A stretch of 64,000 nucleotides of DNA from Methanomassiliicoccus sp. GTDB lineage: Archaea; Thermoplasmatota; Thermoplasmata; Methanomassiliicoccales; Methanomassiliicoccaceae. The stretch spans positions 62,001 through 126,000 of the forward strand of contig JAEILR010000007.1 of NCBI GenBank assembly GCA_016109435.1, in the 5' to 3' direction. How positions within the stretch are numbered: position 1 is the first letter of the stretch; the number at the start of each line of letters is the position of its first letter. The notes beneath the pieces were generated by a model. That model searched no databases and was not told the origin of the DNA. It saw nothing but the letters and a program-made list of their open reading frames with translations. This document shows, one piece after another, positions 1 to 64,000 of the stretch. The position numbers and the translations under genes were made by a program.

Positions 1-84
1 GACGAGGAGTCCCGGTTCCTCGACCACTGCCTCAAGACCTACAGCCACGTGCCCATGTTCAACCCCAGGAACTACGACCTCTAG
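1..84 (+). CDS. C-terminal end of an unidentified protein (partial)
   Basis: Frame 1 is open from the window edge to a TAG at 82-84 and gives the last 27 residues of a protein ending in ...FNPRNYDL. The fragment is too short to assign to a family. It is convergent with ramA and separated from it by an AT-rich stretch holding the ramA terminator. In a pyrrolysine user TAG can be a sense codon; reading on gives only about 20 unremarkable residues before TAA, so I treat TAG as the real stop. Confidence 0.5.
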   Translation, partial: DEESRFLDHCLKTYSHVPMFNPRNYDL

Positions 85-151
85 GGGCGCGGTCGAACCT
101 TTTACTCCGTCCCCCGACGGAGCGTCCGCTCCGTGGAGATCAATATATTAT

Positions 152-182
152 AAAAGAACAGAAAGGGAGGGGGCGCCCCCTC
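152..182 (-). terminator. Hairpin and T-run terminator of ramA
   Basis: Bases 167-182 form a perfect 16-base palindrome (GAGGGGGCGCCCCCTC). On the minus strand it is followed by a pyrimidine/T-rich run, just after the ramA stop codon at 196. The position suits the 3' end of the leftward ramA unit. Confidence 0.6.
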
Positions 183-195
183 GTTGGCCCGGCGA

Positions 196-1830
196 TCACT
201 TGTTGATGAGGCTCTTCTGCAGTTCCTTGAACCGGAAGACCTTCTCCGGGCATATGCGCTCGCATCGCATGCACGCGGTGCCGTTGCACAGGTCCGAGGC
301 GACCTCGATCTCGAAGCCGCTCGTCCCGCCCTGGTGGATCTTGATGGCGTTCTCCGGGCACTCGTTGAGGCAGGCCTCGCAGCCGGTGCAGCCTTCGAAG
401 CTTCCGCGGACAAAGATGCCGATGTCCCTCAGCACCCTCAGTCCCTTGTAGCCAAGGTCGGGGATGTCCCTCAGGACGGTGCGGGTGATCTTGGCCTCCT
501 TGATCTGGGTCGGGAGGGGCTGGATATCGGCGAACTCCAGCATCATGTTGTAGGTCTCCATGGGCATCCCCTCGGTCCAATATGCCAGCTCCTGAACGAA
601 CACCTTCTCGAACACCTTGTCGGTGGCGAACATCACGTGGTTGGCGCGGATCGACGCCGCCAGGGCCTGCAGCTCGTCCAGCATCTGGGGTTCCCGCACC
701 ATGTCCAGGGCCATGGCCAGCGAGGTGTTCCCGAACTGGAAGATCTGGCCGCAGGACGGGGGCAGGAGACCGACCCGCTGGGCCTTCCTGGCGTCAACAT
801 AGGTGCCCGACGCCCCGCTCATGTACATGATGTCCAGCTCGTCGAACTTCAGGCCTGCGTGTTCCAGCAGGGTGAAGTGACCGGCCCTCATGGCCCCGAA
901 GGTCTTGGTGGCCTCGTTGACGTCGTGCTCGGTCAGCACGATGCCGTCCTGCAGGTGTATGGAGCCGTCGATGGTGTCGAGGTGGGGCAGCTTGATCAGG
1001 TTGTTGCTGAGGCCCTCGGCGATGGCGGCGATGACGCCGGTGCCGGTGATGCCCACGGCCTTCCCGTGCATCATCCCCGTTTCCACGGCGTGACCGGTGT
1101 TGGGGTTGACCAGGTCGCCCTCCTGGGCCAGGATGGCGTCGTCCAGGACGGTGCACCGCCAGTCCATATCGGCGTTGACGTCGCTGATGGCCCCGGGGGC
1201 CGCGAGCATCCCGGCCTTGATGTGCTGTCCCTCAATGGCCGGACCGGCGGCGGCCGAACCGGTGATGATCTCATCACCCACTTTGAGGGCCATCTCCGCG
1301 TTGGTCCCGTAATCGGTCACCAGCACGTTCTCCTTGCGGTCCAGCAGGCCGGTCTGGTACATCATGGCCAAGGCGTCCGCGCCGATTTCGTGCTTGATCG
1401 CCGGAGGGATCATCAGCTCGGCGCTGTCCGGGAGCTCGAGGCCCAGGTCCGATGCCGGTATGACCCTCGCGTCCCTCTTCTGGTGCTCCACTCCCTTCGA
1501 CCTCAGGGTCTTCTCCCCCACGAACGCCAGGTCCCGGACCTCGATGTTCTGGAACATGGAGAGCTGGATGGGGTTGCCGCATATGGCGACCCTCTCGACC
1601 TTCTTCAGGTCGATGTCCAGCATGTTCATGAGCTTGTTCGATGTGTCAATGAGCAGCTTGTGGGCCAGGGTCCGGTCGACCTCGATGCAGAAGGTCAGGT
1701 GGTCCATCACGTTAGCCCCCGGCACAGGATGACGCATGGTGATGGCCGTGGAGATGATCTTCTTGGAGGCCAGGTCCACCGCGTGCATCCTTGTCCCGCT
1801 TGTCCCTACGTCTATTGCGATTCCGTACAT
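196..1830 (-). CDS. ramA: RamA, methylamine methyltransferase corrinoid protein reductive activase
   Basis: This 544-residue iron-sulfur protein should reduce the inactive Co(II) corrinoid of methylamine methyltransferase corrinoid proteins to Co(I) in an ATP-dependent reaction, restarting methyl transfer in methylotrophic methanogenesis. The N-terminus has an ASKHA-like phosphate-binding motif (IDVGTSGTR). The C-terminus carries two ferredoxin-type [4Fe-4S] clusters: C481, C484, C487, C491 and C515, C520, C523, C527. The length matches the RamA/DUF4445 family. A strong GAGGTGA ribosome-binding site lies just before the ATG and overlaps the end of the upstream gene, so it is probably the last gene of a three-gene unit with the His-rich protein and the GTPase. 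No mtmB, mtbB or mttB is visible in the window. Confidence 0.93.
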   Translation of the reverse strand: MYGIAIDVGTSGTRMHAVDLASKKIISTAITMRHPVPGANVMDHLTFCIEVDRTLAHKLLIDTSNKLMNMLDIDLKKVERVAICGNPIQLSMFQNIEVRDLAFVGEKTLRSKGVEHQKRDARVIPASDLGLELPDSAELMIPPAIKHEIGADALAMMYQTGLLDRKENVLVTDYGTNAEMALKVGDEIITGSAAAGPAIEGQHIKAGMLAAPGAISDVNADMDWRCTVLDDAILAQEGDLVNPNTGHAVETGMMHGKAVGITGTGVIAAIAEGLSNNLIKLPHLDTIDGSIHLQDGIVLTEHDVNEATKTFGAMRAGHFTLLEHAGLKFDELDIMYMSGASGTYVDARKAQRVGLLPPSCGQIFQFGNTSLAMALDMVREPQMLDELQALAASIRANHVMFATDKVFEKVFVQELAYWTEGMPMETYNMMLEFADIQPLPTQIKEAKITRTVLRDIPDLGYKGLRVLRDIGIFVRGSFEGCTGCEACLNECPENAIKIHQGGTSGFEIEVASDLCNGTACMRCERICPEKVFRFKELQKSLINK

Positions 1831-1839
1831 CTTTTCACC

Positions 1840-2271
1840 TCAGTGATGCTCGTGATCGTGATCATGGCCATGGTCATGCTCGTGCTCCTCGATCTCCAGC
1901 CCCAGCCGGTCCTCGAGGGCCTCCAGGCAATCTTCCATTATGTCCTCCACCTCTTCGTCGTCCAGTCCGACCAGGGCGGCCATGAACTTCAGCTCGCCCT
2001 TCTCCACCGGCGAGGACAGGCGGTTGAGGGTGTCCGTTCCCAGGTCCATGTCGATGAGGTTGACCTTCAATGTCCCGTCGGGGGCGGTCACGAAGGCTTT
2101 CACATGTCCCAGGAGCATGCCCTTCTCCTCCGTCACTCTCTTTCCCACGGCCATCAGCAGACCTTCCACCAGGGAGGCCATCTCTTCCTTCCCCACGGCC
2201 GGATGGGCGTGGAACTCGGCCCTGAGGCCGAACGTGCCAGCGTCCGCCAGCTCCTTCGAGTCGTCGCTCAT
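1840..2271 (-). CDS. Hypothetical protein with His-rich metal-binding tail
   Basis: This is a 143-residue soluble protein of no family I recognise. The body (about residues 1-125) looks like a compact alpha/beta domain ending in an acidic helix. The last 14 residues are HEHDHGHDHDHEHH, a typical nickel, cobalt or zinc binding tail. Its ATG overlaps the stop of the COG0523 GTPase (ATGA), and its own stop is 9 bases before the ramA start, so the three are probably co-translated. A His-tailed partner next to a metallochaperone GTPase suggests metal storage or delivery; the metal is not shown by the sequence. The link to RamA is inference from gene order. Confidence 0.8.
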   Translation of the reverse strand: MSDDSKELADAGTFGLRAEFHAHPAVGKEEMASLVEGLLMAVGKRVTEEKGMLLGHVKAFVTAPDGTLKVNLIDMDLGTDTLNRLSSPVEKGELKFMAALVGLDDEEVEDIMEDCLEALEDRLGLEIEEHEHDHGHDHDHEHH

Positions 2272-2864
2272 GTCGAGGCCCCCAGCAGCTCCAGGAGGGG
2301 CGCCACGCCCTCCCCGCTCTTGGCTGATATGTAAACGATGTCGGAGTCCGGGCTCATGCCCCTGATGACGTCGGTTACCTCTTCCCTCGCCTCGTCGCCT
2401 ACCAGATCGATCTTGTTCACCGCGACGATGTCCGCACCGGCCACCTGCCGGCTGACGAACAGGTTGGCCTCCTTGAACAGCTTGGGCGCGCGGAAAGCAT
2501 CGATGAGGCAGATGGTGATCATCCTTTCCTCACCCACCATGGCGGTCCTCACCAGCTTAACGATGATGGACGGCAGGGCGATGCCCGTCGGCTCGATGAT
2601 GATGATGTCCGGGGCGTACTCCCGGGTGATCATCCTCAAGGTGTTCTGAAGGCTTCCGGACAGGGAGCAACAGATGCACCCCTCGGTTATCTCCACGCTC
2701 TTCAATCCGAACGAGTCGATGACCGCCCCGTCCACTCCCACCTCGCCGACCTCATTGACGATGATGGCGACCTTCTTACCAGCCTTGCTGAGTTCAGAGC
2801 CCAGACGGACCAGTAGCGTTGTCTTCCCGCTGCCCAAAAAGCCTGCAAGCTGGCAAATTATCAT
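2268..2864 (-). CDS. COG0523/CobW-HypB-UreG family metallochaperone GTPase
   Basis: A 198-residue P-loop GTPase. Walker A is GFLGSGKTT (residues 8-16), the family metal-binding CxCC motif is CICC (63-66), and the base-specificity motif is NKID (150-153). It is shorter than classical CobW/YjiA proteins and lacks their C-terminal domain, so it resembles the minimal HypB/UreG type. I chose the ATG at 2864. A TTG at 2876 is also in frame, but it sits almost against one TATA-like element, and the better-placed box at 2888-2895 predicts a nearly leaderless transcript starting at this ATG. The gene is first in the unit with the His-tailed protein and ramA. Substrate metal (Co, Ni or Zn) is undetermined. 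Confidence 0.85.
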   Translation of the reverse strand: MIICQLAGFLGSGKTTLLVRLGSELSKAGKKVAIIVNEVGEVGVDGAVIDSFGLKSVEITEGCICCSLSGSLQNTLRMITREYAPDIIIIEPTGIALPSIIVKLVRTAMVGEERMITICLIDAFRAPKLFKEANLFVSRQVAGADIVAVNKIDLVGDEAREEVTDVIRGMSPDSDIVYISAKSGEGVAPLLELLGAST

Positions 2865-2887
2865 CAGGGAATTCAAGCAATATAAAC

Positions 2888-2895
2888 GATATAAT
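2888..2895 (-). promoter_or_regulatory. TATA box for the GTPase-His-rich-ramA unit
   Basis: The minus strand reads ATTATATC here, centred about 25 bases before the ATG at 2864. That spacing predicts a leaderless or near-leaderless mRNA, consistent with no ribosome-binding site ahead of that ATG. Confidence 0.5.
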
Positions 2896-2947
2896 CCTTA
2901 CTCCGCATTGTTGGTCTGGACCGATGCATCGTCGTTCCGGCGCTGGT

Positions 2948-3793
2948 TCACGCGTCGAGGTCCACCGGCCCGCGGCCCTCCTCGATGATCTCCTTGCCCC
3001 TCGAGCGGGCGGTCCTGATGGTCTTTCCCACCTGCACGGTCATCAGGTCCTCGGCGGCCAAGGTGCGGCAGCCGGACAGGTCCTCGACGAACTCCGCCTG
3101 CTTCCGCACTCCGTCATGCACCAGCTTCATCCCGAAGTGGGTCAGGATGACCACCTCCGGGGCGACCTTCTTGGCCAGGTCACCGGCGTCCTCGGTGCAC
3201 AGGTGCTTGGGGACCCGGGAGCCCAGGGGCCGGGTGACGTTCAGGATGAGGACCCGGCACCCCTTATGCACCGGCGCCAGCTCGTCCGTCAGCTCGGTAT
3301 CGCCGACGTAGGAGATGATCCCGGAGGAGGTGTGGAATCGGAAGCCGACGCCGGAGGGGTCGCCGTGGGAGGTGGGCGTCGCCTCTACCTTCATTCCGGC
3401 GATGTCGAACGCTTCCCCCGGCGTCGCGGTGACGATCCGAGCGGCGATCGAGCGGTGGTACTCGGACACCGCCGGGCTGAAGCCGGCGACCCCTTCGATC
3501 ACGCTCCTACTGCCGACCACGGTGCCGGCGTGCTTGAAGCCTCCCCTAGTCATGCCCTCGATGAGCATCTCCGCCTCAGCGTAGTGGTCCGGGTGGCAGT
3601 GCGATATCATCACCGCGTCGGTCTTCGCCGGGTCCAGGGCCAGCCTTCGCATGTTCAAAAGCGCCGTGGGGCCGGGGTCCAGGTGGACGCGGGCCCCGTC
3701 ATTGATATAGATGCCTCCGGTGGCCCTGATCTGGTATATGGTAGCGAAACGCCCTCCGCCAGTCCCCAGGAACGTGATGCTCGTCAAAACCAA
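2948..3793 (-). CDS. MBL-fold metallo-hydrolase
   Basis: A 281-residue metallo-beta-lactamase fold protein. The first metal motif is HCHPDH (H65, H67, D69, H70). Further ligand candidates are the His in PTSHGDP, the Asp in YVGDTE, and the His in LTHFGMK. The pattern resembles RNase Z/PhnP-like hydrolases, but the substrate cannot be told. The start appears to be TTG at 3793, with GGGAG four to five bases upstream; another TTG two codons later is possible. About 80 bases separate it from the GTPase operon, which has its own TATA box, so co-transcription is doubtful. It is divergent from the deaminase gene at 3891. Confidence 0.82.
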   Translation of the reverse strand: MVLTSITFLGTGGGRFATIYQIRATGGIYINDGARVHLDPGPTALLNMRRLALDPAKTDAVMISHCHPDHYAEAEMLIEGMTRGGFKHAGTVVGSRSVIEGVAGFSPAVSEYHRSIAARIVTATPGEAFDIAGMKVEATPTSHGDPSGVGFRFHTSSGIISYVGDTELTDELAPVHKGCRVLILNVTRPLGSRVPKHLCTEDAGDLAKKVAPEVVILTHFGMKLVHDGVRKQAEFVEDLSGCRTLAAEDLMTVQVGKTIRTARSRGKEIIEEGRGPVDLDA

Positions 3794-3890
3794 CGATCTC
3801 CCGAACTGATTCCCTTAACACCTTCAAGGAATTATTAGTATAGGCGGGACAAGCTTAATTTATCGCGTCCCTCATGAATGTCCGGTCAAG

Positions 3891-5177
3891 ATGCTTACCA
3901 TCGTCCGCAACGCCAGGATCGTCACCCAGAACGCTGAACGCCAGGTCGTGAGCGGCGACATTCTGATTCGGGACGGGACCATCGAACAGGTGGGCGGAGA
4001 GGTCCGCGGCTCCGCCGACCGGGAGATCGACGCCGCCGGAGGCATCGTCCTTCCCGGCCTCATCAACACCCACACCCATGTGTCCATGGCCATCCTCAAG
4101 GGCATTGCCGATGACCTGCCCTTCACCGGCTTTCTGGACCGGGTGTTCGCGGTGGACGCCCGGAGGACGGAGAGGGACATCCGGGCGGGGGCGGCCCAGG
4201 GCTGCCTGGAGATGATCCGGTCGGGGACCACCACCTTCATGGATCTGTACTACTCGGCCGACGTCATCGCCGGTGCGGTGGAGAGCTCGGGCATCCGGGG
4301 GATCCTGGGATGGGCGGTCCTGGACCAGGAGTTCACCACCCAGAGCGGGGTGCCCCTCGACAACTGCAAGCGGTTCCACCGCGAGTTCAGGGATCGCCCC
4401 CGAATATATCCTGCGGTCGGGCTGCAGGGCGTCTACGTCTGCTCCACGGAGACCTTCCTGGGGGCGGGGGAGTTCGCGCTGGAGAACGATCTGCTGATAA
4501 ATCTCCATCTGTCGGAAACGAGGAAGGAGGTCTCCGACTGCAAGCGCAAGGAGGGAAAGAGGCCGGGCGACTACCTGGCGTCCATAGGCTTCCTCAACGA
4601 CCACTGCATCGCCGCCCATTCTGCGTGGTTGACCATCAACGAGGTCCGGGCGCTGGCCGCGGCGGGCACCCGGGTGTCCACCTGCCCGGTGTCCAACATG
4701 AAGCTGGCCACCGGAGGGGTGGCCCCTGTTCCCGAGATGCTGCAGAACGGCGTGATCGTGTCCATCGGGACCGACGGTTCCACCACCAACAACAGCCTGG
4801 ACCTCTTCGGGGAGATGAAGTTCCTGTCCCTCCTGCAGAAATCCAGCCGCTGGGACCCCACCGTGCTGCCGGCCCAGCAGGTCCTGGACATGGTCACCAT
4901 CGATGCGGCCCGGGCGGTGCGCATGGACCACCTCATCGGTTCCGTCGAGGTGGGCAAGAGGGCCGACCTGATCGTCCTCGACGGCAAGGCGGCCAACCTC
5001 CGGCCGGCGCGGCCGGAGACCATCGTGTCCAATCTCGTGTACTCCTCTTTCGGGACGAACGTCAGGACGGTGCTGTGCGACGGGAACGTGCTCATGGAGG
5101 ATGGAAAAGTGACCTCGATGGACGAGGAGCGGGTCCTGGCGGAGGCCGAGGACGCCGCCCGGGTGCTTCTCGGCTAG
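3891..5177 (+). CDS. dadD: Amidohydrolase: 5'-deoxyadenosine / MTA / SAH deaminase (DadD/MtaD type)
   Basis: A 428-residue TIM-barrel amidohydrolase predicted to deaminate 5'-deoxyadenosine, S-adenosylhomocysteine and methylthioadenosine to inosine derivatives. In methanogens this recycles by-products of radical-SAM and methyltransfer reactions. Metal and catalytic residues are visible: HTH at 61-63, H206 and E209 in HLSET, H243, and D295 in GTDGSTTNN. The length is that of DadD/MtaD. Substrate preference cannot be read from sequence, and guanine or chlorohydrolase members share the fold. The ATG at 3891 gives the usual family N-terminus. It is monocistronic and followed by tRNA-Tyr on the other strand. 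Confidence 0.86.
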   Translation: MLTIVRNARIVTQNAERQVVSGDILIRDGTIEQVGGEVRGSADREIDAAGGIVLPGLINTHTHVSMAILKGIADDLPFTGFLDRVFAVDARRTERDIRAGAAQGCLEMIRSGTTTFMDLYYSADVIAGAVESSGIRGILGWAVLDQEFTTQSGVPLDNCKRFHREFRDRPRIYPAVGLQGVYVCSTETFLGAGEFALENDLLINLHLSETRKEVSDCKRKEGKRPGDYLASIGFLNDHCIAAHSAWLTINEVRALAAAGTRVSTCPVSNMKLATGGVAPVPEMLQNGVIVSIGTDGSTTNNSLDLFGEMKFLSLLQKSSRWDPTVLPAQQVLDMVTIDAARAVRMDHLIGSVEVGKRADLIVLDGKAANLRPARPETIVSNLVYSSFGTNVRTVLCDGNVLMEDGKVTSMDEERVLAEAEDAARVLLG

Positions 5178-5224
5178 GCCCCGGGACGGCGGAGAGGGTC
5201 GGCTAGCAGAGAGATGATAGAAGA

Positions 5225-5336
5225 TGGTCCCGACTCCCGGATTTGAACCGGGGGCCTGCTGATATCGGCGGCTGAGGACCGGAAAACCGGGTACCCACTA
5301 CAGTCAGCCGCTCTAGCCAGACTGAGCTAAGTCGGG
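5225..5336 (-). tRNA. tRNA-Tyr (GTA) with a 34-nt intron
   Basis: The acceptor stem CCCGACT/AGTCGGG, discriminator A and an encoded CCA (5225-5227) are all present. The anticodon stem GCTGA/TCAGC encloses the loop CTGTAGA with anticodon GTA. The loop is interrupted after position 37 by a 34-nt insertion at 5264-5297, the canonical archaeal site for a bulge-helix-bulge intron. The T-arm reads CCGGTTCAAATCCGG. Splicing needs the archaeal tRNA endonuclease, which is not in this window. Confidence 0.95.
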
Positions 5337-5470
5337 GGGCATTCACCCTATTACGGATAGCATATTTAGAACTTCGCCTCCCCCCGGAGCCCGGAAAAAC
5401 GCAGCCAGATGACGGTCTAGGAGGATGCCTGCGGTCCCGATTATCACGGCAGATATTCTCCATTTAAAAA

Positions 5471-5480
5471 TTTATATATA
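5471..5480 (+). promoter_or_regulatory. TATA box for the RHH regulator
   Basis: The sequence TTTATATATA is followed by an expected start site near 5500. This makes the GTG at 5498 unlikely to be the used start codon and favours one of the downstream ATGs. Confidence 0.5.
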
Positions 5481-5536
5481 GTTTATTAGTTATACATGTG
5501 TCGGACAAAAGAGGTCGGAGCGACCTCTCCGGTTTC

Positions 5537-5788
5537 ATGGTGATGAACATGGAAGGACCAGAGCTAGAGAAGGTGACGATCCGCCTTCCGGAACGATACG
5601 TTCGGGCACTGGACTTCTTGGTCAAGGTAGAGGACTTCCCCTCCCGTTCGGAAGCGATCCGGGCGGCCATAAGGGATCTCATCTACGAGCGGGTCGACCT
5701 TGCAATGGACAAGGTCAAGAAGATGGAGGAGGCAGAAAAGACACTCGCGGCCATGGAACAGTTCGAGAACGAATACTTGAGGAAGTAA
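5537..5788 (+). CDS. Ribbon-helix-helix (CopG/NikR-type) transcriptional regulator
   Basis: About 83 residues. The core EKVTIRLPERYVRALDFLV followed by FPSRSEAIRAAIRDL is a textbook RHH DNA-binding fold: one beta strand, then helix-turn-helix with the SRSEAIR signature. The C-terminal 35 residues are predicted coiled coil. Such proteins bind DNA as dimers of dimers. An upstream GTG (5498) would add 13 residues but lies at the predicted transcription start. ATG codons at 5537, 5543 and 5549 are all possible. There is no NikR metal-sensing domain. The target is unknown; the gene stands alone beside tRNA-Tyr. Confidence 0.82.
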   Translation: MVMNMEGPELEKVTIRLPERYVRALDFLVKVEDFPSRSEAIRAAIRDLIYERVDLAMDKVKKMEEAEKTLAAMEQFENEYLRK

Positions 5789-5850
5789 TTGGGCTGTACG
5801 ATGGGATGGGATGCACGTCAAACTCTAGCCTGCCTTTAACCTCCCCCAAT

Positions 5851-5865
5851 CTTTTTTTCTTCTTT
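5851..5865 (+). terminator. T-run terminator after the RHH gene
   Basis: The stretch CTTTTTTTCTTCTTT lies about 60 bases after the RHH stop codon. Archaeal RNA polymerase can terminate on such runs without a hairpin. Confidence 0.45.
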
Positions 5866-5963
5866 CATGCTGGGGTTTCCCACGCTCTCCGGTCGGCGCC
5901 CACCGTCCAAGTCGCGGTTCATTATATTATATGAAAAATATGAGAAGGGGGTCTTTCGACCGT

Positions 5964-6731
5964 TCATCCGATGTAGCCGAGGTCTTCCCTCTTGGGCTCC
6001 ACCGGGTTCTCGATCTCCTTCAGCTTGGAGGTTATAAGGTCGATCTGTTCGGCCTTGGAAACCAGGTCAGCGAAGTCGATCTCTACCCCTAGCACGTTGG
6101 CCAGGATGCGCAGGACGGCCTCGGCTCCCTTGGGATCGACGAAGTAGCCGGAGGTCTCCCCCATCAGGCACACCGCGTCCAGGCCGTAGATCTTGCTCAT
6201 GCCCAGCAGCAGTCCGCTGGCGCCCACGATGCCCGATCCCGGCTCGCCCTTGGAGAAGATGACCCCCTTGGACTTCATGCTCTCTACCATCTCGGGGCTG
6301 GTGGCGGCGCCCAGGACCCGGGGCTGCTCCACCATCTTGCCGATGCCATATCCGCCCAGGGTGAACAGGGTCTTGACCCCCCAGCCCCGGCAGAGCTGGA
6401 TGATGTGGTCCGACAGCTCGTACTGGCCATCGGGGGTGAGGCCCTGGTAGTCCCCCACCAGGATGATGAGGTCGGGATGCTTCCCGTCGGCCTTGGAGTA
6501 GTAAAGCTCGTTGTTGACCAGTTGAACGATCCCCTCCTCGTCGACCATGACCTGAGGGGGGAAGTAGGAAGAGTAGATGTCCGCGAACTTGGTGGCCTTC
6601 AGCTGATCGAGCAGGTGCTCAGCCGCCAGCTTGCCTACGTTGCCCACCCCGGGGAGGCCCTCCACCAGCACGGGCGCGTCGAACTGCGGTTCCTCACTGA
6701 ATATTGCTTTGATCTTTTCCACAACCATCAC
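5964..6731 (-). CDS. PAC2 family protein (proteasome assembly chaperone-like, PbaB type)
   Basis: A 255-residue protein of the PAC2 family (archaeal PbaA/PbaB-like, COG2047), related to eukaryotic proteasome assembly chaperones. The hallmark LVEGLPGVGNVGKLAAEHL is at about residues 22-40, and the glycine-rich TLGGYGIG segment lies in the middle. The C-terminal helix ends in a short Pro/acidic tail. The start ATGATG has an AGGAG site seven bases upstream and lies inside the 3' end of nop10, overlapping it by 38 bases. Members commonly sit after nop10 and aIF2-alpha in Euryarchaeota, as here. Whether it truly chaperones the proteasome in this lineage is inferred. Confidence 0.88.
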   Translation of the reverse strand: MMVVEKIKAIFSEEPQFDAPVLVEGLPGVGNVGKLAAEHLLDQLKATKFADIYSSYFPPQVMVDEEGIVQLVNNELYYSKADGKHPDLIILVGDYQGLTPDGQYELSDHIIQLCRGWGVKTLFTLGGYGIGKMVEQPRVLGAATSPEMVESMKSKGVIFSKGEPGSGIVGASGLLLGMSKIYGLDAVCLMGETSGYFVDPKGAEAVLRILANVLGVEIDFADLVSKAEQIDLITSKLKEIENPVEPKREDLGYIG

Positions 6732-6885
6732 TCTCCTTTCTCAACCTTCTCCGATACTCCCCATAACGGTCCTCGGGAGAGAACCGGGGTGGTATCGGGG
6801 TATCCGTCCTGGAACCGCAGCGTGGGCACTGGTCCGATAGCGTATATTCCACGCAGCGGGGACATTTCCTGAGGGACGTTCTCAT
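6694..6885 (-). CDS. nop10: RNA-protein complex protein Nop10
   Basis: A 63-residue H/ACA ribonucleoprotein component that helps Cbf5 position guide RNAs for pseudouridylation. The N-terminal zinc ribbon is CPRC...CPRC (residues 8-23). The conserved PPRFSPEDRYGEYRRRLRKE follows. The last dozen residues are an unusual extension, produced by overlap with the start of the PAC2 gene. It lies 76 bases after the aIF2-alpha gene in a conserved archaeal order. Confidence 0.93.
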   Translation of the reverse strand: MRTSLRKCPRCVEYTLSDQCPRCGSRTDTPIPPRFSPEDRYGEYRRRLRKESDGCGKDQSNIQ

Positions 6886-6961
6886 GCTTCAACCCTTTGA
6901 GCTCGCGCCGTTCACGGCGCGCACGGTTCACCGGGCACAATACACGAGTTACTCGTTATTC

Positions 6962-7744
6962 TCATTTTCCCTCGCGGTGGAAGACGGCCTTCCCTCCGCA
7001 GCTCTGCAGGCTGGAAACGATGCTGCCGGTCACCAGCTTCATTTCCTCTTCCGCGGTCTTGTAATCTGCCGCGGCGACCACCACCCGGTATCTGGGTGCC
7101 CCGATATATTGGATCTTGACCTGTTCCTTGGAAGATACGATGCCGGCGATGAGGGCATCCTTGATGCGGTCCACTCCATCCGGATGGTAGCACGTCATCT
7201 CCAGGATACCGTCGATCTGGACGAACGAAGGGGTGACGTTCTCCTTGGCCACCTCGGTGAACGCTGCGACCCATGTGCCGCTCAGGCCCTCCTCCTCGAG
7301 GGAGCCGGCATGGGTGGCCACGGTCTCGAAGGCGCCGAACAGGGTGCCGTAGGTGTCGATGAGATCGTACCCGAACTGCTCGTAGCTCTCTTCCTTCTGG
7401 ATGCCCAGGCGCTCGGCGACGATCTCGATCAGCTTGTCCGCCTTGTTCTCGTTCTTCCACTGCTGGATCTTCTCCCTCTTCTGGTGCTCATTGACCGACT
7501 TGAGGGAGAGATCGATGTGGCCCTTGGACGAATCGACGCCCAGGACCTTGCACACGACCTTCTGTCCTTCGCGGACGTAGTCGCGGATGTACTTGACCCA
7601 ACCTGTGGCGACATCCCTGATGTGGATGAATCCTTCCTTGTTATCGTACTCATCGAGGGAGACGAAGGCGCCAAAGTTCTTGACGCTCTGGACCGTGCAG
7701 ACGACCAGTTCCCCCTCTTCAGGGAAATCGCTTTGTCGGACCAT
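6962..7744 (-). CDS. eif2a: Translation initiation factor aIF2 subunit alpha
   Basis: A 260-residue aIF2-alpha, which with the beta and gamma subunits delivers Met-tRNAi to the ribosome. The N-terminal S1/OB domain covers about residues 10-85 (ELVVCTVQSVKNFGAFVSLDEY ... GHIDLSLKSV). A helical middle domain and the C-terminal alpha/beta domain that contacts aIF2-gamma follow. The length is normal. The start lies two bases after the rps27e stop, so translation is probably coupled. Confidence 0.95.
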   Translation of the reverse strand: MVRQSDFPEEGELVVCTVQSVKNFGAFVSLDEYDNKEGFIHIRDVATGWVKYIRDYVREGQKVVCKVLGVDSSKGHIDLSLKSVNEHQKREKIQQWKNENKADKLIEIVAERLGIQKEESYEQFGYDLIDTYGTLFGAFETVATHAGSLEEEGLSGTWVAAFTEVAKENVTPSFVQIDGILEMTCYHPDGVDRIKDALIAGIVSSKEQVKIQYIGAPRYRVVVAAADYKTAEEEMKLVTGSIVSSLQSCGGKAVFHREGK

Positions 7745-7746
7745 TC

Positions 7747-7926
7747 TTAATCAACAACCTCTACAAGCGTTCCACGCAGCTCGCCCGCGCCCCCCTTGGA
7801 CCTGACCAGGGTAGAACCGCAGACGTTGCACGCAACGTTGGTCGCGGGGTTCTTGAACGTGATCTGCTCGTTGCTGCAGTCGGGGCACTTGACCTTGATG
7901 AACTTGCCAGTGTGTATCTCAGCCAT
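7747..7926 (-). CDS. rps27e: 30S ribosomal protein S27e (eS27)
   Basis: A 59-residue protein with the zinc finger CPDC...CNVC (cysteines spaced CX2C-X14-CX2C) characteristic of S27e. The start is the ATG beginning MAEIHTGKFIKVKCPDC; longer in-frame extensions run into rpl44e and are not family sequence. It sits between rpl44e (5-base gap) and aIF2-alpha (2-base gap), the usual euryarchaeal arrangement. Confidence 0.95.
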   Translation of the reverse strand: MAEIHTGKFIKVKCPDCSNEQITFKNPATNVACNVCGSTLVRSKGGAGELRGTLVEVVD

Positions 7927-7931
7927 GGGGA

Positions 7932-8210
7932 TCAATCCTCCAGTTCGAACTTCTTCGCCCGGAAGCAGGGCCTCTGGACAGCCTTCTTGCAGGTCTTGCA
8001 ACGGTAACGAAGGGCGACCCTCTTGGTCGGCTTCTCCCTCCCTTCGGGCTTGGGCCTGGGAAAGCCTCCGTAGCCGGAGGTGGCCCGTCTGAATCTACGC
8101 TGCCCCCACTTCAGTTCGCTGGCCTTCTTCTTCTTTATTCTCTCTACTTCATGATCAGTGTGAACCTTGCACCAGGGGCAATAGGTTTTGACAGTGTGAG
8201 GCATCTTCAT
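7932..8210 (-). CDS. rpl44e: 50S ribosomal protein L44e (eL42)
   Basis: A 92-residue protein with paired zinc-binding motifs CPWC and CKTC and the conserved basic segment [14 protein letters not shown]. It contacts tRNA in the ribosomal E site in other archaea and eukaryotes. It is the first gene of the rpl44e-rps27e-aif2a-nop10-PAC2 cluster. An AGGTG element precedes the start. Confidence 0.95.
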
Positions 8211-8250
8211 ACTAACACCTAACGAGGTGAGGACTCCTAATACGCATTAT

Positions 8251-8264
8251 CTATTTAAAATATT
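8251..8264 (-). promoter_or_regulatory. TATA box for the rpl44e translation cluster
   Basis: The minus strand reads AATATTTTAAATAG, centred about 45 bases before the rpl44e ATG. That predicts a leader of roughly 20 bases containing the GGTG ribosome-binding site. Confidence 0.55.
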
Positions 8265-8558
8265 AGCAGTCCCCAAGGGGGCGTGGATAGGCCATCTGGC
8301 TACCCGTTATTTCGGTATGTCTGCCAGCCCTCGGAAAGAACGCTCCGGTGGGCCTGCCGTCGCTGAAAAAGCGGTCCGCCGGATCCGGCTCCAACTCTCT
8401 ACCCATGGAGAACGGTTTAATAAGAATCGAAAAAGATAACAATTAACCCCCTGCCAGATTGTTATTTGTTAGATTTGATAATAACGAAATCATACGAATG
8501 GAAAACCGATAACTGGCCTACGGAGTACGCACGTTTTCGCTAGAAGAAATAGAAAGTC

Positions 8559-8568
8559 ATATATATGA
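8559..8568 (+). promoter_or_regulatory. TATA box for the winged-helix regulator
   Basis: CATATATATG is centred about 33 bases before the ATG at 8597, predicting a leader of only about 10 bases. Confidence 0.5.
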
Positions 8569-8596
8569 TTTCATTAATAATTGATTAAGATAAATT

Positions 8597-8971
8597 ATGA
8601 ATGAACGAGGCTTCACGAAAAAGGACGAGTCGCTTGTCAAGCTCCTAATGCGGACCGACATGCCGAAAAACGTCGCCAAGACGCTCGTGTTCCTGCGCAA
8701 GAAGGAGGAAACCACCTCGGTGGAGATAGAGATATCCACCGCGCTGAGGCAGCCCGAGGTTTCCATAGCCATGCAGGAGCTGCGCCGCCGCAAGTGGGTG
8801 ATCAAGCGGGATATAAAGAAGGAAGGCAAGGGAAGGCCGGTACACTCATACAAGCTGGCCCTGCCGTTCGATAAGATCATCGAGATCCTGGAAAAGGAGG
8901 AGATCAAGAGGATCGAGGAGATCCAGAATAACATCAAGGCCCTGAAGCAGGCCGCCCTGCAACAGGCCTAA
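8597..8971 (+). CDS. Winged-helix transcriptional regulator
   Basis: A 124-residue DNA-binding protein. Residues about 15-80 form a winged helix-turn-helix: VAKTLVFLRKKEETTSVEIE, then a recognition helix around RQPEVSIAMQELRRRKWV, then the wing KEGKGRPVHSYKL. A charged C-terminal helix (EILEKEEIKRIEEIQNNI) probably forms a coiled-coil dimer. It resembles small archaeal TrmB/PadR-like regulators without an effector domain. It overlaps the rpiA 3' end by four bases, convergently. The target is unknown. Confidence 0.8.
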   Translation: MNERGFTKKDESLVKLLMRTDMPKNVAKTLVFLRKKEETTSVEIEISTALRQPEVSIAMQELRRRKWVIKRDIKKEGKGRPVHSYKLALPFDKIIEILEKEEIKRIEEIQNNIKALKQAALQQA

Positions 8972-9639
8972 TCTCCATTCCATATCGACGCACCCTTTTC
9001 CCTTCCGACGACGACACAGGTCGCCAGCCCGATAAAGAGGCCGTTCTCCACGACCCCGGGTATTGCCGCGAGCTCACGGTCCAACCTTTCTGGGTCCGTG
9101 ACCGAGCTGAACTTGCAGTCGTAGATGTGATTGCCGTTGTCAGTGATGAACGGCTCCCCCCCGCCCCGCAGGACGGCGGTGCATCCCAGTTCCTCCAGTT
9201 TCTTCCTGGTCCGGAGGTGGCTGAACCTGACGACCTCCACCGGCAGCGGGGTCTTGACCCCCAGGACGTCCACGATCTTGGACTCGTCAACGATGATGAC
9301 CTCCTGCCGGGAGTAGTATGCCACGATCTTCTCCCGGAGCAGAGCCCCTCCCAGGCCCTTGATGAGCCGGAACCGGGGGTCCACCTCGTCCGCCCCGTCG
9401 ATGGTCAGGTCGATCGCCTCCACCTGGTCCAGAGTGGTCAGGGGTATCCCCAGGGCGATGGCCTGCCTTTCCGTCTCCACCGAGGTGGGTATGCCCACCA
9501 GCCGGTACCCCTCGTTGACCAGCTTTCCGATCTCGTCCACCGCCAGGCGGGTGGTCGACCCGGTGCCCAGGCCGAGTACCATGCCGTCCTTCACCAGTTC
9601 CACGGCCTTGCGGGCCGCCTGCAGCTTGGCCGATGACAT
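8968..9639 (-). CDS. rpiA: Ribose-5-phosphate isomerase A
   Basis: A 223-residue RpiA that interconverts ribose 5-phosphate and ribulose 5-phosphate, supplying ribose in an archaeon using the reversed RuMP or a partial pentose pathway. Family motifs are GLGTGSTT (residues 22-29), TIDGADEVD, KGLGGALLREKI, and GGGEPFITDNGN. The ATG at 9639 shares one base with the stop of the upstream creatininase-family gene (TGATG), so the two are coupled. The frame stays open far upstream, but the extension is non-homologous. Confidence 0.95.
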   Translation of the reverse strand: MSSAKLQAARKAVELVKDGMVLGLGTGSTTRLAVDEIGKLVNEGYRLVGIPTSVETERQAIALGIPLTTLDQVEAIDLTIDGADEVDPRFRLIKGLGGALLREKIVAYYSRQEVIIVDESKIVDVLGVKTPLPVEVVRFSHLRTRKKLEELGCTAVLRGGGEPFITDNGNHIYDCKFSSVTDPERLDRELAAIPGVVENGLFIGLATCVVVGREKGASIWNGD

Positions 9640-10343
9640 CAGTTCACCCCGAACTCTTTCTGGATCTCCTTGGTCAGCTCCTCGATGATGTAGGTGTTGA
9701 CCTTCTCCCCCAGCTCGGCGGAGGCCGAGGGGGCGTCCCCCACGAAGCCGTCGGGCATGGAGCGCTCCGGGTCGGCGACGATCATGAACCCCTGGCTGAC
9801 GTACTTGCCGACCTTGTCCTGTGGCCTCACCAGCCGGGGGGCGATGTCCATGATGCGGGACGTCTCCAGCTTCCCCCCGTGCCCGTCCCCGGTCTGGTCC
9901 TCCGGGTATCTCCGAGCGAGGTCGTAGTCGGTGAGGAGCATGAGCCTGACGCCATGTGCGGTCACAATCTCGGAGCAAGCTTGGCGCAGAGCGTTCATAT
10001 GCGAGCTTCCGGCGTGGCCGCTGATGACCACCAGTTTGTTCGCCCCGTTGGCGACGAGGGATTCTAGGATATCCCTCACCACCCGGATGGTGGTCTCGAA
10101 CCCCAGACCGATGGTCCCCGGCATGTTTCGGGTGGACGAGTGGAAAGCGTAGCGCAGGGGCGGGGCCACCAGGCCGTTGATCCGGGCGGCCACCTGGTCG
10201 GCGATGTACTCCGGCTGCAGGGAATCGGTGCTCAGCGGCAGGTGGGAGGAGTGCGCCTCCGTTCCTCCGATAGGCAGGAACACCACCGGTCGCTTCACCA
10301 TGATCTCCCTGAATTCGGTGGACGTCAGGTCGTCGAGCCGCAT
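9639..10343 (-). CDS. Creatininase family protein (possible ArfB-like FAPy deformylase)
   Basis: A 234-residue creatininase-superfamily metal-dependent amidohydrolase. Metal-site motifs are GGTEAHSSHLPLSTD near residues 24-38 and GHAGSSHMN near 117-125, with a further conserved ETS after DGHGGKL. In methanogens one branch of this family is ArfB, a deformylase in F420 and riboflavin synthesis, but other branches have unrelated substrates, so the activity is unassigned. The start at 10343 shares a base with the zinc-ribbon gene stop, and the stop overlaps the rpiA start. The three form one tightly packed operon. Confidence 0.85.
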   Translation of the reverse strand: MRLDDLTSTEFREIMVKRPVVFLPIGGTEAHSSHLPLSTDSLQPEYIADQVAARINGLVAPPLRYAFHSSTRNMPGTIGLGFETTIRVVRDILESLVANGANKLVVISGHAGSSHMNALRQACSEIVTAHGVRLMLLTDYDLARRYPEDQTGDGHGGKLETSRIMDIAPRLVRPQDKVGKYVSQGFMIVADPERSMPDGFVGDAPSASAELGEKVNTYIIEELTKEIQKEFGVN

Positions 10344-10501
10344 CAGATCGCCTTCTTCTTGGACAGGTCGATCAGGTGGGTGCCGCACACCGGGCAATCC
10401 CCCCGCTCCAGGGAATCCTGACGGAACTTCTCCTTGAGCTCCTTGTTAAGCCGTTCAAGGTCATCGGTCTTGATGCTTCGTTCACAACGGGGACAGTACA
10501 T
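10343..10501 (-). CDS. Small zinc-ribbon protein
   Basis: A 52-residue protein with CPRC at positions 3-6 and CPVCG near 36-40, separated by a charged helix. Together they should form one zinc ribbon. The start is the ATG of MYCPRC. A TATA-like element centred about 28 bases upstream suggests a leaderless transcript. It heads the operon with the creatininase-family enzyme and rpiA. No specific function is recognisable; nucleic-acid or protein binding is a guess. Confidence 0.75.
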   Translation of the reverse strand: MYCPRCERSIKTDDLERLNKELKEKFRQDSLERGDCPVCGTHLIDLSKKKAI

Positions 10502-10523
10502 CGAACGCCCAAAGGTATGAGCC

Positions 10524-10535
10524 GATATAATATTT
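10524..10535. promoter_or_regulatory. Shared bidirectional TATA element
   Basis: The near-symmetric GATATAATATTT lies between the divergent zinc-ribbon gene (start 10501) and dph6 (start 10576/10579). It is correctly spaced for a leaderless start on the left and a short leader on the right. Confidence 0.45.
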
Positions 10536-10575
10536 GACGGGCTCAACCTTAAGGCCGGGGGCCACCATCTGTGGG

Positions 10576-11253
10576 ATGATGCGTTTGGCCTCCCTGTTCT
10601 CCGGAGGAAAGGATTCCGTTCTCGCCACTTACCTGATGGAGCAGCAGGGACATACCGTGGACCTGCTGGTCTCGGTGCGCCCCCAGGACCCCCACTCCTG
10701 GGTGTTCCACACCCCCAACCTGAAGCTGCTGCCCCTGACCGCCGAGGCCATGGACAAGGAGCTGGTGGCGGTGGACAGCTCGGGGACCGAGGAGGACGAC
10801 CTTCGGGCGCTGGGCGACGCCCTGTCCCTTTTGGACGTCGACGGGGTGATCACCGGGGCCATCGCCTCGGACTACCAATGGGACCGCATCAACCACGTGT
10901 GCGAGGGACTGGACCTCAACGTGTACTCGCCGCTGTGGAGGAAGGACCAGGGAATGCTGATGGATGAACTGCTGGACGCGGGCATCAGGGCGATTATGGT
11001 TAGCGTCGCCGCGGACGGACTGGACCCATCCTGGCTGGGGAGGCCGATCGACCGCCAGGCACTGGACGAGCTGAGGCGGATCTCCGTACGGCGGGGCATG
11101 AACCTGGCCGGGGAGGGCGGGGAGTACGAGACCCTGGTCCTGGACTCGCCCCTCCACCGGAAGGCGCTGCGCATCATGCTGAAGGAGATCGAGGTGGGAC
11201 GCGATACCGGGACTCTGAGGGTGACCCGGGCAGTACTGGAGGACAAGAAATGA
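10576..11253 (+). CDS. dph6: Diphthine--ammonia ligase
   Basis: A 225-residue ATP-pyrophosphatase predicted to amidate diphthine to diphthamide on elongation factor aEF2. The PP-loop SGGKDSV is near the N-terminus (ASLFSGGKDSVLATYL). Other family features are the GAIASDYQWDRINHVCEGL segment and a C-terminal GEGGEYETLVLDSP motif. Two adjacent ATGs (10576, 10579) are equally good. The stop overlaps the start of the methyltransferase gene by ATGA. Confidence 0.92.
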   Translation: MMRLASLFSGGKDSVLATYLMEQQGHTVDLLVSVRPQDPHSWVFHTPNLKLLPLTAEAMDKELVAVDSSGTEEDDLRALGDALSLLDVDGVITGAIASDYQWDRINHVCEGLDLNVYSPLWRKDQGMLMDELLDAGIRAIMVSVAADGLDPSWLGRPIDRQALDELRRISVRRGMNLAGEGGEYETLVLDSPLHRKALRIMLKEIEVGRDTGTLRVTRAVLEDKK

Positions 11254-11810
11254 CCGGGCATAGGTTCCCCGCCGGGGAGAAGGGACGGTTGACCGCGGAG
11301 GAGAGGCGCAGGCTCCAGCCGGCCGAGGAGATCGTGCAGAGGATGGACCCCTCCCCCGGCGAGGTGGCGGCCGACCTGGGCTGCGGTCCGGGGTACGTCA
11401 CCGTTCCCCTGGCCCGGAGGGTGGGCAGGGTGTACGGGGTGGACGCCCAGCAGGCCATGCTGGACGCCCTCATGGAGAACGTCCCCGCGGATCTGAAGGG
11501 AAAGGTCGTGCCGGTGCTCGGGGAGCTGCCCCGGATACCTCTGGAGGATCACTCCATCGACCGTGCCGTGGTCGTCAACGTGGTGCACGAGATCGAGAAC
11601 CTGGCCCAGTTCAACATCGAGCTGCGCCGGTGCCTGAAGGGGTGCGGAAGGCTGAGCATAGTGGACTTCCCCAAGTGGGAGACCAGCTTCGGGCCGCCCC
11701 TGTCCGAGAGGATGAGCGACCTGGAGATGGTGGCCATGTTCCCGTTCTTCCAAGTCGTCCGGACGTGGAGGTTCCAGGAGTTCTACCAGATCGAAATGGC
11801 GTTAATCTGA
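11250..11810 (+). CDS. Class I SAM-dependent methyltransferase
   Basis: A 186-residue Rossmann-fold methyltransferase. Motif I is VAADLGCGPGYVTVPLA (about residues 39-55), followed by the acidic VYGVDA strand end and the motif-IV region DRAVVVNVVHEIENL. It is of the UbiE/small-molecule type with no added domain, so the substrate is unknown. It is translationally coupled to dph6 by an ATGA overlap, which may or may not mean a shared pathway. The 3' end overlaps the peroxiredoxin gene by 9 bases, convergently. Confidence 0.85.
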   Translation: MTGHRFPAGEKGRLTAEERRRLQPAEEIVQRMDPSPGEVAADLGCGPGYVTVPLARRVGRVYGVDAQQAMLDALMENVPADLKGKVVPVLGELPRIPLEDHSIDRAVVVNVVHEIENLAQFNIELRRCLKGCGRLSIVDFPKWETSFGPPLSERMSDLEMVAMFPFFQVVRTWRFQEFYQIEMALI

Positions 11811-12299
11811 CCCCCGGTCCAGCCGGGCGCAGACGTCCAGAAGCTCGTCGTAGTCCGGCTCGCTGGCATGGTCCTCGGTGACCCAGAAGTATCTCACCAC
11901 CATGTCCCGGTCGATGATGAACACCGCCCGCATGCACCGCCCCAGCATGTACCCCGCGGCGGCCATCTCCCCCACGAACACCCCGAGTGAGTCGCTGACC
12001 CTGCCGTCGAAATCGGACAGGATGGGAAAGGTGAACTTCATGGAACCCTTCCACGCCGAGTGGGTGAACACGCTGTTGGTGGAGATGCCCATGACCGCGG
12101 TGTGCAGGTCCTCGAACTTCGGTAGGAGGGACTGGAGCATCTTCATCTCCACCGTGCACATGATCCCGAAGTCCGAAGGATAGAACGCCAGCAGAACGAG
12201 GCCGCCGGCCGCGGCCTCGGAGAGGCGGACCATCCCCCCATACGCCTCGGGAAGCTCGAAGTCGGGCGCTATCTCTCCGATCGCCGGTACCGGGGCCAT
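11802..12299 (-). CDS. Peroxiredoxin (AhpC/TSA family)
   Basis: A 165-residue thioredoxin-fold peroxidase reducing hydrogen peroxide or alkyl hydroperoxides. The N-terminal IGEIAPDFELPE and the active-site region FYPSDFGIMCTVEM (peroxidatic Cys about 48) are typical, though the usual PxxFTxVCxxE is altered to FGIMCTVEM. Additional Cys residues in GRCMRAVFIIDRD and near the C-terminus could serve as resolving cysteine. Such enzymes protect strict anaerobes from oxygen. It appears to be monocistronic. Confidence 0.88.
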   Translation of the reverse strand: MAPVPAIGEIAPDFELPEAYGGMVRLSEAAAGGLVLLAFYPSDFGIMCTVEMKMLQSLLPKFEDLHTAVMGISTNSVFTHSAWKGSMKFTFPILSDFDGRVSDSLGVFVGEMAAAGYMLGRCMRAVFIIDRDMVVRYFWVTEDHASEPDYDELLDVCARLDRGSD

Positions 12300-12386
12300 G
12301 GCCGACAGATATCGTCAGGGGCGATATTATGGGTTCGTCCCAAAAGGTCATCTTGGTCAATTCGACCGGTGTCCGGACCAGCCCGC

Positions 12387-13961
12387 TCACTCGGCCTGGG
12401 CCCGGCTCTCCACATCGACCCGGGCGTTGCACACCACGATGCCGATGACCAGGGCCCCCAGGGACAGGGGAATGCCGATGACCAGCGGATCGATGACGTT
12501 GAAAGGAGCGCCGAGCAGCGTGACCCGTCCGAACAGCCACTTGCATATTCCCAGCTGAGAGGCCTCAGCGGTGTGCACGAAGACCGTCCACAGAAACCAG
12601 GACAGGCCCCCGACCACCAGGGAAAGCTTGGCCGGAAGGGCCAGGGGCTTCTTGCTGTACAGCCCGTAGACCAGGATGGGCAGGAAAGCGCAGGCGCACA
12701 GGCCCATGAACATCGCTGTGGCCCGGGCGATGATGTTCAAGGGCATGGCGAACGCCAGCAGCACGCTCACTGCGATCATCACCAGCATGCCGATCTGGGT
12801 CACCCGCTTGGACGGATGGTCCACCTTGGCTATGTGCCGGTATAGGTCGTACCCCGCGGTGGTCCCCATGGTGTGAAAGAGCGAGCTCAGGGTGCTCATG
12901 GCCGCGGCCAGAAGCACAAGCATGAAGACCACGATGAACAGCTCGGGCGTGGCCGAGTTGATGAACAGCGGGATCACGTTATCGACGTTCCTCCCCGCCG
13001 CCTCCCACGCGATCAGGCCCTCGTTGTTCCAGAACCACACGTTGGTCAGCGCGCCCACGGTGAAGGCCACTCCGGTCATGATCAGCATGAACGGTCCCCC
13101 TATGGCCACCGCGCGATGGATGGATCGGTCGTCCTTGGCGGTAAGGAACCGGACCGATAGCTGGGGCTGGGCCAGCACGCCTATCCCCACGCCCATGATG
13201 ATGGTCGTCACCAGAGTGAACCAGGCCGTGGACCCCAGATCAGGCATGGAGGTCCAGGAGTGCAGGCCGGCGCTCTGCATGAACCCCGGTATCTGGGGAG
13301 AGAGGTCGGACAGGGCGCTGAATCCCTCTCCCAGACCGCCCACTGCGACCAGGGTCAATGCCAACAGGATGATCATCCCGACGAGCATCAGGAGGCCCTG
13401 CATGGCGTCGGTGTACATGACCGCGATGAGGCCCCCGAACAGCACGTACGAGGCGGTGATGAGGGCGAAGCCGATAAGGGCCATATTGTAGTCGATGCCC
13501 ATGGTCTGGGTGATGAAGATGGCCCCACCGATGATGATGGCCGCGCAGTATAGGGGCATGGCCATAAGGATCATCGCGCCTGAGGCGTACTGCATGAATG
13601 GTGATCTGAACCGCTTGCCCATGAGGTCAGGGAAAGTGTAGGCGTTGAGGTCCTTTCCGATCCGGCGGGTACGCTTTCCGAACAGGATGAACGCGATGAG
13701 GACCCCCACCCCGATGCACAGGACGGTGAGCCAGATGAGCCCCGTCCCGTAAAGGGCGGCCATGCCTCCGAAGCCGACGATGGCCGAGGTGGAGATGAAC
13801 GTCGAGCCGTAGGACAGCGCAAGTATGGCCGGGCTGACCTTCTTGCCGGCCACCAGGTAGTCCTGGGCGTTCTTGGTCTGCCGGTATCCGAGGTAACCGA
13901 GGAAAAAGGTCACTCCCAGGTAGATCGCGGTGCAAACGCCGAGCAGGAACGCGTTAACCAT
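12387..13961 (-). CDS. Sodium:solute symporter (SSS family)
   Basis: A 524-residue membrane protein with about 13 predicted transmembrane helices and the SSS-family sodium-site context (GSTFISTSAIVGFGGMAALYG near residues 52-72; STLSSLFHTMGTTAGYD later). Relatives carry proline, pantothenate, acetate or other monocarboxylates; the substrate cannot be told. A strong AAGGAGGAG site precedes the ATG. The start overlaps the end of a 38-residue membrane peptide gene by 8 bases, the organisation of symporters with a small accessory subunit. Confidence 0.9.
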   Translation of the reverse strand: MVNAFLLGVCTAIYLGVTFFLGYLGYRQTKNAQDYLVAGKKVSPAILALSYGSTFISTSAIVGFGGMAALYGTGLIWLTVLCIGVGVLIAFILFGKRTRRIGKDLNAYTFPDLMGKRFRSPFMQYASGAMILMAMPLYCAAIIIGGAIFITQTMGIDYNMALIGFALITASYVLFGGLIAVMYTDAMQGLLMLVGMIILLALTLVAVGGLGEGFSALSDLSPQIPGFMQSAGLHSWTSMPDLGSTAWFTLVTTIIMGVGIGVLAQPQLSVRFLTAKDDRSIHRAVAIGGPFMLIMTGVAFTVGALTNVWFWNNEGLIAWEAAGRNVDNVIPLFINSATPELFIVVFMLVLLAAAMSTLSSLFHTMGTTAGYDLYRHIAKVDHPSKRVTQIGMLVMIAVSVLLAFAMPLNIIARATAMFMGLCACAFLPILVYGLYSKKPLALPAKLSLVVGGLSWFLWTVFVHTAEASQLGICKWLFGRVTLLGAPFNVIDPLVIGIPLSLGALVIGIVVCNARVDVESRAQAE

Positions 13962-14070
13962 CGTACTCCTCCTTATCTCCCTTCAACCAGCCATACGCGA
14001 TGCATGCAACCGCCAGACCGATGGACAGTGCGTAGCCGAGGACGATCAAGGGGTCGTCTATGCCCAGCAT
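13954..14070 (-). CDS. Symporter small accessory protein (38 aa, one membrane helix)
   Basis: The short frame encodes MLGIDDPLIVLGYALSIGLA followed by a few more hydrophobic residues and a charged tail ending in KEEYDG. It has one transmembrane helix, begins with ATG after a GGTGA site, and ends inside the first codons of the symporter gene. Size, position and the N-terminal M-GIDDP motif match the small accessory proteins found in front of SSS-family symporter genes. It probably stabilises or assists the transporter. Confidence 0.85.
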   Translation of the reverse strand: MLGIDDPLIVLGYALSIGLAVACIAYGWLKGDKEEYDG

Positions 14071-14351
14071 GAGGTCACCTATAACGAACGGGTTTATTTC
14101 GCACCCCGTATTTATAATATGTGTTACATGGTAGCAAGTAGCACACTAGCACGTATCAATATGTATATCGCACTTCATCGTCGTCCCGCCGCCATTTCCA
14201 ACAGGCGGGCATCACCATGCCGTCGCTCTCCCGATGCCCGTCCAGGAGGTACGAGGAAGCACAATGAACTTATATGGCCCGTTCATATAATAAACGAGCA
14301 TCCGCTGGCCCCCTCGATGGGCCGTGGTGACGTGCGTAAGGATGGCCAACG

Positions 14352-15701
14352 ATGAACGACGTGGATGAGGAAAGGGAGAAGCGCAAGGACGAGGAGGCAT
14401 CGGACCGCGCCGCATCCTCCTTGAGTAACTTCAGTGAGGAACAGCGGGCCCTTCTGGCATCGATAGTGGACCATTCAGAATATGCGGTCATCACCATCGA
14501 CATGAACTGCGTTATCACATCCTGGAACCACGGGGCGGCGAGGATCTACAGCTACACCGAAGCTGAGGCGGTCGGCAACCCCCTGTCTATGCTCCTGCCT
14601 CACGATGCCGTCGACACCCTCCCCGGGATCATGGAGCGGCTGGTGCGAGGAGAGAGGACCGATCATTATGAGAGCTACCATCGGAGTAAGGACGGCAACA
14701 CGATCCAGGTATCCGTCAACATCTCGCCCATGAAGGACCGGAACGATAGGGCCATCGGGGCGTCCCTGATCGCCCGGGACATCACTGTCGAGGCTGCGGC
14801 CCGCCGCCGCACCGAGGAAGCGGTGATCACCGAACGGAAGCGGTTCGTCGATGTCCTGGACATGATCCCGGCCTACCTCGTGCTGCTGACACCGGACCAC
14901 CGTGTGTCCTTCGCCAACCGGTACTTCAGGGAACATTTCGGCGAGGACGAGGGGAGGCGCTGTTTCGAGTATCTCTTCCATCTTGACCGACCGTGCGAGA
15001 ATTGCGAGACCTTCGAGGCCATGAGATCGGGCCGGCCGCACCAGTGGGAATGGGCCGGCCCGGACGGCAACATCTATGACATATTTGACTTCCCGTTCGT
15101 GGAGACCGACGGCTCCAAGCTCGTCCTGGAAGTGGGAATAGCGATCACCCAGCGCAAGGCGGCGGAGGAGGCCCTGAAGAAGGCCGTGGCCTACAACCGC
15201 AGCCTTATAGAAGCGAGCCTGGACCCCCTTCTGACCTTCGGACCGGACGGTAAGATCACCGATGTCAACCTGGCCACGGAAAAGGTCACCGGGTGCAGCA
15301 GGAAGGAGTTGATAGGGACGGACTTCTCCAGCTTTTTCACCGACCCGGGGGCCGCGCGGGCCGGTTACGAGAAGGTGTTCCGGGAGGGCACGGTGCACGA
15401 CTACGCTCTGGAGATCCGCCGCCGGGACGACCACATCACCCCGGTCCTCTACAATGCCTCGGTGTACCGTGATGACGGCGGGACGGTTATCGGAGCGTTC
15501 GCCGCGGCCCGGGACGTCACCGCCCAGAAGAAGGTGGAAGCGGAGCTGGCGGTACAGCGGAGGAGGGTGCTTGACCGCCTGTCGGAGCTGGAAATGTTCC
15601 AACGGCTCACCGTCGGCCGGGAGCTGAAGATGGTGGAACTGAAGAAGGAGATCGCCGAGCTGAGGTCGGCGAACGCGGAACTCAGGAAGAAGGTGGAATA
15701 G
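14352..15701 (+). CDS. Multi-PAS sensory protein without kinase domain
   Basis: A 449-residue cytoplasmic protein with no transmembrane helix. Three PAS domains are visible at about residues 35-150, 165-275 and 285-395; the first has the typical ITSWNHGAARIYSYTEAEAVG and the third DVNLATEKVTGCSRKELIG. A C-terminal coiled coil (about 395-449) follows, and no histidine-kinase or output domain. The middle domain has a CxxC pair (CENC) that could bind metal or act as a redox switch. The next gene, a kinase lacking a sensor domain, starts four bases later, so the two may form a split sensor kinase. Confidence 0.85.
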   Translation: MNDVDEEREKRKDEEASDRAASSLSNFSEEQRALLASIVDHSEYAVITIDMNCVITSWNHGAARIYSYTEAEAVGNPLSMLLPHDAVDTLPGIMERLVRGERTDHYESYHRSKDGNTIQVSVNISPMKDRNDRAIGASLIARDITVEAAARRRTEEAVITERKRFVDVLDMIPAYLVLLTPDHRVSFANRYFREHFGEDEGRRCFEYLFHLDRPCENCETFEAMRSGRPHQWEWAGPDGNIYDIFDFPFVETDGSKLVLEVGIAITQRKAAEEALKKAVAYNRSLIEASLDPLLTFGPDGKITDVNLATEKVTGCSRKELIGTDFSSFFTDPGAARAGYEKVFREGTVHDYALEIRRRDDHITPVLYNASVYRDDGGTVIGAFAAARDVTAQKKVEAELAVQRRRVLDRLSELEMFQRLTVGRELKMVELKKEIAELRSANAELRKKVE

Positions 15702-15705
15702 CACG

Positions 15706-16677
15706 ATGGAAGGATCCGGACGGGAGGACCGCGACCTAGATGGGCTCCAGGAGAAGCTGGTGGAGATGAAGCTGACCTACAGCTCCGCACTGTTGGAACT
15801 GGACCGCCTCACGGCCGAGCGGGAGGGGATGCGTGAGCTTCAGAAGGCGACCCTCGGCCTTCTGGAGGACGTGGAGGCCGAGAGGGAAAGATCGCATGAT
15901 GTCCAGCTCGCACTTCTGAACATATTGGAGGACGTGGAGGAGGAGCGGAACAAAGTGGAGTCCACCAAGGCTCAGCTGGAATCCGTGAACCAGGAGCTGG
16001 AGGCGTTCTCCTACTCCGTCTCCCATGACCTCCGGGCCCCCCTGCGGGCCATAAGCGGGTTCTCCCAGGCGGTCCTGGACGACTACCTCCCGATCCTCGA
16101 CGACGAGGGAAAGAAGTACCTTAAGCTCATCCAGGAGAACGCAGCCCACATGGGGCTGCTGATCGATGAACTTCTGGACTTCTCCCGACTGGGCCGGCAC
16201 CCCCTCCGGATGATCGACGTGAACATCGAGGAGATCGCGCGGATCGTGTTCGATGAGTTGATGGCCCAGGAGCCGGCGCGCCATGTCGAATTGGTCATCC
16301 ATCCCCTACCGCCGGCCAGGGGGGACGCCTCCATGCTCCGCCAGGTCATGTTCAACCTGTTCTCCAACGCTTTCAAGTTCACCCGGACGAGGAAGGACGC
16401 GGTCATCGAGGTCGGCTTCATCCCCGGGGCGGAAGGTGGCTCTTACTTCGTCAAGGACAACGGGGTCGGCTTCGACATGATGTACGTGAACCGCATCTTC
16501 TCGGTCTTCCAGCGCCTGCACCCCGCGACCGAGTTCGAGGGGACCGGGGTCGGGCTGGCCATCGTCAAGCGCATCATCGACCGCCACGGCGGAAGGGTGT
16601 GGGCGGAGGGGTATGTCGACCTCGGGGCGACCTTCTATTTCACCCTGCCGGAGGTGGACCGGGACGGGGGGCGATGA
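15706..16677 (+). CDS. Sensor histidine kinase lacking its own sensor domain
   Basis: A 323-residue soluble kinase. The first 95 residues are coiled coil with two repeated LLEDVEAERERS / ILEDVEEERNKV heptad segments. HisKA follows with FSYSVSHDLRAPLRAI (phospho-accepting H107). HATPase_c has an N-box (NLFSNAFKFTR) and G-boxes (DNGVGFDM, GTGVGLAIV). The gene starts four bases after the PAS protein, and the matching coiled coils suggest the two form one signalling complex. No response regulator with a DNA-binding domain is nearby. Confidence 0.9.
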   Translation: MEGSGREDRDLDGLQEKLVEMKLTYSSALLELDRLTAEREGMRELQKATLGLLEDVEAERERSHDVQLALLNILEDVEEERNKVESTKAQLESVNQELEAFSYSVSHDLRAPLRAISGFSQAVLDDYLPILDDEGKKYLKLIQENAAHMGLLIDELLDFSRLGRHPLRMIDVNIEEIARIVFDELMAQEPARHVELVIHPLPPARGDASMLRQVMFNLFSNAFKFTRTRKDAVIEVGFIPGAEGGSYFVKDNGVGFDMMYVNRIFSVFQRLHPATEFEGTGVGLAIVKRIIDRHGGRVWAEGYVDLGATFYFTLPEVDRDGGR

Positions 16678-16899
16678 GATCACGGACCGCGATGACGCGG
16701 AGCACTGGGCAGGCAGATATGGAGCGTTCTCCCGACACCTTCGCCGTGGAGGCAGAGGAACGCCAGAGTTCATGCGCTGTTCGCGGACACATTTATGACC
16801 GACCATCCTGATTACCTCCGGGGGCTCGGGGATGGCAGTGACCGCCCTGACCGACCCCACCCGATCGCCCCGGCAGGCACCGGGTCAAGGAGGCGAACG

Positions 16900-18405
16900 A
16901 TGGAGAGGGAACCCGTCCATATCATGATCCTCGAGGACAGTGAGTCCGACCTCGAGCTGATGAAGAGGGAGCTGAGGGGACCCTGTCCCAACGCCATCCT
17001 GGACTGGGCGCCGAGCAAGCGCATCTTCCTGCAGCTGCTGGACCACGTCCGGCCGAACATCGTGCTCCTGGACTACTCGGTGCCAGGCTTCGACGGGATG
17101 ACCGCCATGGGCATGGTCCGGGAGCGGTTCCCGGAAACCCCCATCATCATCGTGTCCGGGGGCATCGGGGAGGAAACGGCCATCGGGACGCTCAAGGCCG
17201 GGGCCACCGATTATGTCCTGAAGAAGCACCTGCACCGCATCGGTCCGGTGGTCATGAGGGCCCTGCAGGAGAGGGAGGAATCGGAGGAGCGGCGACGCGT
17301 CGAGGAGGCGCTCACCTCCAGCAGGAGGAGGTTCGAATCTCTGTTCTCGTCCAGCAACGAAGGCATCGCCCTCCACGAAATGGTCTATGATGATGCCGGC
17401 AGGGCGGTCGATTATAGGGTCCTCGACGTCAACCCCGCCTTCGAGAGCATCACAGGGATCTCGAGGAAGAACGCGGCCGGAATGCTGGCCACGGAACTGT
17501 TCGGAACCATCGAGGCTCCCTTCATCGGCATATACAACGACGTGGTGGAGACAGGTGTACCGTACCAATTCGAGACCAACTTCGCCCCCATGGGCAAGTA
17601 CTTCCTGATCTCCGCGTTCTCGCCCGAAGAGGGGCAGTTCGCCACGATGTTCGTCGATGTCACCGACCGGATATCCCTGGAATCCCAGCTCAAGAAGAAG
17701 GCGGAGGACCTCGCCCGCTCCAACGCCGAGCTGCAACAGTTCGCCTACGTCGCGTCGCACGACCTGCAGGAACCGCTGAGGATGGTCTCCGCCCACCTCG
17801 ACCTGCTGAGCAAACGCTATGGCGACCAGCTCACCGGGAATGCGCCTCAGCATCTGGAGTTCGCCCTTCAGGGGGCCCGGAGAATGAGGGCCCTGATCAA
17901 TGATCTCCTGGAGTATTCCAGGGTGGAGTCGCGCGGTACGCAGTTCGCTCCGGTGAGCCTCAGGCGGCCGGTCCAGCAGGCGTTGGAGAACCTCTCTGCG
18001 GTCATCGGAGAGAGCAACACGGTCATCGAGGTCGGGGAGCTACCGGCAGTGCTGGCCGACGAATCGCAACTGGTCCATCTATTCCAGAACCTGCTCTCCA
18101 ATGCCATCAAGTTCCGGGGGGTAGATCCGCCTCATGTCGTTATCACCGCACTGTCAGACGGAGAGAACTGGCTGATCTCGGTCAGGGATAACGGGATCGG
18201 CATGAGCAGCATCCATTCCGAACGCATCTTCCAGATGTTCCAGCGGTTGCACACTCATGACGAGTATCCCGGCACGGGCATAGGCCTGGCGATCTGCAAG
18301 AAGATCGTGGAACGGCACGGGGGGCGCATCTGGGTGGAGTCGAAGGAGGGCGAAGGGAGCACCTTCTTCCTCACCCTGCCCCGGACGCCCGACGTACCGG
18401 ATTAA
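16900..18405 (+). CDS. Hybrid receiver-PAS-histidine kinase
   Basis: A 501-residue protein with a receiver domain at residues 6-120 (acidic pocket E12/D13, phospho-acceptor D58 in IVLLDYSVPG, K108 region), a PAS domain at about 145-260, HisKA with FAYVASHDLQEPLRMV (H287), and HATPase_c with NLLSNAIKF, DNGIGM and GTGIGLAIC. The REC-PAS-HK order is common in archaea. I chose the ATG at 16900 because an AAGGAGG site lies seven bases upstream; a frame open from 16795 lacks such a site and would add a Pro/Arg-rich stretch. It could receive phosphate from the kinase just upstream. Confidence 0.9.
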   Translation: MEREPVHIMILEDSESDLELMKRELRGPCPNAILDWAPSKRIFLQLLDHVRPNIVLLDYSVPGFDGMTAMGMVRERFPETPIIIVSGGIGEETAIGTLKAGATDYVLKKHLHRIGPVVMRALQEREESEERRRVEEALTSSRRRFESLFSSSNEGIALHEMVYDDAGRAVDYRVLDVNPAFESITGISRKNAAGMLATELFGTIEAPFIGIYNDVVETGVPYQFETNFAPMGKYFLISAFSPEEGQFATMFVDVTDRISLESQLKKKAEDLARSNAELQQFAYVASHDLQEPLRMVSAHLDLLSKRYGDQLTGNAPQHLEFALQGARRMRALINDLLEYSRVESRGTQFAPVSLRRPVQQALENLSAVIGESNTVIEVGELPAVLADESQLVHLFQNLLSNAIKFRGVDPPHVVITALSDGENWLISVRDNGIGMSSIHSERIFQMFQRLHTHDEYPGTGIGLAICKKIVERHGGRIWVESKEGEGSTFFLTLPRTPDVPD

Positions 18406-18531
18406 GGTCGTTGGATCAGGCTCGTACCCTGCCCCCCTCTCCCGAGAACGATCGGGGCGGCCCCCCTTATCCGGGAGCCAGAGGGGGTAGCCTCTCAGAG
18501 CCCGGAACCTGACGCGGACGCCCATCCCGCA

Positions 18532-18549
18532 ATTATCTGCACAGATAAT
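18532..18549. promoter_or_regulatory. Palindromic operator candidate upstream of the MFS gene
   Basis: ATTATCTG and CAGATAAT form an inverted repeat with 8-base perfect arms and a CA centre. It abuts the TATA element GATATAAAG (18550-18558) at the BRE position. The placement would let a bound dimer block TFB/TBP, as in repression of a drug exporter by a MarR/TetR-type regulator. No such regulator gene is adjacent. Confidence 0.6.
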
Positions 18550-18558
18550 GATATAAAG
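18550..18558 (+). promoter_or_regulatory. TATA box of the MFS exporter gene
   Basis: GATATAAAG lies about 43 bases before the TTG start, leaving an expected leader of about 20 bases that contains the AAGGGGGTAG ribosome-binding region. Confidence 0.5.
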
Positions 18559-18596
18559 CCCGGCCGACAACGTTCCTCGCACTAAGGGGGTAGCCG

Positions 18597-20096
18597 TTGA
18601 AGGGCGCCAGTTCGAAAAGCGGGGCCTTATTGGGGTCGATCCTTCTTCCATTGATACTCGCCCAGTTCATCTGCAGCTACGCCGGCTCCAATATGAACGT
18701 GGCGGTCACCGCCATCGCCGACGATCTGGGCACCGATGTGCATGGGGTCCAGATCGCGATCACCCTCTTCACCCTGACAATGGCCGCCCTGATGATCCCG
18801 GGCAGCAAGCTGACGGACATCTGGGGACGCAAGTTCTGCTTCCGCCTCGGCCTCATCATCTATGGCCTCGGAGCGCTACTGGGAGCTTTATCGCCGGGCA
18901 TCGGTGTGCTGTACATCGGCTATTCGTTCATGGAAGGCATCGGCTCCGCCCTTCTCATCCCGCCGGTGTACATACTCGCCACGGTGTCGTTCGCCGGCGT
19001 GGAATCCCGGGCGAAGGCCTTCGGAGGGATAAGCGCCGCGGGAGGCATAGGGGCGGCGGCGGGGCCGCTGGTCGGAGGGTTCCTCACTACCGCCATCAGC
19101 TGGCGCGCCTCCTTCATCCTGCAGGCCATTGTGGTCTTGTCGATCATCCTGCTAGCCCGCCGGATCGCCGATCCGGGGGTACAGGGGATCAAGCCCCGGC
19201 TCGACATCCTGGGGGCCATCCTATCGGGGGCGGGGCTGTTCTTCCTGGTGGTCGGGATCCTGTCGTCGGGGACCTATGGGTGGTTCACTTCGAACCAGGA
19301 CCTATCGATCGGCAATATCGTGATCATTCCAGAGGGGGGCATCTCCCCGGTCTGGCTTCTTATGGCCATCGGGGGGATCATCCTGGGGGCCTTCTTCCTG
19401 CATATCAGGTCCATGGAGCGCAAGGGCAAGGCCCCCCTGCTGTCGACCCACATCTTCCGCAACAAGACCTCCAATCTGGGACTGGTGACGCAGCTGGTCC
19501 AGTGGATGGTCCTGCAGGGGGCCTTCTTCGTGATCTCGGTGTTCTTCCAGACGGTCCGCGGCTTCAATGCCGTTTCCGCAGGGTTGATCGTCACCCCCGC
19601 GACCATCGGCATCCTGCTGACCGGCACGAGGGCCAGGAAGATGGCCGCGAGGTTCTCTCAGAGGGCGCTCATACGGGCAGGGTTCATCCTGACCACGGCG
19701 GGCATGGCCCTCGTGATACTGCTGCCCCGAGCGTTATCCAGCGCGGACACGGCGAGCGTGTGGAGCTTCGTCCCGGGCCTCTTCATGATGGGCCTGGGGA
19801 TCGGGACCATGCTCACCTCTTCGGTCAATGTCGTGCAGTCGGCGTTCCCGGAGAAGGACCAGGGCGAGATCTCCGGCCTGTCCCGGAGCGTTTCTAACCT
19901 GGGCTCCTCCTTCGGCACGGCGGTGGTCGGGTCGGTCCTCGTAACAACGATCCTCCCCCAGACCCAGACCTTCGGATTAGCACTTATCGTGATCATAATG
20001 GCCTCGCTCGTCGGCCTCTTAGCGGCCTTCCTGCTCCCTTCCGATAGGGCTGAGGGGTCCGGGAAGAAGACGGAGGTCGGTGAAGATGCGGCCTGA
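18597..20096 (+). CDS. MFS transporter, DHA2 (14-TM) drug:H+ antiporter type
   Basis: A 499-residue major facilitator protein with about 14 predicted helices. Family features include the motif-A region GSKLTDIWGRKFCFRLGL (loop 2-3) and motif C-like GGIGAAAGPLVGGFL (helix 5). It resembles EmrB/QacA exporters of lipophilic compounds. The start is TTG at 18597 behind AAGGGGG; the protein reads MKGASSKSG from there and no better start exists. A palindrome over its promoter suggests ligand-controlled repression. Substrates are unknown. Confidence 0.88.
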   Translation: MKGASSKSGALLGSILLPLILAQFICSYAGSNMNVAVTAIADDLGTDVHGVQIAITLFTLTMAALMIPGSKLTDIWGRKFCFRLGLIIYGLGALLGALSPGIGVLYIGYSFMEGIGSALLIPPVYILATVSFAGVESRAKAFGGISAAGGIGAAAGPLVGGFLTTAISWRASFILQAIVVLSIILLARRIADPGVQGIKPRLDILGAILSGAGLFFLVVGILSSGTYGWFTSNQDLSIGNIVIIPEGGISPVWLLMAIGGIILGAFFLHIRSMERKGKAPLLSTHIFRNKTSNLGLVTQLVQWMVLQGAFFVISVFFQTVRGFNAVSAGLIVTPATIGILLTGTRARKMAARFSQRALIRAGFILTTAGMALVILLPRALSSADTASVWSFVPGLFMMGLGIGTMLTSSVNVVQSAFPEKDQGEISGLSRSVSNLGSSFGTAVVGSVLVTTILPQTQTFGLALIVIIMASLVGLLAAFLLPSDRAEGSGKKTEVGEDAA

Positions 20097-20202
20097 GCCC
20101 GTGGTCGGTTCGGGAACCAGGGCGATCGCGGTCAACAGGAAGAGAGGGAAAAGGAGCGGATGACAGCGATGTTCGAAACACGGTCGTATGGGAGACGGTG
20201 AC

Positions 20203-22125
20203 ATGAAAGCACCATTGGAAGGGGGCTACTGGCCCCTCGAGGACTATGGATTGATAGGCAACCGGCACGCCGCGGCCCTGGTGAACAGTGAAGGATCGAT
20301 CGATTGGCTATCCTGGCCGCGATTCGATTCACCATCCATCTTTGCCGGGATCTTGGACCCCGACAAGGGCGGTAACTGGGCGGTCCGACCGACCAGCGAA
20401 TGCAAGAGCGTTCATCGTTACCTGAAGGACACCAACATACTGGAGACGGTCTTTGTGTGCCCTCAGGGGAAGGTGGCCCTGCTGGACTTCATGGATATGA
20501 CCTGGGCCGAGCAGGACGTAGAGGGCGGCCCGCCGGGAAAACTGATCAGGGTGGTAAGAGGGTTGGACGGGACGGTGGAGATGAGGAGCGTATGCCATCC
20601 CCGACCCAACTATGCGCGGGACCATCCCACGATAGAGCTGAATGGCAGTGAGGCGAACATCGGTCCGTTCGTCATTACTGGCCCCCAGGGGTGGCTCAAG
20701 GATGATGAGGACGGTTCTCTTACCCAGACCTTCGTGGTACGGCCGGGGGAGCAGTTCTACTTCACCCTTTCCACCGATGAGGACAAGAGCCCGCTGGCCT
20801 CGATCTCGGCTGCCCTTCAGTCGACCATGAGCTACTGGCGGGGGTGGGCCAACAAGTGCACGTACCAGGGCCCGTACCGCGACATGGTCGTCCGGAGCGC
20901 GCTGGTCATGCAGCTGATGACCTATCCGCCGTCAGGGGCCATCGTCGCCGCGCCGACCACCTCGCTGCCCGAAACGATCGGAGGGGAGCGCAATTGGGAC
21001 TACCGCTTCACGTGGCTCCGGGACGGCTCGTACACATTGCTCAGCCTGGTGCTGGCGGGCTATCCCGACTTTGTGGAGCATTATGCCAAGTGGATATATC
21101 GAACCGTTGATCCAGGTAACGTTCAGATCCTCTACCCGATCGTCCCCGAAGGGCAGACCAAGGAGGAAACCTTGGACCATCTCAGAGGTTATCGCGATTC
21201 GAGACCGGTCAGGATCGGGAACGAAGCAGCGAACCAGGTGCAGCTGGATGTGTACGGGGAGCTGCTAGGAGCGGCCTATTATGCCTGGCGCTCAGGATTG
21301 TTCACTCCTCCCGAGGGCGGCCGGAGGATGAGAGAGACCTTGGACTGGATCGTCAAGAACTGGCAGCAGCCGGACAGCGGGATCTGGGAAGTGCGGGGAG
21401 GGCTCCGCAACTTCGTCTACGGAAAGGCAATGCTCTGGCTGGCCCTCGATCGTGGGATCCAGATGTTCGAAGAGATGAAATTGGAGGGCGACATCGAGCG
21501 CTGGAAACAGGAGAGGGAGGTCATCCGTGAAGCCATCATGACCAAGGGGTGGAGCGAGAGGACCAAGGCCTTCAAGCAGTCGTTCGAGGACGATCATCTG
21601 GACGCTTCCAATCTGATGCTGCCGATCATCGGTTTCATCGACGGGAAGGACCCCAAGATGCTCTCGACCCTTGACGCCACCATGGACCAACTGGTCGTCA
21701 ACGGCATGTGCTACAGGTACATCGATGCCCCTGAAGGATTGAGCGGAAAGGAGTCGACCTTCATCCTGTGCACCTTCTGGCTCGTCAGCGCTCTGGTCCT
21801 GGCAGGGCGGGTGGAGGAGGCTCGCAAGATATTCGACAACATGATGTCCAAGGCCAGCCCCCTCGGACTATTTGCGGAGGAGTACGATCCTGAAACGGAG
21901 GAGCAGATCGGCAACTTCCCCCAGGCGTTCTCGCATCTGGGGGTTATCCACGCCGCGGTCAATCTGGCCCACTTCGGAGGTATCGGCAAGATAGAGCTTG
22001 GCGATTGGGTCGCAGCCAATATGAGGAAGGCCCAGGAAGCTCTCGATCCTAAGGGTGAAGGCCGGAGGGGGCAAGATGCCGCTGCTGGAGAGCCTCGGAG
22101 GGAAACCCAACTAATATCGCGTTGA
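20203..22125 (+). CDS. Glycoside hydrolase family 15 protein (trehalase/glucoamylase-like)
   Basis: A 640-residue (alpha/alpha)6-barrel hydrolase with an N-terminal beta domain (LEDYGLIGNRHAAALVNSEG at about 12-31). GH15 signatures are RNWDYRFTWLRDGSY, the catalytic acid in SGIWEVRGG, and the catalytic base in the GLFAEEYDPETEE...GNFPQAFSHLG segment. The length fits archaeal and actinobacterial GH15 enzymes, several of which, including Thermoplasma members, are trehalases; glucoamylase or dextranase activity is also possible. I prefer the ATG at 20203, behind GGTGAC, over an ATG five codons earlier. There is no signal peptide, so it acts in the cytoplasm. Confidence 0.9.
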   Translation: MKAPLEGGYWPLEDYGLIGNRHAAALVNSEGSIDWLSWPRFDSPSIFAGILDPDKGGNWAVRPTSECKSVHRYLKDTNILETVFVCPQGKVALLDFMDMTWAEQDVEGGPPGKLIRVVRGLDGTVEMRSVCHPRPNYARDHPTIELNGSEANIGPFVITGPQGWLKDDEDGSLTQTFVVRPGEQFYFTLSTDEDKSPLASISAALQSTMSYWRGWANKCTYQGPYRDMVVRSALVMQLMTYPPSGAIVAAPTTSLPETIGGERNWDYRFTWLRDGSYTLLSLVLAGYPDFVEHYAKWIYRTVDPGNVQILYPIVPEGQTKEETLDHLRGYRDSRPVRIGNEAANQVQLDVYGELLGAAYYAWRSGLFTPPEGGRRMRETLDWIVKNWQQPDSGIWEVRGGLRNFVYGKAMLWLALDRGIQMFEEMKLEGDIERWKQEREVIREAIMTKGWSERTKAFKQSFEDDHLDASNLMLPIIGFIDGKDPKMLSTLDATMDQLVVNGMCYRYIDAPEGLSGKESTFILCTFWLVSALVLAGRVEEARKIFDNMMSKASPLGLFAEEYDPETEEQIGNFPQAFSHLGVIHAAVNLAHFGGIGKIELGDWVAANMRKAQEALDPKGEGRRGQDAAAGEPRRETQLISR

Positions 22126-22327
22126 GGCCGCCATCCAGGCCCCCGGATCTGCGCTCAATGGCCTGGGAGACGGGCTGGAGGCTGGCAGACGATCCCAGAG
22201 AAATCGATCATCTGCTGCCCTCCTTCGCTTTCTTGAGGAGTTCCACAGCATGAACCGATGCCGAAGCCGGTCCGGACATAGGCTTCTCAATGATCTTTCG
22301 CGGTTAAAAATTAGAAAAAAGGTTTGG
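22126..22327. other. Intergenic spacer between convergent GH15 and SPFH genes
   Basis: Only an AT-rich stretch near 22305-22325 (TTAAAAATTAGAAAAAA), usable as a terminator in either direction, is visible. No gene or structured RNA is recognised. Confidence 0.4.
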
Positions 22328-24409
22328 TCAAAAGGTTTCTTCTTTGGCTTCCTTGATCGCCGCTTCCGGGGGCCTCTTGACAACTTCCTCCCCCGGTCTC
22401 TTGGTATCCTTCAACACCTTCTGGGTGAGGAACAGGGTCAGGATATCGCTAAGGTTCCCGTTCTCTCCATTGCTGGATACCAGTATCTCGGGGACGATCT
22501 TTATGTTCCCCTCGGCGATCGCTTCCACCATCTTCAGCCGTGCGATATTGTCTCCGCCCATCGCTTCGACCTGTGCCCTGTACGCATCGGCCATGGCCTC
22601 CCCCACGGCCCTCTGGGAGTAGGCTTCGGATTCGCCCACATTTCTTATCCTGGAGGCTTCCGCCTCTCCCAGATACCTGACCTTCGATGCTTCTGCTTTT
22701 CCGGTCATCTCCGTCTGCGCGGCCTCGGCCTCAGCTATGGACTTGATCTTGGCCGCCTCACCTTCGGCCATCTTCTGAAGGCGATAGCTCTCGCCCTCCG
22801 CCAGGGTCATATTGTAGGCCTTCTCACCTTCCGCGGTCCTTCTCCGTGCATCGGCCCTGCTCTGCTCGATCTCGATCGATAACTTGGCGGCCATGACCTC
22901 GCCCTGCTTGTCGGCCTGGGCGGTCTTGGAGATAACGTCCTTCCTGATCTCCTGGGCTTCGGCCTGCTTCTGGAACTGGGCCAGCTGCTGCTCCGCGATC
23001 TCCTTGTCGGTCTGGGTCTTCATCAGCTCGGGCGGGGCCAGGATATACGACACCAGCAGGTTCTGGGCTTCGACATGGTACTTATCGAACTCCTCCCTGG
23101 CCGTGCTCAACGCCTCTTCCTGCAGTCTGGTCCTGCTCTTGATGAACTCTATGGCCTTCTCGTTCCCGGCCTTGTTGCGGAAGGACGAATCGATCAAAGG
23201 GTGAACGATCTGCTGTATCAGATTCTCGACCGAACCGAACCTGGCGATGACGAAAGGGGCGTTCTCCGGCCGGATGCGGATGATCATCCTAACATCCACA
23301 TCCAGGGTGAACGCGTCGGAGCTGGTGACCTTCAGCTGGTTGAACTTGAAGAAATCATCTCCCAGGTTCTGCTTGGTGCCCGGCTCATGCCTCGTCTGGA
23401 TCTCGTTAGCCCAGTCGATGGTGATGGCGCTCGTCGGCACCAGATACGGAGTGAACGCCAGCGGGTTCAGGTTATACTTGCCCGGGGCGACCGGCTCCTT
23501 CCAGATTCCACGGACGTTCTTGTCCGTGATCAGCAGCGTCTCCGCCTCCTCGTGGACCGGGGTCCCTATATCGTCCGTTCCGGTATTGCAACTGGGGGCC
23601 CCCTTTTTCGACTCCAGTTCGATCCCGATGTTGGACCTGATGACCGCCACATACCCTGGCGGTACTTCCTGGATCTTGACCGGCCTTACCGTGAACTGAA
23701 GGGGGTTGATGTAGTAAACACCGGGCTGCAACGATTCTTGCTGCGTTCCCCTGTAGCCCCCCGCTTCCACGAACGCCTGTCCATCGGTGAAGTGCTTGTG
23801 GGACCTGGCATTGGGGAATTCATCCGATGGCTGCTCCGAAGGCTTCGGAGCGATCAAATACCCGGACGGGAGCGGCCGGCCGTCTTCGGCAATGACCACC
23901 CCGATCATCTCCTCGCTGATCCTGGTGGCCTTGCTCACGGTGATGTTGAACGCGGCGGTGTTGATGCGGTATACGCCCGGCCTCAGGATGGCTACCTGCG
24001 GCCCCTTCGTCCCACCGTTCTGCAGGAACATCTTGGCGTCCTGGAAGTTGTTGCTCTCGACCTCATCACCAAGGACGCGCCCCTTCTGCATCGGGCGACC
24101 GTCGATGGCATTGACCACCCCGATCGAGTCCGGCTCGATGAAAACAACATGGACCTTGTCGACCGTCCAGATGAACGGCATCTTCCAGTACAGGCCGGGC
24201 ATCAGGATATCGGCCTGAATGCCCACTTCTCCATCGAGAGCGATGATGTGTCCCTGGGGCATGGGCTTCCCGAGCATCTTCTTTCGCTTGATGCCCACCT
24301 GGTTATCCTGGATAAGGTACAGTCCTGAGTAGGCCAAGTAGGCGGCCAATATCACGATTATTACGCCAAAGATGAACAATGGACTTAGCAATGCTACCAT
24401 AACGGCCAT
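22328..24409 (-). CDS. SPFH/Band 7 (flotillin-like) membrane protein with repeated N-terminal module
   Basis: A 693-residue protein anchored by one N-terminal helix (about 8-30). Residues 60-325 contain four copies of a module ending in PG-Y-x-x-N-P/x-F (PGLY 71, PGVY 144, PGVY 229, PGKY 309), with DGRP and FxDAxxFLxxGG between copies. An SPFH/Band 7 domain at about 325-480 follows, then a long Ala/Glu-rich coiled coil with MAEGEAAKIKSIAEAEAAQ-type flotillin repeats (about 480-630). Such proteins form membrane-attached oligomeric scaffolds. The repeated front module is unlike ordinary flotillins. An AT-rich promoter lies at 24430-24470. It has no obvious partner such as NfeD nearby. Confidence 0.87.
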   Translation of the reverse strand: MAVMVALLSPLFIFGVIIVILAAYLAYSGLYLIQDNQVGIKRKKMLGKPMPQGHIIALDGEVGIQADILMPGLYWKMPFIWTVDKVHVVFIEPDSIGVVNAIDGRPMQKGRVLGDEVESNNFQDAKMFLQNGGTKGPQVAILRPGVYRINTAAFNITVSKATRISEEMIGVVIAEDGRPLPSGYLIAPKPSEQPSDEFPNARSHKHFTDGQAFVEAGGYRGTQQESLQPGVYYINPLQFTVRPVKIQEVPPGYVAVIRSNIGIELESKKGAPSCNTGTDDIGTPVHEEAETLLITDKNVRGIWKEPVAPGKYNLNPLAFTPYLVPTSAITIDWANEIQTRHEPGTKQNLGDDFFKFNQLKVTSSDAFTLDVDVRMIIRIRPENAPFVIARFGSVENLIQQIVHPLIDSSFRNKAGNEKAIEFIKSRTRLQEEALSTAREEFDKYHVEAQNLLVSYILAPPELMKTQTDKEIAEQQLAQFQKQAEAQEIRKDVISKTAQADKQGEVMAAKLSIEIEQSRADARRRTAEGEKAYNMTLAEGESYRLQKMAEGEAAKIKSIAEAEAAQTEMTGKAEASKVRYLGEAEASRIRNVGESEAYSQRAVGEAMADAYRAQVEAMGGDNIARLKMVEAIAEGNIKIVPEILVSSNGENGNLSDILTLFLTQKVLKDTKRPGEEVVKRPPEAAIKEAKEETF

Positions 24410-24943
24410 CCAACCCTTTCTGCCCCAAGATTTTTTTATAATTATTTATAATAAATCTGAGCTTTTTAGTTTGAAATAAACGATTCTTCGATCGGATACA
24501 GCAGATTATTGTTCCGTGCCGACGATGCATTGGCGGAACTCTCGGCGCCGTGGCGATACGATGGACATGCCTCCGCCAGACACGCTGAGCGAGAAGACCG
24601 CAGATCTGACCGGTCTCAATGAACTGGTCAAGCAGGAAAGCTCATAGCGATCATGGACCGGCGCAATTCTCTAGAATGGGTAGTGGAAGCCTATCGATAT
24701 GTGTGGAGAAGGAGAGAATTGGGCCTATGTTCATCGGGATGGCCCCATATGTGGGCGATATGGCCCAATGGGCCTTCGCATAATGGATGAGTGAGCTACT
24801 GATCCTGGGCCGATGGCTCCTAAGGTGGCCGTGCCGTACCTAACGGCCGACTAATGCAGCCTGACGAATCACCAGAAGGCAAATATTACTTATCAAGTGG
24901 GCATCTCATATTCCAAATCGATCGAGCCAAATGGAGATGGTGG
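24410..24943. other. 534-bp intergenic region; possible gene remnant
   Basis: The left end holds the AT-rich promoter of the SPFH gene (TTTTTTTATAATTATTTATAATAAA near 24430-24455). A 40-codon frame at 24525-24647 has no recognised family and no clear ribosome-binding site; it may be a decayed gene. Around 24723-24773 the word ATGGCCC and its near inverse recur, able to form small hairpins. A TATA-like AAATATTAC near 24880 probably serves the dehydrogenase at 24944. Confidence 0.4.
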
Positions 24944-25903
24944 ATGAAAGCTGGTGTATGGACCAGTTATGGACCTCCAGATGTCCTACAACAACAAGAT
25001 CTGGAAAGACCTACCCCGAAGACGAACGAGGTTTTGGTCAAGGTCCGTGCCGCATCCATTAACTCATGGGATTGGGAGCTTCTTAGCGGTAGGGGGCATA
25101 TCAATCTGGGAGGCCGGTTGAAGCCCCCTCATAAGATACTTGGATGTGACATAGCTGGAACGGTTGAAGATGTGGGCAGAAAGGTCACAAGCTTTCGACC
25201 CGGTGATGAGGTTTTCGGAGACATCTCCCGAGACGGCTGGGGCGGTTTCGCAGAATTCGTCTGTGCCAGAGAAACGTCGTTATCGCTGAAAAGGAGTAGC
25301 CTGTCGTTCGAACAAGCAGCAGCAATACCTCAAGCAGGAGGTCTTGCTTTACAGGGCCTGAGGGACAAAGGAAAGATCCGATCTGGTCAACAGGTTTTGA
25401 TAAACGGTGCAGGAGGGGGCGTGGGCACCTTCGCGGTCCAGCTTGCGAAATCGTACGGAGCAGAAGTGACGGGTGTGGACAGGGTGGAGAAACTGGACAT
25501 GCTTCTTTCAATAGGCGCGGACCATGTTATCGATTATGGTGCAGAAGATTTCACCAGGATGGGACGGGAGTACGACCTGATCATCGATATTGTATCCCAT
25601 CGATCGGTCTTTGAATACAAGCGTGCGTTGGCTCCCAAAGGCATCTGCGTTCTCATTGGGGGTTCGGGAGGCGCGGTCTTTCAGTCCCTGCTCCTCGGCC
25701 CGTGGGCCCTCGGGAAACGGAAGGTAACATTACTTGTCTACAAACCTAATCCTCTTGACCTTACCCTGCTCTCCGACGCCGTAGAATCTGGAAAGGTCGC
25801 GCCGGTCATCGACAAGAGATATCCCCTAAGCGATGTGGCTGAAGCGTTCCGATATTATGCAGAGGGCAATGTTAAAGGAAAGATAATTATCGCCATTCAA
25901 TGA
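24944..25903 (+). CDS. Medium-chain dehydrogenase/reductase, zinc-independent quinone oxidoreductase-like (copy 1)
   Basis: A 319-residue MDR protein. The GroES-like catalytic domain covers residues 1-120. The nucleotide fold has NGAGGGVGTFAVQLAKSYGAEVTGVD at about 146-171, an NAD(P)H-binding AxxGxxG-type loop. The catalytic-zinc and structural-zinc cysteines of alcohol dehydrogenases are absent, so it probably reduces activated alkenes or quinones with NADPH. The start at 24944 follows GGTGG; upstream in-frame codons give non-homologous sequence. It is clearly similar to the gene at 31293. Its base composition is less GC-rich than core genes, suggesting acquisition. It is convergent with the Bat-type regulator. 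Confidence 0.87.
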   Translation: MKAGVWTSYGPPDVLQQQDLERPTPKTNEVLVKVRAASINSWDWELLSGRGHINLGGRLKPPHKILGCDIAGTVEDVGRKVTSFRPGDEVFGDISRDGWGGFAEFVCARETSLSLKRSSLSFEQAAAIPQAGGLALQGLRDKGKIRSGQQVLINGAGGGVGTFAVQLAKSYGAEVTGVDRVEKLDMLLSIGADHVIDYGAEDFTRMGREYDLIIDIVSHRSVFEYKRALAPKGICVLIGGSGGAVFQSLLLGPWALGKRKVTLLVYKPNPLDLTLLSDAVESGKVAPVIDKRYPLSDVAEAFRYYAEGNVKGKIIIAIQ

Positions 25904-25965
25904 AATGATCTCAGAAAGATCGAGTTGATCCAGCCTTCGTAATATCTTCGGAGCAGGTGCTCGTT

Positions 25966-26634
25966 CTATTTGTTCAGTTCCGGAGAGCCAGCCAATATTT
26001 CATTTATGATCCTTCTTTCTGCCTTCCTCAGATGCTCGATGAGGGTCGGTTTGCTGATGCTCACCTTCTCCGCCAATTTTTCACTGCTGATCATCCTGGG
26101 GACGTCGTAGTAGCCATGCTTGTAGGCGGCGGCCATTACTTCCCGCTGCTTATCGGTCAGCAAGGTAAGGAGGTCCTTCTTCTCGTAGGTCGACTGTTTG
26201 AAGGTCATCTTGACAACCTTACCTATGTGGGCTTTCACCACTTCAACGAACCTCGCCATGTCCCTCTGACTGCTGATAAAGCTGACAATGATCCGGTCTT
26301 CAGATATCAGGCTGGGGGCAGTGTAGATGAGGTTTAGCTCCAAGCCCTTGAACCTTTCATTGGCCTCATCCGATTCGTGTCCCAGAACCAAGCAAATATG
26401 TTTGTCGCCCTCTGACCTGATCACACTGAGGATGTCCATGTTGCCGATGGAAGTAAGCTCATCGATCGAAACACCCTCCTTCAGGATGCACTCGATAAGA
26501 TCGACATATAGCCCTTTCTCGTGGTCCATCTTCAGGACCTCTAGGACCTCGTAGGAGTGGATGTGAGTGAACAGCGACCGTTGAGCTTCTCTAGTGGTCT
26601 CATAGGGTTCTATCTCGACGATCACTTTCCGCAT
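25966..26634 (-). CDS. Bat-type helix-turn-helix regulator (HTH_10), copy 1
   Basis: A 222-residue regulator. The N-terminal 150 residues form a predicted alpha/beta sensing domain (EIEPYETTREAQRSL... SIGNMDILSVIRSEGDKHICLV). The C-terminus is the HTH_10 domain of bacterio-opsin-activator-like proteins (LTDKQREVMAAAYKHGYYD, then ISSEKLAEKVSISKPTLIEHLRKAERRI). I chose the ATG at 26634 over 26640 because it aligns with the start of the paralogue at 29706 and makes the distance to a shared upstream word identical (see findings). It is divergent from a DUF4386-type membrane protein. The ligand is unknown. Confidence 0.87.
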   Translation of the reverse strand: MRKVIVEIEPYETTREAQRSLFTHIHSYEVLEVLKMDHEKGLYVDLIECILKEGVSIDELTSIGNMDILSVIRSEGDKHICLVLGHESDEANERFKGLELNLIYTAPSLISEDRIIVSFISSQRDMARFVEVVKAHIGKVVKMTFKQSTYEKKDLLTLLTDKQREVMAAAYKHGYYDVPRMISSEKLAEKVSISKPTLIEHLRKAERRIINEILAGSPELNK

Positions 26635-26663
26635 CGGCATATGGGCATGATGATGGTAAATAG

Positions 26664-26671
26664 TATATATA
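26664..26671. promoter_or_regulatory. Symmetric TATATATA element between divergent genes
   Basis: TATATATA is self-complementary and sits between the regulator (start 26634, minus) and the membrane protein gene (start 26750, plus), so it may serve both. For the right-hand gene it predicts transcription starting near 26693, at the shared ATGGCTCAA word. Confidence 0.5.
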
Positions 26672-26684
26672 GTGCCATATATGA

Positions 26685-26693
26685 ATGGCTCAA
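26685..26693 (+). promoter_or_regulatory. Shared 9-bp word ATGGCTCAA (operator candidate, copy 1)
   Basis: This word starts exactly 51 bases from the first base of the regulator ATG at 26634. The same word occurs 51 bases from the ATG of the paralogous regulator (29757-29765). Confidence 0.45.
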
Positions 26694-26749
26694 AAACTAA
26701 CTATTTTTCTCACGCTCCGTCATCTCAGGAATATGACCTGAGTGATGAC

Positions 26750-27469
26750 ATGACAGAAAGATGCCACAGAAAGACCGCAGCGATCGTGGGGGCGTTGTTC
26801 ATTATTGCCACCGCAGCTTCCTTGGCAAGCGCGCCCTTCTTAGGGTCGGCCCTTGAGGGTTCCGATTATATCCTCAGGCTGTCCGCTACCGGGAACAATA
26901 TGGTGATAGCATCAGTGCTCGAGATCATCCTGGCCATCTCAGTGGTCGCCATCGGGGTTCTAATGCTGCCTATCCTCAGAAAACGTGTCGATGGCCTCGG
27001 AACGGCATATGCTGGGATTAGGCTTGTGGAAGCGATCTTCATCGTCGCCAGCGCAGTTTCTCTCCTTTATATGCTGTCTGCAGGGCAGGACTATGCAGCT
27101 GGACGACTGGATGAAACAAGAGCCTTATCCATGGGCGCGTCTTTGATCTCGTTACGCGAATGGTCTCTGATATTCGGGACGCTGATATTCCTGGGGATTG
27201 GAGGACTGACACTAAACTACGGACTCTATCGATCAAAGCTAGTGCCACGGTGGTTATCAACGTGGGGCATAGTGGGAGGTGTTTGCATCCTGATATATGG
27301 AGCAATGGGGGTGTTTGGTACCGACACAAGCTCGTTTGACGCCACCACTCTCTTGGCTCTTCCGATCGCGGTCCAGGAGATGGTGTTCGCATCATGGCTC
27401 ATCGTCAAGGGTTTCGACACCCCAACTAATGTTGATGAGAAGAGAGCTGAGATGCTCAGTCATACATAG
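26750..27469 (+). CDS. DUF4386 family integral membrane protein
   Basis: A 239-residue protein with six or seven predicted transmembrane helices, beginning MTERCHRKTAAIVGALFIIATAASL and matching the DUF4386 pattern (N-terminal RKTA-IVG-LFI, and a central YAGIRLVEAIFIV helix). Function of the family is unknown. The frame opens at a GTG at 26672, but that lies at or before the expected transcription start; the ATG at 26750 gives the family N-terminus. It is divergently paired with a Bat-type regulator and followed by a strong hairpin terminator. Confidence 0.82.
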   Translation: MTERCHRKTAAIVGALFIIATAASLASAPFLGSALEGSDYILRLSATGNNMVIASVLEIILAISVVAIGVLMLPILRKRVDGLGTAYAGIRLVEAIFIVASAVSLLYMLSAGQDYAAGRLDETRALSMGASLISLREWSLIFGTLIFLGIGGLTLNYGLYRSKLVPRWLSTWGIVGGVCILIYGAMGVFGTDTSSFDATTLLALPIAVQEMVFASWLIVKGFDTPTNVDEKRAEMLSHT

Positions 27470-27494
27470 GGGGTGAAACCCCCATCCTTTTTTA
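27469..27494 (+). terminator. Hairpin and T-run terminator after the DUF4386 gene
   Basis: GGGGG, a TGAAA loop and CCCCC (27469-27483) are followed by ATCCTTTTTTAT. The hairpin begins at the last base of the stop codon. Confidence 0.65.
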
Positions 27495-27821
27495 TCAAGT
27501 TGAGGGAAGTTCAGATGGGGCGGCCATATTCAATAGCGCACGAAAAAGGCCCTATTGATCCAAAGTTCGAGATATCTGGATATGGTTTGTGGTAGGATTG
27601 CCCGAAGTCACAACATCATCCTGGCCAGACGGACGATTCCAAGAAATTATTATGCAGGTCTCACAGGCCATCGGGGAAACTCTCTGACCCGACCTTATGG
27701 GGGCAAAAATGAAAAATTTCTAAAAAACGAAAATAGCTCTCCCATTTGTACCTGTTGAAAGCGTCCAATCTGCCAGGACGTATGGACAAAGTGGAATTTG
27801 AACCTCATTCCATCGTAAAGG
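27495..27821. other. Intergenic region without recognisable gene
   Basis: About 330 bases of relatively AT-rich sequence with A-runs near 27705-27735. A 67-codon frame at 27555-27758 lacks a ribosome-binding site and family resemblance. It could be decayed DNA; I see no RNA gene. Confidence 0.4.
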
Positions 27822-28910
27822 CTACCAGCCATTCTCCATCTTTCTGACGAAACCGCGGTAGAACGTCCGGAAGTCGTCACAGTTCATCAGCTCCCTCATG
27901 ATGGCGCTTACATTGGGCCCGTACCTGAGAGGCTTGACTAACATGGCGAGCTCCTCGTTGGTCTTCCATCTCAGCCGATTGAACACATCCAAGAACGTAC
28001 TGTCGGCAAGAGGAGAACGCTCCCATTTCAATTGGTAATCTTCAATATTCCCATGGTTAATCGCGTCTGCGGCCATGCGTCCGGCGGCGAGCGAGTTACG
28101 GATGCCGCCAAAGGTGATCGGATTGGCCTGGCAGGCGGCATCCCCGACAAGGCATGCGCCACCGTCCACGATCTTATCTGGACGGCCAATGGGTATGGCC
28201 CGCCTGTGCGTGTCCACGGCATCCCTCGGCGCCTCGTCAGTTCCTTCGGGAAAGCCCACCTTGGTATGCCTGCCGGAGGGGAACTCCCATCGATACTTAC
28301 CCATGTATCTCTGGTCGAAAGTGAAGTGGAGTTCGTTCTCCATCGGTCTATCGACCAGGTACTGGATCACCCGCATGTAAGTAGATGGCTCGACGTCAAA
28401 AACCATCCTTCTGATGATTGAATGTGCCCCATCCGCGCCGACAAGGTACCTACACGAGAACGCTCCCTCGGAGCTTTCCACGACATAGCCCCCGTTGGTT
28501 CGCCGCGCCCTCGATACCGTTCCGTTCACCATCTCTCCGCCGGATGAGACGAACGGCTTTCGTAAGCACGCTATGAGCTTGCCTCGGTCGATGATCGAGC
28601 CATTGATGTCCGATGAGAGCGTTATCCCGTCTGGCCAGTGCTCCACGGCCTTGGTCACGGCGTTCCTTTGCAGGTCTGCGCGTTCTAAGCCTGCTTCAGC
28701 GAGCCCCCGGCGGCTGATGCCTTCGCCGCACATCTGGTTGTACCTGTTGAATTTACCATCATCCAGTTTTTCTATCATTAGGGCACCGTCGCTCAAATGA
28801 TCGAGATCTAGATGTCCCGCGACCGATGAGCCTCCTGGCCCGCCACCGACCACGATGACGCTATAGTGCTTCACAGCCTCCTCCCGGCAGACGCTCAACG
28901 GTTTCAGCAT
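27822..28910 (-). CDS. FAD-dependent oxidoreductase, geranylgeranyl reductase family
   Basis: A 362-residue flavoprotein. The dinucleotide-binding motif VIVVGGGPGGSSVAGHL is near residues 17-33, the FAD-pyrophosphate motif is DGGACLVGDAACQANPITFGGI in the last third, and the family YNQMCGEGIS segment surrounds a conserved Cys. Members saturate the isoprenoid chains of archaeal lipids or reduce polyprenols. An upstream ATG at 28958 is in frame, but the ATG at 28910 gives a closer family N-terminus. Its location among dehydrogenases rather than lipid genes means the substrate need not be a lipid. Confidence 0.84.
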   Translation of the reverse strand: MLKPLSVCREEAVKHYSVIVVGGGPGGSSVAGHLDLDHLSDGALMIEKLDDGKFNRYNQMCGEGISRRGLAEAGLERADLQRNAVTKAVEHWPDGITLSSDINGSIIDRGKLIACLRKPFVSSGGEMVNGTVSRARRTNGGYVVESSEGAFSCRYLVGADGAHSIIRRMVFDVEPSTYMRVIQYLVDRPMENELHFTFDQRYMGKYRWEFPSGRHTKVGFPEGTDEAPRDAVDTHRRAIPIGRPDKIVDGGACLVGDAACQANPITFGGIRNSLAAGRMAADAINHGNIEDYQLKWERSPLADSTFLDVFNRLRWKTNEELAMLVKPLRYGPNVSAIMRELMNCDDFRTFYRGFVRKMENGW

Positions 28911-29052
28911 GATTCTTGATGGTAAAATGTTTCGCTCCCGCACTTTATTAAGTTGCATCGGGATAGAAAAGATGGTTGGTCTGCCCGGACCCGTTACCCG
29001 TTCAGCCAGTAAACTGAAAATCTAAAGTCATCCTAGCATTTCTTTCCCGGAG

Positions 29053-29706
29053 TCATTGGTACCCCGTCATCACCTCCCGGAGTATCCGACCCTCGGCCTT
29101 CCTCATGTGCTGCAACAGGGTGGGCTTGCTAATATTGACCTTATGGCTTAGTGCTTTGCTGCTGATCCTTTTAGGATATTCATAGTAGCCGTTCTTGAAT
29201 GCTGCCACCATCACATCTCTCTGTTTTTCGGTCAGAACATTGAGTATGTCAGCCTTATGGTATGCGGCCCTCCGGAAGCTCATCTTCCGTATCGTGCCGA
29301 CGTTCTTCATCATATCAACAAAATTCGACAGGTTCTCCTGCTCTCCCATCATGCTGATTATGAACTTTTCAGGTGAGATGATTGTTGGTATCGTGTGGAC
29401 CAGACCCAAGTCGGAATCCTGGAACTGTCCCTTGGACCCTTCAGGCTCCGTGTATCTGATGAGGCAAGTATGCTTGCTGTCGACAGACTTCAGAACGCTC
29501 AGGATCTCCATGTTGCCTACTGTACTGATGTTGTGGATTGATGCACCCTCTTTCAGAGTGAACTCCATGATCTCGATGCATATGCCTTCCTGGTAGTCCA
29601 TCTTCAGGGTTTCGAGTATTCCGTAGGAACGGACATGGGTGAAGGTCTCGGCCATTTCCTCTTTCACTGTCTCGAAAGGCTCGATCTCCAGGGTGAGCGT
29701 TCTCAT
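29053..29706 (-). CDS. Bat-type helix-turn-helix regulator (HTH_10), copy 2
   Basis: A 217-residue paralogue of the regulator at 25966. The same N-terminal pattern (MRTLTLEIEPFE; STVGNMEILSVLKS) and the same HTH_10 end (LTEKQRDVMVAAFKNGYYE; ISSKALSHKVNISKPTLLQHMRKAEGRI) are visible. The frame continues upstream through the divergent gene, but the ATG at 29706 matches the paralogue's start. It is divergent from the small DUF6326-like membrane protein and two dehydrogenases, which it probably controls. Confidence 0.87.
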   Translation of the reverse strand: MRTLTLEIEPFETVKEEMAETFTHVRSYGILETLKMDYQEGICIEIMEFTLKEGASIHNISTVGNMEILSVLKSVDSKHTCLIRYTEPEGSKGQFQDSDLGLVHTIPTIISPEKFIISMMGEQENLSNFVDMMKNVGTIRKMSFRRAAYHKADILNVLTEKQRDVMVAAFKNGYYEYPKRISSKALSHKVNISKPTLLQHMRKAEGRILREVMTGYQ

Positions 29707-29756
29707 GTGACCATATTCAAAATTACTTTTTCCATTATTTAAACTATAATACATGT

Positions 29757-29765
29757 ATGGCTCAA
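29757..29765 (+). promoter_or_regulatory. Shared 9-bp word ATGGCTCAA (operator candidate, copy 2)
   Basis: The word begins 51 bases from the regulator ATG at 29706, just after an ACTATAATA box (29743-29751) that would drive the rightward genes. Confidence 0.45.
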
Positions 29766-29820
29766 TTTGCTTGTAGTTTTTCGAATATTCAATAATTGGC
29801 GAAGATCGCCGGGTGATAAA

Positions 29821-30321
29821 GTGGAACATGATCGGACGATGCGAACTGGCATATATGAGAAGAAGAACATGAAGGGCCAAGGCGTGAGGTCCGCGCCGGT
29901 CTTTGAGGATCAGAGGATTCCTACGCAGGTCAAGTTGGCGGGACTGTGGGCCACGGTGATGTTCATGTACATCTACGTGGATATTATAGGATTCTACCAA
30001 CCGGGATTGATCGAGGGGATACTGGCAGGTAGAGTGTGGGTTTTCGAGATCACCGGAACCTGGATGCTGTTGAGCTTGATGCTGATGACGGCCCCGATCA
30101 TAATGGTCCTCCTGTCCCTGGCGCTGCCGGCGAAGCCAAACCGGTATGCGAACATCGGCCTGGGAGTTTTCCTTGTTCTGCTCGCGCTTGGGATGGCAAT
30201 GGGGGAGATCAATGCCTATTATCTGTACGGTTCGGCCGTGGAGATCGTTCTTCTGTCCCTGATCGTATGGGTAGCGTGGAAGTGGCCTCGGGCCTCCCCA
30301 TGCGCGACGGCAGGGAACTGA
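29821..30321 (+). CDS. Small integral membrane protein (DUF6326-like)
   Basis: A 166-residue protein with four predicted helices (about 45-65, 85-105, 115-132 and 140-155) after a charged N-terminus. The motif KLAGLWATVMFMYIYVDIIGFYQPG resembles the DUF6326 family, whose function is unknown. The GTG at 29821 follows GGTGAT with a short spacer; an ATG at 29839 is possible but lacks such a site. It lies between the divergent Bat-type regulator and the dehydrogenase at 30361, 39 bases from the latter, probably in one transcript. Confidence 0.75.
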   Translation: MEHDRTMRTGIYEKKNMKGQGVRSAPVFEDQRIPTQVKLAGLWATVMFMYIYVDIIGFYQPGLIEGILAGRVWVFEITGTWMLLSLMLMTAPIIMVLLSLALPAKPNRYANIGLGVFLVLLALGMAMGEINAYYLYGSAVEIVLLSLIVWVAWKWPRASPCATAGN

Positions 30322-30360
30322 GATGGCTTCGACCATGAGATCGGAAACGAGGGGGCTTTC

Positions 30361-31278
30361 ATGAAAGCCATCGTGGTTACCGGTAGCGGACCGCCAGAGG
30401 TTCTGGAGCTGAGGGAAGTGGAGAAACCGTCCCCCCGTGACAACGAGATGCTCGTCAGGGTCCACGCTTCGACGGTGACCTTCGGGGATGCCATCTCAAG
30501 GAGGATGCCCAGAATAGTAATGGGCCCGATGACAGCCCTTATGGGCTACAAGCTGAAGAGGATCGCTGGCCATGAGCTTGCAGGGATCGTTGAGGCCGTG
30601 GGCAAGGATATCAGGTCGTTCCGGGAGGGAGACCGTGTCTTCGGGACGACAACTGGATTGAGGTTCGGCGCAAACGCTGAATTTGTCTGCATACCCGAGA
30701 GGGGAAGGAATATGGTGGGCATGAAACCATCCAACATATCCTTCAGAGAGGCGGCCGCCATTCCCATCGGGGGGATGACCGCCCTGCAGATACTCCGGTC
30801 GGGGCGCATCAAGGAGGGAGATAAGGTGCTCATCTACGGTGCGTCCGGTTCCGTGGGCACCTATGCGGTGCAGCTGGCGAAGTACTTCGGGGCTCATGTG
30901 GTGGGGGTCTGCAGTGGTAAGAATCTCAATCTTGTGGGGTCCATCGGAGCGGATGAGGTGATAGATTACACCAAAAAAGATTTCATAAAGACCGGTGAAA
31001 CCTATGACATCATCTTCGATACCGTTCGTAAGCTCAAGAGATCGGGATGCAAGAGGTCCCTGGGGAAGGACGGTATCTTCCTATCGACATGGGCCCTCAC
31101 AAAGGAATCGAACGACGACCTCAACTTTCTAAAGGAGCTCGCGGGAGCAGGAAAGATACGACCGATCATCGATAGAACTTATCCGTTGGACGGTGTGGTG
31201 GAGGCCCACAGGTATGTCGACCAAGGTCACAAAAGAGGCAATGTGGTTATAGCAGTGGTAGGTGATTATAATGTCTAA
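30361..31278 (+). CDS. Medium-chain dehydrogenase/reductase, zinc-independent (copy 2)
   Basis: A 305-residue MDR protein. The GroES-like domain contains GHELAGIVEAVG (about 62-73). The cofactor loop is YGASGSVGTYAVQLAKYFGAHVVGV at about 160-184. Zinc-ligand cysteines of classical alcohol dehydrogenases are missing, so NADPH-dependent enone or quinone reduction is likely. It is more distant from the other two copies than they are from each other. Its stop is 14 bases before the next dehydrogenase, making a probable operon with 29821 and 31293. Confidence 0.87.
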   Translation: MKAIVVTGSGPPEVLELREVEKPSPRDNEMLVRVHASTVTFGDAISRRMPRIVMGPMTALMGYKLKRIAGHELAGIVEAVGKDIRSFREGDRVFGTTTGLRFGANAEFVCIPERGRNMVGMKPSNISFREAAAIPIGGMTALQILRSGRIKEGDKVLIYGASGSVGTYAVQLAKYFGAHVVGVCSGKNLNLVGSIGADEVIDYTKKDFIKTGETYDIIFDTVRKLKRSGCKRSLGKDGIFLSTWALTKESNDDLNFLKELAGAGKIRPIIDRTYPLDGVVEAHRYVDQGHKRGNVVIAVVGDYNV

Positions 31279-31292
31279 TTTACCAACGTACC

Positions 31293-32276
31293 ATGAAAGC
31301 TATCGTATGCGACAGATACGGCCGGCCCGACACTCTCCGGATCGAGGATGTGGAGAGGCCGGTCCCCCTGGACGACCAGGTACTGGTTAGGGTCCATACT
31401 TCGTCGCTCAACGCGGCCGATGCTGAGATACTGAGCGGTGCATTCTCGGCCAGGATCAGCGGTCCATTAAAACCACGCCACAGGATACCTGGATCGGATG
31501 TCGGAGGGCGGGTCGAGGAGGTAGGAAAGAACGTCAAGCAATTCAAAAAAGGCGATGCGGTCTTCGGAGACCTGTTCACGTACGGCTTCGGCGCTTTTGC
31601 AGAGTATGTGGCCGTACCTGAACACGCGCTGATGAAGAAACCGGATAGCATTTCCTTCAAAGATGCCGCCACCCTCCCCCAGGCGGCCAAGATCGCCCTT
31701 CAGGGTTTACGCGGAAAACGACCTCTCATGAAGGGGCAAAAGGTACTGGTGAACGGGGCGGGCGGAGGGATGGGCACGTTCGCCGTGCAGATCGCCAAAT
31801 ATTACGGGGCAGAAGTTACGGGGGTGGACAGCGCTAGGAAGCTCGGTATGCTTCGCGCCGTCGGCGCCGATCATGTCATCGATTTCGCTCAGGAGGATTG
31901 CACAAGAGGCGAGGAGAGATATGATCTCATCCTAGACACGGCCTCTCAGAGGTCTATCTTCGATTACAGGCGCGTCATGGCACCCCACGGCATCTTCGTG
32001 CTGGTGGGCGGCTCGAGATATGCCATATTCCAGGCGATGCTCTTGGGGCCATTGGTTTCCGTTGCCAGCAGGAAGAAGATGGGCATCAACCCGATGAAAG
32101 TGGACAACAAGAGGGACCTGAAGTTCCTGCTCGAGCTGATCGAAAAGGGAAAGCTCCAGCCGGTCATCGACAGATGCATCTCCCTCGAGGAGGTTCCGGA
32201 GGCCCTTATGGATCTGTCAAAAGGACTCGTCAATGGCAAAGTGGTTATAGAAATCCAACATGGTGGCGTTATCTGA
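31293..32276 (+). CDS. Medium-chain dehydrogenase/reductase, zinc-independent (copy 3)
   Basis: A 327-residue MDR protein closely resembling the one at 24944: both share the KILG/RIPGSD-type segment, PQAxxxALQGLRxK, NGAGGGxGTFAVQ and ADHVID. The cofactor loop is at about 151-175. Catalytic zinc ligands are absent. Last gene of the presumed unit with the DUF6326-like protein and copy 2. Copies 1 and 3 may be an ancient duplication of the whole regulator-dehydrogenase module. Confidence 0.87.
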   Translation: MKAIVCDRYGRPDTLRIEDVERPVPLDDQVLVRVHTSSLNAADAEILSGAFSARISGPLKPRHRIPGSDVGGRVEEVGKNVKQFKKGDAVFGDLFTYGFGAFAEYVAVPEHALMKKPDSISFKDAATLPQAAKIALQGLRGKRPLMKGQKVLVNGAGGGMGTFAVQIAKYYGAEVTGVDSARKLGMLRAVGADHVIDFAQEDCTRGEERYDLILDTASQRSIFDYRRVMAPHGIFVLVGGSRYAIFQAMLLGPLVSVASRKKMGINPMKVDNKRDLKFLLELIEKGKLQPVIDRCISLEEVPEALMDLSKGLVNGKVVIEIQHGGVI

Positions 32277-32388
32277 ATGGCCATCAGTGTGGACTCGGTA
32301 TGCACAAAGAATAATAGACTCCTTTCTCAGGAAATCAAATTTTCAGATAAGAAAAAGATCGTAACTCCTGGAAAAAAGTTGAAGTGAA

Positions 32389-32466
32389 TGGTGGGTCTGC
32401 CCGAATTTGAATCGGGGTCTAAGGCTCCCAAAGCCCCAAGGATGGACCAAGCTACCCCACAGACCC
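32389..32466 (-). tRNA. tRNA-Pro (TGG)
   Basis: Acceptor GGGTCTG/CAGACCC with discriminator A and encoded CCA at 32389-32391. The anticodon loop TTTGGGA gives TGG. The T-arm reads CCCGATTCAAATTCGGG. There is no intron. Confidence 0.94.
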
Positions 32467-32581
32467 GTGGACCGGTGTAAGGCGACCCCATCAATAAAAC
32501 TTCCCTCGGCACCGGAAACGCCCCAGTCCCGCTGATAACCTGCCAGGAAAGGCTTTAAGACCCCTAGCTCATGAAGTCCGG

Positions 32582-33742
32582 ATGAGAGGGGCGGGCGTCA
32601 TCGCTGCGGTGGTCATAATGGTGGTCATCCTGATAGGGGCCGGCTTCTACGCCCTGGTCATCGCCGATGACGCCGGCGGCTCGGTCGGTTTCCAGAGCAA
32701 CGAGCTCGTAGAACCGCTGACGCCCATGGCCAAGCTGCCGAACACCACCATCCCTGGCGAACTGACACAAGCCCCCATCGCCGCCGGGAACATGAACCTC
32801 TACTGGAACATCACCGAGGACATCTACGCCGGATACGGGGGTGCGTTGCAGCTCAAGATCGAGAACCGGAACCCTGGCTCGATGTTCGTGTACTCGTTCG
32901 GGCTGAGGTGGGTGGACGGCGAAACGTACCAACGGAACTGCAGCGTGACCATCGCCAGCGGCCAAAGCGGATCCCTCGGCCTTCTCATCTTCGGCGCCCC
33001 GGAGGCGGGCAACAGGCAGTACCAGATCATCGTGGGGGCGGCCGTTTCCAATGCCGGGGAGACCCTGTGGTACGATTCCGGGTCCATGCCCAGCACTCCC
33101 AACAGCGTCCGCGTGCAGGCGCTGACATCATCCTACGGGGCGAACACCAGCTACAATCACCGGGAGTACTATAATCGGGTGAATGAACGGATCGACCAGA
33201 AGGCCGTGGACACGGTGGTCGAGGACATCCAGAAGAGGTTCCCCGGAGGGTACAACCTGCTCCAGGTGGCCGAGGCGTTCGAGTGGACCAAGAACAACAT
33301 CGCCTACCAGGCCGAGGCTTCCGGCGACTACTGGCAGTCGACCGGGGAGACCATGGGGATGAGGAGCGGTGACTGCGAGGACCACGCCCTCGTCATCAGC
33401 AGCATCATCGACGGGCTGGGAGGGAGCGCCAGGGTTAACATCATTCGCGAGCACGCCTTCCCCACCGTGTTCATCGGGACCACCGAGAGCGACCTTCTGA
33501 AGGCGGAACGGTCCATCGCCTCCTATTACGGGATGGAGGTCTCGGAGTACCGGATGAGCTACCTGATCGACGAGCATGGCTATTGGATGGTCATCGATAC
33601 CACCGGGTTCCCCTATGCCGGGGGATTGCCGGCGAAGTCCGAGCCGACCACTGCGGACGGGGGCTGGACCGTGCTCTCCGAGTACCTCGTATGCATCGAT
33701 GTGACCGGGAAGACGTCCACCAGCTTGCTTGGGATGTTCTAG
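32582..33742 (+). CDS. Membrane-anchored extracellular transglutaminase-like protein
   Basis: A 386-residue protein with an N-terminal signal anchor (about 5-28) and an external beta-rich domain at about 65-175. A transglutaminase-like core has Cys265 in RSGDCEDHALV, His291 in EHAFPTVF and Asp339 in WMVIDTT, the spacing of the catalytic triad. Members act as proteases, amidases or cross-linkers on cell-surface proteins; an exact role cannot be assigned. The gene ends four bases into the convergent epimerase gene. Confidence 0.82.
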   Translation: MRGAGVIAAVVIMVVILIGAGFYALVIADDAGGSVGFQSNELVEPLTPMAKLPNTTIPGELTQAPIAAGNMNLYWNITEDIYAGYGGALQLKIENRNPGSMFVYSFGLRWVDGETYQRNCSVTIASGQSGSLGLLIFGAPEAGNRQYQIIVGAAVSNAGETLWYDSGSMPSTPNSVRVQALTSSYGANTSYNHREYYNRVNERIDQKAVDTVVEDIQKRFPGGYNLLQVAEAFEWTKNNIAYQAEASGDYWQSTGETMGMRSGDCEDHALVISSIIDGLGGSARVNIIREHAFPTVFIGTTESDLLKAERSIASYYGMEVSEYRMSYLIDEHGYWMVIDTTGFPYAGGLPAKSEPTTADGGWTVLSEYLVCIDVTGKTSTSLLGMF

Positions 33743-34695
33743 GCCAGGATCTCCTGCACCGCCCGGCGGATCGCTTCCCTGCTGCCCAGCTTCGGTTCCC
33801 AGCCTCGAGCTTCCAGCTTGTCCACCGCCAGCAGCATCTTCTTGACGTCCCCGACCCAGCCCCTGCCGCCCTTGACCCCCCCGGTCCACCGGTACTCCAC
33901 GTCCGGCAGGCGCATCTCCTCGACCACGATGTCGGCGATGTCCTTGACCGTCATCCAGTCCCGGGAGCCGATATTGTAGATCTCCACCTGCTCCCTGGCC
34001 CCCTCGGCCCCGGCCACCATGCCGCTGACGCAGTCTTTGACGTGGACGTAAGATTTGATGGTGCCCGGCTCGGCCCCCAGGATCTCCAGGTGGTGGGGGT
34101 CCTCGCGCAGCTTGCGGATGAAGTCATGGAGCACGTTGTGCGTCGACCTCGTGCCCACCACGTTGGCGAATCGGTAGATCACAGCGTTCTGGTCGAAGGT
34201 GTGACAGTACGACGAAATGAGAGCCTCGCACGCCAGCTTGGACGCTCCGTACACCGAGATCGGCAGCAGCGGTCCGTAGTCCTCGGGGGTGGGCATGACC
34301 TCCGTCTCCCCGTACACCGTGGAAGTGGACGGGAACAGGATGTCCTTCACCCCGCTGTCCTTGCCCGCTTCCAGAAGCCGGTAGGTGACCTCGATGTTCT
34401 GCTCGAAATGAATGTGGGTGTTCTTCGCCCCCAGCCTAACGTCGGGGTTGGCGGCGAGGTGGCACACGACCTCGATGCCGTCGAGCGCCCGGGCGAGGTC
34501 CATGGTGAGGAGGTCCCCCTCCACGAACGTGAAGCGCTCGTTGCTGAGCATGCCGGACATGAACTCCCGCTTTCCGGCCGAGAGATTGTCCACCCCTACT
34601 ACCTCATTGCCCCGCGCCAGCAGCTCGTCCGCCAGGTGACTGGCGATGAACCCGGCGCAACCGGTGACCATGATCCTTCTACCTTTGAGCTTCAT
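33739..34695 (-). CDS. NAD-dependent epimerase/dehydratase (UDP-glucose 4-epimerase-like)
   Basis: A 318-residue extended short-chain dehydrogenase. The NAD loop is VTGCAGFIASHLADELL (about 10-26). The catalytic site has Ser/Thr in PSTSTVYGE and YxxxK in YGASKLACE. It probably interconverts UDP-sugars for surface glycans or protein glycosylation. The start lies inside the end of rdgB (17-base overlap); an internal ATG at 34671 could also serve. Substrate identity is not visible. Confidence 0.88.
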   Translation of the reverse strand: MKLKGRRIMVTGCAGFIASHLADELLARGNEVVGVDNLSAGKREFMSGMLSNERFTFVEGDLLTMDLARALDGIEVVCHLAANPDVRLGAKNTHIHFEQNIEVTYRLLEAGKDSGVKDILFPSTSTVYGETEVMPTPEDYGPLLPISVYGASKLACEALISSYCHTFDQNAVIYRFANVVGTRSTHNVLHDFIRKLREDPHHLEILGAEPGTIKSYVHVKDCVSGMVAGAEGAREQVEIYNIGSRDWMTVKDIADIVVEEMRLPDVEYRWTGGVKGGRGWVGDVKKMLLAVDKLEARGWEPKLGSREAIRRAVQEILA

Positions 34696-35248
34696 CGAGC
34701 CTTCTCCTGAGTTCTTTAGAGAACGCCTGCACGGCCTTCCCGCGGTGAGAGATACTATTCTTCTCAGTTATTGATATTTCGGCGAAAGTCCGATAAAAAC
34801 CAGACGGCAGGAAAATGGGATCGAAACCGAACCCCCCGGTGCCCGACGGGGAGAGGGCGATGGTGCCCTCGCACCGTCCGGAGGCGGTGAACATCTCTCC
34901 GCCGATGCTCGCCCCGACGCAGCACTCGAAATGCGCCGAGCGGTCCTCCGCCCCGTCGAGGAGCCGAAGAATGCCGTCCATGCCGATGGTCCTCAGCGCG
35001 TAGGACGAGTACACTCCAGGAAAGCCGTTCAGGGGGTGCACGAAGAGGCCGGAATCATCGATGACGATGTTCTCCAAGCCCTTGTCCCGCAGCTGGTCGA
35101 GGCAGGACCGCACGACCTCCTCCAGCGTGTCGGCCTGGATCTCGTCGCAATCCTCGACGGAGTGGACGACCTCGCAGCCCAGGGGAGCGAGCGCCGAGCG
35201 GAACTCTTCCAGCTTGCCGAGGTTGGAGGTGACCAGGGTGATCCTCAG
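34679..35248 (-). CDS. rdgB: XTP/dITP pyrophosphatase (RdgB/HAM1), apparently CTG-initiated
   Basis: A 189-residue house-cleaning nucleotidase that hydrolyses non-canonical purine triphosphates to monophosphates. Motifs: TSNLGKLEEF at the N-terminus, DDSGLFVHPLNGFPGVYSS, GFGFDPIFLP, and SHRGKA at the end. No ATG, GTG or TTG exists near the family start. The only suitable codon is CTG at 35248, which overlaps the bud32 TGA (CTGA), just as ATGA couples other gene pairs here. A purine-rich GGGCGGGGGCGG precedes it. Coupling to bud32 is also seen in other archaea. Confidence 0.88.
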   Translation of the reverse strand: MRITLVTSNLGKLEEFRSALAPLGCEVVHSVEDCDEIQADTLEEVVRSCLDQLRDKGLENIVIDDSGLFVHPLNGFPGVYSSYALRTIGMDGILRLLDGAEDRSAHFECCVGASIGGEMFTASGRCEGTIALSPSGTGGFGFDPIFLPSGFYRTFAEISITEKNSISHRGKAVQAFSKELRRRLDEAQR

Positions 35249-35859
35249 GTGTACCGCCCCCGCCCTTCGATCTCCCTCATCTTCTTGATGACCTCGGGAG
35301 CCCGCTCGAAGTGCTGACCGTAGGATCCCAGGATCACCGGGAACCGGTCGAGGATGGTGGAATGGGCGGACTGGAAACCCTCCTTGAGGAGATGCAGGTC
35401 CACGCCCATCTCCTCCAGCATAGCCCCCCTGGCCCCGAGGGAGAAGTCGATGAACCACATCCGCCCGTCGGCCACGATCATGTTGGAAGTGGTGAGGTCG
35501 CCGTGAACGATGCCCCCGCGGTGCAGCAGGGCGATCAGTCGGCCGATCTCCCGGCACAGCTCATCGACCCTTTCCCCCGACGCGTCGCGCAGCTCGTCCT
35601 TGACCCGACGCCCCCTGATGTCCTCCATGGTGATCTCGGCGGTGACCCCGTCGATGTCGTAGATGATCGGCGTAGGCACCCCCAGCTGCCTGGCCTCGTG
35701 GAGCAGGCGGGCCTCGTTGCGCGTCCTCGACGCCCGGAGGGAGCGGTCCAGGTCGGCGTGCCGGTAGTTCTTGGGCACCCTGCTCTTGATGATGACCTCG
35801 CGGCCCAGCCAGCACCCCCGGCGTATCTCGGCCTCGGCCCCGCGGTGGACGATCTCCAT
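35245..35859 (-). CDS. bud32: KEOPS complex kinase Bud32 (stand-alone)
   Basis: A 204-residue RIO-like atypical kinase of the KEOPS complex, which with Kae1 makes the t6A modification of tRNAs reading ANN codons. Lys25 in EVIIK, the catalytic loop HGDLTTSN (119-126, Asp121) and DFS (138-140) replacing DFG are visible. Many euryarchaea fuse Kae1 and Bud32; here Bud32 stands alone, with the ATG at 35859 giving a complete N-terminus. Kae1 is not in the window. Its stop overlaps the presumed rdgB start. Confidence 0.92.
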   Translation of the reverse strand: MEIVHRGAEAEIRRGCWLGREVIIKSRVPKNYRHADLDRSLRASRTRNEARLLHEARQLGVPTPIIYDIDGVTAEITMEDIRGRRVKDELRDASGERVDELCREIGRLIALLHRGGIVHGDLTTSNMIVADGRMWFIDFSLGARGAMLEEMGVDLHLLKEGFQSAHSTILDRFPVILGSYGQHFERAPEVIKKMREIEGRGRYT

Positions 35860-35910
35860 GGAACGCGAGATGGCATGGGGATAGATAAGGCTTGCAGGAA
35901 GGCGAGATGC

Positions 35911-35944
35911 CAGAAAGAGAAAAGAAGGAGGGGCCGGAAGCCCC
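35911..35944 (-). terminator. Hairpin and T-rich terminator of the Asp/His-rich gene
   Basis: On the minus strand GGGGC-TTCC-GGCCCC (35930-35944) is followed by TCCTTCTTTTCTCTTTC, 18 bases after the stop codon at 35963. Confidence 0.55.
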
Positions 35945-35962
35945 TTGATGGGCCAAGGTCGA

Positions 35963-36532
35963 TCAGCGGCGGGGGCCTGGCCCGCTCCGGTACCCCGGAC
36001 CGTGGCCGTCGCACTGGCGGTCGCGATGGCCGGGCTGGTGGTGATGATCGCCCCTCTCCCCGCAGAGGTCATGGTGCCCTCCCCGGTCAGAGCGGTCGCG
36101 CCCCTCCTGGTCGTGGCATCCCCTGTGCTCCCGTACGTCGGGCTGATCGTCATCTCCGTCGCAGCCCGTCTTGTCCTCGTCGTCCTGCTCCGGCTCGTCC
36201 TCCGTCGGGACGTCATCGTCACCGAGGTCATCGTCCTGGCCGCATCCAGCGTCCGGCACCTCCACCTCGTCATCGCAGTCCGCGGTAGGCTGTTCATCCG
36301 CCTCAGGTTCTCCGCACCCCTCATCGCCCGTGGCGGACTGATGCTCTTCCAGCACGACCGGCACGGAGCCCAGGGACGGCGCCCCCAGCTCGTCCGGCAG
36401 GTTCAGGTCGGCCATGTCCGCGGAAGGGGCCCCCTGCGGCTCCGTTCCCGGCTGCCCCATGTAGAGCACCGCGGTAACGCTGAGAACCATTACAAAGGTC
36501 GTTGCCAGGCTCAGTATGATCTTTCTGTTCAC
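35963..36532 (-). CDS. Secreted Asp/His-rich low-complexity protein
   Basis: A 189-residue protein with a clear signal peptide or anchor (MNRKIILSLATTFVMVLSVT, about 1-25). Residues 60-130 are dominated by Asp and Glu with several Cys. The C-terminal 60 residues are rich in His, Asp, Gly and Arg, with isolated Cys (CDG, GCH, LCG, QCD). This composition suggests divalent-metal binding outside the cell. The start is GTG at 36532, downstream of TATA-like sequence near 36575. It is not a family I know. The low complexity leaves room for a frameshift in the C-terminal half, but the terminator right after the stop supports the reading. Confidence 0.6.
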   Translation of the reverse strand: MNRKIILSLATTFVMVLSVTAVLYMGQPGTEPQGAPSADMADLNLPDELGAPSLGSVPVVLEEHQSATGDEGCGEPEADEQPTADCDDEVEVPDAGCGQDDDLGDDDVPTEDEPEQDDEDKTGCDGDDDQPDVREHRGCHDQEGRDRSDRGGHHDLCGERGDHHHQPGHRDRQCDGHGPGYRSGPGPRR

Positions 36533-36625
36533 TATTAATATCCCCCGTATCTGATGTTATTAGTTGAGCGACCCCCTTATAAATCTTTCTATTTCTAATT
36601 ATTATATATTATAGATATACATGAT

Positions 36626-38416
36626 TTATAATCGGGCGAAGAACTCTTCCACCCTCTCCGCGAGGTCCCCCTCCCGGTCGATCTGGAAGTCGGAGGGAAA
36701 AGCCTTCCTGAACTGGGGGACGAGGTAGCGGTCGTCCATCAGGACCACCGCGGCGCGGTCCGTTTCCGATCGGATGGCCCGCCCCGCCGCCTGCAGCACC
36801 CTAGACACCGCCGGGTATACCTGGACGTACAGGTCGGCCTTGCGGGCGCCGTACCTGGCGCCCATGCGATGGAGCATCGCCTCCATCTCCCTGGAGGGAG
36901 GAGAGAGGGGAAGGCCGACCACGATCACCGCGCTCAGCAGGTTGTCCCGGAAGTCCACCCCCTCGGCGAAGGAGCCGCTCACCGTTGCCAGCAGCATGTT
37001 CCTCCCCTCCCTCAACCGGTGCAGGAGGGCGTCCCGTTCGTTCTTTCCGTGCTCCCGGCGTTCGACCAGGACATTGCGGTCACCGATCATGCCGTTCAGC
37101 ATCTCCTCGGCGTGGCCCATGAACTCGTAGGAGGGGAAGAACGCGGCGACGTTGCCCGGAACTTTGTACGCGCACCTGGCGATCTCCTCCGCTATGGAAG
37201 CGTACATCGCCTGCCCCCGGGAACGGTACCGGGAGGATACCTTGCCGGTGGCCAGCACCAGGCGGTTCTCCTCCGGGAAAGGGGATGGATAGCTGCGGCA
37301 GACCGCGTTCCTCGCTCCCAGCAGGTCAGCGAACATCTCCGGGGGATGCAGCGTGCCGCTCATGATGAGGGCGCAGCGCACCCTGGACAGCACCGGGGCG
37401 GTCACCGGAGAGGGATCGATCAGGCTGACGTGCAGGCGGGCGGGGTCGCCGTCAAGGTACCTCACCGTCACCTCCTCGGGAGCGCTCCAGGCATGCAGGA
37501 AGTCCGCCACGCCCTCCAACCCGTCCTCTCCGGAGGAGGCCACCTCGATCTCCTCTGCCAGCCCTCCGGCGTCAACTCCGCAGGAGGCCTTGAGGGGGTC
37601 GTCCAGGTCGGAGGCCCGTATGTGTTCGGCCCCCTTCTTCACCAGCCGTTCGAACACCTCGCCGATGATGTCCAGGTCCTCGGTGAAGTGTCGGAGCGCC
37701 GACGTTCCCCTTGCCCTTCTGAGGGCCGCGGCGGTCAGGTGGCCGCTGCCGGCCCCCATGACCCTCGACGGGAGGTTGTGGGCCTCATCGATCACCAAGA
37801 TGGCGTCCCCCTCCCGGCGGCCCAGCCGCTGCAGGAGGTTGGGTCCCCGGCCGAACATCTGATTGTAGTCGGCCACGATCACCCTGGCCTCGGACGCCGC
37901 CCGGAGCGCCACCCGGTGGGGGCACAGGCCCGCCCGGAGGCACAGCCGCATCGCTTCCTGGGTGTGCAGAGGGTAGTCGAGCATCAGCCCCTGCTTTCCG
38001 TCAGGGTCCCGGGAGAAGAAGCAGCGGTGGCCCCGGGAGCACGGCACCCGGCCTCCGTTGCGGGCGGCCAGGCACATGTCCTCCCGGGCGATGAGGTCCA
38101 CCACCCCGATGCGCTCCTTCCTCCAGATCGCCCTCAGCGTCTCGATGGCGATGGCATGCTGGCTCTGCCTCGACGTCATGAACAGCACCACTCCCCCGGA
38201 CGCCACCGCGGTCTCTACCGCCGCGGTCAGGGCCACCGCGGTCTTCCCCAGCCCGGTGGGGGCGTGGGCCAGCAGATGCGTTCGGTGGGCCATGCACATG
38301 CGGGCGTCCTCCAGGAACCTCTCCTGTCCCTCCCGGACGACCGGGTGGGGGAACAGGCCCGATGCCTGCCCCTCCGCGTTCTCGTGATCTACCTCGCAGG
38401 CTTCCATGAACAGCAT
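36626..38416 (-). CDS. XPD/Rad3-like (DEAD_2) superfamily 2 DNA helicase
   Basis: A 596-residue helicase. Walker A is APTGLGKTA (52-60), the Walker B box is DEAH (210-213), and the C-terminal motif VI is QAAGRAIRSETD. Cysteines at 115, 126, 132 and 159/165 fit the XPD iron-sulfur cluster region. It is a 5'-3' helicase of repair or replication-fork maintenance. The ATG at 38416 has GGGGTGG at a good distance; seven upstream codons are possible. The spacing of the cluster cysteines is tighter than in classical XPD, and it could be a DinG-like member. Confidence 0.9.
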   Translation of the reverse strand: MLFMEACEVDHENAEGQASGLFPHPVVREGQERFLEDARMCMAHRTHLLAHAPTGLGKTAVALTAAVETAVASGGVVLFMTSRQSQHAIAIETLRAIWRKERIGVVDLIAREDMCLAARNGGRVPCSRGHRCFFSRDPDGKQGLMLDYPLHTQEAMRLCLRAGLCPHRVALRAASEARVIVADYNQMFGRGPNLLQRLGRREGDAILVIDEAHNLPSRVMGAGSGHLTAAALRRARGTSALRHFTEDLDIIGEVFERLVKKGAEHIRASDLDDPLKASCGVDAGGLAEEIEVASSGEDGLEGVADFLHAWSAPEEVTVRYLDGDPARLHVSLIDPSPVTAPVLSRVRCALIMSGTLHPPEMFADLLGARNAVCRSYPSPFPEENRLVLATGKVSSRYRSRGQAMYASIAEEIARCAYKVPGNVAAFFPSYEFMGHAEEMLNGMIGDRNVLVERREHGKNERDALLHRLREGRNMLLATVSGSFAEGVDFRDNLLSAVIVVGLPLSPPSREMEAMLHRMGARYGARKADLYVQVYPAVSRVLQAAGRAIRSETDRAAVVLMDDRYLVPQFRKAFPSDFQIDREGDLAERVEEFFARL

Positions 38417-38505
38417 GACCACCCCGCCTCTCAACATTCGTTGCCACTAACCGTACGCTGCGCCCAGTAAGGTATAAGGACGGACGCCCGACCCTATATG
38501 GGGCG

Positions 38506-39771
38506 ATGGAAGCAGGCGAGGCGCGCAGAAGACAGGGGGCCAGGATCGCGGCCATCCTGTTCGTGACGGTCCTTGCGGCCTACCTTGCCCGGGTCTCCAT
38601 CTCCGTTGCCCTGCCGTTCATCGCCGAGGACTTCGCGTGGACCGAGGAGCAGACCGGAGCGCTGGGCGGCCTGTTGCTGGGGGTGTTCCTGCTGGGATAC
38701 GGCCTGGCCAACGTGCTCATCAGCCCCCTGGCCGATTGCTACGGGCCGAAGAAGGGGTTGCTCCTCGCGGTGCTCTCATGGTCGGTGGTGACCTTACTGA
38801 TGGGCGTGGTGGGCATGATCTACGCGGCGTTCGTCCTCCTGCGAACAACGCTGGGGATGGCCCAGGGAGTGGTCTTCCCCTCCGCCGGGAAGATAACCCA
38901 GGCGTGGACGCCCCCGGAGCGGAGGTCGAGGATGAACGCCATGTACTACTCGGCCATCGCCCTGGCCAACATCCTCTCCCCCCTGCTGCTCATCCCCCTG
39001 ATGATGGCCGCCTCTTGGAACATCATGTTCATCGCCTTGGGGGCCACAGGCTTCGTCCTGCTGGCCCCCATCCTGCTGTGGCTCAGGGATTCGCCGGAGG
39101 GGCCGCCCGATTGCGAGAAGAAGACCCTGAAGGCCAATCTCGACCTCGTTTCCGTCAATCTCAGAGAGGCGGTTAGGATCAGGGGGCTCTTTCTCCTAAC
39201 CCTCGCCCATTCCCTGTGGTCCATCGCCTTCTGGGGTCTCGCCCTGTGGCTGCCCACCTTCCTGATAATGGCCCGGGGCTTCTCGGCCGACGAGCTGGTC
39301 TGGGCCGCCGCCGTCCCCTATGTCGGCTATATCGCCGGCCTCTTCGCCGGCTCGTACCTCAGCGACCGCACCGGCCGGAGGTCCCTGGTGACCGCCTCCT
39401 TCCTGATGGCCGGGGCGGTGATGATGGTGTCGCTGCTGCTGCTCCCCGGGAGGGAGGAGACCATCGTCGCCCTGACCGTGCTGTTCTTCTTCATAGCGAT
39501 ACTCGGTCCCAACGTGGCCACCCTGCTTCAGGGATGCTGCGTTTCCCGCCTGACCTGCTCGGCCACCGGCATCGAGAACGGCCTCTCCAACGGCCTGGGG
39601 GCCCTGGGCCCGGTCGCCGTGGGGGCCATCGTGGCCGTCACCGGCTCCTACGACGCGGCCCTTCCACTGCTCGCCCTGCTCTTCGCCCTGAGCGGGGTGG
39701 CCATCTTCAGGTTCAAGGGTCGGGAGGCGGAAACCTGCCCCGTGCCGGGTCCTAGAGAAAGATTATCATAA
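38506..39771 (+). CDS. MFS transporter (12 TM)
   Basis: A 421-residue major facilitator protein with 12 predicted helices. The first-half motif A is PLADCYGPKKGLLLAVL, and the second-half counterpart is SYLSDRTGRRSLVTA. It has the general look of the anion:cation symporter/sugar-phosphate branch (TxALGGLLLGVFLLGYGLANV in helix 2), but the substrate is unknown. It is divergent from the helicase and 21 bases ahead of radB, so it may be co-transcribed with radB, although an AT-rich TTATCATAATGG lies between. Confidence 0.82.
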   Translation: MEAGEARRRQGARIAAILFVTVLAAYLARVSISVALPFIAEDFAWTEEQTGALGGLLLGVFLLGYGLANVLISPLADCYGPKKGLLLAVLSWSVVTLLMGVVGMIYAAFVLLRTTLGMAQGVVFPSAGKITQAWTPPERRSRMNAMYYSAIALANILSPLLLIPLMMAASWNIMFIALGATGFVLLAPILLWLRDSPEGPPDCEKKTLKANLDLVSVNLREAVRIRGLFLLTLAHSLWSIAFWGLALWLPTFLIMARGFSADELVWAAAVPYVGYIAGLFAGSYLSDRTGRRSLVTASFLMAGAVMMVSLLLLPGREETIVALTVLFFFIAILGPNVATLLQGCCVSRLTCSATGIENGLSNGLGALGPVAVGAIVAVTGSYDAALPLLALLFALSGVAIFRFKGREAETCPVPGPRERLS

Positions 39772-39792
39772 TGGAACACTTTTTTAAACGAC

Positions 39793-40464
39793 ATGGACAA
39801 GCTCCCCTTCGGATGCGGCGCCTTGGACGCCATGCTTGACGGCGGCGTGGAGGCAGGCTGCATGACCCTCCTGTACGGTGAATCGGGCACCGGGAAGACC
39901 ACCCTCTGCCTGCTGCTGGCCAGGGACATGGCGAAGGCCGGGAAGAAGGTCATCTACATCGACACCGAGGGAGTGTCCATGGACCGGCTGCGGCAGATCT
40001 CCGGTCCCGACTTCGAAACGGTGGTGAAGAACATACTGTTCTCGGCCATCAGCAGCTTCGACGAGCAGGAGCGGATGGTGGACAAGGCCATCAAGCTGGC
40101 CCAGAGCAACGTGGACGTGGGGATGATCATCATCGACTCCATCAGCATGCACTACCGGCTGACCAGCCGGGAGGAGGATCGCGGGGACCGTAAGTCCCTG
40201 GCCGGCCAATCCACCAAGCTGACCAACCTGGCGAGGGAGAAGTCCATGGCGGTGGTGGCGACCTCGCAGGTGTATACCGATGTCGATACAGGGACGTTCG
40301 AGGCGCTGGGAGGGCATGCCCTGCATCACAACGCCAAGATGATCGTGCGCGTCGACAAGGCCGGCCCCGGCGGGCGGAGGAGAGCGGTCCTCATGAAGGC
40401 GCGCCACCTCCCCGAGGGGCTGGAGGCGGACTTTCGGCTGACCGCCCAGGGCATCGAGTGCTAG
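39793..40464 (+). CDS. radB: DNA repair and recombination protein RadB
   Basis: A 223-residue RecA-core paralogue of RadA found in Euryarchaeota. Walker A is GESGTGKTT (29-37), Walker B is MIIIDSISMHY, and the loop region contains STKLTNLAREKSM. The N-terminal helix-hairpin-helix domain of RadA is absent, as expected for RadB. It modulates RadA and recombination mediators. The 3' end overlaps the convergent prenyl synthase by four bases. Confidence 0.94.
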   Translation: MDKLPFGCGALDAMLDGGVEAGCMTLLYGESGTGKTTLCLLLARDMAKAGKKVIYIDTEGVSMDRLRQISGPDFETVVKNILFSAISSFDEQERMVDKAIKLAQSNVDVGMIIIDSISMHYRLTSREEDRGDRKSLAGQSTKLTNLAREKSMAVVATSQVYTDVDTGTFEALGGHALHHNAKMIVRVDKAGPGGRRRAVLMKARHLPEGLEADFRLTAQGIEC

Positions 40465-41456
40465 ACCTTGCGGCCCACCGCGAAATCGATGACCCCGCTG
40501 AGGAATGCCCGCTCCACGCTGGGCGGGAGGCACTCCAGCTGATCCTTGGCCCTGGCCGCGTAGTCGGCCGCGGTCTTTCGGGCGTGGTCGATGCTCCCGC
40601 AGTCGTGCAGTATCTGGATGGCCTCCCCGATCTCCTGGGGAGAGGCCTTCTCGTTGCCTAGCGTCTTCAGCAGCTTGGCTCGCTTGGGGTCGGCCTTATC
40701 CATGGCGCTCAGGGCATGCAGCACGATCAGCGTCCGCTTCCCGTTGCGGATGTCGTTCCCCACCGGCTTCCCCAGCGTCTTCTCGTCCCCGGTCAGGGCC
40801 AGGATGTCGTCCCACACCTGGAAGCCCATTCCCATGAGGCGGGCGTAATCTTTCATCCTGGTGATCTGCTCCTCGGTCCCGCCGCCGATGAGCGCTCCGC
40901 CCTCCGCCGCGCACTCGAACAGCACCGCGGTCTTCTTGTATATCATGGCCAGGTAGTCGTCGATGGACACGCTCTCCACTGGCATGTTCTCGAAGTCCAT
41001 GTCATCCTGCTGGCCCTCGGCGATCAGCCACACGGTGTGGGCGGTGATCTTCACCAGCCGGTTGATGTGTTCCGGCGGCACCTCGGAGTCGGTGATGATC
41101 TCGAACGCCCGGGCGAACAGGGCGTCACCGGCGATGATGGCGGTGGGCATGTCGAACAGGACGTGCACCGCCGGGCGGCCGCGCCGCATGCTGTCGTTGT
41201 CCATGACGTCGTCGTGGACCAGGGTGAAGTTGTGGATGATCTCCAGGGCGCAGGCGAACGGTACCGCCTTGTCCTCGGCGTCGCCGACGGCCTGGGCGAT
41301 CACCTTGGCCATCATCGGCCGGAGCCGCTTCCCGCCGGCCACGGGATAGTGCCTCACGGCCATCATCAGCTTCTTGTCGTCCCCGCCCTGGAGGTACGAC
41401 ATCACCTGCCCGTCTATGATCTTCGCTCTCCTGGTTATCTCCTTCATCACATCCAT
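40461..41456 (-). CDS. Polyprenyl (geranylgeranyl/farnesyl) diphosphate synthase
   Basis: A 331-residue all-helical trans-prenyltransferase condensing IPP with allylic diphosphates to make C15-C20 precursors of archaeal ether lipids. The first aspartate-rich motif is HDDVMDND and the second is WDDILALTGD, where the usual fifth Asp of DDxxD is Ala. GKRLRP near residue 43 binds IPP. Product length cannot be assigned with confidence, though GGPP is expected for lipid synthesis. The start is two bases after the fni stop. Confidence 0.93.
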   Translation of the reverse strand: MDVMKEITRRAKIIDGQVMSYLQGGDDKKLMMAVRHYPVAGGKRLRPMMAKVIAQAVGDAEDKAVPFACALEIIHNFTLVHDDVMDNDSMRRGRPAVHVLFDMPTAIIAGDALFARAFEIITDSEVPPEHINRLVKITAHTVWLIAEGQQDDMDFENMPVESVSIDDYLAMIYKKTAVLFECAAEGGALIGGGTEEQITRMKDYARLMGMGFQVWDDILALTGDEKTLGKPVGNDIRNGKRTLIVLHALSAMDKADPKRAKLLKTLGNEKASPQEIGEAIQILHDCGSIDHARKTAADYAARAKDQLECLPPSVERAFLSGVIDFAVGRKV

Positions 41457-41458
41457 GG

Positions 41459-42520
41459 TCAAATCTCCCGCTCGCAACCGGCCCACTCCCCCGTGGCCCC
41501 GGTGATGATATGCTCGGCCCTTCCCAGCTCCCTGACGTCCCTCGAGCCGGTGAGGAACATGGCGATCCTCATCTCCTCGATGATCAGGGCGAGGCGCTCC
41601 TCCACTGCCTTGGACGATTCCAGGGCGTCCCTGAGGACCGCCCTGGCCACGCCCGCGCAGTCCGCTCCCACGGCGATGCCCTTGGCCGCCTGCAGTCCGT
41701 TCTGGATCCCTCCGCTGGCGATGATCGGCAGGCCCACGTCCGCCCACATCACCGACACCGGGGCGGGGATGCCCCATTCGGCGAAGGTATCGGCGATGCG
41801 CTCGCACCTGCGGTCGCCCTTGCGGGCGGCCCTGCACCCCTCCACCTTGGAGAAGCTGGTCCCCCCCGCCCCGGCCACGTCCAGGCCTTGGACCCCGATG
41901 CCCTTGAGGCGCTGGGCGACCCGGCGGGAAATGCCCGCCCCGGTCTCCTTGACGATGATGGGTAGCTCCCTCGACAGTGAGCGTATCCCGTCGTAGCAGC
42001 CCTTGGCCCGGGTGTCGCCCTCGGGCTGGGCGATCTCCTGTAGGAAATTGAGATGGATGGCCAGGAGGTCGGCGTCGATCATCTCCATGGCCTTGTGGGC
42101 ATCGTCCGTCCCGAACGCCCTCTTCCGTTTCTGGGGCACCAGCTGGGGCGCCCCGATGTTGCCCACCTTGAGCGGCACGTCGAAGTCCTTGACGACCTCG
42201 TAGCTCTTCCTCGCGCCCCTCTCCAGGGCAGGTCGCTGGCTGCCGACCCCCAAGCCTATGCGGAGGTTGGCGCAGGCCTCCGCCAGGTTGCGGTTGATCT
42301 TCTCCGCCTCCGGGTACCCGCCGGTGATGGCGGTGACCATGAGGGGACAGGACAACTTGCGGCCGAACAGCACGGTGGAGGTGTCCACATCGTCCAGGTC
42401 GACGTCGGGCAGGGCATCGTGCACCAGCTTGACGTCGTTCCAGTAGTCGTGGGCCGATGCCACGTCCTCCTCCAAGGTAACCATGATGTGCTCTGCCTTC
42501 CTCTGTTCGATGCCCTTCAT
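41459..42520 (-). CDS. fni: Type 2 isopentenyl-diphosphate delta-isomerase
   Basis: A 353-residue FMN-dependent TIM-barrel enzyme interconverting IPP and DMAPP. Motifs are MKGIEQRKAEHI at the N-terminus, the FMN-binding TAITGG, VGSQR, KETGAGIS, DVAGAGGTS, and PIIASGGIQNGLQAAK. The ATG at 42520 is the family start; further in-frame residues are foreign. It lies directly between IPK and the prenyl synthase. Confidence 0.96.
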   Translation of the reverse strand: MKGIEQRKAEHIMVTLEEDVASAHDYWNDVKLVHDALPDVDLDDVDTSTVLFGRKLSCPLMVTAITGGYPEAEKINRNLAEACANLRIGLGVGSQRPALERGARKSYEVVKDFDVPLKVGNIGAPQLVPQKRKRAFGTDDAHKAMEMIDADLLAIHLNFLQEIAQPEGDTRAKGCYDGIRSLSRELPIIVKETGAGISRRVAQRLKGIGVQGLDVAGAGGTSFSKVEGCRAARKGDRRCERIADTFAEWGIPAPVSVMWADVGLPIIASGGIQNGLQAAKGIAVGADCAGVARAVLRDALESSKAVEERLALIIEEMRIAMFLTGSRDVRELGRAEHIITGATGEWAGCEREI

Positions 42521-42521
42521 G

Positions 42522-43292
42522 TCACACCACCACTCTCGTTCCCGGTACCTTCTCACCTTTCAGCGCCGCGGCCAGCCGTCCAGGTGCCAGTCCGTTGATG
42601 ACCATCGAATCCCCGCCGTGGGCGGCGATCCTCAGCATGGTCTCGATCTTCCCGAATATGCTCCCGGTCACGTCGGCGCAGCGCTGGGAGCGGGGCAGCG
42701 AGCTAAGCGTCTCGCGGTCCACTGCCTCCAGCATCCGCGCCTCCGGGTGCACGACGGGATCGTCGGTGAACACCCCGTCGACGTCCGAACAGAATATGAT
42801 GCGACGGGGAGCGAACTCCCGGGCCAGCGATTCCATGAGCTGGTCGCCGGAGCAGATCCCCAGCCCCCGCCTGCTGTCCAGGGCGACGTCCCCGAAGGTC
42901 ACCGGGACCATGCCGAGGTCAAGGTAGCGGCGGAACACGCCCAGCTCCAGGCGGTCGAGCCTTCCCTCGCGCAGCTCCACCAGGGCCGAGGGGGGCAGGG
43001 ACACCGCGGGCAGGCCGCTCCGGTTCAGGGCGGAGGTCACCGCCAGGTTCAACGTCCGGACGTCCTCCATCACCTGGGCCGCGGCCATGAGCTGCGACGG
43101 ATCGTTATACCCGTTCTGCAGCTGGTGGCGGGCGGCGATGACGTGGCCGAACGAACCGGCCCCATGGACCAGGATGACGCTCTCCTCCGAACGGGCGAGC
43201 TCGCCGGCGAGCCTGAAGAGGACATCCTCTCTCAGGGTCCTGTAGTTCATCTTGTCAGTGATGACGCTGCCACCCAGCTTTACCAGCATCAT
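42522..43292 (-). CDS. ipk: Isopentenyl phosphate kinase
   Basis: A 256-residue amino-acid-kinase-fold enzyme that phosphorylates isopentenyl phosphate to IPP, the last step of the archaeal mevalonate route. LVKLGGSVITDK at the N-terminus binds ATP phosphates. The catalytic His is H50 in HGAGSFGH. CSDVDGVFTDDP and GSIFGKIETM are family motifs. It is the first gene of the IPK-fni-prenyl synthase operon. Start ATGATG at 43292. Confidence 0.95.
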   Translation of the reverse strand: MMLVKLGGSVITDKMNYRTLREDVLFRLAGELARSEESVILVHGAGSFGHVIAARHQLQNGYNDPSQLMAAAQVMEDVRTLNLAVTSALNRSGLPAVSLPPSALVELREGRLDRLELGVFRRYLDLGMVPVTFGDVALDSRRGLGICSGDQLMESLAREFAPRRIIFCSDVDGVFTDDPVVHPEARMLEAVDRETLSSLPRSQRCADVTGSIFGKIETMLRIAAHGGDSMVINGLAPGRLAAALKGEKVPGTRVVV

Positions 43293-43394
43293 GGGATGGT
43301 CTGGAGGATGAGGCAGTCAATATAAATAAGGTGCGAAGGTTGAGAACGGCAGACGTCGAACCCGTTCCGTCCAGGCACTACCGGCCGTCGACCT

Positions 43395-44165
43395 TCATCC
43401 CCCGATCCTGGTCCCACATTTCCTGCAGAAAGCATCGTCCGGCCGGACCTCCACGTGGCAGGAGGGGCACGACATCCTCGGTTCGGACCCTCCGGCCGGC
43501 GCCTTCTCCGCTGCGCTCTCCGTCCGGGCCGGAGGGCTCAGCCGGATGACCTCCGAAGGGGCCGTTCTCCTGCTCCGCTCTGCCGGGGCCAGGACGCGCT
43601 TGGCCTTGAGGGCCTCGGCCAGCGCTGCGGTGTACTCCTCACCGTCGAAGCACGAGCGGGCCCTGGCCAGGCACGTCTCGGCCTCTTCCCGGACGCCGTC
43701 CGGTGCCTGGGGGACCATGCCCTCCACGGTATCGATGATGAACTTCGATTCCAGATAATTGGCGGGCATCTTGCTGATCCGGGTGGCGGGGACCTCGGTG
43801 CTCTCCTCCTCGCACTTCCTGACGGAAGGGGCGGGCATGGACATGAGGTCCTTCTCCTTGCAGGTCATGAGGGTCTTCCTCGCCCTGCCGGCCAGTTCGG
43901 TGGCGTTGAGGAACTCTCCCCGGCCGTAGGCCGATTCCGCCTGATAGATGAGAACGTCCCCCTCGGTGGTGTCCCTTCCGTTCTGACGCAGGGACATGGC
44001 CACCGCCCGGGTGGTGGTGACCGCGTTGTACGCGTCGTCCTTCTCCACCGCCGCATCGATCTTGGTGCGCCTGCGGTCCCGGACAAATCGCAGCTCCAGG
44101 AATGCCACCGCGGCCGAGATGATGACCACGACGATGAGTATGAGCGTCTCCGTCGGAACGATCAT
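43395..44165 (-). CDS. Membrane-anchored protein with C-terminal zinc ribbon
   Basis: A 256-residue protein with an N-terminal helix (about 6-26) and a cytoplasmic region holding two helical, TPR-like segments (LIYQAESAYGRGEFLNATELAGRAR; CLARARSCFDGEEYTAALAEALKAK). The end has a zinc ribbon CPSC...CRKCG. The duplicated Y-RGEF/DGEEY pattern suggests two related helical hairpins. The start at 44165 follows GGTGCTCCC. No specific family is recognised; it resembles other zinc-ribbon membrane proteins in the window. It lies downstream of the 5S rRNA gene. Confidence 0.75.
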   Translation of the reverse strand: MIVPTETLILIVVVIISAAVAFLELRFVRDRRRTKIDAAVEKDDAYNAVTTTRAVAMSLRQNGRDTTEGDVLIYQAESAYGRGEFLNATELAGRARKTLMTCKEKDLMSMPAPSVRKCEEESTEVPATRISKMPANYLESKFIIDTVEGMVPQAPDGVREEAETCLARARSCFDGEEYTAALAEALKAKRVLAPAERSRRTAPSEVIRLSPPARTESAAEKAPAGGSEPRMSCPSCHVEVRPDDAFCRKCGTRIGG

Positions 44166-44250
44166 GGGAGCACCAGAACGGCAGACAATTATTGGGTGTT
44201 GTAAAAACAATTTGCTATACAGTTAGCGATAAATGAGAGGGATAAAAAGT

Positions 44251-44373
44251 GGCTGACAGCGCTCCACGGTTCCCGCGGGCTCGCGCACCGCAGTACAGCG
44301 TGGAACGTTGGCGGGCTTAACTTCCGGGTTCGAATGGGACCGGGTGTATCCCCGCCGCTATGGCCGTCACACC
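44251..44373 (-). rRNA. rrf: 5S ribosomal RNA
   Basis: The minus strand carries the universal 5S core: GGCCATAGCGGCGGGG at the 5' side, the loop B/C region CACCCGGTCCCATTCGAACC, then CGGAAGTTAAGCCCGCC, and the GCGTGGAA/GAACCGTGGAGCG arms toward the 3' side. A TATA box (TTTTATACG) lies about 25 bases before the 5' end and a T-run (CTTTTTATC) follows the 3' end, so the gene is transcribed alone. Ends are estimated to within a few bases. No 16S or 23S gene is adjacent. Confidence 0.95.
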
Positions 44374-44393
44374 AAATCTCCGAATAGGCCCCC

Positions 44394-44402
44394 CGTATAA
44401 AA
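44394..44402 (-). promoter_or_regulatory. TATA box of the 5S rRNA gene
   Basis: The minus strand reads CTTTTATAC here, centred about 25 bases upstream of the estimated 5S 5' end. Confidence 0.6.
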
Positions 44403-44428
44403 GGATTTCCTTTGCCCGCCACCCAAGG

Positions 44429-45154
44429 TCAAAGAAGAGCGTATATCGCCACCGCCATCGCGCTCCCGAAGGCCATGGACATGAAGTTGACGTGCAGCTT
44501 CCCCACCAGCCCGCGCCGTTCCAGGGTCGCCCCGATGAGGCTGTCCACCATGCAGCCGGCGACCCCCATGGCCACCGGCAGCAGGACCAGGACGTCCAAC
44601 CGCTGGAACACCACCAGCCAGCCGGTCACCGACGCCACCGTCGAGGCCAGGACGCACCACATGGTGCCGGACGCGGAGATGCCGCCGTCGGTGCCCGGCG
44701 GCACCCTCTTTCCGGTGGTGATGAGGTAGGTTCGGTCGGACAGCACCCCCAGCTCGCTGGCGGTGGTGTCGGCCGCGGCCACCGCCACCGAGGAGATGAA
44801 CGCGACGGTCGCCAGCACGGAGTCCTGAGCGCCGGTGGCGAAGGCCAGGACGGCCACCAGGGCCGGCGCGAGGCCGTTGGCCAGGACGTTGCGGTAGGTG
44901 CGCTCTCCTTTCTTGCCCTCCTGGAGCCCCTTCACCTCCTTGATCTGGAAACGGAACTTGGTGACCGCGAAGCCCATGAAGGTGAAGACGATGAGGGTGA
45001 GCAGCCAGCCGATCGACCCCAGGCCGCCGATGATGATGCCTACCGCGAACGAGGCGATCGCTCCGCTGGAGGTAAGGAGGCCGAAGCGATAGGAGAGCAC
45101 GGACAGTACCGTGCAAAGGACCAGAACGGCGGCCAGGCTCTCCAGGCTAACCAT
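44429..45154 (-). CDS. DUF92 family membrane protein
   Basis: A 241-residue integral membrane protein with about six helices. The hallmarks are the charged cytoplasmic loop GERTYRNVLANGLAPALVA and AAADTTASELG. The family includes plant VTE6 phytyl-phosphate kinase and uncharacterised archaeal members, so an isoprenoid-phosphate kinase role is conceivable but unproven here. The neighbouring isoprenoid operon makes that idea worth keeping. Start ATG at 45154. Confidence 0.87.
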   Translation of the reverse strand: MVSLESLAAVLVLCTVLSVLSYRFGLLTSSGAIASFAVGIIIGGLGSIGWLLTLIVFTFMGFAVTKFRFQIKEVKGLQEGKKGERTYRNVLANGLAPALVAVLAFATGAQDSVLATVAFISSVAVAAADTTASELGVLSDRTYLITTGKRVPPGTDGGISASGTMWCVLASTVASVTGWLVVFQRLDVLVLLPVAMGVAGCMVDSLIGATLERRGLVGKLHVNFMSMAFGSAMAVAIYALL

Positions 45155-45207
45155 GTTGGGTAAACAGACGGGGCCGATATTAATGTTGCCAGCTCAGTCC
45201 CGTCTCC

Positions 45208-48200
45208 TCAGGCCAGGTCCCTACCCGCATCGTCGGCCAGATCGGACGGTCCCTTCGAGGCGCCCAGGGCGGCCCCGCACTTGGGGCATTCGAGGCGATC
45301 GACGGGGACCGCGGTGCCGCAGTCCGGGCATACCACCAGGTCCTCCGCTTCCTCCTTCGCAACATTCTTGGACAGGGCCTGAGGGACGAGGTCCAGTACC
45401 GTGTTCCGGAGCAGCGGCGCGGTCTCGTCCTTGATGCCCCGCACCTTCTCGAGGTCCCCGTCCCACTCGTCGAGGACGCTGGAGTACTCCCTCTCGGTTC
45501 GGGAGATGGTGTCCCTCATTCGCTGGGGGACCTTCCCTTCGCGCTTCCCTTGCAGTACGACGGCCAGGTAGATGCGCTCGCCCCTTTCCACCAGGACCTT
45601 CTTCTCCCCGAAGTCCATGCGGTTCAGTCCGGTCGATCCCTCATCCTTGAACGAGTCCTGCACGAACTGCTGGATCGCCACCAGCATGCTGCTGAGGATC
45701 TGGTCGTCCATCCCCGGCTTCAGCCGCCTGGTCTCATGGGCCATCAGGTTGCCGTCGTGGTAGATGATGAACACCTCCTCCACGACCATGGTCACCTTCC
45801 AGTAGTACAGCAGGATGATGGCGGCGATGACGCCCAGGAGAGCGCCCAGCAGGTATATCCAGGTGCTGTCCGGACGGTCGGTCAAGGCGACGCTGACCGT
45901 CGCCGAGGTCTGCCGGTACCCACTGGCGTCCACCGCCTCGACGTAGAAGGTGAGGAAGTCCTTGGCGTCCGCCGCGGGAATGGTGGCCACGTAGGTGTCG
46001 GTGCCGGTGATCCTGCTCATCACCAGGACCTTGGTCTCGTTACCGGTGGTGTAGTAGAGAAGGACCTCGCTCAGTGCGGACACGTCGGTCACGTTGACAT
46101 TTATGACCAGGTCCTCTCCCCGGTAGGCCGTGGGGGAAAGGACGGAGTCGTCCAGTCCGATGACCGGGGGCGCATTGTCGACCACCGCGCGGTAGGTCGT
46201 GCTGCCTATGTACTTCCAAGCGTCACGGACCTCCAGGACGACCGTGTACGCTCCGTCCTGGGTGTAGTTATGGAGGGCGCTCCTGACCATGCTCCATTCC
46301 GTCCAACCCTGACCGTCCCCGAAGTTCCAGCGGAACTCCAGGGAACCCGCATCGGTCGGGGTGTCCCAGCTCCTCCCTGCGTCGAAGGTGAAGTTGCCCG
46401 GCTTGGTGGAAAAGGCGCTGATGTCAGCCACCGGCCGGGAGTTCATGATCATGATGGTGAGGTATTCCTCGGTGTAGTTGTTGGCGTCATAGACCCTAAC
46501 GCAGATGGTATGCTCGTTGGGCGACGAGTATGACCTGGTGGTCTGATTGAGGGTTATGCCGGGGGTTTCATTGAATCCCGTGGAGGCATCATAGTCCAGG
46601 TCCCAGGCATACCTGATTATGGGCATGTTGACCTTCTTGGCCAGGACCTCGAAGAATATCTCTTCGTCCATGAGGAAGCTGGTCTTCCCCCCGTTCGCAA
46701 TTATCCCCTCCACCTTCGGGGTGGCCTGCTGCACGTTGACGGTCCTGGACACCGACGCCGTGGCCCCGTTCCGGTCGATGACGGTCAGGGTGATGGTCTT
46801 CTCTCCGGGAAGATCATAGGTGGTGTTGGCATCCTGGGTGGTGGCGGTGCGCCCGTCCCCGAAGTCCCAGAGCCAGGAGGCGATGCTGGCATTAGCCCTG
46901 GAAGTGTCCTGCAGGAAGATGGTCTCTCCCTTGAGCGGGTTGATGTTGGATATGTCGAAGGAGGCCACCGGCGCGGCGTCCACCACTATCCTGAAGTCCT
47001 TACGGTCAGTGAGGCCGGACCGGTCGGTGACCAGAAGATGCCCGTAATACGTTCCCTCACTGGTATAGCGGTGCTGACCGCTCCTGGACCCCGACGAACC
47101 ACCGTCCCCATAGTTCCAGGAATATGAAAGCGTGGACAGGTCGGAAGCGGAATCGGTGCAGTTGGAGGCGTCGAACCGCACGTACTCGCCCTCGTGGATG
47201 CTGCTCGATGAGAGCCAGATCGCCGCGGTGGGGGCTAGGCCTTTCTGGAGCCAGTAGCTCACCGCCCTCGCGGGATAGGAGGAGGCCAAGAGGTCGTCGC
47301 GTCCATCCCCATTGATGTCGCCGGCGAACAGGCCGTTCGCTCTTCCGCCGGAGAGGATGTCGAACGAGTACACCAGGCTGGAAGATCCTCTGCTCAGGTA
47401 CATGCCGATCCAGGACCTCGCAGCAAGGCCGACCGCAAGGTCGTCCCGGCCGTCATCATTGAGGTCGGCGGAACGCAACTGGCCCACCCCGCCGGCGGCA
47501 GTGAAGGAGCTGGAGGTCGAAGTGTCGACATAGAATCCGTCGCCAAGGTTGTAGAACACCTTGACCGTGCCGGTGGACGAGCCCACCGCCGCGTCGTCCC
47601 TCCCGTTGCCATCGAAATCACCGACGGCAAGGGAGGTGGGGGATTGACCCACCACGTACAACGATGCGCTAGGACCATCATCATAGCAGTTCCCTACGGT
47701 CGGTGACGAGCGGACATAGAACAGGTTGACCCTTCCGTTGTCAGGGTTCAGGGCGGCGATCCCTCCGTTGGCCCCGGCGGGGCTGAGGTGGCCGAAGGAA
47801 ACCTCGACATTGTTCCCCGATATGCCCGTCCCGATCCTCTCCAACGAATGCGAAGAGAGCGGGTCGTAGATGATCTGGATGCCGTTACTGCAGCCGGCGA
47901 TGAGGACGTTCTTGCCGATGGCAGAGATCATCCCTCCGGTCAGCGAGAGGGGCTGGGACAGCTCCAGGGCGATGGTCTTGTCCGGAGCGGTCTTGCCCAT
48001 GAAGCCGCTTCCTCCCCTGAAGATGCTGACCGCATTACCATTGGTCACCGCCAGGTCATTTATGCCGTCGTCATCCAGGTTGCCGATGAACAGGGCAGTC
48101 GGTTCATTGCTGAACGTCAGTTCCATGGCGTTGCCGGAGAGGTCGGTGACCCGGACCGACTTGCGGCCCTCCAAGATGGTGGCCACGACCTTGACGGACA

Positions 48201-49515
48201 CGTCCCCCGCGCAGACCTCTCCCGGTTGCCCGGTGGAGGGCAGGACGTTCCCGTCAGCGTTGCTGACGCCGGAGCCGTCATAGTAGTGGAGCTCGAGGGC
48301 AGGGGCGGTTCCGGAGGCGCCGGAGGTCAGGACATAGACGCCCTTACGGGAGGAGCCCTCGTCCAGCCCCACGACCTTGATCGGAGCGTGGTTGACCGGG
48401 AACTGGGATCTGACACTGGCATCGATGCCCCCCGATTGACGGGGGTAGAAAGTGCATATGGCGTTCGAGGCGGAGACGGCGACCAGGTCGGGCCACTGGG
48501 CACCGCTGACCGAGGCCGTGGCCAAGGAAGTTACCCCTGAGGAGGGAAGGGTCCGGACCGCCGACCCAGATATGCCATTACCTCCGTTGGCCCAGATCTC
48601 CACCCGATCGTAGCCGGAGTTGACCACCGCGAGGTCGCGGTCCCTGCCGCTCCCACTGTAGTCGGTCATCCGAATATCGGCCACCGCACCGGCGATGGCT
48701 ATCGCGGATTGGGTCCAGAAGGGAGTGAAGGTGATGGGCTGGATGAACACCTTGACGTTCGGTTCGTTCAGGTTCCCCACCACCAGGTCCAGCCGGTCGT
48801 CGGTGTCGACGTATCCGGCGGTGAGGAGCCGGGGGTTGGTCATGTCCGACAGTTCGATGTCCTTCTGGTCATAGAGGGTCAGGAACGGCCATTTAAGCAG
48901 CATGAGCTCCGCCGGCTCGCTGCTGGAGGGATTCCCCCGGCAGATGACCGCCAGACCGTTGGCCCCGGAATTGGAAAAGTCGCCGATCACGACCTGCCAG
49001 GGATCGGTGAACGTCCTGATGAAACGCGCCCCGGAGGTGGAGAACGACTCGTTCTGGTGGAACACGCCGACATAGGGAAGGCCGCTGGAGGCATCGATGT
49101 AGGTCGCAGCGATGTCGTCCTTGCCGTCCATGTTCAGGTCCCCGACCGCGACCTTGCGCACATCACCGAGGTACATGGGCACCGTGAAGGAGCCCCCGAG
49201 GGAACCGTCCCCCGCGCCGTAGAAGATCACGATACTGTTCTTCGTGGCCACCACCACATCGGTGTTCGAGTCCCCGTTCAGGTATCCGGTGGCCATGTCC
49301 CGGACGTCATTGGGGAGGGAGTAGGAGAGCGAGCGGTCGTTGAACACCGTGCCCCGCTTGGTCAGATTCTCGTTGGAATAATGAGGAGCCTCCGCCCCGG
49401 TGTAGGTGGAAGGGACGATATCGGGCGGTGAGATGATGAACGCGAGAGGGACGAGAAGGAGGAGGGTTACAACTAGGATGGAGAGCGAGCGAGCTAAGGT
49501 GGATTCTCTGATCAT
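45208..49515 (-). CDS. Giant surface protein: FG-GAP/VCBS repeats, PKD domains, TM helix, cytoplasmic tail with zinc ribbon
   Basis: A 1435-residue protein. A signal anchor (about 7-32) leads into FG-GAP/VCBS-type repeats (about 60-755) with calcium motifs such as DLNMDGKDD, NLDDDGIND, DFDGNGRDD, DLNDDGRDD and DINGDGRDD, probably a beta propeller. PKD-like domains (about 760-1100) show WNYGDG, WDFGDG and WNFGDG. An Ig-like segment precedes one transmembrane helix (about 1215-1237). The internal tail has an EEVFIIYHDGNLMAHETRRL domain, a basic linker, and a zinc ribbon CPDC...CPKCG (about 1395-1415). The ATG at 49515 follows GAGGG. It could sense or adhere outside and signal inside; no partner is proven. 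Confidence 0.87.
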   Translation of the reverse strand: MIRESTLARSLSILVVTLLLLVPLAFIISPPDIVPSTYTGAEAPHYSNENLTKRGTVFNDRSLSYSLPNDVRDMATGYLNGDSNTDVVVATKNSIVIFYGAGDGSLGGSFTVPMYLGDVRKVAVGDLNMDGKDDIAATYIDASSGLPYVGVFHQNESFSTSGARFIRTFTDPWQVVIGDFSNSGANGLAVICRGNPSSSEPAELMLLKWPFLTLYDQKDIELSDMTNPRLLTAGYVDTDDRLDLVVGNLNEPNVKVFIQPITFTPFWTQSAIAIAGAVADIRMTDYSGSGRDRDLAVVNSGYDRVEIWANGGNGISGSAVRTLPSSGVTSLATASVSGAQWPDLVAVSASNAICTFYPRQSGGIDASVRSQFPVNHAPIKVVGLDEGSSRKGVYVLTSGASGTAPALELHYYDGSGVSNADGNVLPSTGQPGEVCAGDVSVKVVATILEGRKSVRVTDLSGNAMELTFSNEPTALFIGNLDDDGINDLAVTNGNAVSIFRGGSGFMGKTAPDKTIALELSQPLSLTGGMISAIGKNVLIAGCSNGIQIIYDPLSSHSLERIGTGISGNNVEVSFGHLSPAGANGGIAALNPDNGRVNLFYVRSSPTVGNCYDDGPSASLYVVGQSPTSLAVGDFDGNGRDDAAVGSSTGTVKVFYNLGDGFYVDTSTSSSFTAAGGVGQLRSADLNDDGRDDLAVGLAARSWIGMYLSRGSSSLVYSFDILSGGRANGLFAGDINGDGRDDLLASSYPARAVSYWLQKGLAPTAAIWLSSSSIHEGEYVRFDASNCTDSASDLSTLSYSWNYGDGGSSGSRSGQHRYTSEGTYYGHLLVTDRSGLTDRKDFRIVVDAAPVASFDISNINPLKGETIFLQDTSRANASIASWLWDFGDGRTATTQDANTTYDLPGEKTITLTVIDRNGATASVSRTVNVQQATPKVEGIIANGGKTSFLMDEEIFFEVLAKKVNMPIIRYAWDLDYDASTGFNETPGITLNQTTRSYSSPNEHTICVRVYDANNYTEEYLTIMIMNSRPVADISAFSTKPGNFTFDAGRSWDTPTDAGSLEFRWNFGDGQGWTEWSMVRSALHNYTQDGAYTVVLEVRDAWKYIGSTTYRAVVDNAPPVIGLDDSVLSPTAYRGEDLVINVNVTDVSALSEVLLYYTTGNETKVLVMSRITGTDTYVATIPAADAKDFLTFYVEAVDASGYRQTSATVSVALTDRPDSTWIYLLGALLGVIAAIILLYYWKVTMVVEEVFIIYHDGNLMAHETRRLKPGMDDQILSSMLVAIQQFVQDSFKDEGSTGLNRMDFGEKKVLVERGERIYLAVVLQGKREGKVPQRMRDTISRTEREYSSVLDEWDGDLEKVRGIKDETAPLLRNTVLDLVPQALSKNVAKEEAEDLVVCPDCGTAVPVDRLECPKCGAALGASKGPSDLADDAGRDLA

Positions 49516-49708
49516 CCGCATCCCTCGAGAACGGCCATAAACCGTTATCTGTGTATATAATTGTATTCCGATGATAATAGCCAAATCGACTTCAGGGCTA
49601 AGTTCACGACATTTTCATATTATCCGGATTTAATGATATCAAATGAGATAATGTCAAAAAAAGTCCTTTATATCGTGCGCCCGGTCCTTTTTTACAGGAT
49701 GGGAAGCG

Positions 49709-50098
49709 ATGTACTTTGACGTAGCTCAACTGACCTGCAACATCGATAGTAGGAAGATACTTTCTTCCATCGAGGAAAGCCCCCGATCTGCCAGGGAGAT
49801 CGCCGAGATGACCAGCATCACGATCTCCCGCTGCTACCGCATGATCCGAGAGATGGAACAGCTCAACATTCTCTGCCGGGCGGAGACCGATCGCAGGGTG
49901 GCCTCGTACATCTCCAACCTGCGATCGGTGGAGCTGCGCCTCGAGGATGACCACATCAGCCTGACGGTGGACTATCGCGACGGGATCAGGACCGAACTGA
50001 ACCTGGGCCCCCAGGACCTGGAGATCACGCCCCAGGACCAGCTCGTTCAGGACCTTCTGACTGTCGACGGTTCCAACGAGCCCTCGACCGTTTCGTAG
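49709..50098 (+). CDS. Winged-helix (ArsR/MarR-like) regulator
   Basis: A 129-residue protein. Residues about 15-75 form a winged helix-turn-helix: RKILSSIEESPRSAREIAEM, then TSITISRCYRMIREMEQLNIL as recognition helix, then ETDRRVASYISN as wing. The rest is a short beta-rich domain ending in an acidic tail. It is divergent from the giant surface protein gene, with an AT-rich gap between, and may regulate it. The 3' end overlaps the opposite-strand gene at 50047 by 52 bases. Confidence 0.75.
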   Translation: MYFDVAQLTCNIDSRKILSSIEESPRSAREIAEMTSITISRCYRMIREMEQLNILCRAETDRRVASYISNLRSVELRLEDDHISLTVDYRDGIRTELNLGPQDLEITPQDQLVQDLLTVDGSNEPSTVS

Positions 50099-50346
50099 AC
50101 CGTGGCGGCCAACTCGCCCGCCTGCTCCTTGGTCCCCACCTTGTAAAGGAGCATGCGGCCGCTGGCATATAGGGTCACCTCGTGCCCCCGACCCCTGGCG
50201 ATGAGCATCAGCCCCTGCGGAGCTACCTCGTACCCCATCCCTTCCAGCATCTTCGCTGCCCGGTCGAGGTCGTATCTCAGCGGTTCGGTGGGCACCACCG
50301 ACATCGCGTCCTCCTTGCACAGCCGGACCACCTTGTACTTCACCAT
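50047..50346 (-). CDS. Conserved hypothetical small protein
   Basis: A 99-residue protein with the pattern RYDLDRAAKMLEGMGYEVAPQGLMLIARGRGHEVTLYASGRML, which reads like a small alpha/beta domain with a TBP-like half-repeat look (GYEV...LML...ITLY.SGR). I do not recognise a named family. Its start lies inside the end of the UPF0200 gene, so both are co-translated. The last 17 residues are encoded antisense to the end of the winged-helix gene; an unusually long convergent overlap. Confidence 0.65.
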   Translation of the reverse strand: MVKYKVVRLCKEDAMSVVPTEPLRYDLDRAAKMLEGMGYEVAPQGLMLIARGRGHEVTLYASGRMLLYKVGTKEQAGELAATVYETVEGSLEPSTVRRS

Positions 50347-50876
50347 GCTCTCTCCAGCTCGTTCCTCGCGGTGGTGCGGAAATCGTAAAGCGCGCCCTCG
50401 TTCACCAGCATCGTTCCGGCCAGGGCGATGAGCGAACCGATCCCCCAGCCCAGTTCCCTCGCGTCCCTCTCGTCGAACTCCGAACGATCCCGGGGGGCGT
50501 CCCTCCGCCCCCTCAGCTGCAGCCGGCGGAAGCGCTCATCGGGGGAGGTATGAACGGCCACCAGGCGGGCGCTCTTCCCCAGAGACCGGCGGAAAGCCTC
50601 CAGCTCCATGAGGCTCCTGGAACCGTCGATGACGAAGTCGCCGTCGCCCAGAACGGCCAGGCAGCGTTCTGCCCAGATCGCCGGCCCATGGAGCCGTCGT
50701 TCCGAATCGGCGAACCCGCCGACCCCGCGGTCGTCCATCGCCACCTCCCTGCGCTCGGCCTCCTGGCGGACCACGTCGCCCATCCTTACGATCCGATAGC
50801 CCAGTTCCTGGGCCACCTTGACGAACTCCTCTTTGCCCGCGCCGGGCATGCCAGTTAGAATGAAGACCTTCCTCAA
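50340..50876 (-). CDS. UPF0200-type nucleotide kinase-like protein
   Basis: A 178-residue P-loop protein of the archaeal UPF0200/adenylate-kinase-like group, related to dephospho-CoA kinases. The N-terminal GMPGAGKEEFVKVA is a Walker A in which the usual Ser/Thr after GK is Glu, so metal-ATP binding may be altered. GDVVRQEAERR and FVIDGSRSLMELEAFR are family segments. Physiological substrate is unknown. It is followed by the co-translated small protein at 50047. Confidence 0.82.
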   Translation of the reverse strand: MRKVFILTGMPGAGKEEFVKVAQELGYRIVRMGDVVRQEAERREVAMDDRGVGGFADSERRLHGPAIWAERCLAVLGDGDFVIDGSRSLMELEAFRRSLGKSARLVAVHTSPDERFRRLQLRGRRDAPRDRSEFDERDARELGWGIGSLIALAGTMLVNEGALYDFRTTARNELERAW

Positions 50877-51119
50877 GGGACCTACCTGTCGTAGCTGTCA
50901 ATGTCGCGGTCCTACTAGGTCTTTTCTTCGGCCCCGGCGCTCGGTTTGAAATTCGAAGGGAGCACCGCTCGTCGGCCCCGAGGTCGCTGGCCAGGGCAGC
51001 GGAACGGCAGGATATCAGTTCAGCAAATGCGATTCTGGCCCCTTACTTTTATAATCATGCTGTCGCTTATCTATTCCTGTACCTGGTAGACCCAGGCTCC
51101 AAGACGTGGAGGAAGGTAG

Positions 51120-51509
51120 TTGCAGGACGCCAAATCGGTAGAGAACATCCTTGAGGAGATCATTACTGGGGAGTTCCCACAGGGGAGGAGCATCCAGAGC
51201 GTCTCCATCGTATCGAAGACGGGGCTGATGGTGGCCGGGAAGGCAGCATCTTCGGCCCGGGCGGAAACCTTCTCGGCCATGGCGGCCATCATGTTCTCCG
51301 CGGCCGAGGCCACGAAAAACGACATCTTCAGGGATAAGATCGATCACGTCCTGGCAGTATTCCGCAATACCAAGCTCTACATCTCCGAACTATCTTCCAG
51401 CCTCCTTATCGTCGCCACGGTGGACCGTGACACCGAGGACGCCACGATCCTGGACAGCATGAACCGCATCGTGACCAGGACCAAGGAAGAACTGGTCTGG
51501 CTGCGTTGA
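51120..51509 (+). CDS. Roadblock/LC7 domain protein
   Basis: A 129-residue roadblock/LC7 fold protein (SIVSKTGLMVAGKAASS, then AAIMFSAAEATK, then IVATVDRDTEDATIL). These proteins form dimers and act with small GTPases of the MglA/Ras-like kind or as scaffolds; no GTPase is adjacent. The start is TTG at 51120 preceded by GGAGGAAGG; there is no ATG at the family N-terminus. A TATA-like TTTATAAT lies near 51047-51056. Monocistronic. Confidence 0.83.
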   Translation: MQDAKSVENILEEIITGEFPQGRSIQSVSIVSKTGLMVAGKAASSARAETFSAMAAIMFSAAEATKNDIFRDKIDHVLAVFRNTKLYISELSSSLLIVATVDRDTEDATILDSMNRIVTRTKEELVWLR

Positions 51510-51603
51510 GCTGGCGACCGCGCCGATCGCGGCGCGGCGTTCTCCCGGCCGCTCTCCTGTTCTGATCAATATGCGGCCAGGGATGAAAGGGTGATGAAAA
51601 TGT

Positions 51604-52059
51604 TCACACCAGGCGGTCGGCGAAGTCCTCCTGGATGCGCTCGCAGTAATGGCACCGCAGGACCACGGGGTCCTTGGACTCGACCACGAACTGCGGCTCC
51701 ACCGGCTCGGACTTGTTGGTGATGCAGTTGGGGTTACCGCACTTCACGATGCCCCGGACCACGTCCGGCATCTGCACGTTGTACTTCTCGGAAACGTTGA
51801 AATCGCGGATGATGTTGATGGTGGCCTTCGGGGCGATGAGCGAGATCTTGTCCACTTCCCGGGGGTCCAGCTCCCGGTCCTCGACCTTGACCACGTCCTT
51901 CCATCCGTCCCTACGCGAGGGCACGTGCATGAGCACCGACACGGTGGAGGCGACGTCACCGGTGACCCCGATGATCCGCAGGACCTTGAGGGCCTGCCCG
52001 CAGTCGATGTGGTCGATGACCGTTCCGTTCCTGATCGGTGTGACCCTGAAGTCCTTCAT
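51604..52059 (-). CDS. pyrI: Aspartate carbamoyltransferase regulatory subunit
   Basis: A 151-residue PyrI that binds CTP/ATP and allosterically controls PyrB in pyrimidine synthesis. N-terminal allosteric domain: VTPIRNGTVIDHIDCGQALKVL. The C-terminal zinc domain has four cysteines, CGNPNC and CHYC. The ATG overlaps the pyrB stop (ATGA). Confidence 0.96.
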   Translation of the reverse strand: MKDFRVTPIRNGTVIDHIDCGQALKVLRIIGVTGDVASTVSVLMHVPSRRDGWKDVVKVEDRELDPREVDKISLIAPKATINIIRDFNVSEKYNVQMPDVVRGIVKCGNPNCITNKSEPVEPQFVVESKDPVVLRCHYCERIQEDFADRLV

Positions 52060-52988
52060 TGCAGTTCTCCTCCCATGACCAGCGAAAGCAGCGCCATCCT
52101 CACCGGCACGCCGTTGAACGCCTGCACGAAGTACTTGGCGTTCTCGGTGTAGTCGACCTCCGGGGCGATCTCGTCCACCCGGGGGAGGGGATGCATGATC
52201 ACCAGGTTCTTCTTGGCCTCCCGAAGCAAAACGTTGTCCACGCGATAGCTCCCAGCGACCTTCTGGTACTCCGAGGGATCGGGAAACCTCTCCTTCTGGA
52301 TCCTGGTGACATAGAGGACATCGGCATCGGCGATGACATCCTCCAGCCTGGAGCTTAGGCGGGCGCTCACTCCCTCCTTCTCCAGCTGCTTGGCCGTCTC
52401 CCTGGGCATCTGCAGCAGGGGAGGGGCCACGAAGGTCAGGTCGGCACCGAACATTGCCAGCGCCTCGGCCAGGGAGTGCGCCGTGCGGCCATACTTCAGG
52501 TCGCCTACCAGCACCACGCTCTTTCCGGCGATGCTCCCGACCTGCTGCCGTATGGTGAACAGGTCCAGCAACGTCTGGGTGGGATGTTGCCCGGCCCCGT
52601 CCCCGGCATTGATCACCGGCTTGGTGGAGAAGTGGGCGGCCAGCCGCGCCGCCCCCTCGTGAGGATGCCGCAGCACGATGGCGTCGGAGTATCCCTCGAC
52701 CATTCGGATGGTATCGGCCAGGGTCTCTCCCTTGACCGTCGAGGACGTGAGGGGCTGGGAGATGTCGATGCACCTTCCTCCCGCCCGGGCCATGGCGCTC
52801 TCGAACGACAACCTCGTCCGAGTGGACGGCTCGAAGAACAGGTTGGCCAGTATCTTCCCGTCCAGTATCTTGGTCGACTTCTCTCCCCGGGCATAGGGGA
52901 CCATTTTGTGGGCAAGGTCGAGGACCTGTTCGATCTGATCTATGGTCAGGTCCCGGACGGAGACGACATCCATACCTTTGAACGTCAT
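52056..52988 (-). CDS. pyrB: Aspartate carbamoyltransferase catalytic subunit
   Basis: A 310-residue PyrB that condenses carbamoyl phosphate with aspartate to N-carbamoyl-aspartate, the committed step of pyrimidine synthesis. Carbamoyl-phosphate motif STRTR at 55-59, the HPxQ signature in AGQHPTQTLLDL, the YGRTAHSL region, and MHPLPRVDEI near the C-terminus. It is coupled to pyrI. Confidence 0.97.
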   Translation of the reverse strand: MTFKGMDVVSVRDLTIDQIEQVLDLAHKMVPYARGEKSTKILDGKILANLFFEPSTRTRLSFESAMARAGGRCIDISQPLTSSTVKGETLADTIRMVEGYSDAIVLRHPHEGAARLAAHFSTKPVINAGDGAGQHPTQTLLDLFTIRQQVGSIAGKSVVLVGDLKYGRTAHSLAEALAMFGADLTFVAPPLLQMPRETAKQLEKEGVSARLSSRLEDVIADADVLYVTRIQKERFPDPSEYQKVAGSYRVDNVLLREAKKNLVIMHPLPRVDEIAPEVDYTENAKYFVQAFNGVPVRMALLSLVMGGELQ

Positions 52989-53056
52989 GGCGGTCGTTTC
53001 AGAATGCCTAATGGGGGTAATAGCTATTTTCCCCCGTGTCGGGGATTAGAGAGCAT

Positions 53057-53425
53057 CTATTCCATGGCGTAGTTCTCGTCGAAGCGGGCGAGGACATCTT
53101 TCATCCTCTTGCTCCACTCCTCCACGCACAGCTCCAACCTCCCCCTTAGGACGTCATGCGGTATCGCGCTGTACACGTGGTAGTATCCGCCCTTTTCCAT
53201 GCTCCGGGTCTCCCGGACGCACATCCCGCAGGAGATGAGCTTCTGGAGAGCGCGGTACACCGTGGAGCGCTCCTTGCCCATCTGGTCGGCCAGCTCGTCG
53301 GCGCGCCAGGGCCCCTGGCGGGAGGCAGCCCGGAACACCTCCACCTCGAGATCATTGAGGTTGTAGGCGCACTGGATGATGTCCCTGCAACTGGATATGG
53401 CAGAGATGGACTTGTGCACGCTCAT
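53057..53425 (-). CDS. TrmB-like winged-helix regulator
   Basis: A 122-residue regulator. Residues about 20-95 form a winged helix-turn-helix: LNDLEVEVFRAASRQGPWRADELADQMGKERSTVYRALQKLISCGM, then the wing KGGYYHVYSAIP. It resembles TrmB-family DNA-binding domains without the sugar-binding domain. Cysteines at about residues 13, 19 and 67-69 could make it redox- or sulfur-responsive. It is divergent from the sulfur-relay operon whose promoter has an inverted repeat, so it is the natural candidate regulator. Confidence 0.83.
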   Translation of the reverse strand: MSVHKSISAISSCRDIIQCAYNLNDLEVEVFRAASRQGPWRADELADQMGKERSTVYRALQKLISCGMCVRETRSMEKGGYYHVYSAIPHDVLRGRLELCVEEWSKRMKDVLARFDENYAME

Positions 53426-53473
53426 CCCCCCTCCCCGTCATTTCCGTTCATGGGAAAACATTAATAACTGGCG

Positions 53474-53483
53474 GTTATATATA
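53474..53483 (+). promoter_or_regulatory. TATA box of the sulfur-relay operon
   Basis: GTTATATATA predicts transcription from about 53505, leaving about 20 bases of leader with AGGAAGTG before the tusA ATG. Confidence 0.5.
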
Positions 53484-53488
53484 GTTAA

Positions 53489-53502
53489 TGCACAACCGTG
53501 CA
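53489..53502. promoter_or_regulatory. Inverted repeat TGCAC-N4-GTGCA (operator candidate)
   Basis: A perfect 5-base inverted repeat with a 4-base spacer lies between the TATA box and the expected start of the sulfur-relay operon, across from the divergent TrmB-like gene. It is well placed for repression. Confidence 0.55.
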
Positions 53503-53523
53503 AAACCGATAGGAAGTGTTCAC

Positions 53524-53748
53524 ATGGTGGAGATACTGGATGCCAAGGGCCTGATGTGCCCGATGCCCATAGTGCAGCTGGCCAAGAAGATGAAGACCAT
53601 GAAGGTGGGGGACGAGATCGAGGTCGTCGCTGACGATGTCGGCTCCTGGGAAGATATCCCGGCGTGGTGCCAGCGGACCGGCAATGAGCTGTTGGAGAGA
53701 AAGCAGGCGGGAGGGGTGTATACCTACCGCATCAAGAAGTTGAAGTGA
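53524..53748 (+). CDS. tusA: TusA family sulfurtransferase
   Basis: A 74-residue TusA-fold protein carrying sulfur as a persulfide. The diagnostic KGLMCPMPIVQLAKKM has the active Cys in CPMP at about residue 12. It is the first gene of a run with DsrE2-, DsrH-, DsrE- and DsrF-like genes. ATG at 53524 after AGGAAGTG. It probably donates sulfur to, or accepts it from, the Dsr-type partners for cofactor or tRNA thiolation. Confidence 0.92.
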   Translation: MVEILDAKGLMCPMPIVQLAKKMKTMKVGDEIEVVADDVGSWEDIPAWCQRTGNELLERKQAGGVYTYRIKKLK

Positions 53749-53792
53749 TCGACGAGGGCATCGGCGAACACTCATTCACTGGAGGGACCTAC

Positions 53793-54203
53793 ATGGAGGA
53801 AACAAAGAGACTTGTGATCGTGGTGTCGGAAGGCACCTTCGACAAGGGTATGATGGCGATGATGATCGCGAACACCGCGGCGAGCATGGGCATGGACGTG
53901 CACATCTTCTTCACGTTCTTCGGGCTGAACCTGCTGAAGAAGGGGACGCGACCAAAGCTTCCCGGGATGTACAGGCTGTTCACCGGCATGTTCGTCAAGA
54001 GGATGGCCAAGGGTGGAGTGTCCGATTTCCCCGAGCAGCTGTCCATGGCCACCGACCTGGGGGTCAACCTGTATGCCTGTAGCACCACCATGTCCCTGAT
54101 GAGGGTCAAGCAGGAGGACATGGTGGACGGGGTCAAGGTGCTGGGAGCGGCAGGATTCCTCAACATCGCCGCTGACTCGGACATGCAGTACTTCATCGGC
54201 TGA
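53793..54203 (+). CDS. DsrE2-like (DsrE/DsrF/DrsH family) sulfur carrier
   Basis: A 136-residue protein beginning ETKRLVIVVSEGTFDKGMMAMMIANTAASMGMDVHIFFTFFGL, the pattern of DsrE2/PF13686 proteins. The hydrophobic first helix and LYACSTTMSLM (a single conserved Cys) near residue 95 are typical. DsrE2 proteins move persulfide sulfur between TusA and thiol carriers. The start follows GGAGGG; an in-frame ATG 48 bases earlier overlaps tusA and looks unused. Confidence 0.85.
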   Translation: MEETKRLVIVVSEGTFDKGMMAMMIANTAASMGMDVHIFFTFFGLNLLKKGTRPKLPGMYRLFTGMFVKRMAKGGVSDFPEQLSMATDLGVNLYACSTTMSLMRVKQEDMVDGVKVLGAAGFLNIAADSDMQYFIG

Positions 54204-54214
54204 GGGATGGGACG

Positions 54215-54517
54215 ATGAGCTCCATCCTCTTCATCCTGATGAAATCCCCCTATGAGTATCATGACCTCGATGCCGTGGCCGCGCTGGGGGGAGAGGACCG
54301 GATCGGCGTTTTGTTGTTCGAGGATGCCGTCCTGTACTCGGTGAACGGTGAGAAGCGGGACGAGATCGTGGACGTGGCCGACGAGATATACGTCATGGCC
54401 GACGACCTGGAGGCCCGGGGGTTCAAGGGACGCGCGGGGCGGGGGTTCCAGGAGATCGACTACCCCCGCGCGGTCGACCTCATCATGGGAGAGTACGACC
54501 AGACGATAACTCTGTGA
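54215..54517 (+). CDS. dsrH: DsrH/TusB family protein
   Basis: A 100-residue DsrH/TusB-like protein (ILFILMKSPYEYHDLDAVAAL; IGVLLFEDAVLYSVNG; DEIYVMADDLEARGF). DsrH is a subunit of the DsrEFH or TusBCD hexamer that relays sulfur. The single Cys conserved in many DsrH proteins is absent here, as it is in some active complexes. Start ATG 12 bases after the DsrE2 stop. Confidence 0.84.
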   Translation: MSSILFILMKSPYEYHDLDAVAALGGEDRIGVLLFEDAVLYSVNGEKRDEIVDVADEIYVMADDLEARGFKGRAGRGFQEIDYPRAVDLIMGEYDQTITL

Positions 54518-54526
54518 GGCATATAC

Positions 54527-54883
54527 ATGGGAACACTATGCATTCAGGTGCGTTCCGGCACCATGATGAACATGGACACCAACGTCGCGGTGAAACTGGC
54601 CAGGGCGGCGATGGACAAGGGCCATAAAGTGAAGATGTTCGGCTACGGGGAGGGGGTGTTCCTCATCAAAGAGGGACAGGACCCCAAGCGCTTTCCCAAC
54701 GTCGGGAAGGCGGTGGCGGACATGGTGAAGGAAGGCCTCGAAGTGGCCGTGTGCGAGACCTGTTGCGCCGCCCGGGGCTTCAGGCGGGGAGAGGAGATCG
54801 AGGGCACCAAGATCGGGAGCATCACCAACGACTTCTCCCGCATGGCGTCCGAGTCGGACCGCCTGGTCACCATAGCGAGGTGA
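54527..54883 (+). CDS. dsrE: DsrE/TusD family sulfur-transfer protein
   Basis: A 118-residue DsrE-like protein (LCIQVRSGTMMNMDTNVAVKLARAAMDKGHKVKMFGYGEGVF). The active-site segment VCETCCAARGFRRGEEI carries three cysteines, including the one aligned with the sulfur-carrying Cys of TusD/DsrE. It is probably the catalytic subunit of the complex. Confidence 0.87.
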   Translation: MGTLCIQVRSGTMMNMDTNVAVKLARAAMDKGHKVKMFGYGEGVFLIKEGQDPKRFPNVGKAVADMVKEGLEVAVCETCCAARGFRRGEEIEGTKIGSITNDFSRMASESDRLVTIAR

Positions 54884-54887
54884 GAGC

Positions 54888-55247
54888 ATGGCCGACAGCA
54901 TGCTAATACTGATCACCAAGGCGCCCTACGGGCTGGAGGAGGCGTTCGCCGGCGCCAGGCTGGCGCTGGGAGGCAAGGTCAGCGGGCTGATGGACACATC
55001 CAACGTCCTGCTGATGGGCGACGGGGTGCTCAACGCCCTGGAGGCCCAGACCCCCGCGGCGGTGGGGATGCCCTCCAACCTGGAGGCGCTCCAGGACATC
55101 ATGGACCTCGACGGGGAGGTGTACTGCCTGGAGCCGGACCTGCGTCTGCGGGCCAGGGACATGAAGGTCTTGGACGGCGTCAAGCTGGTCTCCTGGAGCG
55201 AGGCACGGGCCATCGTAAGGGCGCACCAGCTGGTGAATACCTTCTGA
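54888..55247 (+). CDS. dsrF: DsrF/TusC family protein
   Basis: A 119-residue DsrF/TusC-like protein (MLILITKAPYGLEEAFAGARLALGG; NVLLMGDGVLNALEAQ; GEVYCLEPDLRLRARDM). It should form the hexamer with the DsrE and DsrH proteins. It is the last gene of the operon; the stop is followed by CTTTTTTAAGG, a T-run that may terminate it just before arcS. Confidence 0.86.
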   Translation: MADSMLILITKAPYGLEEAFAGARLALGGKVSGLMDTSNVLLMGDGVLNALEAQTPAAVGMPSNLEALQDIMDLDGEVYCLEPDLRLRARDMKVLDGVKLVSWSEARAIVRAHQLVNTF

Positions 55248-55291
55248 ACCTCTTCCCATCCCTTTTTTAAGGTCAAGTCCAATCAGCGTTC

Positions 55292-57016
55292 ATGCTCGAC
55301 GTCACCGACCGCTCTGGCCCGGCCCGTGCCGGAAAATGGTCGTCCGGACAGACCAAGGTCGAATTCCCGAACATCCTGTTCCGCAGCTCCGCGCTGTTCC
55401 CTCCGCCCCGCTATGCCGAGCTGACCGTGACCGGCCAGGAGCGGGTCGAGGTCCGGGGGGCCGGGGACGAGGTCCTCGCCGGCTTCCAACATGATATCGT
55501 CCGCCCCCTGGACGCGTACCGCGAAGCGGCCGTCGCCGAGGAGGGATCGAACGCCGTGGTCGTGAGAGGGCGGCCGAACGGACCGCTGGCCGATGGGGCC
55601 GGCGAACTGGTGGTGATGGGTAACGCGTTCGAGCTGAGGAGGGACGCCCGGGCGTTCGTGGAAACGGCCGTGGCGTTGAGGGAGGCGGCCGGGCACGGGC
55701 GCCTGATCTACGCGCCCGGCATCATGGAGCCGTCCAACCTCGCCATGCTGGCCTACATGGGCATCGACCTTTTCGACTCCACCCTGCCACTCTATCAGTC
55801 GGTGAGGGGCCGGGTGCTGCTGCCCGAGGGCACGGTATCCGTGGACAGCGCTCCATGGCTGGCCGGCAGGGAAGGAGCGGAGGCCCAGAACCTGGAGGCT
55901 GTATGGAAGGAACTGATGCTGGTGCGCCATATGGTTCGCATCGGACGGCTGAGGGAGCTGGTGGAGACCAGGGTCACCGCCAGCCCGTGGATGGTGGCCG
56001 CCCTGAGGATACTGGACCTCGAGCACTATAGGCATCAGGAGAAGAGGACCCCAGTGGTCGGCCCGCGGTTCTACTGCAACTCCAAGTCCTCGCTGACCCG
56101 CCCCGATGTGCAGCGGTTCCGCCGCAGGGTCGCGGAACGATGGAGACCAGCCCCCCACAAGAAAGTTCTGCTGCTCATCCCCTGCTCGGCCAAGAAGCCC
56201 TACTTCACCTCCAGGAGCCACCGGATCTTCGAGGAGGTCCTGCTCTCGGTGCCCAACTCCTGCGCGGTGCAGGAGCTGATCGTGACCTCCCCGCTGGGCA
56301 CGGTCCCCCGGGAACTGGAGCTGTTCTACCCGGCGCAGCAGTACGACATCCCGGTCACCGGCAACTGGGACCGCGAGGAGGTCAGGATGGTGCAGGACCT
56401 CATCGTCCACGCGGCCTCCTTCGGGTTCACTCGGGTGATCTCGCACCTGGGGGCAGAGAGCGAGTTCGTGGGCGAGGTCGTGGACTGCGTGGACACGACC
56501 CAGGGAATGGGGACCACCGCCCCCGAGGCCCTGGAGCGGATGCGCAGGGAGCTGGCGGCCGCCTGCGAGGCGGCGGAGAAAGCTCCCCGGGCCGCGGATC
56601 GGGTAGAGATGCTGCGGTCCCAGGCCAGATATCAGTTCGGCGAGGATGGAGGTTCTCTCCTGGACGGGTGCACCGTCGTCGGTAAATATCCGTACCTGAA
56701 GTTCCTCCGGGGGAGCGCGCAGCTGGGCATGCTCACCCCTGAACGGGGGATGCTCTCCCTGACCATGGACGGTGGGGCGGTCCTGCTGGAGCGGGACCTG
56801 AACGTCGTGCACATGGGCGACTTCGATCTGGGGGGAAACCTCTTCGCCGTCGGCATCACCGCGGCCGACCCCCGCATACGGCCGGGGGACGAGGTGGCCA
56901 TCTCCCGCAACGGGGAGCTGGAAGGGGTCGGCGTCGCGGTCATGTCCGGCGACGAGATGGCCGAGGCCAGGCGGGGAGAGGCGGTGCGGGTCCGGCACAA
57001 GAACAAGCGCAAGTAG
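55292..57016 (+). CDS. arcS: Archaeosine synthase ArcS (TgtA2)
   Basis: A 574-residue enzyme of archaeosine formation at position 15 of tRNA, acting after insertion of preQ0 by the tRNA-guanine transglycosylase. The N-terminal half is a degenerate TGT-like barrel (APGIMEPSNLAMLAYMGIDLFDST). The ArcS signature PCSAKKPYF is at residues 297-305, followed by SRSH. The C-terminus has a PUA domain (about 500-574: GMLSLTMDGGAVLL... IRPGDEVAI). The full length and both signatures are present. TATA-like TTTTTTAAGG precedes the ATG. Confidence 0.93.
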   Translation: MLDVTDRSGPARAGKWSSGQTKVEFPNILFRSSALFPPPRYAELTVTGQERVEVRGAGDEVLAGFQHDIVRPLDAYREAAVAEEGSNAVVVRGRPNGPLADGAGELVVMGNAFELRRDARAFVETAVALREAAGHGRLIYAPGIMEPSNLAMLAYMGIDLFDSTLPLYQSVRGRVLLPEGTVSVDSAPWLAGREGAEAQNLEAVWKELMLVRHMVRIGRLRELVETRVTASPWMVAALRILDLEHYRHQEKRTPVVGPRFYCNSKSSLTRPDVQRFRRRVAERWRPAPHKKVLLLIPCSAKKPYFTSRSHRIFEEVLLSVPNSCAVQELIVTSPLGTVPRELELFYPAQQYDIPVTGNWDREEVRMVQDLIVHAASFGFTRVISHLGAESEFVGEVVDCVDTTQGMGTTAPEALERMRRELAAACEAAEKAPRAADRVEMLRSQARYQFGEDGGSLLDGCTVVGKYPYLKFLRGSAQLGMLTPERGMLSLTMDGGAVLLERDLNVVHMGDFDLGGNLFAVGITAADPRIRPGDEVAISRNGELEGVGVAVMSGDEMAEARRGEAVRVRHKNKRK

Positions 57017-57091
57017 GCACTTTCGAGCGTGGTCCACGGCGGCCAGAGCGAAGGCACGCATTTCGATTTTCGGCCACCCCCGGCAGTTCGG

Positions 57092-57100
57092 GATATAAAT
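57092..57100 (+). promoter_or_regulatory. TATA box of the candidate small transcript
   Basis: GATATAAAT lies downstream of the arcS stop and is not needed by any recognised gene on this strand. Confidence 0.5.
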
Positions 57101-57225
57101 AGGGTGGTCGTTCGAGGGAATAGTGATGTGACAATGCTCACCGACGTGGAGGATAACAGTTGGGAGGAGGTCTACCGCGCCAATGGAGTGCGTTGTGACA
57201 TCGAAGAAGATGTGTCATCCCAAGG

Positions 57226-57274
57226 CGAGGCCGGGGTTTGCCCGACCCCCCTCGCAAATCCCTTCCCTTTTTTC
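57226..57274 (+). terminator. Strong hairpin and T-run terminator
   Basis: CGAGG-CCGGGGT ... ACCCCCC-CTCG pairs across 57226-57254 and is followed by CCCTTCCCTTTTTT. It could end arcS or the candidate transcript starting near 57117. Confidence 0.6.
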
Positions 57275-57389
57275 GGCCCCGGAAGAGAGAGATGGGGCCT
57301 TCCAGGCATGGCTCCTCTGGAAGCCTTCGCGTGATCATCACGTCCACCGCCGGACGTTGACGTGATGGCGTCAAGAAGAATGAAGAAGG

Positions 57390-57462
57390 TGCAGGTGCCG
57401 GGATTCGAACCCGGGCGTTTAGCTTGGAAGGCTAAAATCCTAACCAACTAGATTACACCTGC
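57390..57462 (-). tRNA. tRNA-Gly (TCC)
   Basis: Acceptor GCAGGTG/CACCTGC with discriminator A. The anticodon stem TTAGC/GCTAA encloses CTTCCAA, anticodon TCC. The T-arm is CCGGGTTCGAATCCCGG. CCA is not encoded, unlike the tRNA-Tyr and tRNA-Pro in this window. Confidence 0.94.
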
Positions 57463-57884
57463 GCGCTCCACCCTAAATCATTTCCCCTTTAAAAGCGTTG
57501 TTGAACCTCTGGACGCCGGGCTGCAAGAAGGCGGAACGAAAAAGGAAAGAGGGGGAGAGAGAGCACCCCATCCTGTGCTCCCTCCAAAGGGCGGCCGTGT
57601 TCATCCCTGGTCCTGAACGGTCCGACCGTCTCCCATCCTGACGATCGATCCTCTACGGCCCCATGCAAGGCAGGTCGGTCCCCAGCGTCCCGGTGACGTT
57701 CTCGCCCCTGCCTTTTCTCAGAGCAGGGATATCGAGGTCCCCGAAGGCGTGGCTTCCCTTCCAGGCCTTAGAACGGGACCGAGATCAAGGCCACGGCCGA
57801 ACCGTGCCTGTTTCTCAGTGTTGCATCCCATCCGAAGATATTGTGTCTGACATTAGTCGGACGAATACCGTGATGCATCTTCCC

Positions 57885-57892
57885 TATATTTA
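57885..57892 (+). promoter_or_regulatory. TATA box upstream of the TPR gene
   Basis: TATATTTA predicts transcription from about 57915, leaving an unusually long leader of about 150 bases before the TPR start codon. Confidence 0.5.
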
Positions 57893-57911
57893 ATAGTATT
57901 CATGTGTTTCC

Positions 57912-58026
57912 GGCATAGTGACACTGAGGGGTAGCCAGATGGCTAGGTTGAGATCTCGTGGGGGAGGCCGTCGGACAGTTGAACGACAGAATCCAGCCTA
58001 GGGCCACTTTTAGAAAAGCTTTTTTA
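57912..58026 (+). ncRNA. Candidate structured RNA or leader element
   Basis: The stretch between the TATA-predicted start and a T-run (AAAAGCTTTTTT, 58013-58024) contains nested pairings: TAGCC/GGCTA, GGCTAGGTT with AATCCAGCC, GAGATCTC, and GTCG/CGAC. It could be a small independent RNA ending at the T-run or a regulatory leader of the TPR gene. It matches no RNA family I can name. Confidence 0.35.
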
Positions 58027-58064
58027 TGCATATACCACGATGGCCGACGAAATTAGGTGATGGG

Positions 58065-61000
58065 ATGGGATTTCTAGAGTCGCTCCGCGACAAGGAGCTC
58101 AGGGGGCTCTATCGAGCTAGGAAGCTAATCGAGAGCGCCGACCTGCAACTCGCCCGCGGGCACGTCCCGGAGGCGAAGGCCGATCTGGAGAGGGCTAAGG
58201 ACGCGGTGTCCAGAGAAGGCATCAAGGAGAGCCCGCACTCCAAGGATTACGCCGATGTCCTCATCATCATGTCGGGCATCTTCATCAAGGCCCAGGCTCC
58301 CGAGGATGCCCTGAAGGCGGCGGACAGAGCGCTGACGCTCGCTCCCTCCGACCCCATGGCCATGGCGGCCAGGGCCCGCGCGCTGGCGGCCAACGATTCC
58401 CTTTCCGAGGCCAACGCGGTCATGGACAAGGCCCTGGAGCTTAAGGGCAACGACAAGAAGCTGCTCTTCGAGAAGGCCAAGGTGCTGGAGAAGGCAGGGG
58501 AAAAAGAGCAGGCGGTGGCGACCTACAAGAAGGTGGTCGAGATGGACCCGTCGGACATCGAGACCTATGATGTCCTGATCGCCCTCGACGATCGGCTGCA
58601 GTGGTCGGTGGCCAAGGCCGAGGCTCTGCTCCGGGCAAAGCGAACCGAGGAGTCCCTGAAAGCGCTGGAGGACGTCCTGGCCCAGGACCCCGAGAACAAG
58701 GACGTCATGCTGGTCAAGGCTAAGATCCTGATGGAGCAACACAACCTCGAGGAGGCGTCCGCTCTATACGGCCGGGTCCTGGCCATCGATCCCCCCTCGT
58801 TCAGCGCCAACCTGGGAAAGGCCCGGGTGCTCCGCTCGACCAACGAGCCGGAGGAAGCGGTCAAGTATTACAAGGAGGCCCTGCGGGCGGACGTGAAGAG
58901 AAAGGAAACGTGGGTCGAGGTCGGCCCGCTGTTGGAGCAGCTGAAGAGGTTCGAGGAGGCCGAGAAGGTATACGAGAAGGCCTTGGAGATCGACCCTGCA
59001 TACCTTCCGGCCCTGGAGGGCCGATACCGGTCGGTGATCGTCCAGGAGAAGTGGCCGGAGATCGCCGAGAGCGCGTCGATGCTTTTGGGCCAGAGGCCGG
59101 AGCTTGCCATCCACAAGGAAAAGGTCAGGGCGCTGGTCAAGGCCCAGAGGTTCAAGGAGGCGCTCGACTCGGTGGACCAGGCCCTGGCGGCGTTCCCCAA
59201 GGAGCCGGAACTGCTGTCCAGCAAGCGCGACGTCTCCGTTGCCCTGGGCATGGGCGAGGAAACGGTCAAGTACTGCCAGGAGCTGCTGTCTCAGAACCCC
59301 CACGATCCGGAGAGCATGTACCAGTTGGGCGTCGCCCTGTACCAGGCCATGCGCCTCCACGAGTCGGCCAAGATGCTGGAGAAGGCCCTGAAGAACCACC
59401 CCGACAAGGAGATGGTCCTGATCGCTCTCAAGGACACCTACAAGGCCATCGGCAAGGACAAGGACGTCCTGGACGCCTGCCAGCGCCTGCTGGACATCAA
59501 TCCCCGGAACACGGGAGCGATGGTCGACGCGGCGGTTGCGCTCGACCGCTCCGGCCGCCGGGATGACGCCGTCCGGCTGTACGAGCAGGCCCTGGACATC
59601 GAGCCGGGGAACCAGGACGCGCTGCGCAACCTGTGCATCTCGCTGTTCAACCAGAAGAAGCTGGACCGTGCTCTGGAGAAGGCCATGGCAGGCACCCAGC
59701 TGTTCTCCTCCGATCCGGCGTTCTGGCGGGTCAAGGGCGACACCCTCTACGCCACCGGCAGGTTCTCGGAGGCCGCCGAGGCGCTGGCCAAGGCCATCTC
59801 CTTGGAGCCGGACAACAAGTTGCTGTGGTGGTCCCGGGGGATGGCCCTGGTGTCCGACCAGCGGTTCGAGGAGGCCATGGCCTCCTACGACGAGGCGCTG
59901 AAGATCGATCCCCACGACATGAACTTCTGGGTGAGCAAGGGGGTGGCCCAGGCGATGACCGACAAGCACTCCCTGGCCATCCAGAGCTTCGACCAGGCCC
60001 TGGCCATCGATCAGGAGAACAAGTTTGCTCACACCATGAGAGGCAGGTCCCTGGCCCGCATCGGCATGCACGCCGAGGCGGTCAACGCTTACAACAATGC
60101 CCTGGCCCTCGGTCACCGGGACCTCGATGTCCTGGAGGCGAAGAAGGAGTCCCTGAAGTTCCTGGCCCGGTCCGACGAGATCATCACCACCAGCGACCAG
60201 ATCCTCAAGCTGGACCCCGGGAACCGGGGCGCGGCGGTAGACAAGGCCACCGCCCTCCAGACCGTGGGCAGGGTGGACGACGCGCTGAAGACCTACAACC
60301 GGGTGCTGGATACCGACCCCCGGGACGTGACGGTGCTGGAACGTAAGAAGGATGCCCTGATCGTGAAGGGCGATCATCAGGGAGTGATCGACGTGTGCAA
60401 CGTCCTCCTGCAGATCGAGCCCCGCTCCAAATCGGCCCATGCCGACCGGGGGGACGCCCTGCAGGCCATCGGCCGGGTGGACGACGCCCTGGTGGAGTAC
60501 GATTATGCGTCCAAGCTCGATCCCCGGGACAAGACCATGTTCAACAAGAAAGGCCTGGCCCTGATGGACCTGGGCAACTTCCCCGCCGCGGCGGAGGCAT
60601 TCGATCAGGGGTGGAGGCTCGATCCGGGCGACGCCATCATCCTGGACAACAAAGGCCGGGCGCTGCTACAGTCCAGTGACGCCGCCGGAGCGCTGCAGGT
60701 GTTCCACCAGGCCGCCGACCTGGCGCCGGCCAACCATACCTTCCGCATGGACCAGGGACGGGCCCTGGCCGCGCTGGGCAGCTACGATGAAGCGCTGGTG
60801 ACCCTGGACGACGCCCTGGCCCTGAACGCCAACGACCACCAGATATGGAGGTACAAGGGCAACGTGCTGTTCAAGATGGGCCGCAAGGAGCAGGCGGTGC
60901 AGTGCTACGAACGCTCCATCGAAATGGGGGGAAATATCTCCACCACTTTCCGCTCGAAAGGCCGCGCGGAGGAGGAGCTGGGCCGCATGGAGGATGCCCT

Positions 61001-62858
61001 GGCATCCTACCAGAACGCCGCCCAGACCGACAAGAACGATCCCCACCTGTGGATGCGCATCGGGGTGGTGCAGGCCAAGCTCAACCGGCTGCCCGACGCG
61101 GTGGCCAGCCTGGACCGCTCCATCGCCGCGGACCGGACCAACAACCGGGCATGGCTCAACAAGGCCGCTCTGCTGGAGAAGCTGGGGGAGGACGAGGAGG
61201 CCCTGCGCTGCTACGACACCGTGCTGGGCAACCAGTCCCAGGATAAGTACGCGTGGAGCGGAAAGGGCCGCATCCTCATGAAGATGGACAAGCTCGATCA
61301 CGCCAAGCGGGCGTTCGACCGGGCGCTGGAGATCGACCCCCAGCTGGCATCGGCGGTGGAGGGCAACGCCGCGCTGGAGAAGCGGCTGAAGGAGAGGCAG
61401 ATATCCATCTACGCCTCCAAGGTGCTGGAGCACGAGTACCGCCGCAATGCGAGGGTCACCCGGGAGGACGCGTTCAAGGAATGCGGCCTCCCGTTCAGCG
61501 CCCTGGACGAGGTCAACGCGTTCCTGTCGGCCAAGGAGCAGGTGGACGTGGAAGGCCTGGATGAGGAGCGCTTCAAGGCCTATGAGATGCTGTCCCACAG
61601 CGTCCTGCTGTCCACCCTGGGCAGCCCGGGCTGGCAGAAGCAGGGGCTGCGGCTGGCGGACGTGTACATGAACATGGCCGAACGGGACGTGGTCAAGGCC
61701 AAGAAGGTCATGGCGTACATCGAGACGGTCAACCGCATGGACTTCCCCCCCGAGCAGTCGGACCGCAAGACCGAGAAGATGGCCCGTGCGGCGATGGACC
61801 TGCCCGCCGACGCCCAGAACACCATGGGTATCATGCAGCACCTCGAGGTCGGGCTGTACACCGCCCGACGCATCGCCAGCATAGTCAAGGACCTCAACGG
61901 GGGGAGCGCCCCCGCGCGGCAGTACCAGGCGGCGAGGGAATCCCAGCCCGTCAGGGAACCGGCCCCGGCCCCGATGATGGCGTCGGAAGAGGTCGTTCAG
62001 GAGGAAGCAAGGGAACGGCCCGCGCGCGTCCAGGAGGAGGACGCCGGGCAGAGCAAGGAGGCAAGACCGATGTTCAGGAGGAAGAAGAAGGAGGAAGAGA
62101 GGCCCCCGCGGCCTGTGGACCGCAGCAATGCCGCGACCGTCAGCTTCGATCCCGCGGCCGACCGGTTCCATGGCCGCAAGTGCTTGTTCCACGGGGAGCT
62201 CGCGGTATCGGTGTGTCCGAACTGCGGAACCCTGTTCTGCATGGAATGCGTCGATCATATGGATGCCTGCCCGCGGTGCAACCTGGTCATCAATTTCGTG
62301 GACCAGAGTAAGATACCCGCGCCGATGGACGACCGCGAACTGATCGAGACCGATGAGCAGCGGAAGGCCATCCAGCAGAGATGGGCGATGAAGCGCCTGG
62401 CCGAGGCCGACGCTTCCAAGGTGAGGGAGAAGGACCCCAAGATGGGGACCACCAACCGGCAGCTGGCGGTGGAGAAGCTGGTCCGGGAGACGAACCAGAG
62501 GTACAACGCCCCGCTGACCCAGGACGCCCCCCGGCAGGCCTACCGCGCCGCGGTGAAGCAGGCCGAAGAGCCTCCTTCGCTCCAGGACCAGATCGAGGCC
62601 CTGCAGCAGGACGCCCCTGAGCCCCAGATCTATCAGCCCGCGGCCCCGGCGCAGCCCGCCCCCGCCCGCGTGCACCGGGAGCGCCCTGAGCCGGTAGAGG
62701 AGCCGACGATGGATGAGGAACCGGCCCCCGAGGAACTGCTCCCCGAGGACCGCCCCCCCGCCGGGAAGAAGGCCGATGAGAAGAAGGAAAAGCTCCTCGA
62801 GCTGCTGTCCCAGGAGGACGCTCCTTCCGAGGAGTCCCGAGACCTCACCCGGCTATAA
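58065..62858 (+). CDS. Giant TPR-repeat protein with zinc-binding and disordered C-terminal region
   Basis: A 1597-residue protein. After a short helical N-terminus, residues about 60-1110 are about thirty 34-residue TPR units with the usual W/L-G-Y-A-F-A-P spacing (AVATYKKVVEMDPSDIETYDVL and similar). A helical domain (1120-1290) follows, then a Cys/His zinc module (about 1370-1407: CLFHGE...CPNCG...CMEC...CPRC), and an acidic Pro/Glu-rich tail. No signal or membrane helix. The ATG at 58065 follows GGTGATGGG. Such proteins serve as assembly scaffolds. The partner is unknown; its length and zinc module set it apart from typical archaeal TPR proteins. Confidence 0.88.
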   Translation: MGFLESLRDKELRGLYRARKLIESADLQLARGHVPEAKADLERAKDAVSREGIKESPHSKDYADVLIIMSGIFIKAQAPEDALKAADRALTLAPSDPMAMAARARALAANDSLSEANAVMDKALELKGNDKKLLFEKAKVLEKAGEKEQAVATYKKVVEMDPSDIETYDVLIALDDRLQWSVAKAEALLRAKRTEESLKALEDVLAQDPENKDVMLVKAKILMEQHNLEEASALYGRVLAIDPPSFSANLGKARVLRSTNEPEEAVKYYKEALRADVKRKETWVEVGPLLEQLKRFEEAEKVYEKALEIDPAYLPALEGRYRSVIVQEKWPEIAESASMLLGQRPELAIHKEKVRALVKAQRFKEALDSVDQALAAFPKEPELLSSKRDVSVALGMGEETVKYCQELLSQNPHDPESMYQLGVALYQAMRLHESAKMLEKALKNHPDKEMVLIALKDTYKAIGKDKDVLDACQRLLDINPRNTGAMVDAAVALDRSGRRDDAVRLYEQALDIEPGNQDALRNLCISLFNQKKLDRALEKAMAGTQLFSSDPAFWRVKGDTLYATGRFSEAAEALAKAISLEPDNKLLWWSRGMALVSDQRFEEAMASYDEALKIDPHDMNFWVSKGVAQAMTDKHSLAIQSFDQALAIDQENKFAHTMRGRSLARIGMHAEAVNAYNNALALGHRDLDVLEAKKESLKFLARSDEIITTSDQILKLDPGNRGAAVDKATALQTVGRVDDALKTYNRVLDTDPRDVTVLERKKDALIVKGDHQGVIDVCNVLLQIEPRSKSAHADRGDALQAIGRVDDALVEYDYASKLDPRDKTMFNKKGLALMDLGNFPAAAEAFDQGWRLDPGDAIILDNKGRALLQSSDAAGALQVFHQAADLAPANHTFRMDQGRALAALGSYDEALVTLDDALALNANDHQIWRYKGNVLFKMGRKEQAVQCYERSIEMGGNISTTFRSKGRAEEELGRMEDALASYQNAAQTDKNDPHLWMRIGVVQAKLNRLPDAVASLDRSIAADRTNNRAWLNKAALLEKLGEDEEALRCYDTVLGNQSQDKYAWSGKGRILMKMDKLDHAKRAFDRALEIDPQLASAVEGNAALEKRLKERQISIYASKVLEHEYRRNARVTREDAFKECGLPFSALDEVNAFLSAKEQVDVEGLDEERFKAYEMLSHSVLLSTLGSPGWQKQGLRLADVYMNMAERDVVKAKKVMAYIETVNRMDFPPEQSDRKTEKMARAAMDLPADAQNTMGIMQHLEVGLYTARRIASIVKDLNGGSAPARQYQAARESQPVREPAPAPMMASEEVVQEEARERPARVQEEDAGQSKEARPMFRRKKKEEERPPRPVDRSNAATVSFDPAADRFHGRKCLFHGELAVSVCPNCGTLFCMECVDHMDACPRCNLVINFVDQSKIPAPMDDRELIETDEQRKAIQQRWAMKRLAEADASKVREKDPKMGTTNRQLAVEKLVRETNQRYNAPLTQDAPRQAYRAAVKQAEEPPSLQDQIEALQQDAPEPQIYQPAAPAQPAPARVHRERPEPVEEPTMDEEPAPEELLPEDRPPAGKKADEKKEKLLELLSQEDAPSEESRDLTRL

Positions 62859-63100
62859 TCCCTCCCGAAATGGGCCGCGGCCAACAGGGCGGCCGCGGCC
62901 GCCTCTTCCTCCATTTTTTCCTTCTCTACGATCCTCTCTGCGCTTACCGCCCTGTCCGGGAGCAGGTCGATCAGGACCCAACGAAGAAGGTCTCCTGGGG
63001 TCTGCCCGGGTTCCCATTCGCCACTCCGGCGGCAGATGGTGCGGAGCATCTCCGCCTCAACGGACATGTCGTCCTCGGGCACGAGATCATCTCCCCCCAT
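62633..63100 (-). CDS. Doubtful hypothetical protein overlapping the TPR gene end
   Basis: The first 80 codons (63100 back to about 62860) look protein-like: MSVEAEMLRTICRRSGEWE, PGDLLRWVLIDLLPDRAV and a charged Ala-rich helix, with GC-rich third positions. A GTG at 63082 is preceded by GGGGGGAGATG. However, the remaining 75 codons run antisense through the acidic tail of the TPR gene and read as Ser/Gly-rich low complexity. Either a real gene with a long antisense overlap, or a shorter gene with a frameshift. Confidence 0.35.
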   Translation of the reverse strand: MGGDDLVPEDDMSVEAEMLRTICRRSGEWEPGQTPGDLLRWVLIDLLPDRAVSAERIVEKEKMEEEAAAAALLAAAHFGRDYSRVRSRDSSEGASSWDSSSRSFSFFSSAFFPAGGRSSGSSSSGAGSSSIVGSSTGSGRSRCTRAGAGCAGAAG

Positions 63101-63271
63101 CGGGCCGCCGAGGGAGATCGTTAACCTCCCTCGAGGAGCCGGACCAGGTGCAGAGTGGGTCGGAGTCCGGGAGATCGGTGAAGGGGAAGAAGAACAGGGG
63201 TTGACAGCCGTACGATTCCGCCAGTAGGCAGAGGCGTTATTCTGGTTTGCTGGGTCAGGCGCCGAGCATCC

Positions 63272-64000
63272 TCAGTAATCCATCAGTTCGCCCTTCTTCA
63301 TGAACTCCCTCAGGAGGGAGGTGGCATAGCAGCCCTTGTTCAGGGAGAAGGAGAACCTCACGTCCTCGTCCGCCACGGCGTATTCGAGGTCGGTGATGCG
63401 CCCCAGGACCTCCCGGCGGTTGCCCTTGGACGAGCACTGATGCAGCTGGGGGACCATGAAATCCTGCCTCTCCAGCTTCTCCTCGTCGATGATCGTCCGC
63501 TCGATCTCGCCCATCTCCCCCTCGCACAGCACCGATTCCGAGCCGAACAGGACAGCGCTCACGCACGCGCGGCCGTTGCGGACCTGGCGCTCCACCAGGT
63601 CGAGGTTCTGTGCCGTCACCGGCACGCCGTGGTCATGGTCCGGAAGCCCTAACCGATCTACGGGCAGGACGATGTCCCCGACCAGCGGCCGGTCCAGAGG
63701 CAACCCCCGGCGGATACGCTCGCTGACCATGCGGTTGAACAGGAACGACTGGTAGGCGTGGACGAACATCATCTGGAGGTTCGGCGGAAGCACCTGGATC
63801 GCTCCGGCGTGATCGCCGGGGTTGCGGGCCAGGAAACCGATGATCGTCCGCTCGAAGGTGAGGGTGCGGGGGAAGTAGTCGAGCGCCCGTTGGAAATCCC
63901 GCTCCTCGTCCAGTGTCCGCCTCGCCGCCTGGGTCTCCTCGTTCTCCTGGGGCACGGGGTTCCCAGCGTAGGTCATGACCGCCCGCTCGAAGTCCCCCTT
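63272..64000 (-). CDS. truD: tRNA pseudouridine synthase TruD (C-terminal part)
   Basis: Partial; the reading frame runs off the right edge. About 242 residues are present of a family usually 400 or more. TruD converts U13 of tRNA-Glu (and some others) to pseudouridine. Visible features are FQRALDYFPRTLTFER, QMMFVHAYQSFLFNRMVSERI, and the C-terminal GNRREVLGRI...FSFSLNKGCYATSLLREFMK motif. The catalytic Asp (GxxNxFGxQRFG region) lies outside the window. Confidence 0.93.
   Translation of the reverse strand, partial: KGDFERAVMTYAGNPVPQENEETQAARRTLDEERDFQRALDYFPRTLTFERTIIGFLARNPGDHAGAIQVLPPNLQMMFVHAYQSFLFNRMVSERIRRGLPLDRPLVGDIVLPVDRLGLPDHDHGVPVTAQNLDLVERQVRNGRACVSAVLFGSESVLCEGEMGEIERTIIDEEKLERQDFMVPQLHQCSSKGNRREVLGRITDLEYAVADEDVRFSFSLNKGCYATSLLREFMKKGELMDY

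Follow-up and report, generated by a model that had tools for sequence, protein, structure and literature searches.

Paralogous regulator-reductase cassettes with a common promoter-operator element beside a tRNA-Pro gene of Methanomassiliicoccus sp.

Genomic islands at tRNA genes, as mapped by the Islander approach, require an integrase and consist of an intact tRNA gene, a displaced same-orientation fragment of its 3′-end at the far end, and cargo of low G+C between the two (PMC4383910). In a 64,000-nucleotide stretch of a Methanomassiliicoccus sp. contig (the window), an element of this form, element B, was found on the 3′ side of a tRNA-Pro gene that lacks the element in relatives. It has the fragment, the intact tRNA gene and the low G+C, but it is only 3.4 kb long, carries four cargo genes and has no integrase inside, and Islander would not list it. 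Tycheposons and helper-dependent elements are likewise small tRNA-linked cargo that may depend on others to move; tycheposons carry characteristic recombinase and replication genes, whereas element B sits in an archaeal host and has no mobility gene.

The genes of this segment, in element B and beside it, also have described relatives. The regulators, REG1 and REG2, share the C-terminal HTH_10 domain (PF04967) with the Bat-type archaeal regulators, but Pfam at E 0.01 found no N-terminal PAS or GAF sensor domain in them, and their candidate operator follows the TATA box of the target gene. The three oxidoreductases, MDR1 to MDR3, resemble the MDR quinone/enone reductases in carrying ADH_N plus ADH_zinc_N_2 and in lacking the catalytic zinc Cys, the translations reading NSWD, TFGD and NAAD at the Cys46 position. 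The best PDB relatives of MDR1 are a chloroplast QOR homologue (5a3j), a strawberry ripening-induced protein (4ida) and RTN4IP1 (2vn8). The three MDRs differ in scoring below the cut-off of the NCBIfam PIG3 model (quinone_pig3, TIGR02824; 166, 144 and 155 bits against 296.8) and in their linkage to DUF4386 or DUF6326 and a Bat-type regulator; their reductase role is predicted. In bacteria, TetR regulators divergent from DUF4386 genes and AraC regulators divergent from DUF6326-MDR genes are found in Deinococcus, Streptomyces and Acaryochloris plasmids. The regulator faces the same small membrane protein there, and in the Acaryochloris locus an MDR adjoins as in the present cassettes, but the regulators belong to other families. 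A full-text literature search for the term DUF4386 found no paper.

Anatomy, recurrence and ancestry of the cassettes

The segment is most likely made up of small acquired blocks of cargo stacked next to the tRNA-Pro gene, and two of these blocks are paralogous cassettes of a switch and reductases. In cassette A, MDR1 converges on REG1, which is divergent from a DUF4386 gene; in cassette B, REG2 is divergent from DUF6326, MDR2 and MDR3, in this order. The protein-coding features and the leader hairpin are as follows.

24941-25903, + strand: MDR1, zinc-independent quinone/enone-reductase-like oxidoreductase (Pfam ADH_N plus ADH_zinc_N_2, E 9e-25)
25966-26640, - strand: REG1, Bat-type HTH_10 regulator (PF04967, E 1.3e-20); start probably 26634 (MRK) or 26640
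26750-27469, + strand: DUF4386 multi-helix membrane protein (PF14329, E 1e-34)
27822-28965, - strand: FAD block, a flavoprotein like the GGR superfamily plus promoter; gene 27822-28958, likely start near 28870
29053-29706, - strand: REG2, Bat-type HTH_10 regulator (PF04967, E 4.4e-19)
29792-29815 (approximate), + strand: putative 5′-leader hairpin GGCGA-AGA-TCGCC, just 5′ of a Shine-Dalgarno-like GGTGAT and kept in cassette B loci
29821-30321, + strand: DUF6326 four-helix membrane protein (PF19851, E 5e-14), GTG start
30361-31278, + strand: MDR2 oxidoreductase (ADH_zinc_N_2, E 2e-21)
31293-32276, + strand: MDR3 oxidoreductase (ADH_zinc_N_2, E 1.6e-20)

The sequence-only reading had described two leftward HTH_10 regulators, each divergent from a small membrane protein, and the Pfam matches bear this out; it had also placed an MDR near each regulator, which holds, though the MDRs number three and not two. 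They are the only PF13602 proteins above the cut-off in the host genome. The lower GC content that it noticed was likewise confirmed, with G+C of 0.47-0.57 over 24-33 kb against 0.58-0.67 in the flanks, and the GC3 of the cassette genes is 0.63 against 0.78. At the level of structure, the N-terminal part of REG best matched Thermoplasma Ta1207 in Foldseek (E 6e-4, low TM-score), and no solved-structure relative was found for the REG profile or for DUF4386. The DUF6326 model predicts four long helices (pLDDT 71 overall); its fold search gave no significant match, and the top one, NACHO/TMEM35A at E 1.3, was not used as a relative.

The gene association was found again in other genomes, and for each cassette a separate set of orthologues, 75-82% identical, exists in other genera and families. 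Cassette A recurs in G033, G040 and L054: REG1 orthologues are 81 and 79% identical, 82% identical MDR1 orthologues adjoin REG1 in G033 and G040, and DUF4386 orthologues are divergent from REG1 in L045, L046 and L054. Cassette B recurs in G004, G030, G040 (twice), G048, G060, G050 and one further MAG, with REG2 orthologues of 75-82% identity and MDR3 orthologues of 72-81% in unchanged gene order; MDR2 is 84% identical in G004, next to the same tRNA, and 77-78% in G040, and is missing or displaced in some of the loci. A third related cassette is present in G030. That the genes arrived separately and are neighbours without functional meaning would suit the FAD gene, but the gene order recurs across families, and of 10 DUF6326 loci from outside the order, 7 have an MDR as neighbour even though only ~1-11 such matches occur per genome, so that chance adjacency is very improbable. 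With the bacterial parallels included, the pairing of MDR with DUF4386 or DUF6326 extends more widely through archaea and bacteria, and the regulators in it are interchangeable.

The earlier view of one acquired reduction system, duplicated in place and including both modules and the FAD reductase, draws on the regulator family, MDR family and operator common to the modules and on the low G+C across the whole stretch. However, REG1 and REG2 are only 45% identical and fall in separate clades with 100/100 support, each spanning families, and MDR1 and MDR3 likewise fall in separate clades spanning families. The REG and MDR trees speak against duplication in place, and two pre-existing paralogous cassettes came to lie side by side. 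The FAD gene does lie between the modules as described, but its assignment to the geranylgeranyl reductase family has to be loosened: because its score against TIGR02032 is below the cut-off (108.9 against 158.8 bits), it is only a relative, and it matches PDB 3oz2 at E 2e-9. An orthologue in G006 has as its neighbour a flavodoxin of a kind that also occurs near some cassettes, which would fit one system; against this, close orthologues occur in congeners without cassettes, the gene was not found in the other cassettes fetched, and the homology stops at 28965, 7 nt short of the tRNA fragment that opens cassette B. The FAD reductase forms a block of its own outside the cassettes, and a single system duplicated in place is improbable as a whole. 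In G001 and G006, orthologues of the FAD gene are likewise found on the 3′ side of a tRNA gene, there tRNA-Leu.

The cassette proteins are 72-84% identical to both genus members and members of family f3, whereas a benchmark gene, the only one used, is 69-74% identical within the genus and 49-51% to most of that family. Since both cassettes have a patchy distribution and exceed, between families, the similarity that this gene allows, they were probably transferred. This comparison, together with the tRNA-fragment boundaries described below, agrees with the earlier view that the segment was acquired.

The shared promoter-operator

A shared upstream word had been noticed in the sequence-only reading, and it proved to be a real conserved regulatory element. 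It corresponds to a direct repeat (D7, 26664-26693 and 29736-29765, 73%) that belongs to a ~40-bp element of TATA box plus operator.

26664-26704, + strand: promoter-operator A, with TATA box, GCCAT-N6-ATGGC dyad (26674-26689) and CTCAA tail, identified by conservation, repeat and matrix test
29736-29776, + strand: promoter-operator B, TATTTAAACTATAATACATGTATGGCTCAATTTGCTTGTA, identified by its E value of 3e-11 in the host genome and by matrix test

Across 19 loci, 42 nt of this element align gap-free. When the matrix was trained without each site's whole clade, the window sites still ranked first and second (at least 38 bits, compared with 10.9 and -0.4 for the next ones). A genome-wide search of the host recovered two sites only, one per module (E 3e-11 and 2e-7, next 0.11, both being in the training set), and no further regulon member was found by it. 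The dyad is imperfect in cassette B (2/5 pairs), and a sister REG group carries GCCGT-N6-ACGGC at the same place, which is taken as the ancestral form. These results support the operator well, and REG is the protein predicted to bind it.

The direction of regulation was weighed in both senses. Bat itself is an activator and belongs to the HTH_10 family as the REGs do; read towards REG, the dyad precedes the TATA box, and for bop, regulation that involves an upstream activator sequence has been described (PMC3184054). REG could accordingly activate itself, the divergent operon or both, with the element mainly serving as its own bidirectional promoter. Yet the stand-alone sites of L061 and L063 run TATA box, dyad, target gene with no adjacent REG. 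A site between TATA box and gene normally hinders transcription. We consider activation rather unlikely and repression the better account.

tRNA gene ends and the mobility of cassette B

Cassette B is bounded by two copies of a tRNA gene end, and a weaker match lies between cassette A and the FAD block.

27590-27604, - strand: possible degenerate copy of the tRNA-Pro 3′-end, a weak 12/15 match expected by chance at ~5% in a 4.5-kb stretch
28972-28987, - strand: displaced, att-like tRNA-Pro 3′-end fragment, left end of element B, 15/16 identical to 32388-32403
32388-32466, - strand: tRNA-Pro(TGG), right end of element B, whose 3′-end (32389-32403 plus 32388) forms the intact attachment site

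The repeated stretch, the last 15 nt of the tRNA-Pro plus one, brackets exactly REG2, DUF6326, MDR2 and MDR3; the fragment lies on the same strand as the tRNA gene, which is intact. In another family, the same cassette is bracketed by tRNA-Val 3′-end copies (15/15; L018 and L019), and in L016 degenerate tRNA copies lie on both sides. Cassette B is on the 3′ side of the tRNA in the window, L016, L018 and L019, and the same holds for every cassette or FAD gene that lies no more than ~4 kb from a tRNA at the loci listed; at several B copies, no tRNA was found in the sequence examined. The tRNA-Pro adjoins the same gene in five congeners, and in G001, G003 and G006 the pair stands without cassettes. 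Downstream tRNA copies were detected at 10 of 19 tRNA loci, compared with 3 in 57 control scans. The 33 tRNAs of the host genome gave 7 matches, of which 5 remain once one to a neighbouring tRNA and one of low complexity are set aside; the reverse-strand control gave 0. For cassette A no bracketing tRNA fragment was found, the match at 27590 being too weak for a boundary. Cassette B is thus read, from these sequence scars, as a small tRNA-gene insertion whose mobility is well supported.

Mobility has to be read from scars because the element holds no integrase: between the repeats lie only its four genes, and the two PF00589 matches of the host genome are both on another contig. In the congener G001 an integrase ORF abuts the same tRNA-Pro; when the interval from MDR3 to the tRNA was compared with it for a relic, no good alignment was obtained apart from the tRNA, and this candidate was rejected. 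REG, DUF6326 and the operator were not found in IMG/VR at the sensitivity used. Cassette B might be the decayed remnant of a larger integrase-carrying island, its constant boundaries inherited from few insertions. In archaea, loss of the integrase once integration has taken place has been described (PMC8371274), the G001 element occupies the same tRNA-Pro, and only two tRNA insertion events are proven, because the window and G004 share tRNA-Pro while L018 and L019 share tRNA-Val. On the other hand, a distance of 110-155 bp separates the same gene set from the tRNA 3′-end or its copy in both groups, no integrase remnant was recognised, and other short integrase-less blocks exist at tRNAs. We give the remnant a substantial but less than even chance. 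More tentatively, and on balance doubtfully, Thermoplasmatota may hold dispersed integrase-less cargo cassettes (0.7-4 kb) stacked at tRNA 3′-ends, with resident integrases that target tRNAs moving them in trans; such a system would be a tRNA-anchored analogue of integron cassettes. The cargo under such a reading includes reductase switches, SDR plus TetR, AbiEii-like pairs and transporters.

Proposed function and significance

Taken together, paralogous acquired cassettes for reductive detoxification, each under a ligand-responsive repressor and with B inserted at a tRNA 3′-end, are the best explanation overall, and we hold it to be probable. The conserved dyad holds a constant position, after the TATA box and ahead of the expected start site of the membrane-protein operon; the Bat-type regulator would bind it there and would most likely repress the operon until a hydrophobic electrophile appears. 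This electrophile, presumably an enone or quinone, would then be reduced by the MDRs with NAD(P)H, and DUF4386 or DUF6326 may assist at the membrane. In the sequence-only reading, a polyprenyl compound had been considered as a further possible substrate and the membrane proteins as possible carriers or sensors. Site-specific recombination at the 3′-end of the tRNA would have brought cassette B in, with the integrase supplied in trans or since lost.

For the DUF4386 and DUF6326 families, the cassettes provide a recurring enzymatic partner in the MDR reductases, as well as a regulator whose candidate operator is defined. For the uncultured relatives of Methanomassiliicoccales, they place regulated cassettes without an integrase at tRNA ends, a kind of island that integrase-based surveys miss.

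Gene content and separate ancestry of two cassettes

The window lies in an archaeal genome of 37 contigs and 2.23 Mb, and the low G+C content claimed for the segment at 24944-32276 by the sequence-only reading was borne out by a composition scan. Every gene it named was found with clear family matches, except that the zinc-independent, quinone/enone-reductase-like MDR genes number three, not two. In cassette A, MDR1 converges with the HTH_10 regulator gene REG1, which is divergent from a DUF4386 gene; in cassette B, REG2 is divergent from the DUF6326 gene, MDR2 and MDR3, an apparent operon.

26664-26704, promoter-operator of cassette A (site A)
27822-28965, block of FAD, a GGR-superfamily-like flavoprotein gene
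28972-28987, minus strand, displaced tRNA-Pro 3′-end fragment
29736-29776, promoter-operator of cassette B (site B)
32388-32466, minus strand, tRNA-Pro(TGG)

Elsewhere in the window, a 109 nt tRNA at 5228-5336, whose length suggests an intron, was detected by Rfam but missed by ARAGORN in default mode, and the 5S rRNA gene at 44251-44371 is the only rRNA that Rfam recognised.

The named database relatives of the regulators come from MAGs of Methanomassiliicoccales and other Thermoplasmata, and the proposed gene association does recur, both cassettes being present in other genomes. A whole-genome search found cassette B at seven loci in six other genomes of the order, and it was found again among named contigs; in some copies MDR2 is absent or located elsewhere, and at locus L017 the contig starts at the DUF6326 gene, and no regulator is visible. 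Cassette A occurs in genomes G033 and G040, where identity is about 67-82%, with a more distant copy at L054, and a third version at L047 combines an MDR with a more distant DUF4386 protein. At L055 (CP070751.1, Thermoplasmata bin33), two REG genes, each with the shared operator upstream, cluster with several MDRs, an ABC transporter and a CrtI-like flavoprotein. A short flavodoxin gene lies near cassettes repeatedly (L053, L054, L058, L173 and L228) and adjoins the FAD orthologue in congener G006.

The view that the modules are duplicates did not hold: in the regulator tree, REG1 and REG2 with their orthologues form separate 100/100 clades, each spanning families, and the MDR tree agrees. A benchmark protein, a single gene, has 69-74% identity within the genus and 49-51% in most of another family, f3, whereas identity of the cassette proteins holds at 72-84% over both distances. 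Together with absence from most congeners, this sequence comparison points to transfer of the cassettes.

A shared, probable promoter-operator element

The upstream word reported as shared is real, and is part of a conserved 42-nt element between regulator and partner gene that aligns without gaps across 19 loci. It consists of TATWTAAACTA, TAYATGWAYGGCTCAA and, in most loci, TNCWWGTA. Site A carries the complete dyad GCCAT-N6-ATGGC and site B its right arm only. Using matrices trained with each site's clade left out, the two window sites took the top two ranks, far ahead of the next best, and a genome-wide search found no third operator site in the host. At L061 and L063, operator-like sites lie upstream of genes that have no regulator next to them, an arrangement suggesting that the element acts on the promoter of the target. 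On that reading the dyad is predicted to fall between the TATA box and the start site, a position typical of repressor action.

A sister HTH_10 group (L048, L049, L050, L051, L052 and L018:17964-18617) has a near-perfect dyad, GCCGT-N6-ACGGC, at the same promoter position, and several of its regulators are divergent from genes with MacB-type-ABC-like starts. Cassette B loci also conserve, at the same place, a 5′-leader hairpin, GGCGA-nnn-TCGCC (window about 29792-29815), directly upstream of the ribosome-binding-like GGTGAT of the DUF6326 operon; neither cassette A nor cassette C showed it.

tRNA ends bounding cassette B

The 3′-terminal 15 nt of tRNA-Pro and one further base are repeated on the same strand at 28972-28987 (15/16 identical), and precisely the four genes REG2, DUF6326, MDR2 and MDR3 lie between the two copies. 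At L019 (G040), the same four genes lie between tRNA-Val and a perfect 15-nt repeat of the tRNA's end; L018 (G030) has an exact tRNA-end copy 151 bp from MDR3, L016 (G004), next to the same tRNA-Pro as in the window, has degenerate end copies on both sides, and the cassette copy at L021 is bracketed by a 27-nt imperfect direct repeat. Since L018 and L019 appear to share ancestry, as do the window and L016, only two independent insertions are proven. Congeners G001, G003 and G006 keep the tRNA and next gene and lack the cassette; in G001, an ORF for an integrase runs right up to this tRNA-Pro, its last base adjoining the tRNA.

FAD, taken earlier for a cassette member, accompanies none of the other copies found, and has orthologues (74-76% identity) in the cassette-free G001 and G006. 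DNA homology to the G001 copy covers the gene together with the region upstream of it, and ends at 28965, seven bases short of the tRNA fragment. In the simplest history, FAD was already next to the tRNA-Pro end when cassette B inserted between the two.

Direct tRNA-end copies lie downstream of tRNAs at 10 of 19 loci, compared with 3 of 57 control scans. In the host genome they follow 7 of 33 tRNAs, or five if a hit to a neighbouring tRNA and a low-complexity match are set aside; the reverse-strand control gave none. Some enclose other, integrase-free cargo: an SDR plus TetR, an AbiEii-like pair, an MFS gene, an ABC-like pair or a single small gene. Host examples are L280 (G000:C23:100160, tRNA-Leu) and L277 (G000:C23:250037), short blocks containing one small DUF1697-like gene and an ABC-transporter-like pair. 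At L225 (G456:C40), three 3′-end copies about 2.4, 4.8 and 5.4 kb downstream of tRNA-Thr (5786-5859) are spaced around MDR/DUF6326 genes, resembling a tandem stack of tRNA insertions. Integrase genes end at the 3′ ends of tRNA-Pro in G001 (L169:9566-10642) and tRNA-Gly in the host (L252:10979-12148), with similar small ORFs alongside; these are candidate autonomous helpers. Islander needs an integrase in every island (PMC4383910), and integrase gene loss following integration is known in archaea (PMC8371274).

A membrane protein-MDR core and its putative role

In Thermoplasmatota, an MDR gene adjoins about half of DUF4386 loci and, for genomes outside the order, 7 of 10 DUF6326 loci, a frequent adjacency against only about 1-11 MDR-type matches per genome. 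In bacterial examples the regulators are AraC or TetR instead of the HTH_10 type of the window: AraC is divergent from DUF6326-MDR in Acaryochloris, and TetR from DUF4386 in Deinococcus and Streptomyces. Taken together, these arrangements imply a stable core of membrane protein and MDR with an exchangeable regulator.

Each separate part is of an already known kind. No earlier report of the gene combination, the operator or the integrase-less tRNA-bounded cassette was found in the open-access full-text literature, and as far as searched the novelty lies in these. The nearest solved relatives of MDR1 include a chloroplast quinone-oxidoreductase homologue, a strawberry ripening-induced protein and RTN4IP1; given these relatives, the regulated promoter and the membrane partner, our best guess is that the cassettes may serve reductive detoxification of a hydrophobic enone or quinone.
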